The notes: generated from the sequence alone by a model not told the origin. DNA of 64,000 bases from Skermanella mucosa (GCF_016765655.2 NZ_CP086106.1:3585001-3649000); one strand, 5' to 3'. Positions 1-64,000 are shown, counted from the first letter of the stretch. Made by a program: numbers and translations.

Positions 1-2652
1 CGCCTCCGCATCCCGCATGGTCTGCTCGGCCGACGCAACCTCGCTCCGCGCGTTTTCGAGCCGCGTCGCGAGATCCTGGCGCCGCTCCAGATCCCCGCGC
101 GCCTGCTGGAGCCGGGAGAGAAGAATGCCGGCAAGGTCGATGGCGTCGCCGCCGGCCTCCAGACCGAGCGCCGTGGCGAGCCGGACGGCTTCGGCCTCGA
201 ACCGGCCGACATTTTCGCCGATCCGCTCGACGCGGTGGGTCAGTTCCTTGATCGCGTCGAGGCGGCGGCCAAGCTCCCCCAGGGCGCCCAGGGTCTCCTC
301 GATGCCGGCGGGGGTGGCGCTGGGATCCCGTCCGAGCCGTTCGACCAGCTTTCCCCAACTCCCTTGCCACGTGCCGAGAGCCTGGGCGCAGGCGTCGGCC
401 TGGCGTTCTGCCTCCACGACCTTGACCCGCTGCTCGACCAGACGGTCCAGGCAGCCCTGGCGCTGGAGCGCCGCTTCGGTCAGGCGTTGGGCCAGTCCAT
501 CGGCCTGCCGCAGCAGGATGCCCAATGCGGTCTGCGATGACGCGAGCGAACCGTGGGCGGACAGCGCGGCCACCAGCTGGGCATGGGCGCCGGCAAGGTC
601 CTGCTCCATGCGCCGGGTGCTCGTCTCCAGGTCGCGGGCCGAGTCGGCGTCGCGGACCAGGGCGGCGACGCGGGCGAGCCAGGCCGACATCTCCCGCGGC
701 GACACCGGGATCAGCCCCGCCGGGCGCCACGCCGCCGCCCAGGCCGCCTCCAGCTCGCCACGGGCCCTGTCGCAGGCCGAGACCTCGTGGGCGGCGGAGG
801 TAAGGCGCCGGATGGTATCCTGGTGGCGCGAGGTGAACTGGACATAGTTGGCGACCCGATGGGCCTCCGCCTCCTTGCGGTCGACCAGATCGTCGGCGGC
901 ACGGATGGTCTGCTCGAACAGCCCCGGCAGGTCGTGGGTCGAATCGAACAGCTCGGCCTCGTCGGTGGACAAGGGCGGCGGGTCACGGTCGATGAAGGTC
1001 CGGCGAACGACGCGCCAGCCGGTATCGCGACGGCGGCGGGCTTCCGCGATGGCCTCCGCCGTCGGGATCTCGCTGGTTCCCTTGAGTGCCGCCAGTTCCG
1101 CATCGAGCTGGCTGAGCTGCGTCCGCAACTCCTCGGCCTTCTCCCGCGCCCGCGTCGAGCGCGCTTCGAGGTCGGCGAATTCCTTCTCGAACCGGGTGAC
1201 GGTGCTGTCGTCCGGCACCTTGGCCTGGAGCAGGCCGTCGAGCGAGCCCTGCCACAGGGGCAGGCTCGCGACCTGGGCGGCGATCCGCTCCTTGAGGCGG
1301 CCAAGCCGGGCCTGTCCCTCGGCGAGGGTCTGTTCCAGGGTTCCGCGCGCCTTCACCTCGGCGATGGCGGCATTCAGGACGGCGGCGTCGGCGGGCGTGC
1401 CGATGGCTTCCAGCTGGGCCTCCAGCCGGGCCGCCTCGACCCTGCTTTTGGCGAGCTGGTCGGCAGCCGCGTCGGACCGGGCGCGCAGCCTGCCCTCCTC
1501 CGCGATGAGGGCGCGGACATCGGCAAGGACGGACTTGGGAGGGATCGCTTCCGCCGCCCGTTCGACCGGCAGGGACGAGCCGAGCCGCCTCAGCAGGTCG
1601 GCCGCCTGGTCGCGCAGCTGGCGCAACTCGCTCTCGCGCTTGGGCAGGTCGGCGCGCTGGTCGCGGATCGCTCCCCGCTGCTCGTGCAGGGCCTCGATCC
1701 CGGGACCGCTCGCCAGGACGGCCTCTGGGACGGTGAGGCCGTCCAGCTCCTCTGCCAGCTTGGCGGCGACGGCGCCGCAGCGTTCCACGTCGCGGGACGC
1801 CTCGTCGCGCTGCCGCAACGCGGCCTGCCGCCGATCGGCCGCGTCCTCCGCCAGCACAAGGGCGTCGGCCAGGGCGCCGAGGCAGTCCTCCAGCTCCGCG
1901 ATCTGGCTGACCAGATGGCGGGTGCGGCGGATGCGCTCCGCCTTGGCGCGGGCGGACTCCAAATGGTTGAGGCGTTCCCGGCAGTCGCGGATCCTGGCCT
2001 CGGCGGCCTCGGCATCGGCCTGGACCTGGCGCCACTCGTCGCCGCTGACAGCGGCCTCGCGCAGCCGCTTGCGCGCGTCAGCGTGGCGGTCCAGCGCCTG
2101 GTAGAACGGCTTCGACGCGACGCGGCGGGAGGAGAACAGGGCGTTCGCCTCGGCATCAAGCTCGGCAAGCACCTGGGAGATGCCCATCACGCCGGCGCCC
2201 GCCCCGAACAGGCTCTGCCCGACATCGCCGCGGGCGGCCAGGATATCCTCGCCGCCCCGGCGCAGCCGGTTATGGTCGAGCCCGAACATGCCCTCGAAGA
2301 AGTCGCGATCGATCGGCCCCAGGAACGCGGCCAGGGCGGTATCGGGAAGGCTGCCCGACCCGTCCGCGTCGAGCAGGGTGTTCTGCCGGCCCTTGCGCCG
2401 CTGGAAGGCCAGCCGCCGGCCGTCCGCCGCCTCGATCTCCGCGGTCAGGCGCAGGTCGGCGTAGTCATGCTTGAAGTTGTAGGGCGAGCGCGTCTCGATC
2501 CCGAAGAACAAGTCGCTCAGCGCCCGGAGCGTGGTGGTCTTTCCCGCCTCGTTGTTGCCGCAGACGATATGGAAGTCCGGCCGCGCGCCGAGATCGATCC
2601 CGCCGTCCGTGAAATGACCGAAGCGGTCGAGGCCCAGGCGGATCAGTCTCAT
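1..2652 (-). CDS. YhaN/SbcC-like AAA ATPase, 3' end cut by window edge
   Basis: This is the N-terminal 884 codons of an SMC/SbcC-type ATPase; the frame stays open to the left edge, so the C-terminus is outside. The P-loop GNNEAGKTT lies at residues 32-40, right after an N-terminal strand typical of RecF/SbcC ATPases. Beyond about residue 200 the protein is long, charged and rich in Glu, Arg and Ala, as expected for coiled coil. The ATG overlaps the stop of the upstream metallophosphoesterase gene (ATGA), so the two are translationally coupled. The pair resembles YhaN/YhaO, a SbcCD-like DNA-end-processing complex. Role is inferred from family and pairing; the Walker B region is not in view. 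Confidence 0.85.
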   Translation of the reverse strand, partial: MRLIRLGLDRFGHFTDGGIDLGARPDFHIVCGNNEAGKTTTLRALSDLFFGIETRSPYNFKHDYADLRLTAEIEAADGRRLAFQRRKGRQNTLLDADGSGSLPDTALAAFLGPIDRDFFEGMFGLDHNRLRRGGEDILAARGDVGQSLFGAGAGVMGISQVLAELDAEANALFSSRRVASKPFYQALDRHADARKRLREAAVSGDEWRQVQADAEAAEARIRDCRERLNHLESARAKAERIRRTRHLVSQIAELEDCLGALADALVLAEDAADRRQAALRQRDEASRDVERCGAVAAKLAEELDGLTVPEAVLASGPGIEALHEQRGAIRDQRADLPKRESELRQLRDQAADLLRRLGSSLPVERAAEAIPPKSVLADVRALIAEEGRLRARSDAAADQLAKSRVEAARLEAQLEAIGTPADAAVLNAAIAEVKARGTLEQTLAEGQARLGRLKERIAAQVASLPLWQGSLDGLLQAKVPDDSTVTRFEKEFADLEARSTRAREKAEELRTQLSQLDAELAALKGTSEIPTAEAIAEARRRRDTGWRVVRRTFIDRDPPPLSTDEAELFDSTHDLPGLFEQTIRAADDLVDRKEAEAHRVANYVQFTSRHQDTIRRLTSAAHEVSACDRARGELEAAWAAAWRPAGLIPVSPREMSAWLARVAALVRDADSARDLETSTRRMEQDLAGAHAQLVAALSAHGSLASSQTALGILLRQADGLAQRLTEAALQRQGCLDRLVEQRVKVVEAERQADACAQALGTWQGSWGKLVERLGRDPSATPAGIEETLGALGELGRRLDAIKELTHRVERIGENVGRFEAEAVRLATALGLEAGGDAIDLAGILLSRLQQARGDLERRQDLATRLENARSEVASAEQTMRDAEA

Positions 2653-3914
2653 CGGTCGAGCTCCCGGTCGAGCAGGCGTGACAATACGATGGCCCTGGCG
2701 TCCGCGATCAGGGCGGCGGGGTCCCTCAAGGCGGCAAGCTCTTCGCCCTGGTCGTGCTGGCGGTCCAGTTCGCGCGGCATCTTGCCCATCAGCTCGTCCA
2801 GCTCGGACCGGACGGTCGCCTGAAGCTCCGGATCGGCGGCGAGGCCGTCCAGGGAGCGCAACAGGCTGCCGACCGCGTCCTGGCGCAGGCTGAGGGTGAC
2901 GAGGTCGCGCATCGGCCGGGTGGCGCCGATGATCTTCTCGATCCAGACCGCGTCGGCCCCCAGGTCGAGCGCCACGGCCCGCACTTCCGCCATGAAGGAA
3001 TCCTGCCGGGACAGCAGCCCGCCATGGAGGGGGGTCGCACCGGTCAGCCGCAGACGGGCGGCCAGCGGCCGGCCCTCGCACCCGTCGGCTGCCGCTTCGA
3101 GCGCCCCTCGGACCCGGGCCAGCGCGTCGCCGGGCGATTCGCAGCCGGTCAGGTCCGCCTCGACCACACCCCAGCGGAGCACGTCGACCGGGCGGTGGTC
3201 GAGCCGGGTCACATGGCCGTCCTCGACCGTGACCATCATGCAGCCCTTGGCGCCGGTCTCCCGGATATTGCGTCCCTGGAGGTTGCCGGGGAAGACGATG
3301 TACGGGTGCTCGTTCAGCACCTCGCGGGTATGGACGTGGCCCAATGCCCAGTAGTCGTAGCCGTGGCGGGCGAGGTCGGTGGGATCGCACGGCGCGTAGC
3401 CGGCATGGCCTTCGCGCCCGTCCGCCGAGGTGTGCAGCAGGCCGATGTTGAAGTGCCCCGGCACCGGCGGCTTGTACCCAGCGGCCAGGTTGTCGACCAC
3501 TTCCCGCTGCTTGAAGCTCTGGCCGTGCAGGGCGACCTTCAGGCCGGGAAGCAGGTGCGTTTCCGGCTTGCGGGAGGAGAAGACCGTGACGTTCTCCGGC
3601 AGCGGCAGCTTGCGGGTGATCTGGCTTTCGGCGTCGTGGTTGCCGTGGATCAGGAAGACGGGGATGCCGGCCTGGCGCAGGCGCGCCATCTGCTGGACGA
3701 AGAACAGGCCGGTGTTGAAGTCGCGCCAGTCGCCGTCATACAGGTCGCCGGCGATCACCACGAAATCGACCGCCTCCTCCTGCGCCAGATCGACCAGCGC
3801 CTGGAAGGCGCGGCGGGTGGCGCCCCGCAGCAGATCGACCGGCGCGCCGTCGTAGGCGGCCAGCCCGACCAGCGGGCTGTCGAGATGGATATCGGCGGCG
3901 TGGATGAATTTCAT
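2649..3914 (-). CDS. YhaO/SbcD-like DNA repair metallophosphoesterase
   Basis: A 421-residue calcineurin-type phosphoesterase, probably the nuclease partner of the overlapping ATPase gene. The metal-binding motifs appear in order: DIH at residues 8-10, GDLYD at 56-60, GNHD at 91-94, and GHVH at 192-195. The remaining C-terminal half is a capping or partner-binding region as in SbcD/Mre11 proteins. By family it would cut DNA ends with Mn2+ in the cytoplasm. The ATG follows a 145-nt gap that contains a long perfect inverted repeat. The specific name YhaO is inferred from length and gene pairing; a generic exonuclease SbcD call would also fit. Confidence 0.88.
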   Translation of the reverse strand: MKFIHAADIHLDSPLVGLAAYDGAPVDLLRGATRRAFQALVDLAQEEAVDFVVIAGDLYDGDWRDFNTGLFFVQQMARLRQAGIPVFLIHGNHDAESQITRKLPLPENVTVFSSRKPETHLLPGLKVALHGQSFKQREVVDNLAAGYKPPVPGHFNIGLLHTSADGREGHAGYAPCDPTDLARHGYDYWALGHVHTREVLNEHPYIVFPGNLQGRNIRETGAKGCMMVTVEDGHVTRLDHRPVDVLRWGVVEADLTGCESPGDALARVRGALEAAADGCEGRPLAARLRLTGATPLHGGLLSRQDSFMAEVRAVALDLGADAVWIEKIIGATRPMRDLVTLSLRQDAVGSLLRSLDGLAADPELQATVRSELDELMGKMPRELDRQHDQGEELAALRDPAALIADARAIVLSRLLDRELDR

Positions 3915-3988
3915 GGCTGCCTCGGACCCTGCTCAATACGACAGGTAGTATCCCGAACAGCCGAAAGACGCAAGAGGTTGGGGTTCTT

Positions 3989-4050
3989 TGGCCGCAGATG
4001 GACGGCGATGGAATCAGATATCGTTGCCCATCGCCGTCCATCTGCGGCCA
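3989..4050. repeat. Perfect 23-bp inverted repeat with 16-nt loop
   Basis: Two perfectly complementary 23-nt arms (3989-4011 and 4028-4050) flank a 16-nt spacer. The element lies just after the 3' end of ecm and upstream of the yhaO-like gene, both on the minus strand. No T-run follows the stem on either strand, so it is not a standard intrinsic terminator. It could be a palindromic intergenic repeat, a processed hairpin or an attenuator for the downstream pair. Confidence 0.8.
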
Positions 4051-4059
4051 GACCTTGAC

Positions 4060-6042
4060 TTACGCCGCCTGTTCCCCGCGTTCGTCCACCAGACTGACGA
4101 TGTCGTCCATGATGGCGGTCAGGTCGTAGTCCTTGGGGGTGTAGACGCGGGCCACGCCGGCGGCCTTCAGGGTCCGCTCGTCCTCCGGCGGAATGATGCC
4201 GCCGACGACGACGGGGATCTCGCCCAGGCCCAGGCGGCGCATGCGGTCGAGGACGTCGGTCACCAGCGCCACGTGGCTGCCGGACAGGATCGACAGGCCG
4301 ACGACATGGACGCCCTCCTCCAGGGCGGCGTTGACGATCTGCGCGGGGGTCAGGCGGATGCCCTCGTACACCACTTCCATGCCGGCATCGCGGGCGCGCA
4401 CCGCGATCTGCTCCGCCCCGTTGGAATGGCCGTCCAGCCCCGGCTTGCCGACCAGCATCTTGATCCGACGGCCGAGCCGCTCCGAGACCTCGGTCACGCG
4501 CTCGCGCACGGTAGCCAAGCTGTCGGCGCCGCCGGTGCTGGCGGCCTTGCCGACGCCGGTCGGGGCGCGGTACTCGCCGAACACGCCGCGCAGGACGGCG
4601 GACCATTCGCCGGTGGTGACACCGGCATGGGCGCAGCGGATGCTGGGCTCCATGATGTTGCGCCCGTCGCGGGCAGCTTCGCCCAGGTCGGCCAGGGCCG
4701 CTTCGACGTCGGCCGGGTTGCGGGCGGCGCGCCAAGCTTCGAGTCGAGCGAGCTGGTCCGCCTCCGCCTGGGGATCGACGGCCAAGAAGCCGCCGTCGTC
4801 ACCCGCGGTCAGCGGCGACGGCGCCGACTCGGTGAACTTGTTGACGCCGACCACGATCTGCTCGCCGGCCTCGATCGCCGCGAGGCGCCGGGTGTTCGAC
4901 TCGACCAGCCGCTGCTTCATGTAGGACGACTCGACGGCGGCGATGGCGCCGCCCATGGCGTCGATCCGGGCCAGCTCGTCCAGCGCCTCGGCCATCAGCT
5001 CCTCGACCTTGGAGTCGATGACGTGGCTGCCGTTGAACAGGTCGCCGTATTCCAGCAGGTCGGTCTCGAACGCGACGATCTGCTGGAGGCGCAGGCTCCA
5101 CTGCTGGTCCCACGGGCGCGGCAGGCCCAGCGCCTCGTTCCAGGCGGGAAGCTGGACCGCGCGGGCGCGGGCGTCCTTGGACAGGACGACGGCCAGCATC
5201 TCGATCAGGATGCGGTAGACATTGTTTTCCGGCTGCGGTTCGGTCAGGCCCAGGCTGTTGACCTGGACGCCATAGCGGAACCGGCGGAACTGCTGGTCCT
5301 CGATGCCGTAGCGATCGCGGGTGATCTGGTCCCACAGATAGGTGAACGCCCGCATCTTGCACAGCTCGGTGACGAACCGGATGCCGGCGTTGACGAAGAA
5401 GCTGATCCGCCCGACCACCTGGGGGAAATCCTCGGCCGGGACCTGCCCCGACGCCTTCACGGCGTCGAGCACCGCGCAGGCGGTCGCCAGCGCGAAGGCC
5501 AGCTCCTGCACCGGAGTCGCCCCCGCCTCCTGCAGGTGGTAGGAGCAGACGTTCATGGGGTTCCACTTCGGCACTTCACGGTAGGTGAAGGCGATCATGT
5601 CCGTGGTCAGCCGCATCGACGGCTCAGGCGGGAAGATGTAGGTGCCGCGGCTGAGATATTCCTTGATGATGTCGTTCTGGGTCGTCCCGGCGAGCTGCGC
5701 CCGGTCGGCGCCCTGCTGCTCCGCGGCGGCGATGTAGAGCGCCAGCAGCCACGGCGCCGTCGCGTTGATCGTCATGGAGGTGTTCATCTCGCCCAGCGGG
5801 ATGCCGTCGAACAGCGTCTTCATGTCGCCGAGATGGCAGACCGGAACGCCGACCTTGCCGACCTCACCCCTGGCCAGCGGATGGTCGCTGTCGTAGCCGG
5901 TCTGGGTCGGCAGGTCGAAGGCTACGGAAAGGCCGGTCTGTCCCCGCTTCAGGTTCGTCCGGTACAGCGCATTCGAGGCGGCTGCGGTCGAATGGCCGGA
6001 ATAAGTCCGGATCAGCCAGGGCTTGTCGCGATGTCCACTCAT
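4060..6042 (-). CDS. ecm: Ethylmalonyl-CoA mutase (B12-dependent)
   Basis: Converts (2R)-ethylmalonyl-CoA to (2S)-methylsuccinyl-CoA in the ethylmalonyl-CoA pathway of acetyl-CoA assimilation, using adenosylcobalamin. The 660-residue protein has the mutase large domain (TTQNDIIKEYLSRGTYIFPP around residue 140) and a C-terminal cobalamin-binding domain. The DxHxxG signature DGHSNG sits at 537-542, with His539 as the lower cobalt ligand. Methylmalonyl-CoA mutase and isobutyryl-CoA mutase are relatives, but single-chain architecture and divergent placement next to ccr, with mcd nearby, make the ethylmalonyl-CoA enzyme (MeaA/Ecm) by far the best call. The start is 362 nt from the ccr start. Confidence 0.93.
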   Translation of the reverse strand: MSGHRDKPWLIRTYSGHSTAAASNALYRTNLKRGQTGLSVAFDLPTQTGYDSDHPLARGEVGKVGVPVCHLGDMKTLFDGIPLGEMNTSMTINATAPWLLALYIAAAEQQGADRAQLAGTTQNDIIKEYLSRGTYIFPPEPSMRLTTDMIAFTYREVPKWNPMNVCSYHLQEAGATPVQELAFALATACAVLDAVKASGQVPAEDFPQVVGRISFFVNAGIRFVTELCKMRAFTYLWDQITRDRYGIEDQQFRRFRYGVQVNSLGLTEPQPENNVYRILIEMLAVVLSKDARARAVQLPAWNEALGLPRPWDQQWSLRLQQIVAFETDLLEYGDLFNGSHVIDSKVEELMAEALDELARIDAMGGAIAAVESSYMKQRLVESNTRRLAAIEAGEQIVVGVNKFTESAPSPLTAGDDGGFLAVDPQAEADQLARLEAWRAARNPADVEAALADLGEAARDGRNIMEPSIRCAHAGVTTGEWSAVLRGVFGEYRAPTGVGKAASTGGADSLATVRERVTEVSERLGRRIKMLVGKPGLDGHSNGAEQIAVRARDAGMEVVYEGIRLTPAQIVNAALEEGVHVVGLSILSGSHVALVTDVLDRMRRLGLGEIPVVVGGIIPPEDERTLKAAGVARVYTPKDYDLTAIMDDIVSLVDERGEQAA

Positions 6043-6199
6043 TACGGCGCTTTCCCCTTCGCACGTTTTCCAAGAACCCGGTCACCTGCCGTCCGGCCGA
6101 CCGCCGCCGGCACACCATGCCACGAGAGCGTCTTATGCTGCGACAGCGAACGCATTTGCTTCAACTGGCATTTTTCTCATCCGATAGTGCTTTCGACTG

Positions 6200-6233
6200 A
6201 TTGTTTCAGTGACCGGGTGACCGGTGAAACAAT
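6200..6233. promoter_or_regulatory. Candidate operator: ATTGTTTCA inverted repeat
   Basis: ATTGTTTCA (6200-6208) and its exact complement TGAAACAAT (6225-6233) are separated by 16 nt, which contain a tandem GTGACCGG. The same ATTGTTTCA, followed by nTGAC, recurs at 9210 just before mcd. Sharing between pathway genes suggests a binding site for a regulator of the ethylmalonyl-CoA pathway. This is inference from symmetry and recurrence only. Confidence 0.4.
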
Positions 6234-6349
6234 TTACCGTATTGTGCGTTGCATCGGAAGGATCATCCTGTTTAGACTGCGGAAACTCTACGATCCATAG
6301 GGTTTTAAGCTTCAGGGCGTCTCGACATCGACGCATATGCAGCGAAGTT

Positions 6350-6365
6350 CGATACGGCCGTATCG
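6350..6365. promoter_or_regulatory. 16-bp perfect palindrome upstream of ccr
   Basis: CGATACGGCCGTATCG is a perfect palindrome without spacer, ending 39 nt before the ccr ATG. A dimeric TetR- or GntR-type repressor commonly binds such sites close to the start of transcription. In Methylobacterium a TetR-type regulator of ccr (CcrR) is known, but I cannot show that this is its site. Confidence 0.4.
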
Positions 6366-6404
6366 GGGTATCCTGCGGCAGAAAAAGGTTTTGAGGAACA
6401 AGGC

Positions 6405-7688
6405 ATGACCGAGGCAGCGAACGTCATCACCCGCCCGGCCGGTCCGGCGGTCAAGGACCTCTACGACGTGGGCGAGATCCCGCCGCTGGGCCATGTGCCG
6501 GCGAAGATGCACGCCTGGGCGATCCGGAGGGAGCGTCACGGCGAGCCCGAGAAGGCCATGCAGCTCGAAGTCGTCGCGACTCCGGAGATCGGACAGGACG
6601 AGGTCCTGGTCATGGTCATGGCGGCCGGCGTCAACTACAACGGTATCTGGGCCGGCCTGGGCAAGCCGATCTCGCCGTTCGACGTGCACAAGGCCGAGTA
6701 CCACATCGCCGGCTCCGACGCGTCGGGGATCGTCTGGGCCGTCGGCAGCAAGGTCAAACGGTTCAAGGTCGGCGACGAGGTCGTGGTCCACTGCAACCAG
6801 GACGACGGCGACGACGAGGAGTGCAACGGCGGCGACCCGATGTTCTCGACCTCCCAGCGGATCTGGGGCTACGAGACGCCGGACGGCTCCTTCGCCCAGT
6901 TCTGCCGCGTGCAGGCCCGCCAGTTGATGGCCCGGCCGAAGCACCTGACCTGGGAAGAGAGCGCCTGCTACACCCTGACGCTGGCGACCGCTTACCGCAT
7001 GCTGTTCGGCCACCGCCCGCACATTCTCCGGCCGGGTCACAACGTGCTGGTCTGGGGCGCCTCGGGCGGCCTGGGCTCCATGGCGATCCAGCTGATCGCG
7101 ACGGCCGGCGCCAACGCGATCGGCGTGATCTCGGACGAGACCAAGCGGGACTTCGTGCTGTCGCTCGGCGCCAAGGGCGTGCTGAACCGCAAGGACTTTG
7201 ACTGCTGGGGCCAGCTGCCGGACGTGGACGACAGCGCCGCCTATGCCGAGTACATGAAGCGGGTCCGCCCCTTCGGCAAGGCGATCTGGGACATCACCGG
7301 CAAGGGCAACGACGTCGACTTCGTGTTCGAGCATCCGGGCGAGCAGACCTTCCCGGTCTCCTGCTTCGTGGTCAAGCGCGGCGGCATGGTGGTGTTCTGC
7401 GCCGGCACGTCGGGCTTCAACCTGACCTTCGACGCGCGCTTCGTGTGGATGCGCCAGAAGCGCATCCAGGGCAGCCACTTCGCCAACCTGCTCCAGGCGA
7501 GCCAGGCCAACCAGCTGGTGATCGAGCGGCGCCTGGACCCCTGCATGTCGGAGGTCTTCTCGTGGGAGGACATCCCGCGCGCCCACACCAAGATGCTCCG
7601 CAACGAGCACAAGCCGGGCAACATGGCCGTGCTGGTGAACGCGCGGACGCCCGGCCTGCGGACGCTGGAAGACGTGGCGGAGGCGTAA
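6405..7688 (+). CDS. ccr: Crotonyl-CoA carboxylase/reductase
   Basis: Catalyses the NADPH-dependent reductive carboxylation of crotonyl-CoA to (2S)-ethylmalonyl-CoA, the signature step of the ethylmalonyl-CoA pathway. The 427-residue protein belongs to the medium-chain dehydrogenase/reductase family. The GroES-like N-terminal domain carries the GVNYNGIWAGLGKP segment (residues 75-88), and the Rossmann motif GASGGLG is at 218-224. The full-length match to Ccr, rather than a generic quinone reductase, is clear from the N-terminal KDLYDVGEIPPLGHVP region. The start follows TTTTGAGGAACAAGGC; GAGGA is the ribosome site. It is divergent from ecm. Confidence 0.96.
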   Translation: MTEAANVITRPAGPAVKDLYDVGEIPPLGHVPAKMHAWAIRRERHGEPEKAMQLEVVATPEIGQDEVLVMVMAAGVNYNGIWAGLGKPISPFDVHKAEYHIAGSDASGIVWAVGSKVKRFKVGDEVVVHCNQDDGDDEECNGGDPMFSTSQRIWGYETPDGSFAQFCRVQARQLMARPKHLTWEESACYTLTLATAYRMLFGHRPHILRPGHNVLVWGASGGLGSMAIQLIATAGANAIGVISDETKRDFVLSLGAKGVLNRKDFDCWGQLPDVDDSAAYAEYMKRVRPFGKAIWDITGKGNDVDFVFEHPGEQTFPVSCFVVKRGGMVVFCAGTSGFNLTFDARFVWMRQKRIQGSHFANLLQASQANQLVIERRLDPCMSEVFSWEDIPRAHTKMLRNEHKPGNMAVLVNARTPGLRTLEDVAEA

Positions 7689-7708
7689 GGCTCCGCCGGC
7701 CGATTCCG

Positions 7709-7739
7709 ATGCCGCCGCGGATCATCTCCGCGGCGGCAT
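7709..7739. terminator. Hairpin between convergent ccr and beta-glucosidase genes
   Basis: A perfect 13-bp stem (7709-7721 with 7727-7739) and a 5-nt loop fill the 55-nt gap between two converging genes. It is GC-rich and lacks a clear T-run, so it probably acts as a bidirectional terminator or 3'-end stabiliser. Confidence 0.6.
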
Positions 7740-7743
7740 GGTT

Positions 7744-9183
7744 TCAGAGAGGCACCGCGTTCGCCTTCGCCACGTCGCCGTACCAGTAGTAGCTGGCCTT
7801 CGGGCGGCGCTGCATCGTCTCCCGGTCGACCTGCACCAGGCCGAAATGCTGGGTGTAGCCGTAGCCCCATTCGAAGTTGTCGAGCAGGGTCCAGACGAAA
7901 TAGCCCCGCAGGTCGGCGCCGTCCCGGATCGCGCGGTGGCAGGCCAGCAGGTGGTCGCGGATGAAGAAGATCCGCGCGCCGTCCTCGGCCTTGCCGCTGG
8001 GACCTACCCAGTCGCCATAGGACGCGCCGTTCTCCGTCACATAGACCGGCGGGTTGCCGTAGCGGTCGCGGAAGTCGATGAGTTGTTCATACAGCCCGTC
8101 CGGCTCGATCGGCCAGCCCATGTCGGTGTGCTTCGTCCCATCCGGCGACGGGCCGAAATTGGTGCCGAACAGGCCGCCGGGATCGACCACCTGATGCATG
8201 CGGCTGTAATAGTTGAGTCCGAGGAAATCGATCGGCTGGCGGATCGTCTCCATATCGCCCGGCTTGACCAGCGGCTTGAAGTCGGCGATCAGGCTGTCGG
8301 GATACTCGCCCTTGAACAGCGGGTCCAGGCAGGCGCGGTTCCAGACCGCGTCCCATTGCGCCGCCGCGTGACGGTTGGAGTCGGGTCCGGGGGCCGGCTT
8401 GACCGGCTGGACGCTGAGCACGGTGCCGAGCTGCCAGTCCTTGCCGCCAGCGGCGCGCAATGCCGCGAGCGCCCTGCCCTGCGCCAGATTCTGGTGGTGG
8501 ATCGCGGCGCAATAGTTGTCCCGCCCGCGCAGATCTGGAGCGTGGCCTCCGAGGCCGTGGCCGAAGATCGCGACGACCGAGGGCTCGTTCAGCATGACCC
8601 AGTGTTTGGCCCGGTCGCCGATCCGGCCGGCGACGATCAAGGCATAGTCGGCGAACCAGGACGCGATGTCGCGGTTGCCCCAGCCGCCCCGGTCCTGGAG
8701 CGCCTGGGGGAGATCCCAATGATAGAGGCACGGCCAGGGCTCGATCCCGCGCCGGAGCAGCGCGTCGGTGAGGCGGTCGTAGAAGACCAGGCCCTTGGCG
8801 TTCGCCGGGCCGGTGCCGGTCGGCTGAACGCGCGGCCAGGCGACGGAGAAGCGGTAGGCTTTGAGCCCCGCGTCGGCCATCAGTGCTACGTCCTCCAGGT
8901 ACCGGTTGTAATGGTCGGCCGCGACGTCGCCGGTGTCGCCGTTCAGCACCTTGCCCGGCGTGCGGCTGAAGGTGTCCCAGACGCTGAGGCCACGGCCGTC
9001 GGCGTCGGCGGCCCCCTCGATCTGGTAGGAAGAGGTCGAGGTTCCCCAGACGAAGCCGTCGGGGAATCTTACGAATTGCTGAGCCATGGCCGACCTCGTG
9101 AGGGGGGCCAGCGCGGCCCCCGCCGCAACCCCCAGGAACTCCCGGCGACCAAGAGTTACACCCGCACCCTCTTTCGCGAACAT
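7744..9183 (-). CDS. Tat-exported GH1 beta-glucosidase
   Basis: A glycoside hydrolase family 1 enzyme of 479 residues, expected to remove beta-linked glucose or related sugars from short glycosides. The acid/base Glu200 is in VMLNEP and the nucleophile Glu384 is in YVTENG. The N-terminus has a twin-arginine signal (LGRREFLGVAAGAA, residues 11-24) ending near SAMA, so the folded enzyme should be exported to the periplasm. Most bacterial GH1 enzymes are cytoplasmic, which makes the Tat signal notable. An in-frame ATG 13 codons upstream is possible, but 9183 places the signal peptide properly. It sits between ccr and mcd without an obvious metabolic link to them. Confidence 0.92.
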   Translation of the reverse strand: MFAKEGAGVTLGRREFLGVAAGAALAPLTRSAMAQQFVRFPDGFVWGTSTSSYQIEGAADADGRGLSVWDTFSRTPGKVLNGDTGDVAADHYNRYLEDVALMADAGLKAYRFSVAWPRVQPTGTGPANAKGLVFYDRLTDALLRRGIEPWPCLYHWDLPQALQDRGGWGNRDIASWFADYALIVAGRIGDRAKHWVMLNEPSVVAIFGHGLGGHAPDLRGRDNYCAAIHHQNLAQGRALAALRAAGGKDWQLGTVLSVQPVKPAPGPDSNRHAAAQWDAVWNRACLDPLFKGEYPDSLIADFKPLVKPGDMETIRQPIDFLGLNYYSRMHQVVDPGGLFGTNFGPSPDGTKHTDMGWPIEPDGLYEQLIDFRDRYGNPPVYVTENGASYGDWVGPSGKAEDGARIFFIRDHLLACHRAIRDGADLRGYFVWTLLDNFEWGYGYTQHFGLVQVDRETMQRRPKASYYWYGDVAKANAVPL

Positions 9184-9209
9184 TGCTTGGCAGCCTCTCG
9201 GATCGTTCC

Positions 9210-9247
9210 ATTGTTTCATTGACGCAGTGCACACCATCCCGCATTTT
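9210..9247 (+). promoter_or_regulatory. Candidate mcd promoter with ATTGTTTCA element
   Basis: ATTGTTTCA (9210-9218) directly abuts a TTGACG -35-like hexamer (9219-9224). After 17 nt comes CATTTT (9242-9247), a poor -10. The element extends to a match with the left arm upstream of ecm/ccr (ATTGTTTCA, any base, TGAC). Position next to the -35 is typical for an activator or an overlapping repressor. Confidence 0.35.
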
Positions 9248-9294
9248 GCAGGATAACACGCAGCCCGGCCTGCATTTAGTACACGGAGCCCATT

Positions 9295-10992
9295 ATGACC
9301 AGCGTCGCCGTCAAGCTCGATCCCGCCTCGTCCGCCGCCTTGCTGCTCGACGATCTGCTGCCGCTTTGCGCCGAGGCCCTGCCCGCCGCGGAACGGCTGG
9401 TGGAGAGTGCGCGGGCGTCGGTGCTGGGGATCGTGACCAGCCCCGGCGGCAAGATCGACGCCGACCTGCTGGAGGCGAACCAGACCGCGGCGCACGGCTA
9501 TGCCTGGATGGCAACCTATGTCGAGGGCCTGCGCCAGATGCTCGGCTGGGCGACCCGCCTGGACGCCGCCGGCGAGCTGGGAGAACTGGAGGCACTGATG
9601 CTCCAGGCGGCCTTCGGCGAGTATCTGGCGCAGCTGGTCGGCGGCGTGCCGCTGAGCCAGGTGGAGATCGTCCGCCCCGGCGACCTGGGCGTGCCCGCCG
9701 GAGCGCTCGCCGAGTACCGGACCGACGCCGTCGCGACCCTGATCGACCACGGCGCCGCGGCGCCGGTGCGGCTGCGAATCGCGGAGCTGGTCGCCGACCA
9801 CCATACCTTCGGCAAGCTGGCGCTGGAGGACGAGACGCTGGACATGGTGCGCGACCAGTTCAGCCGATTCGCGGCCGACATGGTCGTGCCCCACGCCCAC
9901 GGCTGGCACGAGCGCGACGAGCTGATCCCGCTGGAAGTGGTCGAGCAGATGGCCGAGCTGGGCGTGTTCGGCCTGACCGTGCCGGAGGAGTTCGGCGGCC
10001 TGGGCATGGGCAAGACCGCCATGTGCGTGGTGTCCGAAGTGCTGAGCCAGGCCTATATCGGCGTCGGCTCGCTGGGCACCCGGTCGGAGATCGCGGCCGA
10101 GCTGATCCGCCTGGGCGGCACCCAGGAGCAGAAAGAGAAATGGCTGCCCAAGCTGGCGAGCGGCGAGATCCTGCCGACCGCCGTCTTCACGGAGCCGAAC
10201 ACCGGGTCGGACCTGGGATCGCTCCGCACCCGCGCGGTGCGCGAGGGCGACACCTATAAGGTGATGGGCAACAAGACCTGGATCACCCACGCCGCCCGCA
10301 GCGACCTTATGACGCTGCTGGTCCGCACCGACCCCAACACCACCGACTACCGCGGCCTGTCGATGCTGCTGGCGGAGAAGCCGCGCGGCACCGTCGAGGA
10401 TCCGTTCCCAGCCGAGGGCATGACCGGCGGCGAGATCGAGGTGCTGGGCTACCGCGGCATGAAGGAGTACGAGATCGGCTTCGACGGCTTCGAGGTCCCG
10501 GCCGAGAACCTGCTGGGCGGCGTCGAGGGCCAGGGCTTCAAGCAGCTGATGGAAACCTTCGAGAGCGCCCGCATCCAGACCGCAGCGCGCGCCACCGGCG
10601 TCGCGCAGAACGCCATGGAGCTGGGGCTCCAGTACGCCACCGACCGGGTGCAGTTCGGCAAGCCGCTGATCAAGTTCCCCCGGGTCGCCGCCAAGATCGG
10701 CTGGATGGCGGTCGAGACCATGCTGGTCCGGCAGCTGACATACTTCGCCGCGCGCGAGAAGGACCAGGACCGCCGCTGCGACATCGAGGCCGGCATGGCG
10801 AAGCTGCTGGCCGCCCGCGTCGCCTGGTCCAACGCCGACAACGCCCTGCAGATCCACGGCGGCAACGGCTATGCGACCGAATACCAGATCAGCCGCGTGC
10901 TGTGCGACGCCCGCATCCTGAACATTTTCGAGGGTGCCGCGGAGATCCAGGCGCAGGTGATCGCGCGCGGCCTGCTCGGCCGGCGGAACTGA
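9295..10992 (+). CDS. mcd: (2S)-methylsuccinyl-CoA dehydrogenase
   Basis: Oxidises (2S)-methylsuccinyl-CoA to mesaconyl-CoA with FAD, the step after Ecm in the ethylmalonyl-CoA pathway, passing electrons to electron-transfer flavoprotein. At 565 residues it is about 170 longer than an ordinary acyl-CoA dehydrogenase; the extra N-terminal helical region is diagnostic of Mcd. The acyl-CoA dehydrogenase core starts near residue 180, with FTEPNTGSD and a C-terminal region NIFEGAAEIQAQ. The etfBA genes lie 1 kb downstream on the same strand. The ATG at 9295 is preceded by GGAGCCC. Confidence 0.94.
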   Translation: MTSVAVKLDPASSAALLLDDLLPLCAEALPAAERLVESARASVLGIVTSPGGKIDADLLEANQTAAHGYAWMATYVEGLRQMLGWATRLDAAGELGELEALMLQAAFGEYLAQLVGGVPLSQVEIVRPGDLGVPAGALAEYRTDAVATLIDHGAAAPVRLRIAELVADHHTFGKLALEDETLDMVRDQFSRFAADMVVPHAHGWHERDELIPLEVVEQMAELGVFGLTVPEEFGGLGMGKTAMCVVSEVLSQAYIGVGSLGTRSEIAAELIRLGGTQEQKEKWLPKLASGEILPTAVFTEPNTGSDLGSLRTRAVREGDTYKVMGNKTWITHAARSDLMTLLVRTDPNTTDYRGLSMLLAEKPRGTVEDPFPAEGMTGGEIEVLGYRGMKEYEIGFDGFEVPAENLLGGVEGQGFKQLMETFESARIQTAARATGVAQNAMELGLQYATDRVQFGKPLIKFPRVAAKIGWMAVETMLVRQLTYFAAREKDQDRRCDIEAGMAKLLAARVAWSNADNALQIHGGNGYATEYQISRVLCDARILNIFEGAAEIQAQVIARGLLGRRN

Positions 10993-11059
10993 CGGACGGA
11001 ACGGCGGCACGGCCGAAACGGGGCTGTGCGGCGGGACGGCGGCACACTATATCCAGGGG

Positions 11060-11257
11060 ATGAGCGGAATTCTGACATTTCTCCTGGTCGTGGCGATGCT
11101 CGCCGTCCTTGGCGCGCTGTTCGTCGGTCTGTTCGCCATGGTCCGTGGCGGCGAGTTCAACGACAAGTACGGCAACCGCATGATGCGGCTGCGCGTGATC
11201 CTCCAGGGGGTCGCCCTGGTGCTTTTCGTCCTCGCCGTCATTGCTTCCTCGGCCTGA
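11060..11257 (+). CDS. Twin-transmembrane HIG1-domain protein
   Basis: A 65-residue inner-membrane protein with two hydrophobic helices (about residues 4-27 and 45-63) separated by a short polar loop, RGGEFNDKYGNRMMRLRV. This matches the HIG1-type twin-TM family found beside the cobalamin adenosyltransferase gene in many alphaproteobacteria. Eukaryotic HIG1 proteins associate with respiratory supercomplexes; a comparable bacterial role is only an inference. It lies 50 nt before the adenosyltransferase gene, probably in one transcript. Confidence 0.8.
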   Translation: MSGILTFLLVVAMLAVLGALFVGLFAMVRGGEFNDKYGNRMMRLRVILQGVALVLFVLAVIASSA

Positions 11258-11306
11258 GCCCGCGCGAAGCAAGACAAGAACAACCGATACCAGGAGGGCA
11301 CCCCGC

Positions 11307-11876
11307 ATGGTGCAGCTGACGCGGATCTATACCCGGGGCGGCGACAAGGGAGAAACCTCGCTCGGCGACGGCAAGCGCGTCGCCAAGCACGACCTGCGCG
11401 TCGCGTCCTACGGCACGGTCGATGAAGTGAACAGCGTGATCGGCCTGGCACGCCTGTCCACCGCGGCCGATCCCGGGATCGACGCCATGCTGTCGCGGAT
11501 CCAGAACGACCTGTTCGACCTGGGCGCCGACCTGTGCACGCCCGAGCAGGACAACCCGCCCTACCCGCCGCTCCGCATCGCCGATGCGCAGGTGGAGCGC
11601 CTGGAGCGCGAAATCGACGCCATGAACGCGGAGCTCAGCCCGCTCAAGAGTTTCGTCCTGCCCGGCGGAACCCCCGCCGCGGCCCACCTGCATCTCGCCC
11701 GCACCGTGGCGCGGCGGGCCGAGCGGCTGATGACGGAACTGGCCGGGCACGAGCCCGTGGGCGGGCCGGCGCTGAGATTCATCAACCGGCTGTCGGATCA
11801 TCTGTTCGTCCTCAGCCGTTATGTGAACGACAAAGGCGCGCTCGACGTGCTGTGGGTGCCCGGCGCCAACCGCTGA
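11307..11876 (+). CDS. pduO: PduO-type cob(I)alamin adenosyltransferase
   Basis: Transfers the adenosyl group of ATP to cob(I)alamin, making the coenzyme for Ecm and NrdJ in this window. The 189-residue protein has the N-terminal ATP-binding motif TRGGDKGETSLGDGKRV (residues 8-24), the SYGTVDEVNS segment, and the C-terminal RTVARRAERL helix typical of the PduO family. The ATG at 11307 follows AGGAGGGCA and is preferred to an in-frame upstream codon. The neighbourhood next to mcd and near ecm fits a dedicated cofactor supply. Confidence 0.92.
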   Translation: MVQLTRIYTRGGDKGETSLGDGKRVAKHDLRVASYGTVDEVNSVIGLARLSTAADPGIDAMLSRIQNDLFDLGADLCTPEQDNPPYPPLRIADAQVERLEREIDAMNAELSPLKSFVLPGGTPAAAHLHLARTVARRAERLMTELAGHEPVGGPALRFINRLSDHLFVLSRYVNDKGALDVLWVPGANR

Positions 11877-11927
11877 TAGGCCCTGGAGGCCGGCGCCGCC
11901 GTGTCATGCTTCGGCCATGCCTTCAGA

Positions 11928-11956
11928 TTGACACGGTTGATGCCAAATCCTATGGT
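11928..11956 (+). promoter_or_regulatory. Sigma70-type promoter for etfBA
   Basis: TTGACA (11928-11933) is a perfect -35 and, after 17 nt, TATGGT (11951-11956) is a fair -10. The expected transcript start near 11963 leaves an 85-nt leader, which contains a 7-bp hairpin (11992-11998 with 12007-12013). Confidence 0.55.
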
Positions 11957-12047
11957 TCGCCACCGCTCGCGGTGTATTTTGTGCACTGCGGTCATGCCGT
12001 CGCGCGGGCATGAGCCACTGTCGTGTACCGATAACTAAGGATTTGAA

Positions 12048-12797
12048 ATGAAAGTCCTCGTCCCGGTTAAGCGGGTGGTCGACTACAACGTGAAGATCCG
12101 CGTCAAAGCGGACGGCTCGGGAGTCGAGACTGCCAACGTTAAGATGTCGATGAACCCGTTTGATGAAATCGCGGTTGAAGAAGCGGTTCGTCTCAAGGAA
12201 TCGAAGGCGGCGACCGAAGTGATCGCCGTCAGCCTGGGTGTCCAAGCCTGCCAGGAAACCCTGCGCACCGCGCTCGCGATGGGGGCCGACCGGGCCGTCC
12301 ATGTGCTGACCGATGCCGACCTGCAGCCGCTGGCCGTCGCCAAGGCGCTCAAGGCCGTGGTCGAGAAGGAACAGCCGCAGCTCGTCATCATGGGCAAGCA
12401 GGCGATCGACGACGACGCCAACCAGACCGGCCAGATGCTGGCCGCCCTGCTCGGCTGGGCCCAGGGGACCTTCGCGTCCAAGGTGGTGCCCGGCGGCGAG
12501 ACCGTGACCGTGACCCGCGAAGTGGACGGCGGCCTGGAGACGGTCGAGCTGAAGCTGCCGGCCGTGGTGACGACCGACCTGCGCCTCAACGAGCCGCGCT
12601 ACGCGTCGCTGCCGAACATCATGAAGGCGAAGAAGAAGCCGATCGAGACGGTTTCGCCGGCCGATCTCGGCGTCGATCCCGCACCCCGCCTGAAGACCCT
12701 GAAGGTCGTCGAGCCGCCCAAGCGCTCCGCCGGCATCAAGGTCAAGACGGTGCAGGAACTGGTCGACAAGCTGAAGAACGAAGCCAAGGTGATCTGA
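12048..12797 (+). CDS. etfB: Electron transfer flavoprotein, beta subunit
   Basis: The AMP-binding subunit of the soluble EtfAB heterodimer, which carries electrons from acyl-CoA dehydrogenases to ETF:quinone oxidoreductase. The 249-residue protein starts [17 protein letters not shown] and contains [14 protein letters not shown] and the signature region [25 protein letters not shown]. etfA follows after a single base. Its closeness to mcd suggests Mcd is one of its electron donors. Confidence 0.96.
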
Positions 12798-12798
12798 T

Positions 12799-13740
12799 AT
12801 GAGCGTCCTCGTCATCGCGGAAAACGCCGAAGGCGCGATCAAGCCCGCCACCCTGAACACCGTCACCGCCGCCGCCAAGCTGGGCGGCGACGTCCATGTC
12901 CTGGTCGCAGGCGCCAACGCCAAGGGCGCCGCCGAAGCGGCGGCCCGGATCGCGGGCGTGTCGAAGGTGCTGGTCGCCGACGCCGAGCCCTACGCCCACG
13001 GGCTGGCCGAGAACGTCGCCCCGCTGATCGTCGATCTGGCCAAGGGTTACAGCCACGTGCTGGCCCCGGCGACCAGCTTCGGCAAGAACGTCATGCCGCG
13101 GGTCGCAGCCCTGCTCGACGTGGCCCAGATCTCGGAGATCGTGGGCGTCCACGACGCCGACACGTTCGACCGGCCGATCTATGCCGGCAATGCCATCGCC
13201 ACCGTCCAGTCGTCCGACCCGATCAAGATCATCACCGTGCGCGGCACGGCCTTCGACGCGGCGGCCGCCGAGGGCGGCAGCGCCACGGTCGAGGATGCGG
13301 CGACCGGTGCGGATGCCGGCCTGTCCAAGTTCGTCGGACAGGAGCTGTCCAAGTCGGAGCGGCCGGAGCTGACCAGCGCCAAGGCCATCGTGTCGGGCGG
13401 CCGGGGCATGCAGTCCGGCGAGAACTTCCATATGCTGGAGACACTGGCCGACAAGCTGGGCGCCGCGGTCGGCGCGAGCCGTGCGGCGGTGGACGCCGGC
13501 TATGTCCCCAACGACTACCAGGTCGGTCAGACCGGCAAGATCGTGGCACCCGAGCTCTACATTGCGGTCGGCATTTCCGGTGCGATCCAGCACCTGGCCG
13601 GGATGAAGGACTCCAAGGTCATCGTGGCCATAAATAAAGATGAGGAAGCGCCGATTTTCCAGGTCGCCGATTACGGCCTCGTGGGGGACCTGTTCAAGGT
13701 CGTTCCCGAGCTGACGGAGGAACTGGACAAGGTGCGATAA
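12799..13740 (+). CDS. etfA: Electron transfer flavoprotein, alpha subunit
   Basis: The FAD-binding subunit of EtfAB, 313 residues. The C-terminal FAD domain is recognisable from [52 protein letters not shown] and [20 protein letters not shown]. The N-terminal domain starts [18 protein letters not shown], typical of EtfA. It is one base downstream of etfB and 33 nt upstream of hbd, so the three genes are probably one operon. Confidence 0.96.
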
Positions 13741-13773
13741 CCCCTTCCTCCAACGTCGCCGCAAGGAACATAA

Positions 13774-14646
13774 ATGATTCAGAAGATCGGTGTCATCGGG
13801 GCCGGGCAGATGGGTGCGGGTATCGCCCATGTCTGCGCAGTGTCAGGCTTCGACGTCAAGCTGTCCGATATCAGTGCCGATGCGCTGAACAAGGCGGTGA
13901 AAAATATCGACAGGAACCTGGAACGTCAGGTCGCCAAGGGCAAGGTGAGCGAGGCCGACCGGCACACGGCCATCGAGCGCATCACCACCGGCACCGATCT
14001 GGCGATGTTCGGGGACTGCGACCTCGTCATCGAGGCGGCGACGGAAGCCGAGGAAGTCAAACGGGAAATCTTCAAGCGTCTGGTCCCCAACCTGAAGGCC
14101 GACGCGCTGATCGCGAGCAACACATCGTCGATCTCGATCACGCGGCTGGCCGCGGTGACCGACCGGCCGGCCAAGTTCATGGGCATGCATTTCATGAACC
14201 CGGTGCCGGTGATGCAGCTCGTGGAGCTGATCCGCGGCATCGCGACCGACGAGGAGACGTTCCAGGCGGTCAGGGACCTGACGCTGAAGCTGGGCAAGAA
14301 GGCCGCCGTGGCGGAAGACTTCCCGGCCTTCATCGTCAACCGCATCCTGCTGCCGATGATCAACGAGGCCGTCTACACCCTCTACGAGGGCGTCGGCTCG
14401 GTCGAGGCGATCGACACCGCGCTGAAGCTGGGCGCCAACCACCCGATGGGTCCGCTGGAGCTGGCGGACTTCATCGGCCTGGATACCTGCCTGGCGATCA
14501 TGCACGTGCTCTATGACGGCCTCGCCGACAGCAAGTACCGGCCCTGCCCGCTGCTGGTGAAGTATGTCGAGGCCGGCTGGGTCGGGCGCAAGGCTGGCCG
14601 CGGCTTCTACGACTACAGCAAGGAAGTGCCGGTTCCGACGCGCTGA
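13774..14646 (+). CDS. hbd: 3-hydroxybutyryl-CoA dehydrogenase
   Basis: Interconverts acetoacetyl-CoA and 3-hydroxybutyryl-CoA with NAD(P)H. In this setting it can feed crotonyl-CoA formation for Ccr or act in butyrate and polyhydroxybutyrate metabolism. The 290-residue protein has the Rossmann motif GAGQMGAG (residues 9-16), the catalytic Ser region ASNTSSIS and the catalytic His in GMHFMNPVPVM. The C-terminal dimerisation domain carries NHPMGPLELADFIGLD. It is last in the etfBA operon and is followed by an intrinsic terminator. Confidence 0.95.
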   Translation: MIQKIGVIGAGQMGAGIAHVCAVSGFDVKLSDISADALNKAVKNIDRNLERQVAKGKVSEADRHTAIERITTGTDLAMFGDCDLVIEAATEAEEVKREIFKRLVPNLKADALIASNTSSISITRLAAVTDRPAKFMGMHFMNPVPVMQLVELIRGIATDEETFQAVRDLTLKLGKKAAVAEDFPAFIVNRILLPMINEAVYTLYEGVGSVEAIDTALKLGANHPMGPLELADFIGLDTCLAIMHVLYDGLADSKYRPCPLLVKYVEAGWVGRKAGRGFYDYSKEVPVPTR

Positions 14647-14675
14647 GCGCCGATCTCTATTCACGGCAGACCGAC

Positions 14676-14710
14676 AAGGGACCCGCTGACCGGCGGGTCC
14701 CTTGATTTTT
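14676..14710 (+). terminator. Intrinsic terminator after hbd
   Basis: An 11-bp perfect stem (14676-14686 with 14693-14703), 6-nt loop, then GATTTTT. It should end the etfBA-hbd transcript; it also lies just past the 3' end of the minus-strand ccdB remnant. Confidence 0.88.
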
Positions 14711-14711
14711 G

Positions 14712-14967
14712 TCAGAGGTCGCCGGTCAGGATATCGATAGCGGTCCTGACGGCGAGCCTGTGATCGGCGAGGCTTGCCACGACAGGCCCGATTTCCGCGG
14801 TCGAGATGCCGGCGATCTACGGCGTCATCATGACGACCGGTTCATCCAGGATCTCGAACACGGGCATCAGACGGGCTATCACCGTCCCGACAGCGCCGAC
14901 CCGGACCAGAGGCACGACGACCCCGGACCGTTGAACCTGGACGAAGTCGCTTTGACCGACCAACACG
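14712..14967 (-). pseudogene. ccdB: Decayed ccdB toxin gene
   Basis: Directly after the ccdA stop, a frame reads SGVVVPLVRVG, then RLMPVFEILDEPVVMMTP, an in-frame TAG, and then IAGISTAEIGPVVASLADH to TGA at 14712. These are the conserved core and C-terminus of CcdB gyrase toxins. The start codon and roughly the first 15 residues are missing, and the TAG replaces a sense codon after MMTP. The toxin is therefore almost certainly inactive. The 320 nt between hbd and ccdA hold only this remnant and the hbd terminator. Confidence 0.8.
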
Positions 14968-15204
14968 TCAGAAAAGCCGCCTTCCGGCGTTGAAATTTCC
15001 GTGCGCTTCGACGAACCTGTCATAGTCCCCGAAGGCTTGGCGGTTCTCCGCGATCCAGCATTTCCGTCGGGCCGCCGCGACCGCGTTCTCCAGCGCCTCT
15101 TCGAAGACTTCGGACAGGTCGATGCCGAGTGACTTGGCTTCCGCGACCAACTCGGCCCGAGCCGAGACATTGGTTGTCTTCCGCAATGCCGTTCCCCGCG
15201 CCAT
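14968..15204 (-). CDS. ccdA: CcdA-family antitoxin, orphaned
   Basis: A 78-residue antitoxin of the CcdA family. The N-terminal half (MARGTALRKTTNVSARAELV) is the ribbon-helix-helix DNA-binding part. The C-terminal half (CWIAENRQAFGDYDRFVEAH, then GNFNAGRRLF) is the toxin-binding tail. The ATG at 15204 is preceded by TAAGGTTGAAC and is preferred to an ATG nine codons upstream. The partner toxin gene next to it is broken, so this gene may survive as an autoregulator or by immunity to related toxins. Confidence 0.82.
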   Translation of the reverse strand: MARGTALRKTTNVSARAELVAEAKSLGIDLSEVFEEALENAVAAARRKCWIAENRQAFGDYDRFVEAHGNFNAGRRLF

Positions 15205-15356
15205 GTTCAACCTTACCAAGGTACTGCGCACAGATCATGCGCATGAAGCGCGTTCTGTCAAAGCACCTGCCTTTCCTTCCGGAAGCATGCCGCCATGTTC
15301 CTGTGACGGAAAGGCTTTCCATTCAGGGACCATCCCGTAACGGCGAGGGAGCATGA

Positions 15357-15707
15357 ATGTCGTTCAGCGATGAAGAGAAGGCGAAGATCCGCACCGAGTA
15401 CCGCGACGCCGTCAATATGACGCAGAAAGAACTGGAGCGCTGGCTGGAAACGGAGGAAAGCAAGGGTGTCGGCTTTACCCGCGACGGCGAGGACGAATCG
15501 GTCGGCCACCACTCCGGCCGCCGCATCGTGGAGATCGCCGGCACGAAGCAGGGCGACCTGACGGACGACGATCATGCCCACATGAGAAAGGTCGTGGCCT
15601 ATGTCCATCGGCACTGCGCGCAGGGTCCGTCCCATGACGTGGAGACGTCCCGCTGGCGCTACAGCCTGATGAACTGGGGCCACGACCCCCTCAGGAAGAG
15701 CGGCTGA
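15357..15707 (+). CDS. DUF3140-family protein
   Basis: A 116-residue soluble, charged protein resembling the DUF3140 family, whose function is unknown. Recognisable parts are NMTQKELERWLETEESKGVG, the HHSGRRIVEI segment and the C-terminal SRWRYSLMNWGHDPLR. The ELERWL and DDDHAHMRKVVAYVHRH regions suggest helices. The start at 15357 is chosen over an ATG 4 nt upstream in another frame; GAGGGAGC is the ribosome site. It stands alone, convergent with the hydrolase gene 6 nt away. Confidence 0.75.
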   Translation: MSFSDEEKAKIRTEYRDAVNMTQKELERWLETEESKGVGFTRDGEDESVGHHSGRRIVEIAGTKQGDLTDDDHAHMRKVVAYVHRHCAQGPSHDVETSRWRYSLMNWGHDPLRKSG

Positions 15708-15713
15708 GAACCT

Positions 15714-16721
15714 TTAGGAATGCGCGGCCACACCGGGAGCCGCCTGGACGGCGACCCGGTTGCCGCGTGCCGTCTGCTCGATCGCGTCGGCGACCTCGTC
15801 GGGTACCGCATAGTGGACCATGTGGCCGGCCCCTGGAACAAGGTGGAGGTCGCTGCCGGGGATAGTCTCGTGCAGCCAGACCGCGTGGGTCTCGTGGTCG
15901 ACCACCAGGTCCTCGGTACCGGCGAAGATCGTCACCGGAATGCGCAGGTCGCGGACGCGCTCCTCCATCCCGTACACGGCCGGCACCATGGTCACCGCAT
16001 CCTGCGATTCGGCCCGGATCTGCCCCGGACGGACGGGAAAGACTCGGGGGAATTCGCGGTTGAAAAGCTCGGGCACCGGCAGCGGGGCGAACATTCCCTT
16101 CAAGGTCGGCGTCATCAGCGCCGATCCCACGAGAGGCGACAGGGTATAGCGCAGCACGTCGCCGAAAACGGGCACGGCGGGTGCGGCGACCAGCGGCACG
16201 TCGGCCCGGACGGTCGGCTGGTAGTAGCCCGCCAGCAGGACAAGACCGCTCACCATGTCCGGGTGGCTCAGCGCGAGTTCCAGGGCGACGAGCGTGCCCC
16301 AGGAATGGCCGACCACGACGGCATGGTCGATGCCGAGTTGGGCGAGGGCATCGCGCAGCAGGTCCGCCTGCTCCCGCGCCGTCCACATCGACCCGTGCGG
16401 CCGGTCGCTGTAGCCGAAGCCCGGACGGTCGATGGCGATGACCCGGTGACGCGCTGCCAATCGGTGGAACACGCCGCTCCAGACATAGTCCTCGGCGGTG
16501 ACGACGTTGCCGTGGAGCAGGACGACCGGCGTGCCCTCGCCCCGCTCGATATAGTGGAGGCGCACACCGTCGACGTTCACGAAATGTCCGGAAGGGGGAT
16601 GCTCGCGCTCCGCCTTGCGCGTCCGCCATGTGTTGTAGAGCGCCGCGGCGGCCAGGGCCGCCGCCGACGCGGCGAGGATCGTTCCGGTTCGCGAAGCCCG
16701 GGGTGGTCGATAGCCGTACAC
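15714..16721 (-). CDS. Membrane-anchored alpha/beta hydrolase
   Basis: A 335-residue serine hydrolase of unknown substrate. The nucleophile elbow GHSWG is at residues 138-142 (Ser140), the oxyanion HGN at 70-72, and the catalytic His lies in GAGHMVHY near the C-terminus, with an Asp in FAGTEDLVVDHE before it. One hydrophobic segment (about 12-30) anchors it in the membrane or serves as a signal, so the catalytic domain is probably periplasmic. It resembles haloalkane dehalogenase or epoxide hydrolase relatives in fold, but I would not name a reaction. Confidence 0.85.
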   Translation of the reverse strand: MYGYRPPRASRTGTILAASAAALAAAALYNTWRTRKAEREHPPSGHFVNVDGVRLHYIERGEGTPVVLLHGNVVTAEDYVWSGVFHRLAARHRVIAIDRPGFGYSDRPHGSMWTAREQADLLRDALAQLGIDHAVVVGHSWGTLVALELALSHPDMVSGLVLLAGYYQPTVRADVPLVAAPAVPVFGDVLRYTLSPLVGSALMTPTLKGMFAPLPVPELFNREFPRVFPVRPGQIRAESQDAVTMVPAVYGMEERVRDLRIPVTIFAGTEDLVVDHETHAVWLHETIPGSDLHLVPGAGHMVHYAVPDEVADAIEQTARGNRVAVQAAPGVAAHS

Positions 16722-16815
16722 TGAATCCTCCGGAATGGTCCGTGGCCGCGGGGCATCGCATGCACCGCGGCATTCATGATTCAGGGAACCGGGTGGCCTG
16801 GGGAATGTTCCGGGG

Positions 16816-17415
16816 TCACCCGCCGGTCTTCATCATCCTGGGCGGCCGCACGCCCTCGTCGATGTAGTGACGGAGCAGCCCGACGGCCTCCTCGCTGTCC
16901 CACTCCGCATCGCCTTCAAGACGGCCGAGCTCGAAACCGTCCCGATCGATCACAAGGGTGGTCGGCAGGCCGCGGGGTTTCAGCGTGCCCATGGCGGCGC
17001 TCTGGGGGTCCAGGTACATGGACAGGTTCCGGATGCCGACGCGGTCGAAGAACGGCTGGACCATGTTCCTGCCGCCCCGGTCGAGGGACAGGGCCACCAC
17101 CTCGAAATCCTCCCCGCCCAGCTTGCCTTGCAGGGCGTCCAGGGACGGCATCTCCCGCACGCAGGGGGCGCACCATGTCGCCCAGAGGTTCAGCAGGACG
17201 ACCTTGCCCTTGAAGTCGGACAGATCGCCGCGGGCGCCGTCCGCAGTGATGAAGCTCAGCTCCGGCACCGGCCGGGGCTGGTCCGCCGGCTTGAACTTTT
17301 TCATGGTGCCTTCGAGCGGCGGACGGGCCGCGTTCGCCTGCCCCGCGTCGCTCGCGACCCACCATCCGGCGGCGCAGACGATGCCGAGCATTGCGGCGGC
17401 GATTAAATTACGCAT
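16816..17415 (-). CDS. TlpA-type thiol:disulfide reductase
   Basis: A 199-residue thioredoxin-fold protein with an N-terminal hydrophobic anchor (about residues 3-22) and the redox motif WCAPC at 81-85. [13 protein letters not shown] contains the cis-Pro loop. It should act in the periplasm as a reductant, for example for cytochrome c maturation or copper-site assembly. Longer in-frame starts exist, but the ATG at 17415 has a strong site (AAGGTGG, 5-nt spacing) and gives a clean signal anchor. It is divergent from argH with a 61-nt gap. Confidence 0.88.
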
Positions 17416-17476
17416 ACTGACCACCTTTTTCATATCCCGTCCCGTAGCTTCCCTGGCCCCGAACAAACCGCATCCC

Positions 17477-18892
17477 ATGACCGACCAAGCAACACCCAAA
17501 AACGCCGGCAGCGCCGCCAACCAGCTTTGGGGCGGACGCTTCGCAAGCGGACCGTCCTCGATCATGGAACGCATCAACGTGTCGATCGGATTCGATCAGC
17601 GTCTGGCGGTCCAGGACATCGCGGGCTCCAAGGCCCATGCCGCCATGCTGGCCCGGCAGGGCATCATCGGCAAGGACGATGCGTCCAGGATCATCGAAGG
17701 CCTGGACCGCATCGCCAATGAGATTGCCGACGGCGGCTTCACGTTCAAGACCGAACTGGAAGACATCCACATGAACGTGGAGGCGCGGCTCGCCGAACTG
17801 ATCGGCGAGCCGGCCGGCCGGCTGCACACCGCGCGGTCCCGCAACGACCAGGTGGCGACAGACTTCCGCCTGTGGGTGCGCGACGCGCTGGACCGGCTCG
17901 ACGCCGGGCTGAAGGACCTGCAGTCGGCCATGATCGACCTTGCGGAACGGCACACCGACACGGTGATGCCAGGGTTCACCCACCTGCAGACGGCCCAGCC
18001 GGTGACCTTCGGGCACCATCTGCTGGCCTATGTGGAGATGCTGGGCCGCGACCGGGGCCGCATGCGCGATGCCCGCGCGCGGCTGAACGAGTGCCCGCTG
18101 GGATCGGCGGCGCTGGCCGGCACGTCCTTCCCGATCGACCGCCACGGCGTGGCGGAGGCGCTGGGCTTCGACCGGCCCACGGCCAATTCGCTGGACGCCG
18201 TGTCCGACCGGGATTTCGCGCTGGAATATCTCGGCGCCGCGGCGATCTGCGCGGTCCACCTCTCGCGCCTCGCGGAGGAGATCGTGGTCTGGTGCAGCGA
18301 CGCCTTCCGCTTCGTCCGGCTGACCGACGCCTTCACCACCGGCAGCTCGATCATGCCGCAGAAGAAGAACCCGGACGCGGCGGAACTGGTCCGCGCCAAG
18401 TCGGGCCGCGTTATCGGCGCGCTGGGCGGGCTGCTGATCGTCATGAAGGGTCTGCCCCTGGCCTATTCCAAGGACATGCAGGAAGACAAGGAACCGGTGT
18501 TCGAGACCGACGACACGCTCGGGCTGTGCGTCGCCGCGATGGCCGGCATGGTCCGCGACATGACTCCGGACGCCGGCCGGATGCGGGCGGCGACCGAGGC
18601 CGGCTTCATCACCGCGACCGACCTCGCGGACTGGCTGGTGCGGGTGCTGGGGCTGCCGTTCCGCCAAGCCCACCACGTGACCGGACGGATCGTCAAGCTG
18701 GCGGAGGACAGGAATGCCAAGCTGGCCGATCTCAGCCTCGCCGACCTGCAATCGGTCGAGCCGCGCATCACCCAGGCCGTCTTCGACGTGCTGACCGTGG
18801 ACGCCTCGGTCGCCAGCCGGACCAGCTTCGGCGGCACCGCGCCGGAGACCGTGCGCAAGGCGGTGACCGCGGCCCGGGAGCGCTTCCTGTGA
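17477..18892 (+). CDS. argH: Argininosuccinate lyase
   Basis: Cleaves argininosuccinate to arginine and fumarate, the last step of arginine synthesis. The 471-residue protein carries the fumarase/aspartase superfamily signature [12 protein letters not shown] at 289-300, the [14 protein letters not shown] region (118-131) and [16 protein letters not shown] (166-181). The start is taken at ATG 17477, because the region just upstream codes for nothing conserved. Its stop overlaps the GTG start of the small lipoprotein gene, and lysA follows, linking arginine and lysine synthesis in one transcript. Confidence 0.97.
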
Positions 18893-19107
18893 GCCGGCCC
18901 GCGTTGCTCCGCCTGGCGGCGGCCGGCCTCGCCGTCCTGGCATTGGCCGGCTGCGGCAAGAAGCCCGGCTATGTCGAGCCGCCCCAGGGCCGCGCCGCCG
19001 ACCGGTTTCCCGGCACCTATCCCAATCCCGCCCTCGATCCGCAGCCGCTGCCGCAGCCCCAGCGGCAGGCCCCGGCCCCGACGCCCACCCAGCCGACCAC
19101 GCCATGA
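18889..19107 (+). CDS. lptM: LptM-like small lipoprotein
   Basis: A 72-residue lipoprotein of the LptM/YifL type. It has a short signal sequence, lipobox LAGC with the lipidated Cys near residue 22, then [12 protein letters not shown] and a long Pro/Gln tail. In E. coli LptM helps the LptDE translocon mature. The GTG start overlaps the argH stop (GTGA) and GGGAG lies 8 nt upstream. The stop overlaps the lysA ATG (ATGA). This coupling between argH and lysA is the usual position of the family. Function here is by family and synteny. Confidence 0.8.
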
Positions 19108-20372
19108 ACCCTTATTTCACCTATCGCGACGGCGTGCTGCATGCCGAGGACGTGGCGCTGCCCGCCCTCGCGGCGGAAGTCGGCACGCCTTTCTACTGCT
19201 ATTCCTCGGCGGCGCTCGAAGCGAACTACCGCGCCTTCGCCACGGCCTTCGAAGGCACCGACACCGGCATCTGCTACGCCCTGAAGGCGAACTCCAACCT
19301 CGCCGTGATCCGCACACTGGCCAGGATGGGCGCCGGCGCCGATGTGGTATCGGAAGGCGAGATGCGCAGGGCGCTGGCCGGCGGCGTGCCGGCGGACCGG
19401 ATCGTCTTCTCCGGCGTCGGCAAGACGCGCGGCGAGATGCGGGCCGCCCTCGAGGCCGGCATCTTCCAGCTCAACGTCGAGTCCATTCCCGAGCTGGAGG
19501 CCCTGAGCGAGGTCGCGGCCTCGATGGGCCGGACCGCCTCGATCGCGATCCGGGTCAACCCAGACGTGGACGCCCGGACCCATGCCAAGATCGCGACAGG
19601 CAAGAAGGAGAACAAGTTCGGCATCGACATCGACCATGCGCGCGAGATCTATGCCCGCGCCGCCGCGCTGCCGGGAATTGCCCCCGTCGCCGTCGCGGTG
19701 CATATCGGGTCGCAGCTGACCAGCCTGGAGCCCTTCCGCGCCGCCTTCGAGCGGGTCGTGGAGCTGGTCCATGCGCTGCGCGCCGACGGGCACGACATCA
19801 AGCGCCTGGACCTTGGCGGAGGCTTGGGCATCCTGTACCGGGACGAGGAGGTTCCGGCCGTCGGCGCCTATGCCGGGATGGTCCGGAGCATCACCGGCAA
19901 CCTGGGCTGCCACGTGACGCTGGAGCCCGGACGGGCGCTGGTCGGCAACGCCGGCATCCTGGTGACCCGGGTGATCTTCCGGAAGACCGGGCTGCACCGC
20001 GAGTTCCTGATCGTCGACGCGGCGATGAACGACCTGATCCGCCCCTCGCTTTACGATGCCTGGCACACCATCCTTCCTGTGGTCGAACCGTCATCCGACG
20101 CGCCGCGATCGCCGATCGACGTGGTCGGGCCGGTCTGCGAGTCGGGGGATACTTTCGCGGTGCAGCGGGTCCTGCCACATTTGGACCAAGAAGATCTGGT
20201 GGCATTCCTGTCGGCGGGAGCCTACGGCGCGGTGATGTCGTCGAGCTACAACACCCGCCCGCTGATCCCCGAGGTGCTGGTTTCGGGGGGCGACCAAGCG
20301 GTGGTCCGCCGGCGGCCGACCATCGATGAGATGCTGGCGGCGGAACAGGTGCCGGCTTGGCTTGATCCCTGA
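19104..20372 (+). CDS. lysA: Diaminopimelate decarboxylase
   Basis: Converts meso-diaminopimelate to lysine with PLP, the last lysine step. The 422-residue alanine-racemase-fold enzyme has the PLP lysine Lys61 in CYALKANSN, HIGSQ, the phosphate loop LGGGLGI, EPGR, and the active-site CESGD near residue 345. It is translationally coupled to lptM by an ATGA overlap. Confidence 0.97.
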   Translation: MNPYFTYRDGVLHAEDVALPALAAEVGTPFYCYSSAALEANYRAFATAFEGTDTGICYALKANSNLAVIRTLARMGAGADVVSEGEMRRALAGGVPADRIVFSGVGKTRGEMRAALEAGIFQLNVESIPELEALSEVAASMGRTASIAIRVNPDVDARTHAKIATGKKENKFGIDIDHAREIYARAAALPGIAPVAVAVHIGSQLTSLEPFRAAFERVVELVHALRADGHDIKRLDLGGGLGILYRDEEVPAVGAYAGMVRSITGNLGCHVTLEPGRALVGNAGILVTRVIFRKTGLHREFLIVDAAMNDLIRPSLYDAWHTILPVVEPSSDAPRSPIDVVGPVCESGDTFAVQRVLPHLDQEDLVAFLSAGAYGAVMSSSYNTRPLIPEVLVSGGDQAVVRRRPTIDEMLAAEQVPAWLDP

Positions 20373-20412
20373 CGGGACACCGGCAGGCAGCGCACTATTG
20401 GGGGGAAGCGGT

Positions 20413-23052
20413 ATGAACGGGACCGACGATCGCACGCAGAGCCCCACCCGGCGCAAAAGCGCCGCGGGCGAACCGACGTTCCGGCTCGGACTGGCGCGGG
20501 GCGCCCTGGCCTGGGAGCAGCTTTGGCCGGCCCTTTGGCCGGCGGCGGGTGTCGCCGGGCTGTTCATCGCCGTCGCCCTTTTCAACGTGCTGCCCGCGCT
20601 GGGCGGCTGGCTGCACGCGCTGGTGCTCCTGCTGTTCGCCGCGGCCTTCGCCGCCGCCCTGTTCGTCGGCGCGAGACGGATCAGGCTGCCCGACGACTCC
20701 GCCGCGCTGCGCCGGCTGGAGCGGGACAGCGGCCTGACCCACCGGCCGCTGGCCGCCGTCCGCGACAACCTCGCCAGCGGCTCCGACCCGGCGAGCGTCG
20801 AACTGTGGCGGCTCTACCAGGAACGCGCCCGGCAGCGCATGAAGTCGCTGCGGGTCAGGCTGCCCCACCCCAACCTTGCGGCCCGCGACCCCTGGGCCCT
20901 GCGGGCGGCCGTCGGCCTGATCCTGTTCGTCGCGGCGTTCGGAACCTGGGGCGACTGGCGGCCGCGCCTCGCCGCCGCGCTGACCCCCCATCTGGACGGA
21001 TCGGCCGGAACCGCGCAGGCCATGCTGGACGTCTGGGTGACCCCGCCGGACTATACCGGCCTGCCGCCGATCTTCCTGCGGCCCGCCCCGCCCGCACCGG
21101 CGGCGCAGCAGGCTTCGGGAAACGCCGGGGAACCCGCCCCGCAGGCCGGGCCGGTCCAGGTACCGACCGGCAGCGTAGTCCTGGCCCGGGTGACCGGCGG
21201 CACCGGCGTCCCGGCGCTCAACGCCAACGGGACCAGTTCGGCATTCGAGCAGATCGACCAGTCCAGCTATCAGGCCAGCCAGCCTGTCACCACCGGCGGC
21301 ACGATCGAGGTCCAGCAGGACGGCAGGTCGTTGGGGTCATGGCCGATCGCCGTCATTCCCGACACCGCCCCGATCGTGGCGCTGCCCGCGCCGCCGGCCG
21401 CGGGCGAGCGCGGCGCGATGCGTCTGGAATACGAGGCGCGCGACGATTACGGCATCGCCGCCGTCCAGGGCACCGTCCGGCTGAACGGCGACGGCGCCGA
21501 GCCGGGACTGGACCGGACGCCCATCGAGCTTCAGCTTCCACTGCCCGGCGTGCGGCCCAAGGTGGCCCGCAGCACCAGCTTCCACGACCTGACGCCCCAT
21601 CCCTGGGCCGGCCTGCCGGTCACCCTGCGCGTCTCCGCGACCGACGGGGCGGGACAGACCGGCACGACCGAGGACGTGGCCCTGGTACTGCCTGAGCGGG
21701 AGTTCCTCAACCCGGTCGCCCGGGCGATCATCGAGGAGCGCAAGAAGCTGACCCTGCGGCCCGAATCCAGCCGCGAGGAAGTGGCGCGCGGCCTCGGCAT
21801 CATCTCGGCCCGGCCTTTCCAGTTCCGCGACGACGTCGTCGTGTTCCTGTCGCTCCGCTCGGCCGTGGCCCGCCTGTACCTGGACGAGACCCCTGACGCC
21901 GTTCCAGCCATCCAGAAGCTGCTGTGGGACACCGCGTTGCGGGTCGAGGACGGCATGCTGTCGATCGCCGAGCGCAACCTGCGCGATGCAGAGCAGCGGC
22001 TGATGGACGCCCTGGACAGGGAAGCTCCCGACGAGGAGCTTCAGCGCCTGATGGACGAGTTGCAGCAGGCGATGAACGAATTCCTGGATGCCATGGAGGA
22101 GCAGATGCGTCAGGCGATGGAACGGGGCGAACAGCCGCCCCAGATCCCGCCGGAGATGCAGGCCCAGACCATGGACCGCCAGGATCTCCAGCAGATGCTG
22201 GACCAGATGCGCCAGATGGCCGAGACCGGCTCCCGCGAGGCCGCGCGCGAGATGCTCTCCCAGCTCCAGCAGATGCTGGAGAACCTGCGCAACGGCACCA
22301 TGGCCCAGATGCAGCAGAACCAGCAGAACCAGGCCGGGCAGATGATGCAGCAGCTTCAGGACCTCGCCCAGCGCCAGCGGGAGCTGCTCGACCAGAGCTT
22401 CCGCGAATCCCAGCAGGGGCAGGAAGGACAGGAAGGACAGGAGGGCCAACAGGGTCAGCAGGGACAACAAGGGCAGCAGGGCCAGATGCCCAGCCGGCAG
22501 CAGCGCCCCGGCCAGCGCGGCCAGCAGGGGCAGCAGGGACAACAGGGTCAGCAGGGCCAGGGCTCGGCCAGCGCCGCCCAGCAGGAGGCGTTGCGGCGCG
22601 AACTGGGCGAGCTGATGCGCCAGCTGGGCGAGATGGGCGGGGAGATCCCGCGGCCCCTCGGCCGGGCCGAGCGCGCCATGCGGGAAGCCGGACAGGCGCT
22701 TGAGCAGGGCATGCCCGGCGCCGCCGTCCCGCCGCAGACCCAGGCGCTGGACGAGCTTCAGCAGGGGCTGCAGTCCATGGCGGAGCAGATGGCCCAGCAG
22801 ATGATGATGGGCCAGCAGCCGGGCCAGATGCCCGGCCAGCAGCAGATGCAGCAGTCGAACCGCGGCCGCGACCCGCTCGGTCGTCCCCTGCCCGGCTTCG
22901 GCCGCGCGGACACCAACGACGTGCGGATCCCCGAGCAGTCCGACCTGCAGCGCGCCCGGGAGATCCTGGACGAACTCCGCCGCCGCGCCGGCGAGTTCAA
23001 CCGCCCGCAGCTGGAGCTTGACTATATCGACCGCCTGCTTCGGCGTTTCTAA
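20413..23052 (+). CDS. TIGR02302/DUF4175-type large membrane protein
   Basis: An 879-residue protein of unknown function with three N-terminal membrane segments (about 43-60, 66-86 and 160-178) and a very long following region. Residues about 500-800 are rich in Gln, Met and Glu and predicted helical. A low-complexity run of Gly-Gln-Gln and Gly-Gln-Glu units spans about 666-716 (DNA 22411-22560). The layout and length match the alphaproteobacterial TIGR02302 family. The ATG at 20413 follows GGGGGAAG. It lies 40 nt after lysA and may be cotranscribed; a cell-envelope role is plausible but unproven. Confidence 0.82.
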   Translation: MNGTDDRTQSPTRRKSAAGEPTFRLGLARGALAWEQLWPALWPAAGVAGLFIAVALFNVLPALGGWLHALVLLLFAAAFAAALFVGARRIRLPDDSAALRRLERDSGLTHRPLAAVRDNLASGSDPASVELWRLYQERARQRMKSLRVRLPHPNLAARDPWALRAAVGLILFVAAFGTWGDWRPRLAAALTPHLDGSAGTAQAMLDVWVTPPDYTGLPPIFLRPAPPAPAAQQASGNAGEPAPQAGPVQVPTGSVVLARVTGGTGVPALNANGTSSAFEQIDQSSYQASQPVTTGGTIEVQQDGRSLGSWPIAVIPDTAPIVALPAPPAAGERGAMRLEYEARDDYGIAAVQGTVRLNGDGAEPGLDRTPIELQLPLPGVRPKVARSTSFHDLTPHPWAGLPVTLRVSATDGAGQTGTTEDVALVLPEREFLNPVARAIIEERKKLTLRPESSREEVARGLGIISARPFQFRDDVVVFLSLRSAVARLYLDETPDAVPAIQKLLWDTALRVEDGMLSIAERNLRDAEQRLMDALDREAPDEELQRLMDELQQAMNEFLDAMEEQMRQAMERGEQPPQIPPEMQAQTMDRQDLQQMLDQMRQMAETGSREAAREMLSQLQQMLENLRNGTMAQMQQNQQNQAGQMMQQLQDLAQRQRELLDQSFRESQQGQEGQEGQEGQQGQQGQQGQQGQMPSRQQRPGQRGQQGQQGQQGQQGQGSASAAQQEALRRELGELMRQLGEMGGEIPRPLGRAERAMREAGQALEQGMPGAAVPPQTQALDELQQGLQSMAEQMAQQMMMGQQPGQMPGQQQMQQSNRGRDPLGRPLPGFGRADTNDVRIPEQSDLQRAREILDELRRRAGEFNRPQLELDYIDRLLRRF

Positions 23053-23119
23053 AGTGGTGCCCGGTCAGGTTAATCCGGCCGGGACAGCCCAACGCATCGC
23101 GGCACGTTGAACGGCCGGC

Positions 23120-23515
23120 TCAGCCCCTGCCGCCGAGCCCAAGCGCGGCGCGGGCGGCGGCGCAGATCTCCTGAAGGCTGAAGGGCTTGGGAAGCACCGC
23201 GTGTATCAGGGCTTCCAGGTTGCGGGCGCGGGTGTGCTCCGCCGGATAGCCCGTGATCAGGAGGATCCTTATCCCCGGCCGGCGCTTCGCGGCGCTGAGC
23301 GCCAGCGAGATGCCGTCCACGACCGGCATGACGATGTCGGCGACCAGCAGGTCGTAAGGCTCGGTGTTCAGCGCCTGGAGGGCTTGCTGGCCGTCCTCCA
23401 CATCCGTCACGGCGAAGCCCGCATGGCGGAGCGCGCGGGTGACGAAGGCGCGCACGGCGGGATCGTCCTCGGCGACAATGACCCGGTAGGCTGGGTTTCC
23501 CGGAACTTCACTCAT
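23120..23515 (-). CDS. CpdR-like single-domain response regulator
   Basis: A 131-residue stand-alone receiver domain. The acidic pocket Glu16-Asp17-Asp18, phosphoacceptor Asp60 in LLVADIVMP, Thr88 and Lys110 in LPKPF are all present. There is no output domain. The sequence is close to CpdR, which in Caulobacter controls ClpXP proteolysis through the CckA-ChpT phosphorelay. The start at 23515 removes an unconserved extension. Identity as CpdR itself is likely but other short receivers exist. Confidence 0.8.
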   Translation of the reverse strand: MSEVPGNPAYRVIVAEDDPAVRAFVTRALRHAGFAVTDVEDGQQALQALNTEPYDLLVADIVMPVVDGISLALSAAKRRPGIRILLITGYPAEHTRARNLEALIHAVLPKPFSLQEICAAARAALGLGGRG

Positions 23516-23624
23516 CGACTGCTGAACCCGCCGCTGCCCTGAACGATTCAGCCTCCAGTTAGCCACGGGGACAGGTGCCGGTCCACGACGCCGGCGAAGG
23601 ACAGGGTTCCGCGCCCGGAGTAGT

Positions 23625-24299
23625 TCAGCCGCCGGCGCCCTGTTGGAAGGTGATGGCGATTTCGGCGATCACGCCGGGCGGCTCGCGCATCTCGCTCTGG
23701 AAGGTCGCGATTTCGCCGGGAAGCAGCGTCTCGTGCGAGGCGGTGAAGCTCCAGTCGCCGACCGGCGTCTTGTCCGGCCCCAGCGTCACCGCGCGGAGCG
23801 GCGGCACCGGTCGCTCCCGGTCGGAAATGTTGGCGATCTGCCCTTCGATCACGAGGATCGTAATGCCGTCCTCGACCCGCTTCTCCGACCGGACGTTCTG
23901 GAGCTGGAGGCCGGCACCCAGCGCCTCGACCGGCAGGCCGATGGTCTCGAACAGCAGCGCGGAGGGAGGCCAGACCTCCGCGATCTCCTGCCGCATGAAC
24001 AATCCGCCGGCCAGCAGCAACACGACCGCCGCCGCAGCGGAGACGATCAGCGGGGTTTTCGACCTGGGTTTCTGCGGCACGGGCTTGCGGATCGCCGGCA
24101 GGTTGGACCCGGCCGGGATCGGCTTGACCTCGATCTCCTCCGGCGGGGGCGCCAGATCGACGGGCTTGGGCATGTCCACCGGCGGACGCTGCATCCAGCT
24201 GTGGCCGCACTTGGCGCAACGCACCATGCGCCCATCCCTGCCCAGGGTGGCGGGATCGACCAGGTAACGGGTAGAACAGGCCGGGCAGGTGAGAATCAT
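23625..24299 (-). CDS. MJ0042-type zinc-ribbon membrane protein
   Basis: A 224-residue protein starting with a zinc ribbon: Cys5, Cys8, Cys28 and Cys31 (CPAC and CAKC). A Pro-rich linker follows, then one membrane segment (83-102) and a C-terminal domain resembling DUF3426. Proteins of this build are common beside ftsE in alphaproteobacteria, and the ribbon is thought to face the cytoplasm. Function is unknown. It is divergent from ftsE across a 165-nt gap. Confidence 0.85.
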   Translation of the reverse strand: MILTCPACSTRYLVDPATLGRDGRMVRCAKCGHSWMQRPPVDMPKPVDLAPPPEEIEVKPIPAGSNLPAIRKPVPQKPRSKTPLIVSAAAAVVLLLAGGLFMRQEIAEVWPPSALLFETIGLPVEALGAGLQLQNVRSEKRVEDGITILVIEGQIANISDRERPVPPLRAVTLGPDKTPVGDWSFTASHETLLPGEIATFQSEMREPPGVIAEIAITFQQGAGG

Positions 24300-24464
24300 A
24301 AAAGCTATGAAGAAATCGTGGAATCGCAGGATGTCTTATAGAAACTAAGGAGGTATTAAGCAAGTCGGGGGCTTGCTTCATATGCCGAAGCGCCGCTGGT
24401 ATAGACGCCTCCGGGCGCGCCGTGCGATGCTGCCCGCCGTCCAGGGTTGCGAAGGTGAGAGGAT

Positions 24465-25151
24465 TTGATTCGTTTTGAGAATGTCGGCATGCGCTACGGC
24501 AATGGGCCGGAAGTGCTGCGGGACGTCAGCTTCACGTTGGAACCCGGGACGTTCCATTTCCTGACCGGCGCCAGCGGCGCCGGCAAGTCCTCGCTGCTGC
24601 GCCTGATGTATCTGGCGCACCGGCCTTCGCGCGGGCTGATCACCATGTTCGGCCACGATATCGCGTCGCTGAAGCGGGGAGAGCTGCCGCCGCTGCGCCG
24701 CCGCATCGGCGTGGTCTTCCAGAATTTCCGGCTGCTCGACCACCTCTCGGCGCTCGACAACGTGGCATTGCCACTGCGGGTCGCCGGGGCGCGCGAGTCC
24801 CAGGTGCGGGAGCATGTGGCGGAGCTTCTGAGCTGGGTCGGCCTGGGCGACCACCTGAACGACAAGCCGGCCACCCTGTCGGGCGGCCAGCAGCAACGGG
24901 TCGCCATCGCGCGGGCGGTCATCACGCGGCCCAGCCTGTTGCTCGCCGACGAGCCGACCGGCAACGTCGACGACAGGATCGGCATGCGCCTGCTCCATCT
25001 GTTCGAGGAACTGAACAAGCTCGGCACGACCATCGTGATCGCCACGCATAACGAGATGATGATAGAACGGTTCGGCTACGCCCGCATGGTGCTCGACAAG
25101 GGCATGCTCCAGCATCTGCCGCGGGGCGGCGGCGCAACCCGGATCGCCTGA
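24465..25151 (+). CDS. ftsE: Cell division ATP-binding protein FtsE
   Basis: The ATPase of the FtsEX complex, which couples the divisome to peptidoglycan hydrolase activation. The 228-residue ABC protein has Walker [10 protein letters not shown] (35-43), a Q-loop in VFQNFRLL, signature LSGGQQQR and Walker [11 protein letters not shown]. It begins with TTG, preceded by GAAGGTGAGAGGA; no ATG fits before the conserved [12 protein letters not shown]. ftsX overlaps its stop. E. coli FtsEX controls amidases through EnvC; a related LytM protein (nlpD) is encoded at 60-61 kb. Confidence 0.95.
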
Positions 25152-26032
25152 TGTTCCGCACCCACTACGATCTGCCGCTTCAACGCGACGTGACGGGAAG
25201 ATTCCTGCCCTGGATCATCGCCCTGATGGTCTATCTGGCGATCCTGGCCATGGCGGGGTCCATGGTGCTGTCCGACATGGCGCAACGCTGGGACCGCGGC
25301 CTCGCCGGAACCCTGACCGTCCAGGTCCCGCCGCTGCCCGAGGGAACGCCGACCCTGGATGAACGCGTCCAATCCGCGTTGGGAGTGCTTCGCGCCACCC
25401 CGGGGATCGCGAGGGCCGAGGCCCTGCCCCGCCAGGACCTCCAGGGCCTGCTGGAGCCGTGGCTGGGCACCGGCGCGCTGAACGCCGACCTGCCGGTACC
25501 CGCCATGATCGACGTGGCCCTGGCCGGCGGCAGGATCGACATGAACGGCCTCGCCCAGCGGCTCCGCGCGGCGGTACCCGGATCCCAGCTGGACGACCAT
25601 GCGGCATGGCTCAAGGACCTGCTGGCGATCGCCCGGGCGGTCGAGGCGTTGGCCCTGGGTATCCTGGCGCTGGTCGGCGGCGCCGCGGTCGCGACGGTGA
25701 TCTTCGTCTCCCGCGCGGGGCTCGCGATCCATGGGCAGGTGGTCGAGCTGCTGCATGTCATGGGAGCGCCGGACCGCTATGTCGCCCGGCAGTTCCAGAG
25801 CCACGTGCTGGGGCTCGCGATACGCGGCGGCGTCATCGGGACGGTGCTGGCGGCGGCGACCCTGATCGCCCTGAAGCGCGCCGGAGGGGAGTATGCGGCC
25901 GGCCTGATGCCCGACATGGCGCTGGACCAGCTTCAGCTGGCGTCGCTGGCCGCCGTCCCGGCGATCGCGGCCGTCCTGGCGGCGGTGACGGCCCGCATCA
26001 CCGTCATGCGCGCCCTGGCGCGAATGCCGTGA
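25151..26032 (+). CDS. ftsX: Cell division protein FtsX
   Basis: The four-TM permease-like partner of FtsE, 293 residues. The first membrane helix is at about 18-38, then comes the periplasmic domain (about 40-165), and three helices fill the C-terminal third. The ATG overlaps the ftsE TGA (TGATG). The stop overlaps the GTG of the YdcF-like gene. FtsX transmits ATP hydrolysis by FtsE to periplasmic amidase activators. Confidence 0.93.
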   Translation: MFRTHYDLPLQRDVTGRFLPWIIALMVYLAILAMAGSMVLSDMAQRWDRGLAGTLTVQVPPLPEGTPTLDERVQSALGVLRATPGIARAEALPRQDLQGLLEPWLGTGALNADLPVPAMIDVALAGGRIDMNGLAQRLRAAVPGSQLDDHAAWLKDLLAIARAVEALALGILALVGGAAVATVIFVSRAGLAIHGQVVELLHVMGAPDRYVARQFQSHVLGLAIRGGVIGTVLAAATLIALKRAGGEYAAGLMPDMALDQLQLASLAAVPAIAAVLAAVTARITVMRALARMP

Positions 26033-26631
26033 TCCTGGCGCAGCGCGTCGCGCGCGTGCTGCTGCCGCCGGCCGCGTTGCTGGGTCTGGCCCTGGCCTGC
26101 TGGTTCGGCGGGCTTGTCTGGTTCGCCCAGACCATCCCGAGGGAAGACGGCTGGGCCGACCGGGCGACCGACGCCATCGTCGTGCTGACCGGCGGCAGCG
26201 AGCGGATCAGCACGGGGGTCCAGCTCCTGTCACGCGGCCTGGGGCGGACCCTGTTCGTGTCCGGGGTTCACCAGGGCGTCGACCTGAGGGAGATGCTGCG
26301 GGCAGCCAAGGTGGAGCCGAGCACCCTGGAATGCTGCATCGTGCTGGGGTACGAGGCCGGGGATACGGTCGGCAACGCGGCTGAGACGGCGGCCTGGATG
26401 CAGAGCCGGCATTACGACTCACTGCGCTTGGTGACCTCGAACTACCATATGCGGCGCAGCCTCCTGGAGTTCGGCATAGCGATGCCGCAGGTCGATGTGG
26501 TACCGCACCCCGTCGCCCCCGATGCGGTCAAGCTGGCCGATTGGTGGCGCTGGCCGGGAACGCTGGCGCTGATCGTCAACGAATACAACAAATACCTTTA
26601 CGCCCTGGCGCGCTACTCGCTGCTGGCCTGA
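26029..26631 (+). CDS. YdcF/ElyC-family envelope protein
   Basis: A 200-residue DUF218 (YdcF/SanA/ElyC) protein. An N-terminal membrane segment (about 10-32) precedes the conserved DAIVVLTGG, LFVSGVHQG, and the motif GNAAETAAWMQ then LVTSNYHMRRS. Family members affect peptidoglycan or the lipid carrier, but their biochemical activity is unsettled. The GTG start overlaps the ftsX TGA and has no obvious ribosome site, so translation probably depends on coupling. Confidence 0.85.
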   Translation: MILAQRVARVLLPPAALLGLALACWFGGLVWFAQTIPREDGWADRATDAIVVLTGGSERISTGVQLLSRGLGRTLFVSGVHQGVDLREMLRAAKVEPSTLECCIVLGYEAGDTVGNAAETAAWMQSRHYDSLRLVTSNYHMRRSLLEFGIAMPQVDVVPHPVAPDAVKLADWWRWPGTLALIVNEYNKYLYALARYSLLA

Positions 26632-26651
26632 CGCCGCGCCCTGGGCAGGAA

Positions 26652-27575
26652 ATGATCGGATCCATGCCAAAACCACCCCGCCCCCATCCCCGGCCCGGCA
26701 AGCCCGCGGGCGCTCCCCGGTTCAAACCGGCGGGCCGCCGTGCTCCCGGCAGGCCCGCTCCCGAGCTGACCGACCGGCCCGAGCGGCCCGAGGCGCCCCA
26801 GGAGAAGCTGCTCCGGATCACCGGACTGCCGGCGGTCTCCGCGCTTTTCCAGCGCAACGGCCGGCTGGTCGAGCGCCTGTTCTTCGACGAGCGGAACGCC
26901 GCAGCCGTCGCCGGCTTCTGCCGGGACCTGGCGAAGGCGCGCAAGCCCTACCGTCAGGTCGATGCCGACGAGCTGGCGCGGGTCGCGGGAACCGTCCTGC
27001 ACGGCGGGGTCGTGGCGGTGACCCGACCCCGTCCCCTCCCCGCGTTCGATCCGGCCGAAGCCTCCCGTTGGGCCGCGGAGGGCAAGCCGCTGCTGATCCT
27101 GGACGGCATCGGCAATCCGCACAACCTGGGTGCCATCGTGCGGACGGCGGCGTTCTTCGGGCTGGAGCGGATCGTCATATCCGACCATCCGGCGCAGGCC
27201 GGTCCGTCGGAAGCGAGCTACCGGGTCGCCGAGGGCGGCATGGAGCATGTTCGGCTCTACCGCGCGACCGGATTCGCGCGGGTGCTGAAGCAGCTGGCGT
27301 CGAGCTACCGGGTGCTGGGAACCGCGCTGGGGCGCGGCGAATCGCTGGATCAGCCCGCCGACCGCCGGCCCACCGCCATCGTGCTCGGCAACGAGGAGGA
27401 CGGCCTGGGGCGCGAAACCCTGGATGCCTGCGAGGGAGTCGTGACCCTGTCGGGGTCCGGCCGCGTCCAGTCGCTCAACGTCGCCGCCACCGCGGCCATC
27501 CTGATCCACGATCTGACGAGGGCGCGACCCTCCGGCCGCCAAGCCGGACTGGCGTCCGGAGCCCGGGCGCGCTAG
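26652..27575 (+). CDS. TrmH/SpoU-family RNA methyltransferase
   Basis: A 307-residue SPOUT methyltransferase that should 2'-O-methylate ribose in rRNA or tRNA with S-adenosylmethionine. A basic Pro/Arg-rich tail (1-45) precedes the substrate-binding domain (about 50-135). The catalytic domain has LDGIGNPHNLGAIVRTAAFFG, IVLGNEEDGLG and the knot motif SLNVAATAAILIHDL. The exact RNA target cannot be told. ATG 26664 is an alternative start; the ribosome site AGGA is too close to 26652 to decide. Confidence 0.88.
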   Translation: MIGSMPKPPRPHPRPGKPAGAPRFKPAGRRAPGRPAPELTDRPERPEAPQEKLLRITGLPAVSALFQRNGRLVERLFFDERNAAAVAGFCRDLAKARKPYRQVDADELARVAGTVLHGGVVAVTRPRPLPAFDPAEASRWAAEGKPLLILDGIGNPHNLGAIVRTAAFFGLERIVISDHPAQAGPSEASYRVAEGGMEHVRLYRATGFARVLKQLASSYRVLGTALGRGESLDQPADRRPTAIVLGNEEDGLGRETLDACEGVVTLSGSGRVQSLNVAATAAILIHDLTRARPSGRQAGLASGARAR

Positions 27576-27653
27576 AAGAGACGCCGCGCCGGATCGCCGG
27601 CGCTTTCGACCGCGCCCGATTTCTCCATTCAGCAGGCCCCTTCCAAAACGCCC

Positions 27654-28430
27654 ATGACCGTCGCCCGTTCGCTCCTGTTCAATATCGCGTTCTTCACCTG
27701 GACGACGGTGTGCTGCTTCGGCCTGCTGTGGATGCTGCTGCTTCCGCGCCGGCAGATGGTGCATGTGGTGGAGTGGTACCTGCGAACCGTCCATTTCCTG
27801 GAACGCTCGATCCTGGGGCTCGACTACGAGGTGCGCGGGCTGGAGAACGTCCCTCGGCACGGTTCGTATATCCTGGCGGCCAAGCATCAGTCGGCCTGGG
27901 AGACCATGAAGCTCCACCTGCTGATCGACGACCCGGCGATCATCCTGAAGCGCGAGCTTCTGTTCCTGCCGATCTGGGGCTGGTACGCCGCCAAGGCCCG
28001 GATGATCGCGGTGGACCGGAGTGCCCGCGGCCGGGCCATCGCATCGATGGTCGAGGGTGCCGCCCGGATTAAGTCCGAAGGACGGCCGATCGTGATCTTT
28101 CCCCAGGGAACCAGGACGGCGGTGGGACGTTACCTGCCCTACCGGATCGGCGTGGCCGTGCTCTACAAGGACCTGGAACTGCCGATCGTGCCGATGGCGC
28201 TGAATTCCGGCGTCTATTGGGGCAGGCGCAGTTTCCGGAAGCACAGCGGCCGGGTGGTGGTCGAGTTCCTGCCGCCGATCGAGCCGGGGCTTAGCCGCGA
28301 GGCGGCGCTGGCGGAACTGGAAAGCCGGCTCGAGGCGGCGACCGACCGGTTGGTGATGGAGGCGGGCGGCCCTCCTACGGAGAAGCCGGCCAAGCAGGTG
28401 CCCCAAGGAGCGCCGGCCCCTGCCCCTTGA
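27654..28430 (+). CDS. PlsC-like 1-acyl-glycerol-3-phosphate acyltransferase
   Basis: A 258-residue membrane acyltransferase. A hydrophobic N-terminal helix (8-30) precedes the catalytic motif in the form HQSAWE (His78 to Glu83) instead of HxxxxD, a known variant. Motif III is FPQGTR (149-154) instead of FPEGTR. It should acylate lysophosphatidic acid or a related lysolipid. Motif changes shared by one alphaproteobacterial PlsC branch make this a likely paralogue rather than the only PlsC. Confidence 0.86.
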   Translation: MTVARSLLFNIAFFTWTTVCCFGLLWMLLLPRRQMVHVVEWYLRTVHFLERSILGLDYEVRGLENVPRHGSYILAAKHQSAWETMKLHLLIDDPAIILKRELLFLPIWGWYAAKARMIAVDRSARGRAIASMVEGAARIKSEGRPIVIFPQGTRTAVGRYLPYRIGVAVLYKDLELPIVPMALNSGVYWGRRSFRKHSGRVVVEFLPPIEPGLSREAALAELESRLEAATDRLVMEAGGPPTEKPAKQVPQGAPAPAP

Positions 28431-28442
28431 ACATTTTCGGCC

Positions 28443-28463
28443 TGTGGAAAACTCTGTGGATGT
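28443..28463 (+). promoter_or_regulatory. Two DnaA-box-like sites upstream of nrdJ
   Basis: TGTGGAAAA (28443-28451) and TGTGGATGT (28455-28463) differ from the DnaA box TGTGGATAA by one and two bases and are 12 nt apart in the same orientation. DnaA controls nrdAB in E. coli, so the location is suggestive, but the matches are imperfect. Confidence 0.3.
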
Positions 28464-28537
28464 GCGCGTTGGCGTTGCACCGCGAAGGGCCTCGCGTGCA
28501 AGACGGGACGACCTGTCCAAAGCCTAGGCCACAAAAC

Positions 28538-28552
28538 GAACAAAACATGAAC
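28538..28552 (+). promoter_or_regulatory. LexA-type SOS box upstream of nrdJ
   Basis: GAAC, AAAACAT, GAAC is an exact match to the alphaproteobacterial LexA direct repeat (GTTC-N7-GTTC on the other strand). It lies 9 nt before a TTGACC -35-like hexamer (28562-28567), which has only a weak -10. The other sequence in the 255-nt gap before nrdJ shows nothing further that I can name. Confidence 0.55.
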
Positions 28553-28685
28553 GCGCTAGACTTGACCAGAGGGCGCGAAGGCACCAATTTTCGGGACAAG
28601 TTCTGATAGATCCGCGAAAATCCTTGTTGACCAAGGAGTTTGGCGCTTTGATCGCGGCCAGGATCCATGGCGGACGGAGATCGGG

Positions 28686-30983
28686 ATGACTTCGGTGGCA
28701 GCCATATCCCAGCAGATCTGGGATATGAAATACCGACTGAAAATGCTTGACGGGCAGCCTGTGGACAAAACGGTCAGCGACACTTGGACTCGCGTGGCCA
28801 AAGCCCTGGCCGAGCCCGAAAAAGACCCCGCCGCCTGGGTCTCCCGATTCGCCGAAGCGCTCGCCGATTTCCAGTCCCTGCCCGCGGGCCGCATCCTCGC
28901 GGGCGCGGGCACCGGACGCAACGTGACGCTGTTCAACTGCTTCGTCATGGGCCAAATCCCCGACGACATGGGCGGTATCTTCGCCCACCTGCGCGAGGCC
29001 GCCCTGACCATGCAGCAGGGCGGCGGCATCGGATATGACTTTTCCACCCTGCGCCCCAAGGGCGCCGCGGTGCTGGGCGTGGGAGCCGACGCCTCCGGTC
29101 CGTTGTCCTTCATGGACGTCTGGGACGCCATGTGCCGCACCATCATGAGCGCCGGCCACCGCCGAGGCGCCATGATGGCGACGCTGCGCTGCGACCATCC
29201 CGACATCGAAGCCTTCATCGAGGCGAAGCGCGAATCGGGACGGCTCAGGATGTTCAACCTGTCGGTGCTGGTGACCGACTCCTTCATGACCGCCGTCCGC
29301 CAGGACGACGCTTGGCCGCTGACCTTCAATGGCACCGTGTTCAAGACCGTGCAGGCCCGCGACCTGTGGGACCGCATCATGCGGGCGACCTACGCCTATG
29401 CCGAGCCGGGCGTCATCTTCATCGACCGGATCAATCAGTTCAACAATCTATGGTATGTTGAGGATATTTCCGCAACCAACCCCTGCGGGGAGCAGCCGCT
29501 GCCTCCTTATGGCGCCTGCCTGCTCGGATCGATAAACCTCGCGGCGCTGGTGCGGCAGCCGTTCACCGAACAGGCGCACCTGGACATGGACCGGTTGGCG
29601 GAACTGGTGCCGCTGGCGGTACGCATGATGGACAACGTGGTCGATGCCTCCCGCTTCCCGCTGCCCGAGCAACTGGCGGAGGCGAAGGCGAAGCGGCGGA
29701 TCGGGCTGGGCGTCACGGGGCTGGCCGACGCCCTGATCCTGTGCCGGGCGCGCTACGGCAGCGAGCAGGCGGTCGCCCTGACGGAGGAATGGCTGGCGGC
29801 CCTGCGACGGCACGCCTATCTGGCATCGACCCGGCTTGCCGCCGAGAAGGGCAGCTTCCCGCTGTTCCACGCGGAGAAGTTCCTGGCTGGCGCCAATGCG
29901 CTGACGCTCGACGCGGACATACGCGATGCCATCGCGGCCCATGGCCTGCGGAACGCGCTGCTGACCTCGATCGCGCCGACCGGCACGATCTCGGTGTTCG
30001 CCGACAACATCTCCTCCGGGATCGAGCCGGTGTTCGCCTACAGCTACGACCGGAACGTGCTGATGCCCGACGGGTCGCGCCGGCAGGAGGAGGTCTCGGA
30101 CCATGCCTACCGGCTGTTCCGCCAGACTTTCGGGGATCAGGCTCCCCTGCCCGACTACTTCGTCGACGTGCAGTCGCTCAGCCCGGCAGACCATGTGGTG
30201 ATGCAGGCGGTCGCCCAGAAATATATCGACAGCAGCATCTCCAAGACGATCAACTGCCCCGAGGACCTGTCGTTCGAGGCGTTCAAGGATGTCTATGTCC
30301 ACGCCTTCGAACTCGGCTGCAAGGGATGCACGACCTACCGCCCGAACGAGGTGACCGGGTCGGTGCTGTCGGTGAAGAAGGCGGAGGTGAAACCGGAGGA
30401 GAAAGCCAAGGCTCCGCCGCCTCCCGCCACTCCGCCGATGCAGGACGCGGGCGCGGTGGTCTACATGACCCAGCCGCTCGACCGCCCGGACGTGCTTCCC
30501 GGCCAGACATACAAGGTCCGCTGGCCGGAGAGCGACCACGCCCTCTACATCACCCTGAACGACATCATCCAGGACGGCCGGCGGCGGCCGTTCGAGGTGT
30601 TCATAAACTCCAAGAACATGGAGCATTACGCCTGGACCGTGGCGCTGACCCGCATGATCAGCGCGGTGTTCCGGCGCGGCGGCGACATCGCCTTCGTGGT
30701 TGAGGAGTTGAAGGCGGTGTTCGACCCGCGCGGCGGCCAGTGGATGAACGGCCGCTACGTCCCCTCCCTCCTGGCCGCCATCGGCGAGGTGATCGAGCGG
30801 CACATGATCGGGATCGGCTTCCTGCCCGAACATGGCGACGGCGAGGTGCCGGAACCGGCGCGCCGGGCGGTCGGGGCTCCGGGGGTGCGTCTTCGCCAGT
30901 GTCCGCAATGCGGGCAGCCCGGGCTGGTCCGCCAGGAAGGCTGCGACCAGTGCCCCAACTGCGGCTATTCGAAATGCTCCTGA
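28686..30983 (+). CDS. nrdJ: Adenosylcobalamin-dependent ribonucleotide reductase (class II)
   Basis: Reduces ribonucleotides to deoxyribonucleotides with adenosylcobalamin as radical source, without a separate beta subunit or oxygen. The 765-residue protein has an active-site Cys85 in NCFVMG, the thiyl-radical Cys in NPCGEQ (about 265) and the TGTISVFADNISSGIEPVF loop. A TSCPD domain lies near 610-710, and a C-terminal zinc ribbon has Cys739, 742, 756 and 759, with Cys753 and Cys764 as candidate redox cysteines. It depends on the B12 coenzyme made by the adenosyltransferase encoded at 11.3 kb. The ATG follows GGAGATCGGG. A LexA-type box lies 134 nt upstream. Confidence 0.96.
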   Translation: MTSVAAISQQIWDMKYRLKMLDGQPVDKTVSDTWTRVAKALAEPEKDPAAWVSRFAEALADFQSLPAGRILAGAGTGRNVTLFNCFVMGQIPDDMGGIFAHLREAALTMQQGGGIGYDFSTLRPKGAAVLGVGADASGPLSFMDVWDAMCRTIMSAGHRRGAMMATLRCDHPDIEAFIEAKRESGRLRMFNLSVLVTDSFMTAVRQDDAWPLTFNGTVFKTVQARDLWDRIMRATYAYAEPGVIFIDRINQFNNLWYVEDISATNPCGEQPLPPYGACLLGSINLAALVRQPFTEQAHLDMDRLAELVPLAVRMMDNVVDASRFPLPEQLAEAKAKRRIGLGVTGLADALILCRARYGSEQAVALTEEWLAALRRHAYLASTRLAAEKGSFPLFHAEKFLAGANALTLDADIRDAIAAHGLRNALLTSIAPTGTISVFADNISSGIEPVFAYSYDRNVLMPDGSRRQEEVSDHAYRLFRQTFGDQAPLPDYFVDVQSLSPADHVVMQAVAQKYIDSSISKTINCPEDLSFEAFKDVYVHAFELGCKGCTTYRPNEVTGSVLSVKKAEVKPEEKAKAPPPPATPPMQDAGAVVYMTQPLDRPDVLPGQTYKVRWPESDHALYITLNDIIQDGRRRPFEVFINSKNMEHYAWTVALTRMISAVFRRGGDIAFVVEELKAVFDPRGGQWMNGRYVPSLLAAIGEVIERHMIGIGFLPEHGDGEVPEPARRAVGAPGVRLRQCPQCGQPGLVRQEGCDQCPNCGYSKCS

Positions 30984-31007
30984 CGGAGGCTGGTTCCGGC
31001 CGGAGCA

Positions 31008-32030
31008 CTAGTTTCCCGTCGCGACGCCCCGCGTCTCGACGAAGGACTGCATCGCGCGGATCAGATGGTCGCCGTAGCGGATCGGTTCGGAATGAGGTGA
31101 ATTTCCCTCCGCTGTAATCGGATGCATCACCGCATCGACCGCGGGTTCGAAGAAGAACGGCGCGGAAAAGCGCTCACGGCCGTCGCCCAGCACGCGATGG
31201 GCGGTCGCGACGAACCGCTGGTCCGTCCAATGCTGGAGCGCCCCTCCCAGGTTCACCACGAACGAGTTCGGCAGCGGCGGAACGTCGATCCACCGGCCCT
31301 GGCCGTTGCGGACCTGGAGTCCGCCGGTATCGTCCTGGTAAAGCAGCGTCAGCAGGCCGGAATCCACATGGTTCTCGGCCATCACCGGCCGCAGTACGCC
31401 GCCGTGGAGGACATACCCGTCGGCCACGCCCACCAGCGACGCTTCGGTCCGCGGCGGATAGTGCAGCAACCTCAGCGTCGAGTTGGTCGCCTCGAAGTAC
31501 GGATCGAACCAGTTCTCCTCCAGGCCCAGGTAGCGGGCCATCGAGCGCATGATGATGATGCCAAGATCCGTCATCGCCGCGTAGTGGGCGGCGATCTCGG
31601 CCCGCCAGCCCGGCAGGTCGGCCTCGGCGGGCCAGACGTTGCGTTCGATCAGCGGGTGATCCAGGGGGTAGCGCGGGTCGTCGGCGGCGAAGTCCGGCCC
31701 GATGTCGATCCCCTCCTTGAACGACAGGTCGCCGTCCACAGTCGGGAAGTAGCCCCGGTAGCTGTTGTCGTTGGTCGGAACGAAACGCCGACGCGCCAGC
31801 GGCCGCCTCCTCTCCTCCGGCAGGTCGAAGAACCGGAACAGGCGGGCGAGCCGGTCCTTCGACGCGAAATCCCCAAGCGCCGCGCCCGATATCACGAGAA
31901 AGCCGATCTCCTCGCAGGCCTTGCCGATCGCCTCGTCCACGCCGGCGCGGTCGACCTTTCCCGCTCCTTCCCCGCCGCCGAGAAGGGGCGAGGCGTCGAT
32001 CACCGGGATTTCGTGGAATGTATGCCGCAT
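31008..32030 (-). CDS. Isopenicillin N synthase-like 2-oxoglutarate/Fe(II) oxygenase
   Basis: A 340-residue non-heme iron oxygenase. Iron ligands are His221 and Asp223 (ENHVDSG) and His278 (TAHRV); the co-substrate RxS motif is Arg287 to Ser289 (RFS). An N-terminal DIOX_N-type domain fills residues 1-120. The substrate is unknown. The ATG at 32030 follows GGGAGGCGGAG. The gene is 23 nt downstream of a betaine-type binding-protein gene on the same strand, so its substrate may be a compound taken up by that transporter; this is only inference. Confidence 0.88.
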   Translation of the reverse strand: MRHTFHEIPVIDASPLLGGGEGAGKVDRAGVDEAIGKACEEIGFLVISGAALGDFASKDRLARLFRFFDLPEERRRPLARRRFVPTNDNSYRGYFPTVDGDLSFKEGIDIGPDFAADDPRYPLDHPLIERNVWPAEADLPGWRAEIAAHYAAMTDLGIIIMRSMARYLGLEENWFDPYFEATNSTLRLLHYPPRTEASLVGVADGYVLHGGVLRPVMAENHVDSGLLTLLYQDDTGGLQVRNGQGRWIDVPPLPNSFVVNLGGALQHWTDQRFVATAHRVLGDGRERFSAPFFFEPAVDAVMHPITAEGNSPHSEPIRYGDHLIRAMQSFVETRGVATGN

Positions 32031-32053
32031 CTCCGCCTCCCTGGAACGATGGA

Positions 32054-32932
32054 TCATTTCTGCGCCGACGCCTGCGACTCCAGCCAGCCGTCCACCAGCG
32101 GCCGGTTGGCGGCGATCCAGGTCCTGGCGCCTTCCTCCGGGGAGCTGGCTTCGTTAACCTCGGCCATCAAGGAACCCAGGCTGTCGTCGCCCATGTCCCA
32201 GGCGTTCAACCAGTCGAGGACTTCCGGGTACTCCTCGCCGAAACCCTTGCGCGACATGAAATGGATGTCGTCGGCCGCGCCATATGCGTTCCTGGGATCC
32301 TCCAGGTATTTCAGGTCATACTTGGCGAAGACCCAATGGGGGCTCCACAGCGTCACGACCACCGGCTTCTCCTGTCGGTACGCCCGGTCGAGGGCGCTGA
32401 TCATCGCCACTTCCGACGAGATCATGAGGTTGTAGTCAAGCCCGTAGGCCTTGATCGCCTGCTCGGTCATCTCCATCAGGGAGGAGCCGGCCTCGATGCC
32501 GACGATCCCGTCGGAGGAGCGGCCGTCGCCGAAGGTCGCCGCCTTGTCCTTGAGATCCTCGATGCTGCCGATGCCCATATAGGCCGGCACGACGAGGCCG
32601 AGGCGCGCCCCGTGGTACCAGGACTCGTGAAGATCGATATCTTCCTTGAACCGGTCGTAGTAGGCGGCATCGGTGGTCGGCATCCAGATTTCCAGCGCCA
32701 GGTCGATGGCATCGGTGGAAAGCCCGGTATAGAGGATCGCCTTCTCGACCGTCTTCAACTCGACCTCGTAGCCCTTCTCCTCAAGCACCTGCTGCCACAT
32801 GTGACTGACGGCGATCGCCTCCGCCCAGTTGTTCAGGCCGATCCGGATCGGGTCCTTCGCGAATGCGCTCGGCGCCCCCAAAGACGTGATGAGAAAGGCT
32901 CCCAGGATCGGGAAAAGATTGAGGCGCCTCAT
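32054..32932 (-). CDS. ProX/OpuAC-type betaine or choline binding protein
   Basis: A 292-residue periplasmic solute-binding protein of the glycine betaine/choline/ectoine class (OpuAC fold). A cleavable signal peptide ends near residue 25 (PSAFA). Conserved parts include IGLNNWAEAIAVSHMWQQVL, LEIWMPTT and LWSPHWVFAKYDL; the Trp residues could form the quaternary-ammonium cage. No permease or ATPase gene is next to it, so it must use a transporter encoded elsewhere or be a separate sensor component. The nearest downstream gene is the oxygenase. Confidence 0.88.
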   Translation of the reverse strand: MRRLNLFPILGAFLITSLGAPSAFAKDPIRIGLNNWAEAIAVSHMWQQVLEEKGYEVELKTVEKAILYTGLSTDAIDLALEIWMPTTDAAYYDRFKEDIDLHESWYHGARLGLVVPAYMGIGSIEDLKDKAATFGDGRSSDGIVGIEAGSSLMEMTEQAIKAYGLDYNLMISSEVAMISALDRAYRQEKPVVVTLWSPHWVFAKYDLKYLEDPRNAYGAADDIHFMSRKGFGEEYPEVLDWLNAWDMGDDSLGSLMAEVNEASSPEEGARTWIAANRPLVDGWLESQASAQK

Positions 32933-33099
32933 GATGCTGTTCTCCTCGCGTGATGGCTTCCGTGGTCCCGCTTAGGTATTTCGGAACTCCTCTCCTTGTT
33001 CCCGTATCTTTTCCCCGAGGTGAGCTTTTCCTTGAGCTTCCCGCAACCGGTCAGCCGAATGCCATCTATCGGAAATGTCTGTGGAACGGACTTCCCGGA

Positions 33100-33942
33100 T
33101 CAGCGTCCGATGGATCCGAAGGCCTGTTCGGCGATGATGCCGGCGACCCTGGCCTGATCGTCGAACAGCGGGAGTTCCCCCGGCGCGCTGTCGAAGCCGT
33201 CGGCCCAGACATAGCGCGCCGTCCGGGTCTCCATCATGCGGGCGTTGACTCGGACCCGCCCGTCCACGACGCGCACGCTGCCCTCCAGGATGAAGTCGGG
33301 GGGCGGCGCGTCGGGGGCGTGCCGGCTGTCCACGACCAGAAGGTGCGGATTTCCCATCAAGGCGCGCTTCAACTCGTCCTGGAGCCCCGACGCCATACCG
33401 GTTCCGAGATCGTCGAGCGGAACGAAGGCATCGACTTGGACTGTCGGCACCGGACTGCCCATGCCCCCGGTGTCTCCGGCAAGCGTGACCAGCAAGGTCA
33501 TGGCCACGACGGCCCCGCCGAGCGCCACCCAGGGCCTCCGGTCGGCCGACCATCGCTTCCGGTCGGGCGCAGTCTCCGCAGCGTCCGCCTCGGACGACGG
33601 CACGCGGGTGAAGACCGGGACGTAGGAGCCCTTCGGCAGCTCGATCCGGAGGGTGCTGGCGCTGCCGTCGGTCAGGTAATAGCGTTCCAGACGCCGGCGC
33701 AATTGCCCGGCCTCGATGCGGACGACGGGATCGGCCTGGGGGTCGAAACTCTCGTCCCGCCCCAGGACGGACACCGCGATCGCATAGGCCTTGATGCGGT
33801 CGGTCCGTCCGGCCAGCGTCTCCTCCACCACGTAGCGCAGGAAGTTCCTGCACCGGGTCGCCCGCCGGAACTCCTCCGTGGCGCAGATGGCGTCGAGATG
33901 ATCGAGGATTTCCTTGTCGGTGGGTTCCCCTCCCGGCGCCAT
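33100..33942 (-). CDS. Membrane regulator-like protein A: wHTH-like, TM, FlgO/TolB-like domains
   Basis: A 280-residue protein with three parts. Residues 10-112 contain a winged-helix-like block: FDPQADPVVRIEAGQLRRR forms a helix like the recognition helix of OmpR/CadC proteins, and LRIELPKGSYVPVF a wing. One membrane helix lies at about 138-155. Residues 165-275 resemble the TolB-N/FlgO-like domain, for example ILEGSVRVVDGRVRVNARM. This is ToxR/CadC-style topology: DNA-binding inside, sensor outside. A paralogue lies at 37254-38210. The ATG at 33942 is 10 nt after the upstream gene; a longer start is less likely. Regulatory function is inferred. Confidence 0.72.
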   Translation of the reverse strand: MAPGGEPTDKEILDHLDAICATEEFRRATRCRNFLRYVVEETLAGRTDRIKAYAIAVSVLGRDESFDPQADPVVRIEAGQLRRRLERYYLTDGSASTLRIELPKGSYVPVFTRVPSSEADAAETAPDRKRWSADRRPWVALGGAVVAMTLLVTLAGDTGGMGSPVPTVQVDAFVPLDDLGTGMASGLQDELKRALMGNPHLLVVDSRHAPDAPPPDFILEGSVRVVDGRVRVNARMMETRTARYVWADGFDSAPGELPLFDDQARVAGIIAEQAFGSIGR

Positions 33943-33952
33943 GGCAGCCACG

Positions 33953-34519
33953 CTACGTGACCCGCCGGAACAGATCCGGGTATTCGGTGACGAGGCCGTC
34001 GCAGTCCACCTCGACGTCGCGCACGAAGTCGCCATCCACCGACTCGTACCGGTAGCGCCGGCCGGGCTCCAGGCAGGTATAGCGCTGGCGGTTGGGCGTC
34101 ACGGTCAGGTCGGGAGGCGACACATAGGCGGCCAGTATCTCGGCGCTCTCGCCGGCGCGCAGCCCGAGCCGCCGGATCGGCAACGTGTTGGTGAACGGCG
34201 TGACGGCGAGATCGACGTCGATCGCCCCCTGGAGCGCCCCGAGCGGCGTCCCGGTGCCGGTGGTCCAGGACCCGGCCCCGTCGCCCGCCACGTGCAGCGA
34301 CCGGGCGGAGCCGACCAGCCTCACCTCCAGGGTCCTGACCCGCCAGGCCGGATCGCAGGAGATGCGGTAGGTCAGCGCCAGAGGGTCTCCGCCGTCCGGC
34401 GTCGCGATGACGGTCGCCTCCGCAACGATGCCCCGGGGCGCCTCCTGGAGCACGAGATGCTCCAGCCCCGTCCCCGCCCAGTCGCGCCAGCGCGCGACGA
34501 GGGTTCGCCCGTCGCTCAT
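33953..34519 (-). CDS. Putative glycolipid-binding protein (DUF1089-type)
   Basis: A 188-residue protein of the putative glycolipid-binding family. Diagnostic parts are the repeated short strands, DVDLAVTPFTNTLPIRRLGL, and the C-terminal VEVDCDGLVTEYPDLFRRV. No signal peptide is seen, so it is probably cytoplasmic or membrane-surface associated. The ATG overlaps the TGA of the MscS-type channel gene, so the two are translationally coupled, hinting at a membrane-lipid role linked to the channel. Confidence 0.83.
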   Translation of the reverse strand: MSDGRTLVARWRDWAGTGLEHLVLQEAPRGIVAEATVIATPDGGDPLALTYRISCDPAWRVRTLEVRLVGSARSLHVAGDGAGSWTTGTGTPLGALQGAIDVDLAVTPFTNTLPIRRLGLRAGESAEILAAYVSPPDLTVTPNRQRYTCLEPGRRYRYESVDGDFVRDVEVDCDGLVTEYPDLFRRVT

Positions 34520-36654
34520 GCCTGCTCCTTCGTTTGCTTTCCGCCGTCGAACGGGTCCCGGATCGCCTCGACCGCGGCGAACCCGACCGCGCGGCTTGCG
34601 GCGTTCGGATCGTCGACCCGGACGACCACGCCCCGGCCGACAAGGTCGATGCCGTTCTCGTTGAACGCCTTGATGATCCGCTGATAGGCCTCGCGCCGGA
34701 TGGTGAACTGCTCTCCGGGCTTGGCGATGTACTTTACCCCGATGATCACGGCATCGTCCTCCACCCGGCGCACCCCCTGGGACTTCAGCGGCTCGATGAA
34801 GCTGGGTCCCATCTCCGGGTCGTCGGACAGTTCGGCGCTGATACGCTTCACCAGCTTCTTGACGAGGTTCAGGTCGGTTTCCGGCGGCACGCGGAACTCC
34901 AGCCGCATCAGCGCCCAGTCGCGGGTGTAGTTGGTCAGGGCCTTGATCTGGCCGAAGGGAAGCGTGTGGACCGCGCCGCGGTGGTGGCGCAGCTTGAGCG
35001 AGCGGAGCGAGATGTTCTCCACGGTGCCCCGGAGCTGGCCGACCTCGACATAGTCCCCGATATGGAAGGCGTCCTCCAGCAGGAAGAAGATGCCGGACAG
35101 GATGTCGGCGATGGTCGACTGGGCACCCAGCCCGATCGCGATGCCGACCACGCCGGCGCCCGCCAGCAGCGGCCCGATGGCTATTCCCAGGGAGGACAGC
35201 ACGATCATCACGACGACGGCCACCAATGCCACCTGGAGAAACTTGCGGAGCAGCGGCAGCAGGGTCGCCATCCGCTGGGCGGTCCGGCGGTCACGGTCGT
35301 TCTGGGACGCGATCAGGCGGTCGAAGCTCCGGATCAGCAGCGCCCAGCCGACATAGCCGAGCAGCAGGATCACGCCGGCGTCGAACAGCAGCCGCAGCGC
35401 GATGCCGAACGGGCCCGGCTGCCGCGCGGCGTCGAATCCCCAGAGGAAGGCCGTGGCGACTACCGCCAGAACCAGCAGCGAGACCCAGACTGCCCGCATC
35501 AGCCGCACGGTGGTGGCGGACGCCTCGCCGTCGACGGCACCCGCCGATTCGTGGAATCGGGCGACCGGACGGTGCAGCAGCAGGGCGGTCACCGGAACCG
35601 CGGCCGCCAGGACGAAGCTGGCCAGCAGGCGGAGGCCCGTGCCCGGCTCCAGCCGCAGCGCCGCGGCGGCGAGCGTCAGCCAAAGGCCGGCGAGGTAGAT
35701 CGTCGCCAGCACCAGGCCGGTGCCGATCCCGTGGCTGGCGGAAAGGTCGAGATTGAGATACCCGCCGATCAGCGCGGCGATGTCCCGGCGCCGGCTCCAA
35801 AGCTGGACCGCCAGGTACAGGAAAGGCAGCGTGCTGATCGGCAGGATCAGGGCGATAAGCGGATCGTATGCCATGCCCAGCGCGTTCAGCAGGTCGAACA
35901 GGCCGAGCAGCGCCGCGCTGAGGACGGCGACCCATATGCCGGAGCGGTGGATCGCCGCCGCCGCCTGGTCGCCCACCGGCAGAAGCCTCAGGTCCGGCCG
36001 CCCGGGCGCGCACAGGACCCTGAAGATCAGATCGGCGATCAGTACCGTCAGGGCCGCCTGGAGCGCCGCGACGAAGATCGCGGGTGCCGCGGGATGGGTC
36101 GGGCGCAGGATCGCATAGGCCAGCAGCAGGCCCGCGACGAACCCGCCGATCCGCAGCAGGTCACGTGCGGCACTCCGCAGCACGCTGCCCGGTGCCGCGG
36201 GCGGCAGCCGTGTCAGGGCCACCCAGACCAGGACGCCGGCCGCGAACAGGAACAGGAGCGATACCGCCAGCCGCCATGGCCGGATGGCGGCATCCCGCCC
36301 GTTCGGCCGTTCGAACGCATCGGCCAGCGCCGCCGGAATCCGGGGATAGGCCTTGACCACGGCATCCAGGCGCCCGGCGTAGAACGCGAGGGGATTGGAT
36401 TGCCGGGGAGCCGCGGCCCGGGTCCGCGCCTCCGTCAGCATCCTGTCCCGCAAGGCGGCGCGGACCTGCTCGCCGTCCATGACCGACAACAGGGCGTCCG
36501 TCTGCTCGGGCGTCAGCCCTCCGGGAAACGCCTGGATGACCGCATCGACGCCGGCGCCGGACGCCTGGACGGCCGGCTGGGCGGACGCGAGACCGGGGCA
36601 GAACCAGGCAGCCAGGAAGAGCGCCAGGAGGATCAGTCTGACGACCACCATCAT
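34516..36654 (-). CDS. MscS-family mechanosensitive ion channel
   Basis: A 712-residue large MscS-type channel. A signal peptide (1-25, cut after AQ) and a periplasmic part precede about ten membrane helices between residues 125 and 530. The MscS core includes the pore helix region AGVVGIAIGLGAQSTIADIL, then FFLLEDAFHIGDYVEVG and the cytoplasmic vestibule to about residue 690. Such channels release solutes on hypo-osmotic shock. It follows the RT0821-like gene by 4 nt and overlaps the glycolipid-binding gene. Confidence 0.9.
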   Translation of the reverse strand: MMVVVRLILLALFLAAWFCPGLASAQPAVQASGAGVDAVIQAFPGGLTPEQTDALLSVMDGEQVRAALRDRMLTEARTRAAAPRQSNPLAFYAGRLDAVVKAYPRIPAALADAFERPNGRDAAIRPWRLAVSLLFLFAAGVLVWVALTRLPPAAPGSVLRSAARDLLRIGGFVAGLLLAYAILRPTHPAAPAIFVAALQAALTVLIADLIFRVLCAPGRPDLRLLPVGDQAAAAIHRSGIWVAVLSAALLGLFDLLNALGMAYDPLIALILPISTLPFLYLAVQLWSRRRDIAALIGGYLNLDLSASHGIGTGLVLATIYLAGLWLTLAAAALRLEPGTGLRLLASFVLAAAVPVTALLLHRPVARFHESAGAVDGEASATTVRLMRAVWVSLLVLAVVATAFLWGFDAARQPGPFGIALRLLFDAGVILLLGYVGWALLIRSFDRLIASQNDRDRRTAQRMATLLPLLRKFLQVALVAVVVMIVLSSLGIAIGPLLAGAGVVGIAIGLGAQSTIADILSGIFFLLEDAFHIGDYVEVGQLRGTVENISLRSLKLRHHRGAVHTLPFGQIKALTNYTRDWALMRLEFRVPPETDLNLVKKLVKRISAELSDDPEMGPSFIEPLKSQGVRRVEDDAVIIGVKYIAKPGEQFTIRREAYQRIIKAFNENGIDLVGRGVVVRVDDPNAASRAVGFAAVEAIRDPFDGGKQTKEQA

Positions 36655-36658
36655 GACC

Positions 36659-37018
36659 TTACTGCGGGGCGAACTTCCATGTCCCGTCCGCGATGCGGCA
36701 GACCGGCAATATGTAGACCACGTTGCGCCGGCCCACCTCGCTGCTCATCCGGGCATCACGGCAGGGCATCCCGTTACGCTCGTAGCTCCTGACCATGGTG
36801 ATGGTCCCGCCGTGTCCCGTCTGGGGGTTGGACCAGGGCCTGGACTCACCGTCCGGCGCATTGCGGAGCATGTCCGCTCCGACCTGCATGATGATCTTGG
36901 TATCGTCTCCCGAATAATGGGCTTCGCCCAGGCGGCTGCCGAACAGCAACTGCGCTTCCACCGCATCCAAGGGAAGAAGCATCGCCGCGGCCAGCATCAG
37001 CAAACCCGATCTTCTCAA
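36659..37018 (-). CDS. RT0821/Lpp0805-type surface protein
   Basis: A 119-residue secreted protein. I start it at TTG 37018, because GGGAGGG lies 6-7 nt upstream and the product then begins MRRSGLLMLAAAMLLPLDAV, a good signal peptide cut near EAQ. Longer in-frame ATG starts would bury this signal inside the protein. The mature part has PWSNPQTGHGGTITMVRSYE and two Cys residues that could pair. It resembles the RT0821/Lpp0805 family of small surface proteins without known function. It is first in the channel operon. Confidence 0.7.
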   Translation of the reverse strand: MRRSGLLMLAAAMLLPLDAVEAQLLFGSRLGEAHYSGDDTKIIMQVGADMLRNAPDGESRPWSNPQTGHGGTITMVRSYERNGMPCRDARMSSEVGRRNVVYILPVCRIADGTWKFAPQ

Positions 37019-37253
37019 AGCCAACCCTCCCTGAAATGCTGTATTCGCCAAAGACGGAAAGCGATGCGCTGCACTGCCGTGAGAGATCAGGTCCATATTC
37101 GGCGCTGATCTATAAGGATCCACATGGGAAGGTTATTTCAAGCTCAAGTTAATGGCCAAAGGTATTATAACCATCGGCGATAGAGAGCCGGGATGAATGA
37201 AAGTTTATCGTGCGACGGATCGCGGCAAGCTGTCCCGTAGACGGGGGACGATC

Positions 37254-38210
37254 ATGGGAACCGGCCAGAACAAATGCCTTCCGGAAACGGGGGAGTTGTC
37301 CGCCTTCTCCGATCCCGTGCCCCCGTCCCAGGTCCGCGAGCAGTTGGACCGCATCTGCGCTTCCGAGGAGTTCCGACGCTGCCACCGGAGCCGGCGTTTC
37401 CTCGGCTACATCGTCGAGGAGACGCTGGAAGGCCGAGAGGCCCGCATCAAGGCCTATTGCGTGGCGATATCGGTTCTGGACCGGGACGAGACGTTCGATC
37501 CCCAATCCGATCCGCTGGTCCGCATCGAGGCCGCCCAACTCCGCCGCCGGCTGGAGCGATATTATCTCACCCGGGGGTCCGGGGACCCGGTGCTGATCGA
37601 CCTGCCGAAGGGTGGCTATATCCCGGTCTTCAGCCGGAGGACGCCGGTCGTCCCGGAGGGCGTCACGATGCCGAAGCGCCCTCCGGGCGGACTTGCGGGA
37701 GCGTCCATGCTGGCGGCGCTATCGGTCGCCGGCGTCCTGGGCGTGGCATACGCGATCCATGACCCGGATATGGTCGCAGCAGCCCTCGGCGGCCCTATGA
37801 TCCCTGCGGTCCGGGTCCTGCCCTTCTCACCCGCCGAGGATTCCCGAAGCGCCGAGATGGCTTCCGGAATCGCCGACGAGATCACGCAGGAACTGACGCG
37901 CCGCAGGGTGCTCGCCGTGCTTGGAGCCGAGGGTTCCTCGGTCGGGACTTCGCACCGCGCGGACGCGATCCTGACCGGTACGGTACGTACCGGATCAGGC
38001 ATGGTGCGCGTGACCGCCAGCCTGGTGAGCGCCAGGAACGGGACATACATCTGGACGAAGGCGTACGACAGGCCGGTGGAGGAGCCGGCGCTCGAAGCTC
38101 AGGCCCGGGTCGCCGCGGAAATCGGTGCCGACCTGGAGTTGCCGATGAACGGCCAACAAGATCGAGCGCCCGCCCAAACCGTCAATCCCGTCAAGCACAT
38201 GAACTGGTAA
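37254..38210 (+). CDS. Membrane regulator-like protein B: wHTH-like, TM, FlgO/TolB-like domains
   Basis: A 318-residue paralogue of the protein at 33100. The winged-helix-like block (residues 28-128) contains FDPQSDPLVRIEAAQLRRRL followed by ERYYLT, nearly identical to its partner, and the wing PVLIDLPKGGYIPVF. One membrane helix lies at about 147-167. The outer part (175-295) is a clear TolB-N/FlgO-like domain with AILTGTVRTGSGMVRVTASL and NGTYIWTKAYDRP. The ATG at 37254 has GGGGGAC upstream. It is divergent from the channel operon across 235 nt, in which I see no clear element. A one-component stress regulator is the best guess. Confidence 0.74.
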   Translation: MGTGQNKCLPETGELSAFSDPVPPSQVREQLDRICASEEFRRCHRSRRFLGYIVEETLEGREARIKAYCVAISVLDRDETFDPQSDPLVRIEAAQLRRRLERYYLTRGSGDPVLIDLPKGGYIPVFSRRTPVVPEGVTMPKRPPGGLAGASMLAALSVAGVLGVAYAIHDPDMVAAALGGPMIPAVRVLPFSPAEDSRSAEMASGIADEITQELTRRRVLAVLGAEGSSVGTSHRADAILTGTVRTGSGMVRVTASLVSARNGTYIWTKAYDRPVEEPALEAQARVAAEIGADLELPMNGQQDRAPAQTVNPVKHMNW

Positions 38211-38225
38211 ACTACGGTAAACTAC
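38206..38225 (+). repeat. Tandem 10-bp duplication at gene end
   Basis: GGTAAACTAC occurs twice in tandem, the first copy holding the stop codon of the upstream gene. It looks like a small slippage duplication or a direct-repeat site before aqpZ. Confidence 0.6.
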
Positions 38226-38356
38226 GTTCCAGCGGCGCCCACCCTCCGTAGTGTCGCGCGACAAAAACAAGCGCTGGTCAGCCGCGCTCCAAGGTCAGCC
38301 CAATCGACGACCCGCTGGACGACCAGCCCGCTCCGATCGTGTTCAGGAGAGTTTCA

Positions 38357-39094
38357 ATGTCGCAGTTTCGGCGCACTTCCGCAGAGTTCCTCGGCACATT
38401 CTGGCTGGTCTTCGGTGGGTGCGGAAGCGCCGTGCTGGCCGCCGCGTTCCCGGAGGTCGGAATCGGGCTGGTCGGCGTATCGCTGGCCTTCGGCCTGACG
38501 GTGCTGACCATGGCCTACTCGATCGGCCATATCAGCGGCTGCCACCTCAACCCGGCCGTGACCATCGGCCTGTGGGCGGCCAAGCGCTTCCCTACGAAGG
38601 ATATCCTGCCCTACATCGTCGCGCAGATCGCCGGCGCGATCGTGGCGGCCATCGCCCTGTACGTGGTCGCCAGCGGCAAGGCCGACTACAGCCTCGCGGT
38701 CAACGGACTGGCCGCGAATGGCTTCGGCGCGGCTTCGCCCGGCGGCTATACCATGGCGTCGGGAATGCTGATCGAGATCATCCTGACGTTCGGCTTCCTG
38801 ATCGTGATCCTCGGTTCGACCGACACCAGGGCTCCGGCCGGCTTCGCCCCTCTCGCGATCGGACTGGCGCTTACCCTGATCCACCTGATCAGCATCCCGG
38901 TCACCAACACCAGCGTCAATCCGGCACGCAGCACCGGCCCGGCGCTGATCATGGGCGGCGTGGCGCTGCAACAGCTTTGGTTCTTCTGGGTGGCGCCGTT
39001 GATCGGCGGCGTGCTTGGCGGCATCGCCTACCGCATGCTGTCGGCTGAGGAGACGGTCGTGAAGCCCGCGATCACGGGCGAGCCGGCACGCTGA
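38357..39094 (+). CDS. aqpZ: Aquaporin Z
   Basis: A 245-residue water channel with six membrane helices and two half-helices bearing NPA motifs at residues 65-67 and 188-190. The selectivity-filter residues Phe45, His176, Thr185 and Arg191 match water-specific aquaporins rather than glycerol facilitators. The ATG follows AGGAGAG. Together with the MscS-type channel and betaine-binding protein it supports an osmotic theme for this region. Confidence 0.95.
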
Positions 39095-39106
39095 GGCGAT
39101 GGATCA

Positions 39107-39132
39107 GGAGGGGGCGGCGAGCCGCCTCCTCC
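39107..39132. terminator. GC-rich hairpin between convergent aqpZ and gdx
   Basis: A 12-bp stem with one mismatch (39107-39118 with 39121-39132) lies in the 49-nt gap between converging genes. There is no T-run, so a bidirectional or Rho-assisted end is likely. Confidence 0.5.
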
Positions 39133-39143
39133 GGCCAGGGCGC

Positions 39144-39464
39144 TCAAGGGGTTGAAACCAGTTTCAATCCGACGATGCCGGTGACGATCAGGGCGACGCA
39201 GCCCAGCCGCAGGGCGCCCGCAGGTTCGCCGTGGATCGCGATACCGGCGATGACGGTTCCCACGGTGCCGATGCCGGTCCAGATCGCATAGGCCGTCCCG
39301 AGGGGAAGGGTGCGCAGCGCAAGGCCGAGCAGGCCGAGGCTGATCACCATGCTGCCAGCAGTCAGCAGCGACGGGACGAGGCGCGTGAAACCGGCCGTCT
39401 GCTTCAGGCCGAGGGCCCAACCGATTTCGAAGATGCCGGCGAGGAACAACAGAACCCAAGCCAT
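39144..39464 (-). CDS. gdx: SMR-family guanidinium exporter (SugE/Gdx)
   Basis: A 106-residue, four-helix small multidrug resistance protein. It follows the SugE/Gdx pattern: GIFEIGWALGLKQTAGFTRL with the central Glu in helix 1, LPLGTAYAIWTGIGTVG and a C-terminal GIVGLKLVS. Gdx proteins export guanidinium in exchange for protons. The ATG at 39464 is preferred over a GTG just upstream, since GGGAGG is 6 nt before it. A guanidine-II riboswitch in the leader confirms the substrate class. Confidence 0.95.
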   Translation of the reverse strand: MAWVLLFLAGIFEIGWALGLKQTAGFTRLVPSLLTAGSMVISLGLLGLALRTLPLGTAYAIWTGIGTVGTVIAGIAIHGEPAGALRLGCVALIVTGIVGLKLVSTP

Positions 39465-39484
39465 CACAGACCTCCCGAGTCCGT

Positions 39485-39536
39485 GGCTGGGTCGTCCCGG
39501 CCTTTAAGAATGGAAAACGCGGGGTCGTCCCCGCGT
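39485..39536 (-). promoter_or_regulatory. Guanidine-II (mini-ykkC) riboswitch
   Basis: On the minus strand the gdx leader holds two hairpins with ACGA loops. The first, ACGCGGGGACGACCCCGCGT (39517-39536), has a perfect 8-bp stem. The second, GGCCGGGACGACCCAGCC (39485-39502), has 7 pairs with one C/A mismatch. They are 14 nt apart, and the second ends 9 nt before the GGGAGG ribosome site. Two ACGR-loop hairpins are the definition of the mini-ykkC class, which senses guanidine and turns translation on. Confidence 0.9.
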
Positions 39537-39596
39537 AGAAGTTATTTATACTGTCCAGGCAGGAAGTCAAGCTTAAGTGAAGTAGACGTGATCGAT

Positions 39597-39684
39597 GAAT
39601 GTAGGTCGGGTAGAGCGAAGCGGCACCCGACAAAAGCCGGAGTGTTGATGTCGGGTGCCGCTTCGCTCTACCCGACCTACATTC
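39597..39684. repeat. 36-bp perfect inverted repeat, palindromic intergenic element
   Basis: Arms 39597-39632 and 39649-39684 are perfectly complementary over 36 bp and separated by 16 nt. The arm carries GTAGGTCGGG and GCGAAGCGGCACCCGAC. I recall very similar GTAGGTCGGGT...ACCCGAC palindromes in intergenic regions of many proteobacteria, akin to REP/BIME elements. It lies upstream of the gdx riboswitch and after the chaC-like gene, so it could also end the latter's transcript. Confidence 0.88.
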
Positions 39685-39696
39685 TTTGGCAGTGCA

Positions 39697-40383
39697 TCAA
39701 TCCCTACACATCAATCCCTGCACATCGGTCAGGAGCCTTTCCAGCCCCCGGTCCGCCATGCCCAGTTCGCGCAGGTGGCCCACGGTGTTCGCCAGATAGT
39801 CCAGGTTCGGGCCGCGCTCGCCGACTCCCTGCCGGATATGCCGGACCACGTCGGAGACGCACATATCGCCGCAATATTGCCGGTGGTTCCGATCGGCGAC
39901 GAAGGTGCAGGCGCTGACGTTGCCGCCCTTGGTCCGGACCCGGAGCAGCTTCGGGTGATAGACGCCGCTGACCATCTCCCGGTCCCACAGGTAATCGAGC
40001 GTCCTGTCCACCTGGGCCGCCTCGACCCTGAAGACCATGCCGCGGCAGGACCCGCCGCGATCAAGTCCCAGCACGAGGCCGGGCCGGTCGGGCGTACCGC
40101 GGTAGCGGTGGGAATAGACGCAGAACCTGCGGTGATAACCCCGCAGCAGCGCCATACGGCGCTCCGCGAATGGAAATTCCGGGTTCCACATCAGCGAGCC
40201 GTAGCCGAACACCCACAGGTCCGTATCGGGCGGAACCATGATCTTGGGAAACGACCGCGCCGCCGGGGAAGCGAAGACCATGAGCGGTTCGCCGGTACAG
40301 GCGGCGGGCTCCGGCAAGGAGGGGACGTGGGTCTCGGAGGCGTCCTCCGCGACCGTATCGCGGAATGAATCTTCGGCAGACAT
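39697..40383 (-). CDS. ChaC-type glutathione-specific gamma-glutamylcyclotransferase
   Basis: Degrades glutathione to 5-oxoproline and Cys-Gly. The 228-residue protein has the substrate loop WVFGYGSLMWNP and the catalytic Glu region WDREMVSGVY. The pattern GLVLGLDRGGSCRGMVFRV is typical of the ChaC family. The ATG at 40383 is chosen to start just before the variable N-terminal tail; a longer frame reaches 40434. It stands alone, 119 nt from the divergent DUF2125 gene. Confidence 0.88.
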   Translation of the reverse strand: MSAEDSFRDTVAEDASETHVPSLPEPAACTGEPLMVFASPAARSFPKIMVPPDTDLWVFGYGSLMWNPEFPFAERRMALLRGYHRRFCVYSHRYRGTPDRPGLVLGLDRGGSCRGMVFRVEAAQVDRTLDYLWDREMVSGVYHPKLLRVRTKGGNVSACTFVADRNHRQYCGDMCVSDVVRHIRQGVGERGPNLDYLANTVGHLRELGMADRGLERLLTDVQGLMCRD

Positions 40384-40502
40384 GGTCGTCAGATAGTGTC
40401 TCCTCGGCGTCGATGCCACGATATCACACATCAAGGCGCCCCTCGACCTTCAACGGCACAACCGGCTATAAGTCAGCCGCCCAACCGTTCAAGGCTTTCC
40501 CC

Positions 40503-41534
40503 ATGCGCGCCAAGCCGCTCATCTTCTCGGTCATCCTGCTTGGCCTCGTAGCCGCGGGCTACACGGCGTGGTGGTTCTACCTCGCCGGGCGGGTTCGCGA
40601 CGGCATCGCCGACTGGGTCGCGCAGCAGCGCGCCGAAGCGGCGCTGATCGAATATCGCGACCTGGAAATCTCCGGGTTTCCCCTGTCCCTGACGGCGAGC
40701 GCCGCCGACGTGTCGATCCGCCGGGCGGACGGGCTTCAATGGCGGGGGCCGGCGGTGATCGCCCGCGCGCGCCCCTGGTACCCGCTCGCCATCGGCGTCG
40801 AGTTGCCGGGCAGCCATCAGGCCGGATTGGTCCAGGAGGGCAGCGAGCCGGCACTCGCCATCGACGCTCCCGCCGGGGCGAAGGGGACCGTGGACCTGGA
40901 GCTTTCCGGGGCCGTGCGCCGGATGACGGTCGATCTCGGCCGGTCGACGGTGACGCTGCCCGACGGGCAGCAGGCGAGCCTGGGCCGGGCGGAACTGGCC
41001 GCGGCGTTCCCGGAAACGCCGCCCGCCGACCATGCCGCGACGGCGCTGTCGATCGACGCCCGACTGACAGGCGTCCGGCCGCCGCCGTCGGTCAAGACCC
41101 CGCTGGAGGGAGACATCGAGACGGCGGCCGTCAGCGCCCGCATCAAGGGCGCTCTTCCCGATCGCCTCGGCCGGCCGGCCATCGCCGCCTGGAGCGAGAG
41201 CGGCGGCACGATCGACGTGGATTCGCTGACGCTGGACTGGGGCCCGCTCCGCATCGCCGGCCAGGGAACGCTGGCGTTCGACGGCGACCTCCAGCCGATC
41301 GGGGCGATCAGCGCGACGGTGGAGGGCGTCAACCCGACCATGGACAGCCTCGCCACGGCCGGCATGGTGCGGCCCGGCGACGCCGCCATGGCGAAGATGG
41401 CGCTGACCCTGCTCTCCCGCCGGTCGACGCCCGACAACCAGCCGATCGTCGAGGCGTCGCTGACGGCGCAGGACGGCTGGCTCTATTTTGGCCCGATCCG
41501 CCTGCTGAGGATTCCCCGGGTCGCGTGGGAGTGA
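40503..41534 (+). CDS. DUF2125-family envelope protein
   Basis: A 343-residue protein with an N-terminal membrane anchor (about 5-26) followed by a beta-rich domain. Alternating short strands such as YRDLEISGFPLSLTASAADV match the DUF2125 family of alphaproteobacteria, which has no known function. The domain should lie in the periplasm. The ATG at 40503 has no strong ribosome site. It runs into the convergent tyrA gene with 3 nt between stops. Confidence 0.78.
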   Translation: MRAKPLIFSVILLGLVAAGYTAWWFYLAGRVRDGIADWVAQQRAEAALIEYRDLEISGFPLSLTASAADVSIRRADGLQWRGPAVIARARPWYPLAIGVELPGSHQAGLVQEGSEPALAIDAPAGAKGTVDLELSGAVRRMTVDLGRSTVTLPDGQQASLGRAELAAAFPETPPADHAATALSIDARLTGVRPPPSVKTPLEGDIETAAVSARIKGALPDRLGRPAIAAWSESGGTIDVDSLTLDWGPLRIAGQGTLAFDGDLQPIGAISATVEGVNPTMDSLATAGMVRPGDAAMAKMALTLLSRRSTPDNQPIVEASLTAQDGWLYFGPIRLLRIPRVAWE

Positions 41535-41537
41535 GAC

Positions 41538-42458
41538 TCAGGCCTGCTTGGCGTCGATAACGCCGCGGCGGATCGCCCGGGTGCGGGTGAACAACTCTTC
41601 CAGCTTGTCGCCCTCGCCCCAGCGGATCGCGCGCTGGAGCGCCGTCAGATCCTCGTTGAAGCGCTGGATGATCTCCAGCACGGCTTCGCGGTTGTTGAGG
41701 AACACGTCCCGCCACATCACCGGATCGCTGGCGGCGATTCGGGTGAAGTCGCGGAAGCCGCCGGCCGAGAACTTGATCACCTCGGACTTGGTGTCCTCCT
41801 CCAGGTCGGTCGCGGTGCCGACGATGGTATAGGCGATCAGGTGTGGAAGGTGCGACGTGATGGCCAGCACCTTGTCATGGTGCGAGGCCTCCATGAACTC
41901 CAGGTTGGAACCGAAGCGGCGCCACATCTCCGCGACCTTGGCGACCGCCTGCTCGTTGGCTCCGGGCGGCGGCGTCAGGATGCACCAGCGGTTCTCGAAC
42001 AATTCGGCGAAGCCCGCTTCCGGACCGGAATGCTCGGTGCCCGCCACGGGATGGCCGGGGACGAGATGGACGCCTTCCGGCAGATGGGGGGCCACGTCGC
42101 GGATCACCGCCTGCTTGACGGAGCCCACGTCGGTCACGATCGCTCCGGGCCGGCAATGCGGGCCGATCACCGGCGCTATGTCGGCATAGGCGCCGACGGG
42201 GGCGCACAGCACCACCAAGTCGGCGTCCTTCACGACCGCGACGGCGTCGGTGCTCGCGTGGGAAACCAGCCCCAGTTCCAGCGCCTTGTCGCAGGTGGCC
42301 TGGCTGCGGGCACTGCAGACGATCTCGCGCGCCATGCCGTCCCGGGCCAGCGCCCGCGCCATGGACGAGCCGATCAGGCCGATGCCGATGAAGGCGACCC
42401 GGTCGAACAGCGGCGCGCCGGTCCCGGCCCGCACTTCGGCGATGTCGGTCGCGTTCAT
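41538..42458 (-). CDS. tyrA: Prephenate/arogenate dehydrogenase
   Basis: Oxidatively decarboxylates prephenate or arogenate towards tyrosine. The 306-residue TyrA protein has the dinucleotide motif GIGLIGSS (residues 25-32), LCAPVGAYADIAP, DVGSVK, the active-site GHPVAGTEHSGP and the C-terminal helical domain with FSAGGFRDFTRIAASDP. The ATG overlaps the hisC stop (ATGA). Substrate choice (prephenate, arogenate or both) cannot be fixed from sequence. Confidence 0.93.
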   Translation of the reverse strand: MNATDIAEVRAGTGAPLFDRVAFIGIGLIGSSMARALARDGMAREIVCSARSQATCDKALELGLVSHASTDAVAVVKDADLVVLCAPVGAYADIAPVIGPHCRPGAIVTDVGSVKQAVIRDVAPHLPEGVHLVPGHPVAGTEHSGPEAGFAELFENRWCILTPPPGANEQAVAKVAEMWRRFGSNLEFMEASHHDKVLAITSHLPHLIAYTIVGTATDLEEDTKSEVIKFSAGGFRDFTRIAASDPVMWRDVFLNNREAVLEIIQRFNEDLTALQRAIRWGEGDKLEELFTRTRAIRRGVIDAKQA

Positions 42459-43576
42459 GCCTCCCCCTTCAGGAAAGCGGCGACGGCATCGACCACGGCC
42501 CGCATTTCCTCCTCCGTGCCGATCGACATGCGCAGGCAGTGCGGCAGCCCGTATCCCCCCATCTGGCGCACCAGGATGCCGCGCGCCTTCAGGAACTGCC
42601 GGGCGGCTTCGGCCGCCTGGTTGCCGTCCGCCCGATCGCCGTCCAGGGACCGGTTGGCGAAGGAGACCAGGACGAAGTTCGCGATGCTGGGATGGACCTC
42701 TAGCCCCAGCTCGGTCAGCCGGGCTCCCAGCCACTCGCGCCAGATCTCGTTGTGACGGCGCGACTCCTCGATGAAGGCCGTATCCTCGACCGCGGCGACG
42801 CCGGCGATCTGGGCGGCGGAGTTCACGTTGAAGGGCCCGCGCACCCGGTTCAGCACGTCGGCGATGGCCGGCGGGCAGTAGGCCCAGCCCAGGCGCAGGC
42901 CGCCCAGCGCGTAGATCTTCGAGAAGGTCCGGGTCATCACGACATTGCCGAACTCCTCCACCAGCTCGACCCCAGCGGTGTAGTCGGGGCGGTCGACATA
43001 CTCGGCGTACGCCGCGTCGATCACCAGCACCACATGCTCGGGCAGGCCCGCGTGCAGGCGACGCATCTCGTCAGCGGTCAGGAAGCTGCCGGTCGGGTTG
43101 TTCGGGTTGGCGATGAACAGGATCTTCGTGCGCTCGGTCACGTGGGCCAGCAGCGCGTCCACGTCGGCTTTCAACCCCTTCTCGGGCGCCGCGACAGGCG
43201 CGGCGCCGACCGACCTGGCGGAGATCGGGTACATCAGGAAGCCATGCGCGCTGTACAGCACCTCGTCGCCCGGACCGGCATAGGCGCGGGTCAGCAGCCC
43301 CAGCAGCTCGTCCGAGCCGGTGCCGCAGACGATCCGAGCGGCATCGAGCCCGTAGAGCCGGGCCAGCCCGTCGCGCAGCGCCGTCGATCCACCGTCGGGA
43401 TACCGGTGCAGTTCCTCAGCCGCCGCCCGGTAAGCCTCCATCGCGCGCGGGCTCGGGCCGAGCGCACCTTCGTTGGACGCGAGGCGGATCAGCCGGTCGA
43501 CACCGGGAGCATGGGCCTCGCCGCCGACATAGGGGGAAATGTCGAGGATTCCGGGACGGGGAGCCGGAGCAGACAT
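42455..43576 (-). CDS. hisC: HisC-family aminotransferase in aromatic operon
   Basis: A 373-residue PLP fold-type I aminotransferase. The PLP lysine is Lys220 in TRTFSKIYALGGLRLGW, and ANPNNPTGS and the DAAYAEY Asp are present. HisC normally makes histidinol phosphate, but location between chorismate mutase and tyrA, with an overlap to tyrA, suggests a role in phenylalanine and tyrosine transamination, possibly dual. Confidence 0.93.
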   Translation of the reverse strand: MSAPAPRPGILDISPYVGGEAHAPGVDRLIRLASNEGALGPSPRAMEAYRAAAEELHRYPDGGSTALRDGLARLYGLDAARIVCGTGSDELLGLLTRAYAGPGDEVLYSAHGFLMYPISARSVGAAPVAAPEKGLKADVDALLAHVTERTKILFIANPNNPTGSFLTADEMRRLHAGLPEHVVLVIDAAYAEYVDRPDYTAGVELVEEFGNVVMTRTFSKIYALGGLRLGWAYCPPAIADVLNRVRGPFNVNSAAQIAGVAAVEDTAFIEESRRHNEIWREWLGARLTELGLEVHPSIANFVLVSFANRSLDGDRADGNQAAEAARQFLKARGILVRQMGGYGLPHCLRMSIGTEEEMRAVVDAVAAFLKGEA

Positions 43577-43646
43577 GGCAACGCTACTTTCCTGATGAAA
43601 TCAGACAGAGGGGAGCGACGGTCCAGAAGCCGAAGCTTCTCGGGAA

Positions 43647-44522
43647 TCAGAGCTTCTTGGGGTCGGCGGAACTTCCGAGCGGCACCGCATAGCCGCCGAT
43701 CGGCGTCGTCCGCAGCAGGATATCGCCCATGTTGGCCGCGAAGGCGGCCAGCCGCTTGTCCTGAAGATCCACATAGTCGGCGACCTCGACCAGATGGAGC
43801 GGGCCGCCGCCGGTTTCCCGGCCGGTCCAGCTCCGGAAGCTGACGGTGGTCAGGCCGGCGGCCTCCAGCGCCTCCTTCAGGCGCCCGCGGCTGCGGTCCT
43901 CGGTCAGCTCGATGCCCAGCAGCGTTCGGTCGTCGCCGGTGCGCTCGTGCTGGATCAAGGCTATGGCGAGCGCGTCCCGGTCGTCGCCGCGGGCATTGCC
44001 GCGGCCGCAGAACGGCAGGCTGGCGACCACCCGCGGGGTCTTGGAGTCCTGGTTCATCAGGTAACGCCACCAGGGATCGTGGTCGTCCTCCTCCGGCATG
44101 GGCACCACGCCGACCGTCGCGGTACCGTCGGCGACGGCGCGGATCGCCGCGGCCGGCGTGTTGACCGCCGTCATCGGGATCGAGCTGCCGTAGTGGTCGC
44201 GGGCGACGTCCCAGAATCCGCGCCGGTCCTCCGGCGCGTAGACCGCGATGGCGAACGGGCCCTGGATGCGGGAGAAGGTCGCGATCATCTCCCGCCACAG
44301 CCGGGCCACCACCTGCATCGGGAAGGGTCCGGTATGGCGTGCGGCGAGTCGGCGCAGGATCGTGGCTTCGCGCCCGGGCCGGACGATCTGGTTGTCCGGC
44401 CGCTTGGCGATGCCGACCAGTTCCACCACCTGGGCGCGACGCATGATCAGATCATGGATCTTGTCATCGATTTCATCGATCTCGCGACGCAGTTCATCAA
44501 GCGATGGCGTTGGTGAGGACAT
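43647..44522 (-). CDS. Chorismate mutase with C-terminal PheA-like domain
   Basis: A 291-residue protein. Residues 1-90 form an AroQ-type chorismate mutase helix bundle: LDELRREIDEIDDKIHDLI, RRAQVVELVGIAK and LRRLAAR. Residues 95-280 look like a diverged prephenate dehydratase or solute-binding-type domain, but no TRF catalytic motif is visible. It should convert chorismate to prephenate; dehydratase activity is unlikely. It is first in the operon with hisC and tyrA and divergent from metX. Confidence 0.86.
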   Translation of the reverse strand: MSSPTPSLDELRREIDEIDDKIHDLIMRRAQVVELVGIAKRPDNQIVRPGREATILRRLAARHTGPFPMQVVARLWREMIATFSRIQGPFAIAVYAPEDRRGFWDVARDHYGSSIPMTAVNTPAAAIRAVADGTATVGVVPMPEEDDHDPWWRYLMNQDSKTPRVVASLPFCGRGNARGDDRDALAIALIQHERTGDDRTLLGIELTEDRSRGRLKEALEAAGLTTVSFRSWTGRETGGGPLHLVEVADYVDLQDKRLAAFAANMGDILLRTTPIGGYAVPLGSSADPKKL

Positions 44523-44614
44523 GGACTTCAGATCTTGCCGGTCAGGGAGTGGACGGAGCGGTCAACGCAGCCGGATAGTAGTAGTCTCGACCCTTGGCAA
44601 AATCAAAGAAAACG

Positions 44615-44644
44615 TTGACACCCCCATGGCTTGCTCCGTAGCTA
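44615..44644 (+). promoter_or_regulatory. Sigma70-type promoter for metXW
   Basis: TTGACA (44615-44620) is a perfect -35; 18 nt later is TAGCTA (44639-44644), a fair -10. The predicted start near 44651 leaves a leader of about 50 nt, too short for the SAM-II riboswitch found before metX in some relatives. Confidence 0.45.
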
Positions 44645-44702
44645 TGCGGCTTCCTGGCCAGCAGCTTTGCCCCTACCCTTTCGAAGCAGGTTCGCCCGAC
44701 CG

Positions 44703-45923
44703 ATGAACGCGTCCATTCCGTTTCGCCAGCCGCCGGGCGTCGCCGAGGCTGCCGGTTCCGTTTCGGAGGGGACGAACCGGCGGGTCGTGCTGGGGGCCGA
44801 CCGGCCGATGCGGCTGGACTGCGGCGTCGAGCTGGCGAACTTCACCGTTGCCTACAGCACCTTCGGGACGCTGAACGCGGACAGGTCGAACGCGGTGATG
44901 GTCTGCCATGCGCTGACCGGCGACCATTTCGTGACCGACTACCATCCAGTCTCGGGCAAGCCCGGGTGGTGGAGCATGCTGGTCGGCCCCGGGCGGCCGA
45001 TCGACACCAACCGATATTTCGTCATCTGCTCCAACGTGATCGGCGGCTGCATGGGCAGCATCGGCCCGGCCGAGACCGATCCCGCGACCGGCAAGCCTTA
45101 TGGCCTGGGCTTCCCGGTCATCACGATCGCCGACATGGTGCGGGCGCAGAAGCTGCTGGTCGACCATCTCGGCATCGACAAGCTGTTCTGCGTGGTCGGC
45201 GGGTCCATGGGCGGCATGCAGGTGCTGCAATGGGCGGTCAGCTATCCGGACCATGTCTTCGCGGCGCTTCCGATCGCGACCGCCGCCCGCCATTCGGCCC
45301 AGAACATCGCCTTCCACGAGGTCGGGCGGCAGGCGATCATGGCCGATCCGGACTGGTGCGGCGGCGACTACCTGAACCAGGGGATGCGGCCGCACCGCGG
45401 GCTCGCGGTGGCGCGCATGGCCGCGCACATCACCTACCTGTCGGAGGCGGCGCTTCACCGCAAGTTCGGCCGCAACCTGCAGAACCGGCAGGCGGTGACC
45501 TACGGTTTCGACGCCGACTTCCAGGTGGAGAGCTATCTGAGGCACCAGGGCATCACCTTCGTCGACCGGTTCGACGCCAACTCGTACCTGTATATCACCC
45601 GGGCGATGGATTATTTCGACCTGGCGGCGGAGCATGGCGGCGTCCTTGCCAACGCCTTCCGGTACAAGGACGGCCCGACGCCGGTACGGTTCTGCCTGAC
45701 CTCGTTCTCCAGCGACTGGCTGTTCCCGACCACAGAATCCCGGGCCGTCGTCCACGCGCTGAACGCGGTGGCAGCCAACGTCAGCTTCGTCGAGGTCGCT
45801 ACCGACAAGGGGCACGACGCCTTCCTGCTGGACGAGCCGGAATTCCACCAAGTGGTGCGGGGCTTCCTGGACGGCTGCGCCGAGCACAGGGGCCTGACCA
45901 GGCGGCGGGCGGCCACGGCATGA
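44703..45923 (+). CDS. metX: Homoserine O-acetyltransferase
   Basis: Activates homoserine with an acyl group for methionine synthesis. The 406-residue alpha/beta hydrolase-fold enzyme has the nucleophile Ser168 in GGSMGGMQ, the CHALTGD oxyanion region (68-74) and the Asp/His pair in TDKGHDAF near residue 375. MetX family members may use acetyl-CoA or succinyl-CoA; the choice cannot be settled by eye. metW overlaps its stop. Confidence 0.94.
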
Positions 45924-46579
45924 GCCCGCTCGACGACACCTCCTCCCGGAACCGCCGTTCCGGAACGATCCGCCTCGACCTCAAGCTGATCGCCGACATG
46001 GTCGAGCCGGGCAGCCGGGTGCTGGACATCGGCTGCGGCGACGGCGCGCTGCTCGATTTCCTGGTCCACGAAAAGGGCGTGGACGGCCGGGGGATCGAGC
46101 TGAGCATGGACGGGGTGCATACCTGCGTCAGCCACGGCCTGTCGGTGATCCAGGGCGACGCCGAGACGGACCTGAAGGACTATCCGAGCGGCGCCTTCGA
46201 CTATGTCATCCTCAGCCAGACCCTGCAGGCAATGCGGGCGCCCCGCACCGTGCTGGAGGAACTGGTTCGGATCGGCGACCGGGCCATCGTCTCGTTCCCG
46301 AATTTCGGCTACTGGCGGATCCGCATGGCGCTGCTGTGGCTCGGCCGCATGCCGGTGACGGAGCGGCTGGGCTATGAATGGTACGAGACGCCGAACATCC
46401 ATTTCTGCACGATCAAGGACTTCACCAGCCTGTGCGACCGGCTGGACATCACGATCGACCGCAGCGTGATCCTCGGTCGCGACAACCGCCCTACGCGCCT
46501 GGCATCGGCCGACGGCATCGCCAACTTCTTCGGCGAGCAGGGCGTCTTCATGCTGCGCCGGAACGGCAGGCAGGGTTGA
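45920..46579 (+). CDS. metW: Methionine biosynthesis protein MetW
   Basis: A 219-residue class I methyltransferase-fold protein with the SAM motif VLDIGCGDG (34-42). MetW works with MetX in homoserine acylation in many proteobacteria, and metX-metW is a standard pair. The ATG overlaps the metX TGA. The [18 protein letters not shown] and [11 protein letters not shown] regions are typical of the family. Confidence 0.94.
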
Positions 46580-46597
46580 TTCGGGCGGACGCCCTGA

Positions 46598-47011
46598 TCA
46601 GAAGCTGACGCAGGCCGGGCGTGTCATGGTCAGCACGGACTGTTGGTCGAAGCGCCGCTTGTAGGCGTCGGCGACCTCCGCGACACGGGGACGGTCCCGG
46701 GCCGCATCGGACAGGACGACCACCAGAACCTTGCTCGGCTCCCGCACGATGGTGCCGTTGCCGGTGTCCCGCCACTGGCCTCCGGCATCCAGGACCGTAA
46801 GGCCGTCGGGGAAGCGCGGCGTCACCTCCTCGTCCAGAAAGCGGCTCCAGTCGGCGTCGGTCACGCCCAGGCTGTCCCCGATGTTGCGCCCGAACACGAC
46901 TTCCGCCACGAGGCCGGGATTCGCGCCGGGGCCGCAGCCGGTCGCCATAGGGCCGGCGCAGCCGCCGAGCAGGGCACCCGCCAGCGCCACCGACATCACC
47001 CGGTTCCGCAT
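46598..47011 (-). CDS. DUF3574-type lipoprotein
   Basis: A 137-residue lipoprotein with a signal sequence (MRNRVMSVALAGALLGGC) and the lipidated Cys at residue 18. The mature part, with VVFGRNIGDSLGVTDADWSR and FLDEEVTPRFPDGLTVLDA, matches the DUF3574 family, whose role is unknown. The start at 47011 follows GGAGGACAGGCG. It is convergent with metW, 18 nt away. Confidence 0.82.
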   Translation of the reverse strand: MRNRVMSVALAGALLGGCAGPMATGCGPGANPGLVAEVVFGRNIGDSLGVTDADWSRFLDEEVTPRFPDGLTVLDAGGQWRDTGNGTIVREPSKVLVVVLSDAARDRPRVAEVADAYKRRFDQQSVLTMTRPACVSF

Positions 47012-47096
47012 CGCCTGTCCTCCGTCACGTGACCTCCAGGGAATGTACGCGGACATCGGCTGTTGTTCATACGGAATCTGCCGGAGGAAAGCCCTT

Positions 47097-47459
47097 ATGC
47101 GCATGTACGTCTTCGCCGCCATCCTGTCACTCGCTTTCGCGTCTCCGGCCGCCTTGGCCCAGACCACGGCCCAGGCACCGGCCAACCCGAGCAACGATCC
47201 GGCCGAACGGCCCCTGATGACGGCTCCGCAGCCCGGCGACCAGACGACGACCGATCCGGTCACCCCGACTCCAGGCATTTCCGGCGAGGCGCCGAGCCGG
47301 GAATTGACTGGCCAGGGCAATACCGGCGTGCCGGGAGGCACCCCCCAGGCGGAGGATGCGCCCGCCGAAATGACCGGACCCGGAGAGGCCCAGAGCGAAG
47401 GGGCCAACCCTCCCCCGTCCACCGGCACGCCACCAACGGCGCAGCCCCCTCAACGGTGA
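47097..47459 (+). CDS. Secreted low-complexity Pro/Thr-rich protein
   Basis: A 120-residue protein of unknown function. A clear signal peptide (MRMYVFAAILSLAFASPAAL, cut near AQ) is followed by about 98 residues dominated by Pro, Thr, Gly, Ala, Gln and Glu, with no Cys and little predicted structure. The ATG has an excellent ribosome site (GGAGGAAA). It could be a small periplasmic spacer or stress protein. Base composition resembles its neighbours. Confidence 0.7.
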   Translation: MRMYVFAAILSLAFASPAALAQTTAQAPANPSNDPAERPLMTAPQPGDQTTTDPVTPTPGISGEAPSRELTGQGNTGVPGGTPQAEDAPAEMTGPGEAQSEGANPPPSTGTPPTAQPPQR

Positions 47460-47463
47460 TGCG

Positions 47464-47490
47464 GCTCAGGCGCCGACGCGGCGCCTGAGC
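47464..47490. terminator. Palindrome at convergent gene ends
   Basis: A 12-bp perfect stem (47464-47475 with 47479-47490) and 3-nt loop start 5 nt after the stop of the plus-strand gene. The element also covers the last codons of the DUF1499 gene, so it is embedded in coding sequence. It lacks a T-run. Confidence 0.6.
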
Positions 47491-47972
47491 TCGGCCAGCC
47501 ATGCCTCGACCCGCCGACGGTTGACCCCCATGTCGGAATAGCCGAACCGCGAGCGGCTATAGATGGCGACAGTCGACCCGCCGTCTCCCGCGGGCAGGAT
47601 CGCGACGTCGATATAGTCGGGAAAGCGCAGCACGGCGCTGCGCTGGACCAGCAGCATCCGCATTCCGTCGGGCGATCGTTCCAGCAGGGCCGTGCGCGGT
47701 GCCTCCCCGGCCAGCGCGAGCATGGCGTCGCGCAGCCGTTCCGCCGGGACCGGGAACACGGGACTCTCGGCGTCCGGCGCGGCCTTCGGAGTCGTTCCCG
47801 GAGGCGCGACCAGGAACTGGTTCGGGGTGGATGCGCGCTCGATAGCCGCGAAATCGGCCAGGGCACGCTCACCCGGCGCCCCGTCGGCCCAGGGTCCGAG
47901 CTGCCAGCCATACCAGCCGACGGCCGCGAGGAGGATCACGGCCAGCAAGGCTCTGGCGACGGACTTCAACAT
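47466..47972 (-). CDS. DUF1499-family protein
   Basis: A 168-residue protein with an N-terminal membrane anchor (about 5-22) and the DUF1499 domain. Conserved parts are [10 protein letters not shown], the [11 protein letters not shown] strand and [20 protein letters not shown] at the end. The function is unknown; the domain is probably periplasmic. The ATG at 47972 is preferred, since upstream sequence is not conserved. It is divergent from trmFO. Confidence 0.85.
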
Positions 47973-48136
47973 GTCGGCTCCCGAGGAAATGGAAAAGCGC
48001 GGTCCGGACCCGGAACGGCCCCGGCGACGGGTGTAACTTCGCGGAGGGCGCCGGGCAAGGCCGATCCGGCCCCTTGCCAATCCGCATCGGATGCGCCATT
48101 TGCGCAGTTTGGTCCATGAAGGCAAGCACCATACAG

Positions 48137-49504
48137 ATGAGCACGTCGCAGCAGCACCTCCCCCGCCCCGTCCATGTCATCGGCGGCGGCCTCGCCGGCA
48201 GCGAAGCAGCCTGGCAGATCGCCTCGGCCGGCGTCCCGGTCGTGCTGCACGAGATGCGCCCCGTGCGCAAGACCGACGCCCACCAGACGGACGGTCTGGC
48301 GGAAATGGTATGCTCCAACTCATTCCGCTCCGACGATGCCGAATACAACGCGGTCGGCCTCCTGCACGAGGAAATGCGGCGCTGCGGATCGCTGATCCTG
48401 CGTTGCGCCGATGCCCACAAGGTGCCGGCGGGCGGCGCGCTGGCGGTAGACCGCGATGGTTTCTCGGCCGCCGTCTCCGAAGCGCTGGCGAACCATCCGC
48501 TGGTCACCATCGTCCGGGAGGAGGTCGCCGGCCTGCCGCCTGCCGATTGGGACAGCGTGATCGTCGCGACCGGTCCCCTGACCTCTCCGGCGCTGGCCGA
48601 GGCGGTCCGGGAACTGACCGGCGAGGAGAGCCTGGCCTTCTTCGATGCGATCGCGCCGATCGTCTACAAGGAGAGCATCGACCTGTCCAAGGCGTGGTTC
48701 CAGTCGCGCTACGACAAGCCCGGCCCCGGCGGCACCGGCCAGGACTATATCAACTGCGCGATGGACAGGGAGCAGTACGAGGCCTTCATCCAGGCCCTGC
48801 TCGACGCGCCCAAGACCGACTTCAAGGAGTGGGAGAAGAACACCCCCTATTTCGAGGGTTGCCTGCCAATCGAGGTGATGGCGTCCCGCGGCATCGACAC
48901 CCTGCGCTACGGCCCGATGAAGCCGGTCGGCCTGACCAATCCCCACACCGGCGGCCGCTCCCACGCGATCGTCCAGCTTCGGCAGGACAATGCGCTGGGC
49001 ACGCTCTACAATCTGGTCGGCTTCCAGACCAAGATGAAATATGCCGACCAGACCCGGGTGTTCCGCATGATCCCCGGGCTCGAGAATGCCGAGTTCGCGC
49101 GCCTGGGAGGTCTGCACCGCAATACCTTCCTGAACAGCCCCAAGCTGCTAGACCGCGAAATGCGCCTGAAGGCGATGCCGAACCTGCGTTTCGCCGGTCA
49201 GGTGACCGGCGTGGAAGGTTACGTCGAGTCCGCCGCCATCGGGCTGCTGACCGGCCGCTTCGCCGGGGCCGAGCGGCTGGGCAGAACCTGTGCCGCTCCG
49301 CCGGCGACGACCGCGCTCGGCGCACTGCTGAACCACATCACCGGCGGTGCCGACGCAGAGACCTTCCAGCCGATGAACGTCAATTTCGGCCTGTTCCCGG
49401 ACCTGGAAGGCAAGGTCAAGGGCCGGGACCGCAAATTGGCCTATACTAGGCGAGCGCTGAACGACCTGGATGGCTGGCTGGGAACGAGGCAGGCGGCAGA
49501 GTAA
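48137..49504 (+). CDS. trmFO: Folate-dependent tRNA m5U54 methyltransferase
   Basis: Methylates uridine 54 in the T-loop of tRNA with methylenetetrahydrofolate and FAD. The 455-residue protein begins with the FAD-binding motif [13 protein letters not shown] (14-26), followed by [12 protein letters not shown] with the conserved Cys, [14 protein letters not shown] with the second conserved Cys, and NHITGG near the C-terminus. A start at 48116 is also possible. It stands alone. Confidence 0.94.
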
Positions 49505-49583
49505 TTTCCCAGGGTATTATCTGTGGAGCGGCTCACAACCGTCCGATCCGAAACGGGTACGCGTCGAGGAACATTCCGGGAAG

Positions 49584-50792
49584 ATGGACAAGCCTGAAGA
49601 ACGGCAGATGATCGCGGCCGACCTTTCGGCGATCGGAAGGATCGGCGCCGTGCCATCGATCCTGGAAGTGGTTGCGGAGACCACCGGCATGGGCTTCGTG
49701 ACGGTCGCCCGTGTCACGGAGGGCACCTGGACGGCCTGCGCTGTCCTGGACAGGATCAGCTTCGGGCTGCGGGTCGGGGGCGAACTCGACGTGAGCACGA
49801 CGCTGTGCAGCGAAGTGCGGGACAGCCGCCTTCCCATCATCATCGACGATGCGGAGGAAGACCCCCGCTACTGCGATCATCACACGCCGAAGCTTTTCAA
49901 CATCAGGAGCTACATCTCTTATCCGATCTTCAGGGTGAACGGCGATTATTTCGGGACCCTGTGCGCCGTAGACCGCCGGCCGACAAAGGTTTCCGATCCC
50001 CGGATCACCGCAATGATGGAATCCTTCTCCAGGCTTATCGGGATGCAGCTGGAAACCGAGGAAAGGCACCTCAGGGCCCAGGCGGACCTGCTGGACGAGC
50101 AGCAGACTTCGGAATTGCGCGAGCAGTTCATCGCGGTGCTCGGCCATGATCTGCGCAACCCGCTGTTCGCCATCGAGTCGGGCGCCAACCTGCTCCTGCG
50201 CAGGCCGCTCGATCCGACCTCGCTCTCGATCGTCGAGCATATGCGGGCGAGCAGCCTGCGCGCTTCCCGGCTGGTCGGCGACGTGCTCGATTTCGCCCGC
50301 GGGCGGCTGGGCGGCGGCATTCCCCTGGATATCGAGGAGGCGCCAAACCTTGAGCAAACCCTGCGGCACGTGATCGCGGAGCTGCAGGCGATCCATCCGG
50401 ACCGCAGCATCCGCAACACCTTCGACATCTCCGAGACCGTGTCCTGCGACCCGGACCGGATCGCCCAGCTGCTGTCGAACCTGCTGACCAACGCCGTGAC
50501 CCACGGCGCATCGGACCAGCCGGTGGATGTCTCGGCGGACACGGGCGGCGGAAGCTTCGTCCTCTCGGTCACCAACCAGGGACCGCCCATCCCCGCCGAC
50601 ATGCTGCCGAAGCTGTTCCGGCCGTTCCAGCGCTCGGTCGCCGCCGCCCCGCGGGACGGGCTGGGAATCGGCCTTTACATCGCCTCCCAGATCGCGGAGT
50701 CCCATGGCGGCCGGATGGACGCGTTCTCCTCGGCGGAATGCGGCACGACCTTCAGGTTCTCCATGCCGCTGCGGGGCGGCCGGACCGGTTAA
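49584..50792 (+). CDS. Soluble GAF-domain sensor histidine kinase
   Basis: A 402-residue cytoplasmic kinase. A GAF domain (about 22-160) precedes the dimerisation/phosphoacceptor domain with His188 in VLGHDLRNPL. The ATPase domain shows LLSNLLTNAVTHG (N box) and DGLGIGLYIAS (G box). No membrane helix is present, so it senses an internal or diffusible signal. The GAF domain has DDAEEDPRYCDHH, and the Cys could sit near a chromophore, but bilin binding is not established. No response regulator is adjacent. Confidence 0.88.
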   Translation: MDKPEERQMIAADLSAIGRIGAVPSILEVVAETTGMGFVTVARVTEGTWTACAVLDRISFGLRVGGELDVSTTLCSEVRDSRLPIIIDDAEEDPRYCDHHTPKLFNIRSYISYPIFRVNGDYFGTLCAVDRRPTKVSDPRITAMMESFSRLIGMQLETEERHLRAQADLLDEQQTSELREQFIAVLGHDLRNPLFAIESGANLLLRRPLDPTSLSIVEHMRASSLRASRLVGDVLDFARGRLGGGIPLDIEEAPNLEQTLRHVIAELQAIHPDRSIRNTFDISETVSCDPDRIAQLLSNLLTNAVTHGASDQPVDVSADTGGGSFVLSVTNQGPPIPADMLPKLFRPFQRSVAAAPRDGLGIGLYIASQIAESHGGRMDAFSSAECGTTFRFSMPLRGGRTG

Positions 50793-51640
50793 TACCTGCC
50801 CGTCATCGCCCGCCACGCCAGCCGGGCCTGCCGGAACGGGTTGGGCATTTGGACGCGGGGGGCGAAGACGTCGTTACCGGCCTTAGCGATGACGCCCAGG
50901 TAAATGTCGGCAAGGGTCGCGGTCAGCAGCGCCGGATATCCGGCGCGCGGCACCTGTCCGCGCAACGCCCGAGCCTCCTCCAGATGGGTCCGCGCCATCC
51001 CGGCGACCTCGGACACGACGCCCTTCAACCCTTCCGGCGGTTTCAGGTCGAACAGGCTGCGCTCCGACACGCCATGGCGCTCCAGCACGTCCCTGGGCAG
51101 GTAGAGCCGGTGACCACGGGCATGGAAGGGCACCGCGCGCAGCAGGCCGGTGAGCGCCCAGGCGATGCCGACATGGCGGGCCGCTATGGCGGCCGGAGCG
51201 TCCCGGACTCCCAGGATCTCCAGCGCGAGCTTGGCCAGCGGAGCCGAAGTCACTTCCGCGTAGCTGGCCAGGCAGGTCTTGTCGGCCGGCGGCTCGTCGG
51301 ACAGGTCGGCTTCCCGGCCATCGATCAGAGTCTCGAAATGGGCGCGGGTCAAATCGAAGCGGCGGATCGCGTCGGCCAGCGGTGCCAGCACCTCGTGACG
51401 GCGTCCGGCCCCGGCATAGACCTCGCCGATGCTGTCATGCCACCACTGGAGCCGGATCTGGCCGAGGACGGGTTCGGTCACCACCTCCCTGGTCTTGGCG
51501 ATCTCCAGGTTGAAGGCGTAGAGCGCGAACAGCGCCTCGCGCCGGTCGGGCGGGGCGAACAGGCAGGTCAGGAACCGGTCGTTGTCGTACTTCCGGACCT
51601 CCTGACCGCAATAGGAAAGGGCCGCGTCGGAGTTAGCCAT
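50789..51640 (-). CDS. NDUFAF6-like squalene/phytoene synthase-fold protein
   Basis: A 283-residue member of the trans-isoprenyl synthase head-to-head fold, but both aspartate-rich catalytic motifs are lost. The first, VDDIVDEP in HpnD, reads here IAKTREVV; the second, RDLEED, reads RAVPFH. It is therefore unlikely to make squalene and instead resembles NDUFAF6, a complex I assembly factor. The stop shares TTAA with the convergent kinase gene. The ATG at 51640 lacks a strong ribosome site. Confidence 0.85.
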   Translation of the reverse strand: MANSDAALSYCGQEVRKYDNDRFLTCLFAPPDRREALFALYAFNLEIAKTREVVTEPVLGQIRLQWWHDSIGEVYAGAGRRHEVLAPLADAIRRFDLTRAHFETLIDGREADLSDEPPADKTCLASYAEVTSAPLAKLALEILGVRDAPAAIAARHVGIAWALTGLLRAVPFHARGHRLYLPRDVLERHGVSERSLFDLKPPEGLKGVVSEVAGMARTHLEEARALRGQVPRAGYPALLTATLADIYLGVIAKAGNDVFAPRVQMPNPFRQARLAWRAMTGRY

Positions 51641-51782
51641 GAAATTTCGAGGGAAGCCGCATCGTGACGAAGGAAACCAGTGCCAACATGCTCTATAGTG
51701 GACCTCTGGCGCCATGACATATTGGCCTCGCGCGGCTGATCGGCCAGACCCTGTAGCCCGACCTCGCTCAACGCGGACACCC

Positions 51783-52655
51783 ATGGCCGAGTTCAACATC
51801 GCACCGCCCGCCACAGGAAGCACCGAACCGTCGGCGAAAAAGGACGCGAGCGGGGAGAATTTCCCGGTCGCGTCGCGGCTGCTGCCGAAACGCCTCCGCC
51901 CGCACGTCATGGCCTTCTATCATTTCGTGCGCCTGGGCGACGACATCGCGGACGATCCCGACCTCGAGCCGGAACTGAAGCTGAGCCACCTGGACGCGCT
52001 GGAGCGCGCGCTGGTCAAGGGCGAGGCCCACAGCGCCTATCTCCAGCCCGCGCTGGACCTGCACGCCAGCCTGAAGCTGACGCGCATCCCCGACACCCAC
52101 GCTCGGCAGGTGCTCCAGGCCTTCCGGCGCGACGCCAAGAACACGCCGTGCCGGACCTGGAGCGACCTGATGCTCTATTGCCGCTATTCGGCGGCGCCGG
52201 TCGGCCGCTATCTTCTTGATCTCCATGGCGAGGGGGCCAAGGCGGTCGGGCCGTCGGACGCGCTGTGCGCGGCGCTCCAGATCCTCAACCATCTCCAGGA
52301 CTGCCGGGAGGACTGGGTCGACCTGGGCCGCTGCTATATCCCCCGGATCTGGTTCGAGCAGTCGAAGGTCAGCCCGGAACGGCTGGTCGAGCGCAGCTCG
52401 AACGACCAGTTGCGAGCGATCCTGGACCGCACCCTGGACGAGGTGGACAAGCTTCTGGAGCGCGCGGCGCCGCTTCCCGGCCTGGTCGTCCATCGCGGGC
52501 TCCGTCTGGAAAGCGCCGTGATCCTCAGCCTCGCGCGGGCGCTGTCGCGGCAGCTCCGCCGGCAGGACCCGCTGGCCCGCCGGGTCAAGCTGACCACGCC
52601 CGCCAGGGTGGTCGCGACGTTCCAGGGCATCGTGGCCGGACTGAGCACCAGATGA
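51783..52655 (+). CDS. hpnC: HpnC, hydroxysqualene synthase
   Basis: Turns presqualene diphosphate into hydroxysqualene in hopanoid synthesis. The 290-residue protein keeps both metal-binding motifs: VRLGDDIADDPD near residue 50 and LQDCREDW near 182. The GENFPVASRLLPKRLRP opening is the hallmark of HpnC. The ATG overlap to hpnD and spacing to hpnE show an operon hpnCDE. Confidence 0.94.
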   Translation: MAEFNIAPPATGSTEPSAKKDASGENFPVASRLLPKRLRPHVMAFYHFVRLGDDIADDPDLEPELKLSHLDALERALVKGEAHSAYLQPALDLHASLKLTRIPDTHARQVLQAFRRDAKNTPCRTWSDLMLYCRYSAAPVGRYLLDLHGEGAKAVGPSDALCAALQILNHLQDCREDWVDLGRCYIPRIWFEQSKVSPERLVERSSNDQLRAILDRTLDEVDKLLERAAPLPGLVVHRGLRLESAVILSLARALSRQLRRQDPLARRVKLTTPARVVATFQGIVAGLSTR

Positions 52656-53515
52656 CTGCACAGATGGCCGATTCCGCCGCCCCGGGAGAGATCGCGGGGA
52701 AGTCCGGCACGACCTTCTTCTGGCCCATGCTGCTGCTGCCCCGGCGCAAGCGCGCCGCCATGTTCGCGATCTATGCCTTTTGCCGGCAGGTCGACGACAT
52801 CGTCGACGAGCCGGGGCCGGTGGAGGAGAAGCGCGCGGCGCTGGCCGCGTGGCGGGAACAGATCCGCTCCCTCTATCTGGGCGGGGCGCCGGTCGGGCCG
52901 GTCGCCGCCGGCCTCGCCGACGCCATCGCCCGCTACCATCTGCCTCGCGGCGAGCTGGAAGCGGTGATCGACGGCATGGCGATGGACCTGGGCACTCCCC
53001 TGCGGGCGCCGCCGCTCGATACGCTCCGCGTCTATTGCCGGCGGGTCGCCGGCGCGGTCGGGCTGCTGACGATCCGGGTGTTCGACCGGGCCGACGCCGA
53101 GACCGAGGCCTTCGCGCTGGCCGTCGGCGACGCGCTCCAGATGACCAACATCCTGCGCGACCTGGAGGAGGACGCATCGATCGGACGCCTCTATCTCCCG
53201 CGCGAGCTTCTGGTCCGCGCCGGCATCACCGCGACCGATCCGGCGGAGGTGCTGCGCCACCCCAACCTGGGCAAGGCATGCGACGCGCTGGCGGACATGG
53301 CGGAAGCCCGGTTCGCCGAGGCCGACCGCCTGATGGCAGGCTGGCCGAGGCGCCGGCTGTGGGCGGCCCGGGCCATGATGATGCTGTACCGGCGCATGCT
53401 GGAGCGGCTGCGGGCGAGGGGCTGGCACGACGTGGGAAGACGGCCGCACCTGCCCCGGACGGAGAAGGCCTGGGTGACGCTGCGCTGCATGGTCGGACGG
53501 CCACCCCGGAGTTGA
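52652..53515 (+). CDS. hpnD: HpnD, presqualene diphosphate synthase
   Basis: Condenses two farnesyl diphosphate molecules into presqualene diphosphate. The 287-residue protein has intact aspartate-rich motifs CRQVDDIVDEP near 45-55 and NILRDLEED near 170. The ATG overlaps the hpnC stop (ATGA). Confidence 0.95.
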   Translation: MTAQMADSAAPGEIAGKSGTTFFWPMLLLPRRKRAAMFAIYAFCRQVDDIVDEPGPVEEKRAALAAWREQIRSLYLGGAPVGPVAAGLADAIARYHLPRGELEAVIDGMAMDLGTPLRAPPLDTLRVYCRRVAGAVGLLTIRVFDRADAETEAFALAVGDALQMTNILRDLEEDASIGRLYLPRELLVRAGITATDPAEVLRHPNLGKACDALADMAEARFAEADRLMAGWPRRRLWAARAMMMLYRRMLERLRARGWHDVGRRPHLPRTEKAWVTLRCMVGRPPRS

Positions 53516-53522
53516 CGCCGCC

Positions 53523-54851
53523 ATGAGCACCGTCCATGTCGTCGGCGCCGGCATGGCCGGCCTCGCCGCCGCCGTAGCCCTGGCCGGCAGCGGACGCCAC
53601 GTGATCCTCCACGAGGCTGCCGGACAGGCGGGAGGCCGCTGCCGGTCCCTGCACGACGGCGTGCTGGATCGGACGATCGACAACGGCAACCACCTGCTGC
53701 TGGGCGGCAACCGCGCCGTGTTCGCGCTGCTCGACCGGATCGGCGCCCGCGATCGGCTGGTCGCCGCTGCGGACCCGGCGGAGTTCCCCTTCCTGGACCT
53801 TGGCACGGGGGAACGGTGGGCGCTGCGGCCCAACGCCGGTCCCCTGCCCTGGTGGATGCTGGTACCCGGCCGCCGGGTACCCGGCACGCGCCTGCGCGAC
53901 TACCTGGCGCTGGCCAAGCTGCTTCGGGCGCCCGGGCACGCGACGGTGGCGGACTGCCTGGACCCGCGATCGGTGCTCTACCGTCGCCTGTGGGAGCCGC
54001 TGGCGGTCGCGGCGCTGAACATCGCGCCGGACCGCGGGTCGGCACGCCTGATGGGCGCCGTCGTGGCCGAGACCTTTCTGCGCGGCGGGGCCGCCTGCAG
54101 GCCCTTCGTCGCCGCGCGGGGCCTGACCGACACCTTCGTCGATCCGGCGCTGGCCTTTCTGGCGGCGCGGGGCTGCGACCTGAGGCTGAAGGCGCGGCTG
54201 CGGCGACTCGTGACCGAAAATGGGCGGGTCACGGCCCTGGAATTCGCCGGCGAAACGGTCGAACTGCTGCCGGGCGACGCGGTGGTGCTCGCCCTGCCGC
54301 CGGCCGGCGCCGCCGAACTGCTGCCCGGATTGACGGTACCGGAGGCGCACACGGCCATCCTGAACGCCCACTACCGGCTCGACCGCCCGGCAGCGCTTCC
54401 GGGCGGAAAGCTCTTCCTGGGGCTGATCGGCGGGACGGCGGAATGGCTGTTCTCCCGGGACGACGTCGTGTCGGTCACCGTGAGCGCCGCCGACCGGCTG
54501 ATGGACCGGCCGGCCGAGGAGCTGGCAGCCTTGCTGTGGCGCGACGTCGCGACCGCTTGCGGCCTGGGTCCGGCGATGCCGCCCGCCCGCATCATCAAGG
54601 AGAAACGGGCCACCTTCCGCCAGACCCCAGCCGACTCGGAGCGCCGCCCCGGCCCCGCGACAGACCTGTCGAACATGTCACTGGCCGGGGACTGGACCGC
54701 GACCGGGCTTCCGGCGACCATCGAAGGGGCGATACGGTCAGGAAACAAGGCCGCCGCACGGGTGTTAGACTCTTCATCGGCCGAAAGGCCGGCGCGGACC
54801 GCGATGCAGGCTTCACAACGGCGCCCGCTCGACATATCTCAACGGGCGTAG
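53523..54851 (+). CDS. hpnE: HpnE, hydroxysqualene dehydroxylase
   Basis: Reduces hydroxysqualene to squalene with FAD, completing the HpnCDE route from farnesyl diphosphate. The 442-residue protein starts with VHVVGAGMAGLAAAVAL, the Rossmann FAD motif, then GGRCRS; the C-terminal FAD segment is LAGDWTATGLPATIEGAIRSG. The gene begins 7 nt after hpnD. Squalene-hopene cyclase (shc/hpnF) is not in the window. Confidence 0.94.
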   Translation: MSTVHVVGAGMAGLAAAVALAGSGRHVILHEAAGQAGGRCRSLHDGVLDRTIDNGNHLLLGGNRAVFALLDRIGARDRLVAAADPAEFPFLDLGTGERWALRPNAGPLPWWMLVPGRRVPGTRLRDYLALAKLLRAPGHATVADCLDPRSVLYRRLWEPLAVAALNIAPDRGSARLMGAVVAETFLRGGAACRPFVAARGLTDTFVDPALAFLAARGCDLRLKARLRRLVTENGRVTALEFAGETVELLPGDAVVLALPPAGAAELLPGLTVPEAHTAILNAHYRLDRPAALPGGKLFLGLIGGTAEWLFSRDDVVSVTVSAADRLMDRPAEELAALLWRDVATACGLGPAMPPARIIKEKRATFRQTPADSERRPGPATDLSNMSLAGDWTATGLPATIEGAIRSGNKAAARVLDSSSAERPARTAMQASQRRPLDISQRA

Positions 54852-54920
54852 CCTCAAGCAAATTTGCCCCGGCGACCCTTCGCCGCGGCATGTGTCCCGA
54901 AAAAACGAAATGAGGAACCG

Positions 54921-55520
54921 ATGGCCTTTGAACTTCCCCCGCTGCCGTACGCGTACGATGCGCTCGATCCCTACATGTCGGCGCAGACGCTGCAGTTCCA
55001 CCACGACAAGCATCATCAGGCCTACGTCACCACCCTCAACAACCTGATCAAGGACACCCCCCTGGCGGACAAGTCGCTTGAGGAGATCTGCAAGGCGTCC
55101 TACGGCGACTCGTCCAAGCAGACCATCTTCAACAATGCCGGGCAGCACTGGAACCACACGCTGTTCTGGCAGATGATGAAGAAGGGTGGCGGCGGCGCCA
55201 TTCCGGGCGAACTGGAAGCCAAGATCAAGGAAGATCTGGGCGGTATCGACCAGTTCAAGGAAGCCTTCACCCAGGCCGGCATGACGCAGTTCGGCAGCGG
55301 CTGGGCTTGGCTGGTGGTCGACGGCGGCAAGCTGAAGGTTACCAAGACCCCCAACGGCGAGAACCCGCTGGTCCACGGCCAGACCGCCCTGCTCGGCTGC
55401 GACGTGTGGGAGCACTCCTACTACCTGGACTACCAGAACCGGCGCGCCGATTACCTCAAGGCGTACCTGGACAACATGGTGAACTGGGAATTCGTCGCCG
55501 AACTGTACAGCAAGGCCTGA
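54921..55520 (+). CDS. sodB: Iron superoxide dismutase
   Basis: Removes superoxide in the cytoplasm. The 199-residue protein has metal ligands His27 (FHHDKHH), His in WNHTLFW, and Asp/His in DVWEHSYY. NNAGQHWNH with Gln and the FGSGWAWL pattern mark the Fe rather than Mn type. Ribosome site TGAGGAAC; an intrinsic terminator follows. It lies 69 nt after hpnE but may have its own promoter. Confidence 0.96.
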   Translation: MAFELPPLPYAYDALDPYMSAQTLQFHHDKHHQAYVTTLNNLIKDTPLADKSLEEICKASYGDSSKQTIFNNAGQHWNHTLFWQMMKKGGGGAIPGELEAKIKEDLGGIDQFKEAFTQAGMTQFGSGWAWLVVDGGKLKVTKTPNGENPLVHGQTALLGCDVWEHSYYLDYQNRRADYLKAYLDNMVNWEFVAELYSKA

Positions 55521-55539
55521 CCGGTCCTGCCGACGGAAG

Positions 55540-55564
55540 AAGGGGCCCGGCGGGCCCCTTTTTT
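55540..55564 (+). terminator. Intrinsic terminator after sodB
   Basis: A 9-bp perfect stem AAGGGGCCC/GGGCCCCTT with a 3-nt loop and T-run of six. The classic form makes this the best terminator in the window; read from the other strand it lies just past the Mth938-like gene. Confidence 0.93.
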
Positions 55565-55586
55565 CATGCGTGGAAGGCCGGTATCG

Positions 55587-55961
55587 TCAGACCGGCAGGA
55601 GGGCCGCGGCGACGCGGCGTTCCTCTGACAGGAGCACGTTGTAGGTGCGGCAGGCGGCACCCGTCTCCATCACGTCCACGACGATGCCGGCCTCGCGCAG
55701 TTCGCGGCGGAGCTTCGACGGCAGCAGGCCCATCTTGGGGCCGGAGCCGAGCAGAAGGATCTCGACCGCCGGCTGCGCGCCGCGGATGACGCTGAAGCTC
55801 TCGACCGTCAGTTCGGCGAAGCTTCCGGTTTCCCATCCCTGGGTACGGTCGGGAAACACCAGCACCGGCCCCTCGTACAGGGTCCCGCTGACCCGGAAGA
55901 TGCCCGGGCCATAGGAGTCGATGACCTGACGGTCTGCTGGAATCAGCGGCGTCACATCCAT
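55587..55961 (-). CDS. Mth938/NDUFAF3-like protein
   Basis: A 124-residue Mth938-domain protein (DUF498), homologous to the mitochondrial complex I assembly factor NDUFAF3. Conserved parts include SYGPGIFRVSGTLYEGPVLV, VEILLLGSGPKMGLLP and METGAACRTYNVLLSEERRV. The ATG at 55961 is chosen over a longer frame that reaches into secF. It is 31 nt after secF and likely in the yajC-secDF transcript. Confidence 0.88.
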   Translation of the reverse strand: MDVTPLIPADRQVIDSYGPGIFRVSGTLYEGPVLVFPDRTQGWETGSFAELTVESFSVIRGAQPAVEILLLGSGPKMGLLPSKLRRELREAGIVVDVMETGAACRTYNVLLSEERRVAAALLPV

Positions 55962-55992
55962 GGTCGTCTCTTTCGGTTCCGTTCGCCCGTGC

Positions 55993-56937
55993 TCAGGCGT
56001 TGCCCGCGGCGGCCGGCTGGTCCTTCCTGCCGGCGCCGCCGGACCGGCCGCGGCGGACATTGAGGTACAGCAGCAGCGGGACGGCGACGCAGATCGACGA
56101 GTAAGTCCCGATACCGATGCCCCAGATCAGGGCGAGGCTGAAGCCGCGGATCACTTCGCCGCCGAACAGCACCAGCGCCAGCACCGCCAGCAGCGTGGTG
56201 CCGCTGGTGATCAGCGTGCGGGCGAGAGTCTGGTTGATCGCGGTGTTCAGCAATACCGGGAGAGCGGTGGACTTGTGCCGCCGCAGATCCTCACGCACCC
56301 GGTCGAACACGACGACCGTGTCGTTGATCGAATAGCCGGCGACCGTCAGCACCGCGGCGACGGTGCTCAGGCTGAATTCCATCTGGGTCAGCGCGAACAG
56401 GCCGACGGTGGCGATCACGTCATGGGTCAGCGCCGCGACCGCGGCCACGCCGAACTGCCATTCGAACCGGAACGACACATAGGCGAGGATGCCGCCGATC
56501 GCCAGCACCACGGCAAGGATGCCGGCCCGGATCAGTTCGTCGCCGACCTGCGGCCCGACGAACTCGGTCCTGCGGTACTCCACGCCCGGCCCCAGGGCGC
56601 CGCGCACCTGCTCGATCGCCGCCATCTGGGCCGCCTCGCCGCCCTCCTGGTGCGGAATGCGGATCATGACGTCGCGCGGGCCGCCGAACTCCTGCAGGGT
56701 CGCCTGCCCTATGCCGAGGCCGGACAGGGTATTCCGCATGGAAGCGATGTCCGCCGGCCCCTCCGTGCGCACCTCGATCAGGATGCCGCCGCGGAAATCG
56801 ATGCCGAAATTCAGCCCCTGGGTGGCGATCATGACGATCGAGCCCAGCACCAGCAGCCCGGAAAGGGCGAAGGCGATCAGCCGGCGGCCGATGAAATCGA
56901 TCTGGGTATTGTCGGGAACGAGACGTATCGGGCGCAT
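55993..56937 (-). CDS. secF: Protein translocase subunit SecF
   Basis: A 314-residue inner-membrane RND-type protein with one N-terminal TM, a periplasmic domain and five C-terminal TMs. GIDFRGGILIEVRT and SINDTVVVFDRVREDLR are diagnostic. With SecD it uses the proton motive force to help pull proteins through SecYEG. It begins 12 nt after secD. Confidence 0.96.
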   Translation of the reverse strand: MRPIRLVPDNTQIDFIGRRLIAFALSGLLVLGSIVMIATQGLNFGIDFRGGILIEVRTEGPADIASMRNTLSGLGIGQATLQEFGGPRDVMIRIPHQEGGEAAQMAAIEQVRGALGPGVEYRRTEFVGPQVGDELIRAGILAVVLAIGGILAYVSFRFEWQFGVAAVAALTHDVIATVGLFALTQMEFSLSTVAAVLTVAGYSINDTVVVFDRVREDLRRHKSTALPVLLNTAINQTLARTLITSGTTLLAVLALVLFGGEVIRGFSLALIWGIGIGTYSSICVAVPLLLYLNVRRGRSGGAGRKDQPAAAGNA

Positions 56938-56949
56938 CGGAATTCCGCC

Positions 56950-58524
56950 TTAAATCGGGATGGCGCGCGGCCGGGTGCGGCGCAGCCAGGTGACCACCAT
57001 CAGGCGGGTGACCATGATCGCGGTGAACATGGAGGTCAGGATGCCGATCGCGAGGGTCACCGCGAACCCCTTGACCGGGCCGGAGCCCAGGCTGAACAGC
57101 AGCAGCGCCGCGATCAGGGTGGTCAGGTTGCTGTCGATGATCGTGGTCAGCGCACGGCTGTAGCCGGCATCGATCGCCGCGACCGGGCTTCGGCCATTCT
57201 GCATCTCCTCGCGGATCCGCTCGAAGATCAGCACGTTCGCATCGACCGCCATGCCGATGGTCAGCACGATGCCGGCGATGCCGGGAAGCGTCAGCGTCGC
57301 CTGGAGGATCGACAGGGCCGCCAGGATCAGGGCGATGTTGAACAGGAGCGCCACGTTGGCCATCAGACCGAACAGCCCATAGGCCGCGCCCATGAAGATC
57401 ACGACCAGCAGCAGCCCCAGCAGGCTGGCGATCTTGCCGGCCTCGATGCTGTCGGCGCCGAGGCCCGGGCCGACGGTCCGCTCCTCCAGGATCGTGAGCG
57501 GAGCGGGCAGCGCGCCGGCGCGCAGCAGCAGCGCCAGATCCTGGGCGGCCTGGACCGTGAAATTGCCGGAGATCACGCCGCTTCCGCCCAGGATCGGTTC
57601 CCGGATGACCGGCGCGCTGATCACTCTCTCGTCCAGCACGATCGCGAAGGGGCGGCCGACATTGTCGCGCGTGGCGTCGCCGAACCGGCGGGCGCCGACC
57701 GAATCGAACTTGAAGCTGACGACCGGCTCGCCGTTCTGGAAGGACGGCTGGGCGTCGACCAGCGTGTCGCCGCCGACGATCACCCGGCGATTGACGACAT
57801 AGGTCTGCCCCGGCACCTCCGCCGACGGCAGAAGCTCGGTCCCCGCCGGGAGTCGGCGGGCGGCCGCGTCGGAGGCGCTGACCGACTGGTCGACGAAACG
57901 GAAATTCAGCTTGGCGGTCTGGCCGATCAGGCGCTTGACCCGCTCGGGATCCTGCAGGCCGGGAAGCTGGACCAGGATGCGGTCCTCGCCCTGGCGCTGG
58001 ATGGTCGGCTCGCGGGTGCCGGTCTCGTCGATGCGGCGGCGGATGATCTCGATCGACTGGTCGACCGCCGACCGCTTGCGCGCCTCCACCGCTACCTCAG
58101 TCAGGCGGGCGTTGATCCGGCCCGCCTCGCCGGTTTCCACCGCGAGGTCGCTGTCGAGCCCCCGGGCCAGCTGGTAAGCCCGTTCCCGATCCGCCGCATC
58201 GCGCACGGTGAAGGTCACGGCCCCGTCCTGGACGCCCAGGTCGGTGTAGCCGATCCGGGCTTCCCGCAGGGCCGTGCGGGCGCTGTCCACCAGGCCGTTG
58301 AGACGTTCGGTGATGACGGTGTCGACCTCCACCTCGAGCAGCAGGTGGGAGCCGCCCTGGAGGTCGAGGCCCAGATTGATGGTCCGGGTGGGCAGCCAGC
58401 TCGGCAGGCCCTGGCCCATTTCCTCCACGGTCGATCGTGCGAGCAGGTTTGGAGCTGCGTAGATCACCCCCAGGACACACACGAGGATGACCAGGACGAT
58501 CTTCCACTTGGCGAAATGAACCAT
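56950..58524 (-). CDS. secD: Protein translocase subunit SecD
   Basis: A 524-residue partner of SecF with an N-terminal TM helix, a large periplasmic region and five or six C-terminal TMs. Typical parts are LGLDLQGGSHLLLEVEVD, GIAGIVLTIGMAVDANVLIF and FERIREEMQNGRS. Spacing to yajC is 29 nt. Confidence 0.97.
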   Translation of the reverse strand: MVHFAKWKIVLVILVCVLGVIYAAPNLLARSTVEEMGQGLPSWLPTRTINLGLDLQGGSHLLLEVEVDTVITERLNGLVDSARTALREARIGYTDLGVQDGAVTFTVRDAADRERAYQLARGLDSDLAVETGEAGRINARLTEVAVEARKRSAVDQSIEIIRRRIDETGTREPTIQRQGEDRILVQLPGLQDPERVKRLIGQTAKLNFRFVDQSVSASDAAARRLPAGTELLPSAEVPGQTYVVNRRVIVGGDTLVDAQPSFQNGEPVVSFKFDSVGARRFGDATRDNVGRPFAIVLDERVISAPVIREPILGGSGVISGNFTVQAAQDLALLLRAGALPAPLTILEERTVGPGLGADSIEAGKIASLLGLLLVVIFMGAAYGLFGLMANVALLFNIALILAALSILQATLTLPGIAGIVLTIGMAVDANVLIFERIREEMQNGRSPVAAIDAGYSRALTTIIDSNLTTLIAALLLFSLGSGPVKGFAVTLAIGILTSMFTAIMVTRLMVVTWLRRTRPRAIPI

Positions 58525-58553
58525 GGCTTGCCGATACCTGCCTCTTCGTCTGA

Positions 58554-59006
58554 TTACTTGCGGCCGAACATCTTGCCGAAACCGCGGGACGGCCCGGTTG
58601 TGTTGTCCTGCACCGGCTCGACGGTCGTCTCGGCGGATGCGACATCGTTATCGTCGCCCGTCGCGGCGGTCGCGGTCCGGCCGCCCTTGGCGGGTTCGGT
58701 CTTCGCGAGCACCAGGTTGATCGTGGAGCGAAGCACGCGGACGCGGACGCCCTCGGCGATCTCGACCACCAGTTCGTCGTCGGTGCCGACCTTCGTGATG
58801 GTGCCGATGATGCCGCCGCCGGTGACGACACGGTCGCCGCGGCGCAGCGCCTCGAGCATGCTCTTATGCTCCTTCAGCTTCTTTTGCTGCGGACGGATCA
58901 GCAGGAAATAGAAGACGACGAAGATCAGGATCAGCGGCAGAAACGACATCAGGCCAGCCGCTCCCGCCCCATCCGCGGCCTGTGCATAGGCCGTTGATAC
59001 GAACAT
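58554..59006 (-). CDS. yajC: Preprotein translocase subunit YajC
   Basis: A 150-residue single-TM protein (helix about 19-40, FLPLILIFVVFYFLLIRPQQ) followed by a soluble domain with LRRGDRVVTGGGIIGTITKV. The C-terminal 40 residues are charged and variable. YajC accompanies SecDF. It is first in the operon; the 227 nt before it hold the divergent promoters with the DUF815 gene, in which I see no other gene. Confidence 0.95.
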   Translation of the reverse strand: MFVSTAYAQAADGAGAAGLMSFLPLILIFVVFYFLLIRPQQKKLKEHKSMLEALRRGDRVVTGGGIIGTITKVGTDDELVVEIAEGVRVRVLRSTINLVLAKTEPAKGGRTATAATGDDNDVASAETTVEPVQDNTTGPSRGFGKMFGRK

Positions 59007-59233
59007 CCGGTGCTCCTCTCGTTATATTCTTGGCGGACCGCGGGACTATAACGGCCCGCGCCCGGGTTGCAATCGAAACCGGCCAAGACTGGCGATCCGT
59101 CCGGAAGTCCTTTCAGGATGACCGACCCGTCTTGTGCTGTGCCCGAGCTATGCTAGGGTTTGCCGCCCATGCGGCCCGATCGGGCCGGCCGGGCTCCACA
59201 TTCCTACCGCATATGTAGTCAGGTTCCCGGTCA

Positions 59234-60109
59234 GTGCAAACAGCTTCAGACAAAGACGATACATCCCTGCCCGTCCTTCTCGCCCGAATCGCGGACGCGC
59301 TCGATCGCCTCGCCCCGCCGCCGGCGCCGTCGCCGGACCTGTCCGGGGCCGACGCCTTCACCTGGCACGCCGAGGGCCGACGCCTCGTCCCGGTGCCCCA
59401 GGTCAACCGGGTGGAACTGCCGCTCCTCCAGGGCGTCATGCGCCAGCGCGACACCTTGCTGGAGAACACCCGCCGCTTCGCGGGCGGGCTGCCGGCCAAC
59501 AACGCGCTGCTGTGGGGCGCGCGCGGCATGGGCAAGAGCTCGCTGGTGAAGGCCGTCCATGCGACGGTATCCGAGGAGATGCCGGGCGTCCTGGCCCTGG
59601 TGGAGATCCACCGGGAGGACATCCCGTCCCTGCCCGAACTGCTGAACCTGCTGCGCGCCTCGAAGCGCCGCTTCGTGCTGTTCTGCGACGACCTGTCGTT
59701 CGACCATGACGACGCCGCCTACAAGTCGCTGAAGGCGGTGCTGGACGGCGGGATCGAGGGCCGGCCGGCGAACGTCGTGTTCTACGCCACGTCCAACCGG
59801 CGCCACCTGATGTCGCGGGACATGATCGAGAACGAGCGCTCGACCGCGATCAATCCCCACGAATCGGTGGAGGAGAAGGTGTCGCTGTCGGATCGCTTCG
59901 GCCTGTGGCTTGGCTTCCACAACTGCGACCAGCAGACCTTCTTCGCGATGGTCGAGGGCTACGCCGATCGTTTCGGGCTCGACATGGCCCGGGACCAGCT
60001 TCGGGCGGAGGCGATCGAATGGTCGATGACCCGCGGCAGCCGGTCGGGCCGCGTCGCCTGGCAGTTCATCCAGGACCTGGCCGGCCGTCTGGAGAAGCAT
60101 CTCGACTGA
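59234..60109 (+). CDS. DUF815 AAA-type ATPase
   Basis: A 291-residue P-loop ATPase of the DUF815 family. Walker A is GARGMGKSS (95-103), Walker B RFVLFCDDLSF, and an arginine-finger-like region is near NRRHLMSRD. DUF815 proteins have no known function. It begins with GTG at 59234. The last 44 nt overlap the 3' end of the convergent nlpD gene. Confidence 0.87.
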   Translation: MQTASDKDDTSLPVLLARIADALDRLAPPPAPSPDLSGADAFTWHAEGRRLVPVPQVNRVELPLLQGVMRQRDTLLENTRRFAGGLPANNALLWGARGMGKSSLVKAVHATVSEEMPGVLALVEIHREDIPSLPELLNLLRASKRRFVLFCDDLSFDHDDAAYKSLKAVLDGGIEGRPANVVFYATSNRRHLMSRDMIENERSTAINPHESVEEKVSLSDRFGLWLGFHNCDQQTFFAMVEGYADRFGLDMARDQLRAEAIEWSMTRGSRSGRVAWQFIQDLAGRLEKHLD

Positions 60110-61403
60110 CGCGCCGCTCGCCGGAGAGGTGGTCGCGAGGGTCCATCGCCCGGTTGGACTTGCGCAGTTCGAAATGGAGCTGCGGGGAGGAGACGTTGCC
60201 GGTGCTGCCGACGGTGCCGATCTTCTGCCCGCGCTTCACCGTGGCGCCGCGATCCACCAGCATCTCGTCCAGGTGGGCGTAGGCGCTCATCCAGCCGTCG
60301 GCGTGCCGGATCAGCAGCAGGTTGCCGAAGCCGCGCAGCTCGTTGCCGGCATAGGCCACCACGCCGTTCTCCGCCGCCACGACGGCGGAACCCTTCGGCG
60401 CGCTGATGTTCAACCCGTCATTGTGTAGGCCGCCCGGCTTGGGTCCGAATTCCGACAGGATGGTCCCCCGGACCGGCCATTGGAAGCGGCCGGAACTGCG
60501 CGGTTCCGGCGTTTCGATGGCGGGCGGGCGGGCCGCCGCCACGGGGGGAGTAACCGCCGCGGGCGGCGGGGGAGCGGGAGCGGCCTGGGCCGGCTTGACC
60601 GGGACCCGCGGCACCGGCCTGGCCGCCGGCGCGGGCGGGGGTTCCGAGGCGGCGACCTGGCTGCCCGGCGCCGGTTCCGGAACTGGGCGGACCGGAACGG
60701 GCTCGGCCGGAACGGTCTCGGCCGGAACGGGGGCTGCCAGGACCGGCGGGGCGGGAACCGATTCCGGGGCCGGCGTCGGCAAAGGACCGGACTGGACGGC
60801 GCCGTATCCGGGACGCGGCGTATAGGGTGGATACTGCGGCTGGGGCGCCGGTTGCGGCACCGGCTCGACCACCGGAGGCGGCAGCGCCCGTGCCGAGACG
60901 GTCGGGCGCGGCGCCGCTTCCGGCGGCCGGTCCGCACCCATCGGGGCCGGTTGCCCCGCATCCCCGGCCGGCGCCCTGGCGACCATGGTGGATGACGGCC
61001 CCCCCGGCAGCTGGAGCTGCTGGCCCACCTTGATGGCGAAGGGCTCCTTCAGCCCGTTGGTGCGCGCCAGTTCGGACATGCCGACCTGATGCATGCGCGA
61101 GATGCTGGAAATCGTATCGCCACGCTTCACGGTGTAGAACCGGGCTGTAGGCAGGCGCAGCCGCTGGCCGACGGCCAAGCCGTATGGCGGCTTCAGGCCG
61201 TTGAGCTCGATCACCTCGCGCATCGGCACATTGTACCGGCGCGCGATCGCGTAGACGTTCTCGCCCCGCGCGACCGTGATCATGCCCGGCGCCGAAGGCA
61301 CCGGCTGTTCCTGGTAGATCGACACGGGAGCAGGCGCATCGGTGCGCGTACAGCCAGCGATGGCGAGGGCGGCGACCAGGGCCAGACGTTTTCCCGGTCC
61401 CAT
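60066..61403 (-). CDS. nlpD: NlpD-like LysM/LytM lipoprotein, degenerate peptidase
   Basis: A 445-residue lipoprotein: lipobox LAIAGC (Cys18), LysM repeats at about 42-85 and 89-133, a 170-residue Pro/Ala/Val linker, and a C-terminal LytM (M23) domain at about 320-425. The zinc motif HxGxD reads NDGLN and the HxH motif reads QLH, so the peptidase is almost certainly dead, as in E. coli NlpD, which activates an amidase instead. The order serS-surE-pcm-nlpD is the known surE-pcm-nlpD arrangement. The ATG at 61403 lies 5 nt after the pcm stop. Confidence 0.88.
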   Translation of the reverse strand: MGPGKRLALVAALAIAGCTRTDAPAPVSIYQEQPVPSAPGMITVARGENVYAIARRYNVPMREVIELNGLKPPYGLAVGQRLRLPTARFYTVKRGDTISSISRMHQVGMSELARTNGLKEPFAIKVGQQLQLPGGPSSTMVARAPAGDAGQPAPMGADRPPEAAPRPTVSARALPPPVVEPVPQPAPQPQYPPYTPRPGYGAVQSGPLPTPAPESVPAPPVLAAPVPAETVPAEPVPVRPVPEPAPGSQVAASEPPPAPAARPVPRVPVKPAQAAPAPPPPAAVTPPVAAARPPAIETPEPRSSGRFQWPVRGTILSEFGPKPGGLHNDGLNISAPKGSAVVAAENGVVAYAGNELRGFGNLLLIRHADGWMSAYAHLDEMLVDRGATVKRGQKIGTVGSTGNVSSPQLHFELRKSNRAMDPRDHLSGERRVSRDASPDGRPGPG

Positions 61404-61408
61404 GGCGG

Positions 61409-62074
61409 TCAGGACGTGCGGGCGCGGGCGACCGGAACCGGAACCGGCTCGGGAAGCAGGGGCACGAATCGTACGGGCCACAGTTCCTCCCTGTGCAGGC
61501 CGGCTTCGGTGCGGCGGATGCGATAGACCCGCTGGTCCCGCCGGTCGGTCCCCAGCGGGACGACCATGACGCCGCCGATCGCGAGCTGATCGGTCAGGTC
61601 CTTCGGGACGGTGCCGTCGGCGGCGGCGGTGACCAGGATCCGGTCGAATGGAGCCTGCTCGGGCCAGCCCTTGGTACCGTCGCCCGCGCGGGTGGTGATG
61701 TTGTGCAGCCCGAGCTGGTGGAACCGGGCCTCGGCGTCGCGCAGGAGCGGACGGTGCCGCTCGATCGTGTAAACCCGCCGGGTCAGCCGCGACAGGACCG
61801 CCGCCTGATAACCGGACCCGGTGCCGATCTCCAGCACCTTCAGCCGGTTATGCAGCTCCAGCGCCTGGGTCATCATGGCGACCACCAGCGGCTGGCTGAT
61901 CGTCTGGCCGGAGCCGATCGGCAGGGCCATGTCCTCGTATGCCTGGTCCAGGAACGAGGGCGGGACGAAGGCTTCGCGCGGCAGTCGCTCGATCACGGCC
62001 AGTACCGCCGTGTCGGTCACGCCCGACCGGCGAAGCTGCATGATCAGGCGGATCTTTCGCGCGTCGATGCTCAA
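61409..62074 (-). CDS. pcm: Protein-L-isoaspartate O-methyltransferase
   Basis: Repairs isoaspartyl residues with SAM. The 221-residue protein has the active-site [15 protein letters not shown] and the SAM motif [15 protein letters not shown]. The start is TTG at 62074, overlapping the surE stop (TTGA); this gives the N-terminal helix [14 protein letters not shown] that aligns with other Pcm proteins. Starting at the ATG in that helix would lose it. Confidence 0.93.
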
Positions 62075-62853
62075 GCGAACACCGTCCTCAGCGTATCCAG
62101 GGTGGGGGTATGGGTCAGGTCCAGGAACAGGGGCGTGATCGCGATACCCTTGTCCATCACCACCCCGATGTCGGTGTCCGGCAGCGTGTCGGCGTCGCCG
62201 CGAAGCGTGCCGATCCAGAAATAGGCCCGGCCGCGCGGATCGACCCGCTCGGTCAGGTCGTCGCCGACCTTGCGCTGGCCGTGCCGGACGACATGGATGC
62301 CCTTGGCCTCGCCGGGCTCGACGCTGGGGAAATTGACGTTCATCAGCACGTTGCGCGGCCACGCGACCGACACCGCCTTGCGCACCACCTCCGGCCCCCA
62401 GTGGAGCGCGGTCTGCCACAGCGCCGGCTGCGCAGGGTCCAGATGCTGGCTCATGGCGATGGCCGGCACGCCCAGCAGGGTCGCCTCCATCGCCGCGGCG
62501 ATCGTGCCGGAGTAGGTGACGTCCTCGCCCAGGTTGCTGCCGTGGTTGACGCCTGACAGCACCAGGTCGGGCTTGCGGTCCTTGAGGATATGGTTGATCG
62601 CCAGAAGGACGCAGTCGGTCGGGGTGCCGTCGACCGCGAATCGGCGCTCGGCCATCTGCCGCATCCGCAGCGGCCGGTGCAGAGTCAGCGAGTGGCTGGC
62701 GCCGGACTGCTCGGTCTCCGGCGCCACCACCCAGACATCGTCGGACAGGGTGCGGGCGATCTTCTCCAGCACCTCCAGGCCGGGGGCGTGGATACCGTCG
62801 TCGTTGGAAAGCAGGATCCGGGCCTTTGAGACGTCCAGGGGAGCCTTAAGCAT
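62071..62853 (-). CDS. surE: 5'-nucleotidase SurE
   Basis: A 260-residue stationary-phase survival phosphatase acting on nucleoside monophosphates. The metal site is [12 protein letters not shown] (Asp pair) with Ser in [12 protein letters not shown] and Asn in [10 protein letters not shown]. It overlaps serS by 8 nt and pcm by 4 nt. Confidence 0.95.
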
Positions 62854-64000
62854 CCGCCGCGATCCTATCCAGTCCACCCATGTAGGGCCGCAAGGCCTCC
62901 GGCACGATTATGGACCCATCCGGTTGCTGAAAGTTTTCCATGATGGCGATCAGGCACCGGCCGACCGCGACGCCGGAGCCGTTGAGCGTATGGACGAACT
63001 GGGTGTTCTTGTCGCCCCGGGGCCGGCAGCGGGCCTTCATGCGGCGCGCCTGGAAATCGCCGCAGGTCGAGCAGCTGGAGATTTCCCGGTAGGCGTCCTG
63101 GCCCGGCAGCCAGACCTCGATGTCATAGGTCCTGGCGGCGGAGAATCCCATGTCGCCGGTGCACAGCGCGATGGTGCGGAACGGCAGTTCCAGCCGCTTC
63201 AGGACGGTCTCGGCGCATTGGGTCATGCGCTCGTGCTCGGCGTTGGACTGGTCCGGACCGGTCACGCTGACCATCTCGACCTTCCAGAACTGGTGCTGGC
63301 GGATCATGCCGCGGGTATCCTTGCCGGCCGCCCCCGCTTCGGAACGGAAGCACGGAGTGAGCGCGGCCATGCGGAGCGGCAGGTCCTCCAGGTCGAGGAT
63401 TCGGTCGGCCACCAAGTTGGTCAGCGGTACCTCGGCGGTCGGGATCAGCCAGTGTCCCGTCGTGGTGCGGAACAGGTCCTCGGCGAACTTGGGCAGCTGC
63501 CCGGTGCCGAAGGCGGCCTCGTCGCGCACCATCAGGGGCGGCATGACCTCGGTATAGCCGTGCTCGTTGACATGGAGGTCGAGCATGAACTGGCCGATCG
63601 CCCGCTCCAGCCGGGCCAGCTTGCCGCGCAGCACGGTGAACCGCGCGCCCGACAGCTTGGCGCCGGCGGCGAAATCCATAAGCCCCAGCTTCTCGCCCAG
63701 TTCGAAATGCTCGAGCGCATGGTCCAGGCGGGGCGGCTCGCCGACCCGGCGCAGTTCCACGTTGCCGCTCTCATCGGGACCGTCGGGAACGTCGTCGGCC
63801 GGAATGTTGGGCAGGCTGGCGAGCAGGGTTTCGAGGGCGGCGCCGGTCTCCCGCTCCTGCTCCTCGGTCTGCTGGATGCCTTCCTTCAGGCCGGCGACTT
63901 CAGCCATCAGGTCCTGGGCACCGCGGCCCTCTCGCTTGGCCTTGCCGATTTCCTTGGAAGCCTCGTTGCGGCGGGCCTGCATCTCCTGCAGCGCGGTCTG
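62846..64000 (-). CDS. serS: Seryl-tRNA synthetase, 5' end cut by window edge
   Basis: Charges tRNA-Ser. The visible 384 residues lack roughly 40 N-terminal ones. The coiled-coil arm is near the edge ([20 protein letters not shown]). Class II motif 2 is [20 protein letters not shown], and motif 3 is [20 protein letters not shown]. It is the first gene of serS-surE-pcm-nlpD as far as can be seen. Confidence 0.96.

Follow-up and report, generated by a model that had tools for sequence, protein, structure and literature searches.

Two paralogous genes, A and B, lie around a gene for an MscS-family mechanosensitive channel in the soil bacterium Skermanella mucosa, and the question raised by this locus is what the two proteins do there. 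The window analysed, a stretch of 64,000 nucleotides, corresponds to positions 3,585,001-3,649,000 of contig C1 in a genome of 7.84 Mb. Protein A (280 aa) is encoded at 33100..33942 on the minus strand and protein B (318 aa), which is divergent, at 37254..38210 on the plus strand; a sequence-only reading had placed both open reading frames at these coordinates. An alternative in-frame ATG for B is present upstream at 37197. The alignment of A and B was nearly full length, with 43% identity over 283 columns (E 4e-63). The motif FDPQ[A/S]DP[V/L]VRIEA[G/A]QLRRRLERYYLT, searched as FDPQ-x-DP, was found at exactly two sites in the 7.84 Mb genome, one in A and one in B, in agreement with the earlier claim of a shared N-terminal motif block. 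A and B were confirmed to be paralogues composed of an N-terminal block, one membrane helix and an outer domain of the TolB-N/PelC type. Our reading, which we consider probable, is that they are short membrane-anchored one-component transcription regulators like CadC and ToxR that likely share an operator and receive two envelope inputs.

One hydrophobic helix was predicted in each protein, at residues 150-169 in B and at about residues 138-156 in A, with a K/R-rich N-terminal side. The helix of B (37701..37760, plus strand) was identified from the model and the sequence. The helix of A, WVALGGAVVAMTLLVTLAG (33475..33531, minus strand), was identified from sequence, and K/R before it and D/G after it correspond to an N-in, C-out orientation. 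This charge pattern predicts an N-in/one-helix/C-out topology for A and B, and the ToxR/CadC-like topology proposed before is consistent with it. The outer domain of B (residues 181-300, 37794..38153, plus strand) was assigned to the TolB-N/PelC/FlgO type, and the putative periplasmic domain of A (33103..33447, minus strand) was assigned to the TolB-N/PelC type by alignment with the modelled B domain. In structure comparison, the outer domain reached Z values of 11-12 against TolB, CsgG, PelC and FlgT (8-12 for the fold group overall) and a Z of 8.9 over 113 residues against the membrane-proximal subdomain of the CadC periplasmic domain (3ly7 residues 194-317). These matches bear out the suggested TolB-N/FlgO-like domain and, on the model, agree with a putative periplasmic sensor domain of the TolB-N type.

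Sequence similarity to the outer domain of B was also found in two other proteins encoded in this genome: a 569-aa protein, in which the matching segment follows a canonical PF00486 domain (E 8e-6), and a 756-aa protein, in which the match has the same position. Both proteins begin with a PF00486-type domain, one of which scored above and the other below the Pfam cut-off. The outer-domain matches tie A and B to the CadC architecture beyond topology. The 756-aa frame (contig C3 of the same genome, L007 430-2697) matched the winged helix weakly, shares the TolB-N-type domain and seems to contain TPR-like repeats; by eye it resembles regulators of the SARP/BTAD type.

The N-terminal block of B is located at 37323..37643 (plus strand), with helices at residues 24-36, 44-58, 67-73 and 88-105 and wing strands at residues 113-116 and 125-128. 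The corresponding block of A (33592..33915, minus strand), a predicted DNA-binding block with the recognition helix DPVVRIEAGQLRRRLERYYL, showed 62% identity to the B block across the genus; its fold was assigned by alignment to the B block, which was the one modelled and searched against structures. AlphaFold prediction of B with 44 aligned sequences gave a pLDDT above 90 in the N-terminal block. The isolated block was predicted with a mean pLDDT of 89.8 and a pTM of 0.82, and contained helices at 8-20, 28-42, 51-57 and 72-89 and a hairpin at 97-100/109-112 (block numbering). In VIA-align, places 1-11 among solved structures were all taken by DNA-binding domains of the OmpR/PhoB type, including SaeR, VanR, AdeR, ArlR and PhoB, with 77-91 residues aligned and Z values of 5.4-6.5, which are middling and within the range reached by chance arrangements. 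The next matches were other winged helices, PerR/Fur and MepR, with Z values of 4.6 or lower. VIA-align did not list the DNA-binding domain of CadC, an absence that is uninformative either way. Plain Foldseek with the N-terminal block returned noise (best E 1.3).

Because the Z values were middling and Foldseek was not significant, sequence evidence was added for the fold. The family profile was compared with 13 OmpR-type domains encoded in this Skermanella genome; its helix and wing were aligned to these domains with E values of 2.3e-5 and 6.4e-5 and probabilities of 76 and 64%, the hhalign match of E 2e-5 spanning 34 columns. The family pattern VRIEA..LRRxLE...GY falls on the recognition helix and wing of the OmpR-type domains. 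PF00486 (Trans_reg_C) was the commonest, if weak, Pfam match among the N-terminal blocks of the family (6/66, best E 1.4e-4). The N-terminal blocks of A and B matched neither PF00486 nor any other Pfam model, NCBIfam and PHROGs returned no match for either protein, and neither B nor the N-block profile retrieved a relative by sequence among solved structures. The N-terminal four-stranded sheet of the OmpR type was missing from the model, with a helix in its place, and therefore we call the block a variant winged helix. It is predicted to be a helix-rich, winged-helix-like form that is non-canonical with respect to the OmpR type, and we infer that the blocks of A and B bind DNA. When the B block was compared with OmpR-type winged helices, as had been proposed as a check, the winged-helix-like core was retained by its OmpR/PhoB-type top matches, whereas the assignment to the canonical OmpR type had to be given up for want of the sheet and of a PF00486 match.

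The N-terminal block could also be some other helical-plus-hairpin module, and A and B would then be envelope scaffolds of the TolB/PelC type. The Foldseek result and the missing PF00486 match in both proteins would suit such scaffolds, but we judge them improbable, given that the top structural matches were uniformly of the OmpR type, that the weak sequence signals agree with them, and that in a paralogous architecture the place of the block, ahead of the same outer domain, is held by a canonical winged helix. The label 'adenylate cyclase' is attached to many plasmid-borne relatives (e.g., CP140953.1 and NZ_CP115843.1). However, no cyclase catalytic domain was found in A or B with Pfam and NCBIfam, or in the long relative with Pfam, which contradicts this annotation and makes a family of adenylate cyclases scarcely credible. 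A large and mostly misannotated family, found in rhizobia and relatives of Azospirillum, appears to consist of transcription regulators that are bound to the membrane and carry a non-canonical winged helix.

The genes between A and B matched MscS, Glycolipid_bind and 17kDa_Anti_2 in Pfam, and MIP (AqpZ) and OpuAC were matched nearby. A 17 kDa surface-antigen-type protein (PF16998; 36659..37123) is encoded by the first gene of a minus-strand run, followed by an MscS-family channel of 712 aa (34516..36654), a putative glycolipid-binding protein (PF06475; 33953..34519) and A. The junctions are a 4 bp gap, a 4 bp overlap and a 10 bp gap, and B is divergent from this run across about 130 bp. The gene identities given in the earlier reading were correct, but A is the last cistron of the run and not a separate flanking gene. 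The aquaporin Z-type MIP gene (38339..39094, plus strand), directly downstream of B, and the gene for a glycine-betaine-binding (OpuAC) protein (32054..32932, minus strand) were found close by, as had been noted.

All five Skermanella genomes share the gene order RNR - A - Glyco - (MscS) - 17kDa - B - AqpZ - Sug - ChaC - DUF2125, read as far as each fetched stretch extends. A, B and the genes for the 17 kDa protein, the glycolipid-binding protein and AqpZ were thus present in 5/5 loci, which upholds the expected conservation of the neighbourhood for these genes, but not for the MscS gene (3/5; missing in S. aerolata and S. stibiiresistens) or the OpuAC gene (2/5). The MscS and betaine-binding genes are dispensable parts of the neighbourhood. 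Part of the conservation is plain synteny within one genus, as RNR, ChaC, Sug and DUF2125 were kept too.

The divergent intergenic region (37124..37253, no strand assigned) contains a candidate operator/promoter, TTTCAAGnnCAAG...TATAAC at about 37136-37173, which was the best-conserved part in the five-genome alignment. An imperfect inverted repeat (37128-37136/37167-37175) encloses this conserved stretch. A consensus scan of the intergenic region gave no sigma-70 promoter, and promoter and terminator scores were at shuffle level. A genome-wide scan for the block TTTCAAGnnCAAGnTnA found one other exact site and otherwise sites with one mismatch, 13 in all versus 4 for the reversed control; with so few sites, no regulon could be drawn. 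The operator of A and B is probably located in the divergent region between the 17 kDa gene and B, where the conserved stretch is a candidate site.

In a tree of 128 proteins, A and B formed one Skermanella clade (SH-aLRT 99) in which each was monophyletic (100 and 95), and so they appear, from these sequences, to derive from one duplication at the base of Skermanella, before the genus radiated. Within the same genome, A and B shared 85-90% identity in the recognition helix, 55-65% in the whole block and 32-34% in the outer domain. Since the recognition helices are nearly the same and the outer domains have diverged, A and B most likely have one operator in common, and this unequal divergence suggests, as its simplest reading, a shared operator with separate inputs. 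Across the whole family, too, no part is more conserved than the recognition helix (75-90% identity to the long relative), which indicates a shared constraint and not a shared operator as such. The same pattern, together with the position of A as the final gene of the putative target run and the divergent orientation of B, could mean that one protein is the true sensor-regulator and the other a dominant modulator, for example an operon-encoded A that feeds back on B. We regard this division of roles as unlikely, as both proteins keep all domains and the invariant family residues in every Skermanella genome and show no sign of decay.

One more full relative, the third in this genome, has 678-682 aa and C-terminal TPRs and is encoded 1.1 Mb away. 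The wider family is common in Alphaproteobacteria and mostly has C-terminal TPRs, and forms without TPRs occurred in several separate parts of the 128-protein tree. In a Rhizobium clade, a short member without TPRs and a long member with TPRs were located tail to tail at about 5000-7700 of the fetched loci (L107, L108, L110, L111, L118, L121, L123, L124, L127, L128, L131 and L133), most of these pairs being flanked by a Crp/Fnr-type gene on one side and a response-regulator/sensor-kinase gene pair on the other. Here two regulators of this kind are paired for a second time, independently. The N-terminal winged-helix block was tandemly duplicated within single ORFs of 717-730 aa in Ensifer sp. 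BR816 and Rhizobium leguminosarum Norway (L101 5001-5744 and L125 4995-5702).

MscS genes of the same type recurred near members of this family. All Skermanella MscS copies with at least 60% identity were located within about 4 kb of a family member. In S. aerolata, in S. stibiiresistens and, as a second copy, in the window's own genome, an MscS of this type lies at a distance of 2.6-4 kb from the TPR-bearing third relative, with other genes intervening. Outside Skermanella, this MscS type was present within 5 kb (a 10 kb stretch) in 9 of 78 family loci chosen by N-block similarity only, versus 0.27 expected from an MscS density of 56 in 166 Mb, taken from 26 chosen genomes. The nine loci include several closely related rhizobia and, grouped by shared neighbours, perhaps represent four to six independent groups, for which the Poisson P was about 2e-4 to 4e-7. 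For the 26 chosen genomes, a distance test suffers from bias, as six loci in which MscS had already been seen were included, and it is not used as evidence. MscS is directly adjacent to the family member in some of the nine loci; in a Rhodospirillales MAG (L139 55-2655) and a Rhizobium (L107 2943-5300), it lies upstream on the same strand at 100-300 bp. In the neighbouring genus (genomes G006-G050), the close MscS type and the regulator family were both present in 17 genomes, present singly in 1 + 1 and both missing in 26, a near-coincidence that may follow one clade.

Osmotic or membrane tension is our leading guess for the stimulus, since MscS and AqpZ are nearby. The stronger version, in which the stimulus of A and B is specifically osmotic or membrane tension and MscS is the principal target, is possible but, in our estimate, rather doubtful. 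AqpZ adjoins in 5/5 Skermanella genomes, MscS of this subfamily is in the A/B locus in three of them and by the TPR relative in the other two, and the excess among the 78 loci points the same way. However, the A/B locus is without MscS in 2/5 and without OpuAC in 3/5 genomes, genes intervene at the TPR locus, and several of the nine loci are from related rhizobia. A further point against it comes from Azospirillum (L169 6687-9462), in which the genes for an MscS relative (60% identity) and a 17 kDa antigen are divergent and no A/B-type gene was found near the pair in the fetched 15 kb. Given this pairing without A and B, they were probably later additions to an older 17kDa-MscS envelope-gene pair, or were lost in Azospirillum. 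The regulator reading is well supported, while the osmotic or envelope reading is circumstantial, osmotic function being drawn from gene context only, and a stress-sensing role is plausible.

The regulator reading would work as follows. The winged-helix-like block would be located in the cytoplasm and bind DNA, the single helix would span the inner membrane, and the small TolB-N/PelC-type periplasmic domain would sense, or dock to, an envelope component and pass the envelope state through the membrane helix to the DNA-binding part. A and B would recognise one operator between the divergent 17 kDa gene and B, bound either as a heterodimer or as homodimers in competition. Two envelope inputs would then control the 17kDa-(MscS)-Glyco-A run and B, perhaps also aqpZ, and A, as the final gene of the run under control, would provide feedback. 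The paralogy, layout, predicted folds, pair conservation, unequal domain divergence and recurrent MscS proximity were computed; from here we infer DNA binding, the operator, dimerisation and the stimulus. A bolder proposal, which we put forward as speculation with a low chance of being right, is that A and B, as a new CadC-like class with one operator and two sensors, read the same DNA site and weigh two envelope states against each other, of which one is determined by A's own operon, and control MscS and outer-envelope proteins, and that the same regulator class has been coupled repeatedly to this MscS type in Alphaproteobacteria. To our knowledge, the transcriptional control of MscS channels in Alphaproteobacteria has been little explored, and a family with recurrent MscS proximity is a direct candidate regulator of these channels. 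The Skermanella pair would be a compact case of duplicated one-component sensors that split their inputs and keep a shared output.

No paper describing the A/B family or the pair was found in the open-access literature. The earlier suggestion that the module is undescribed therefore holds for the pair and the DNA-binding variant, which are so far unnamed, but not for the architecture, which is known: ToxR-like receptors such as CadC and ToxR are one-component proteins of the wHTH-TM-periplasmic kind (PMC5430869). Like CadC of E. coli (3ly7), A and B have an N-terminal winged-helix-like domain, one TM helix and a C-terminal periplasmic domain, and their outer domain resembles the CadC periplasmic domain at its first subdomain (Z 8.9). 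A four-stranded sheet opens the OmpR-type DNA-binding domain, a topology given for CadC (PMC5430869), whereas the DNA-binding domain of A and B is predicted to be without this sheet and has no PF00486 match; for these two reasons we treat A and B as a variant that would work like a ToxR-like receptor and not as strict members. The long wHTH-TM-TolB_N-TPR proteins of Alphaproteobacteria (e.g., the 682-aa frame) have the same N-terminal block (about 50% identity), TM helix and start of the outer domain, but continue for about 300 further residues with TPRs, a C-terminal periplasmic part that A and B do not have, so that the pair are truncated forms. The N-domain of TolB, PelC, FlgT, CsgG and GNA1162 share the outer-domain fold (Z 8-12), but these proteins are located in the periplasm or the outer membrane and have no DNA-binding domain. 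VttRA/VttRB and ToxR/TcpP are pairs of membrane-bound winged-helix regulators in one circuit, as A and B may be, with a likeness at the DNA-binding domain that so far extends to the fold. These proteins are named as ToxR-like receptors (PMC5430869); their outer domains are unlike those of A and B, for which an interaction is a proposal. In the co-component systems ToxR/ToxS and VtrA/VtrC, the partner is without a DNA-binding domain, whereas A and B both carry the block.
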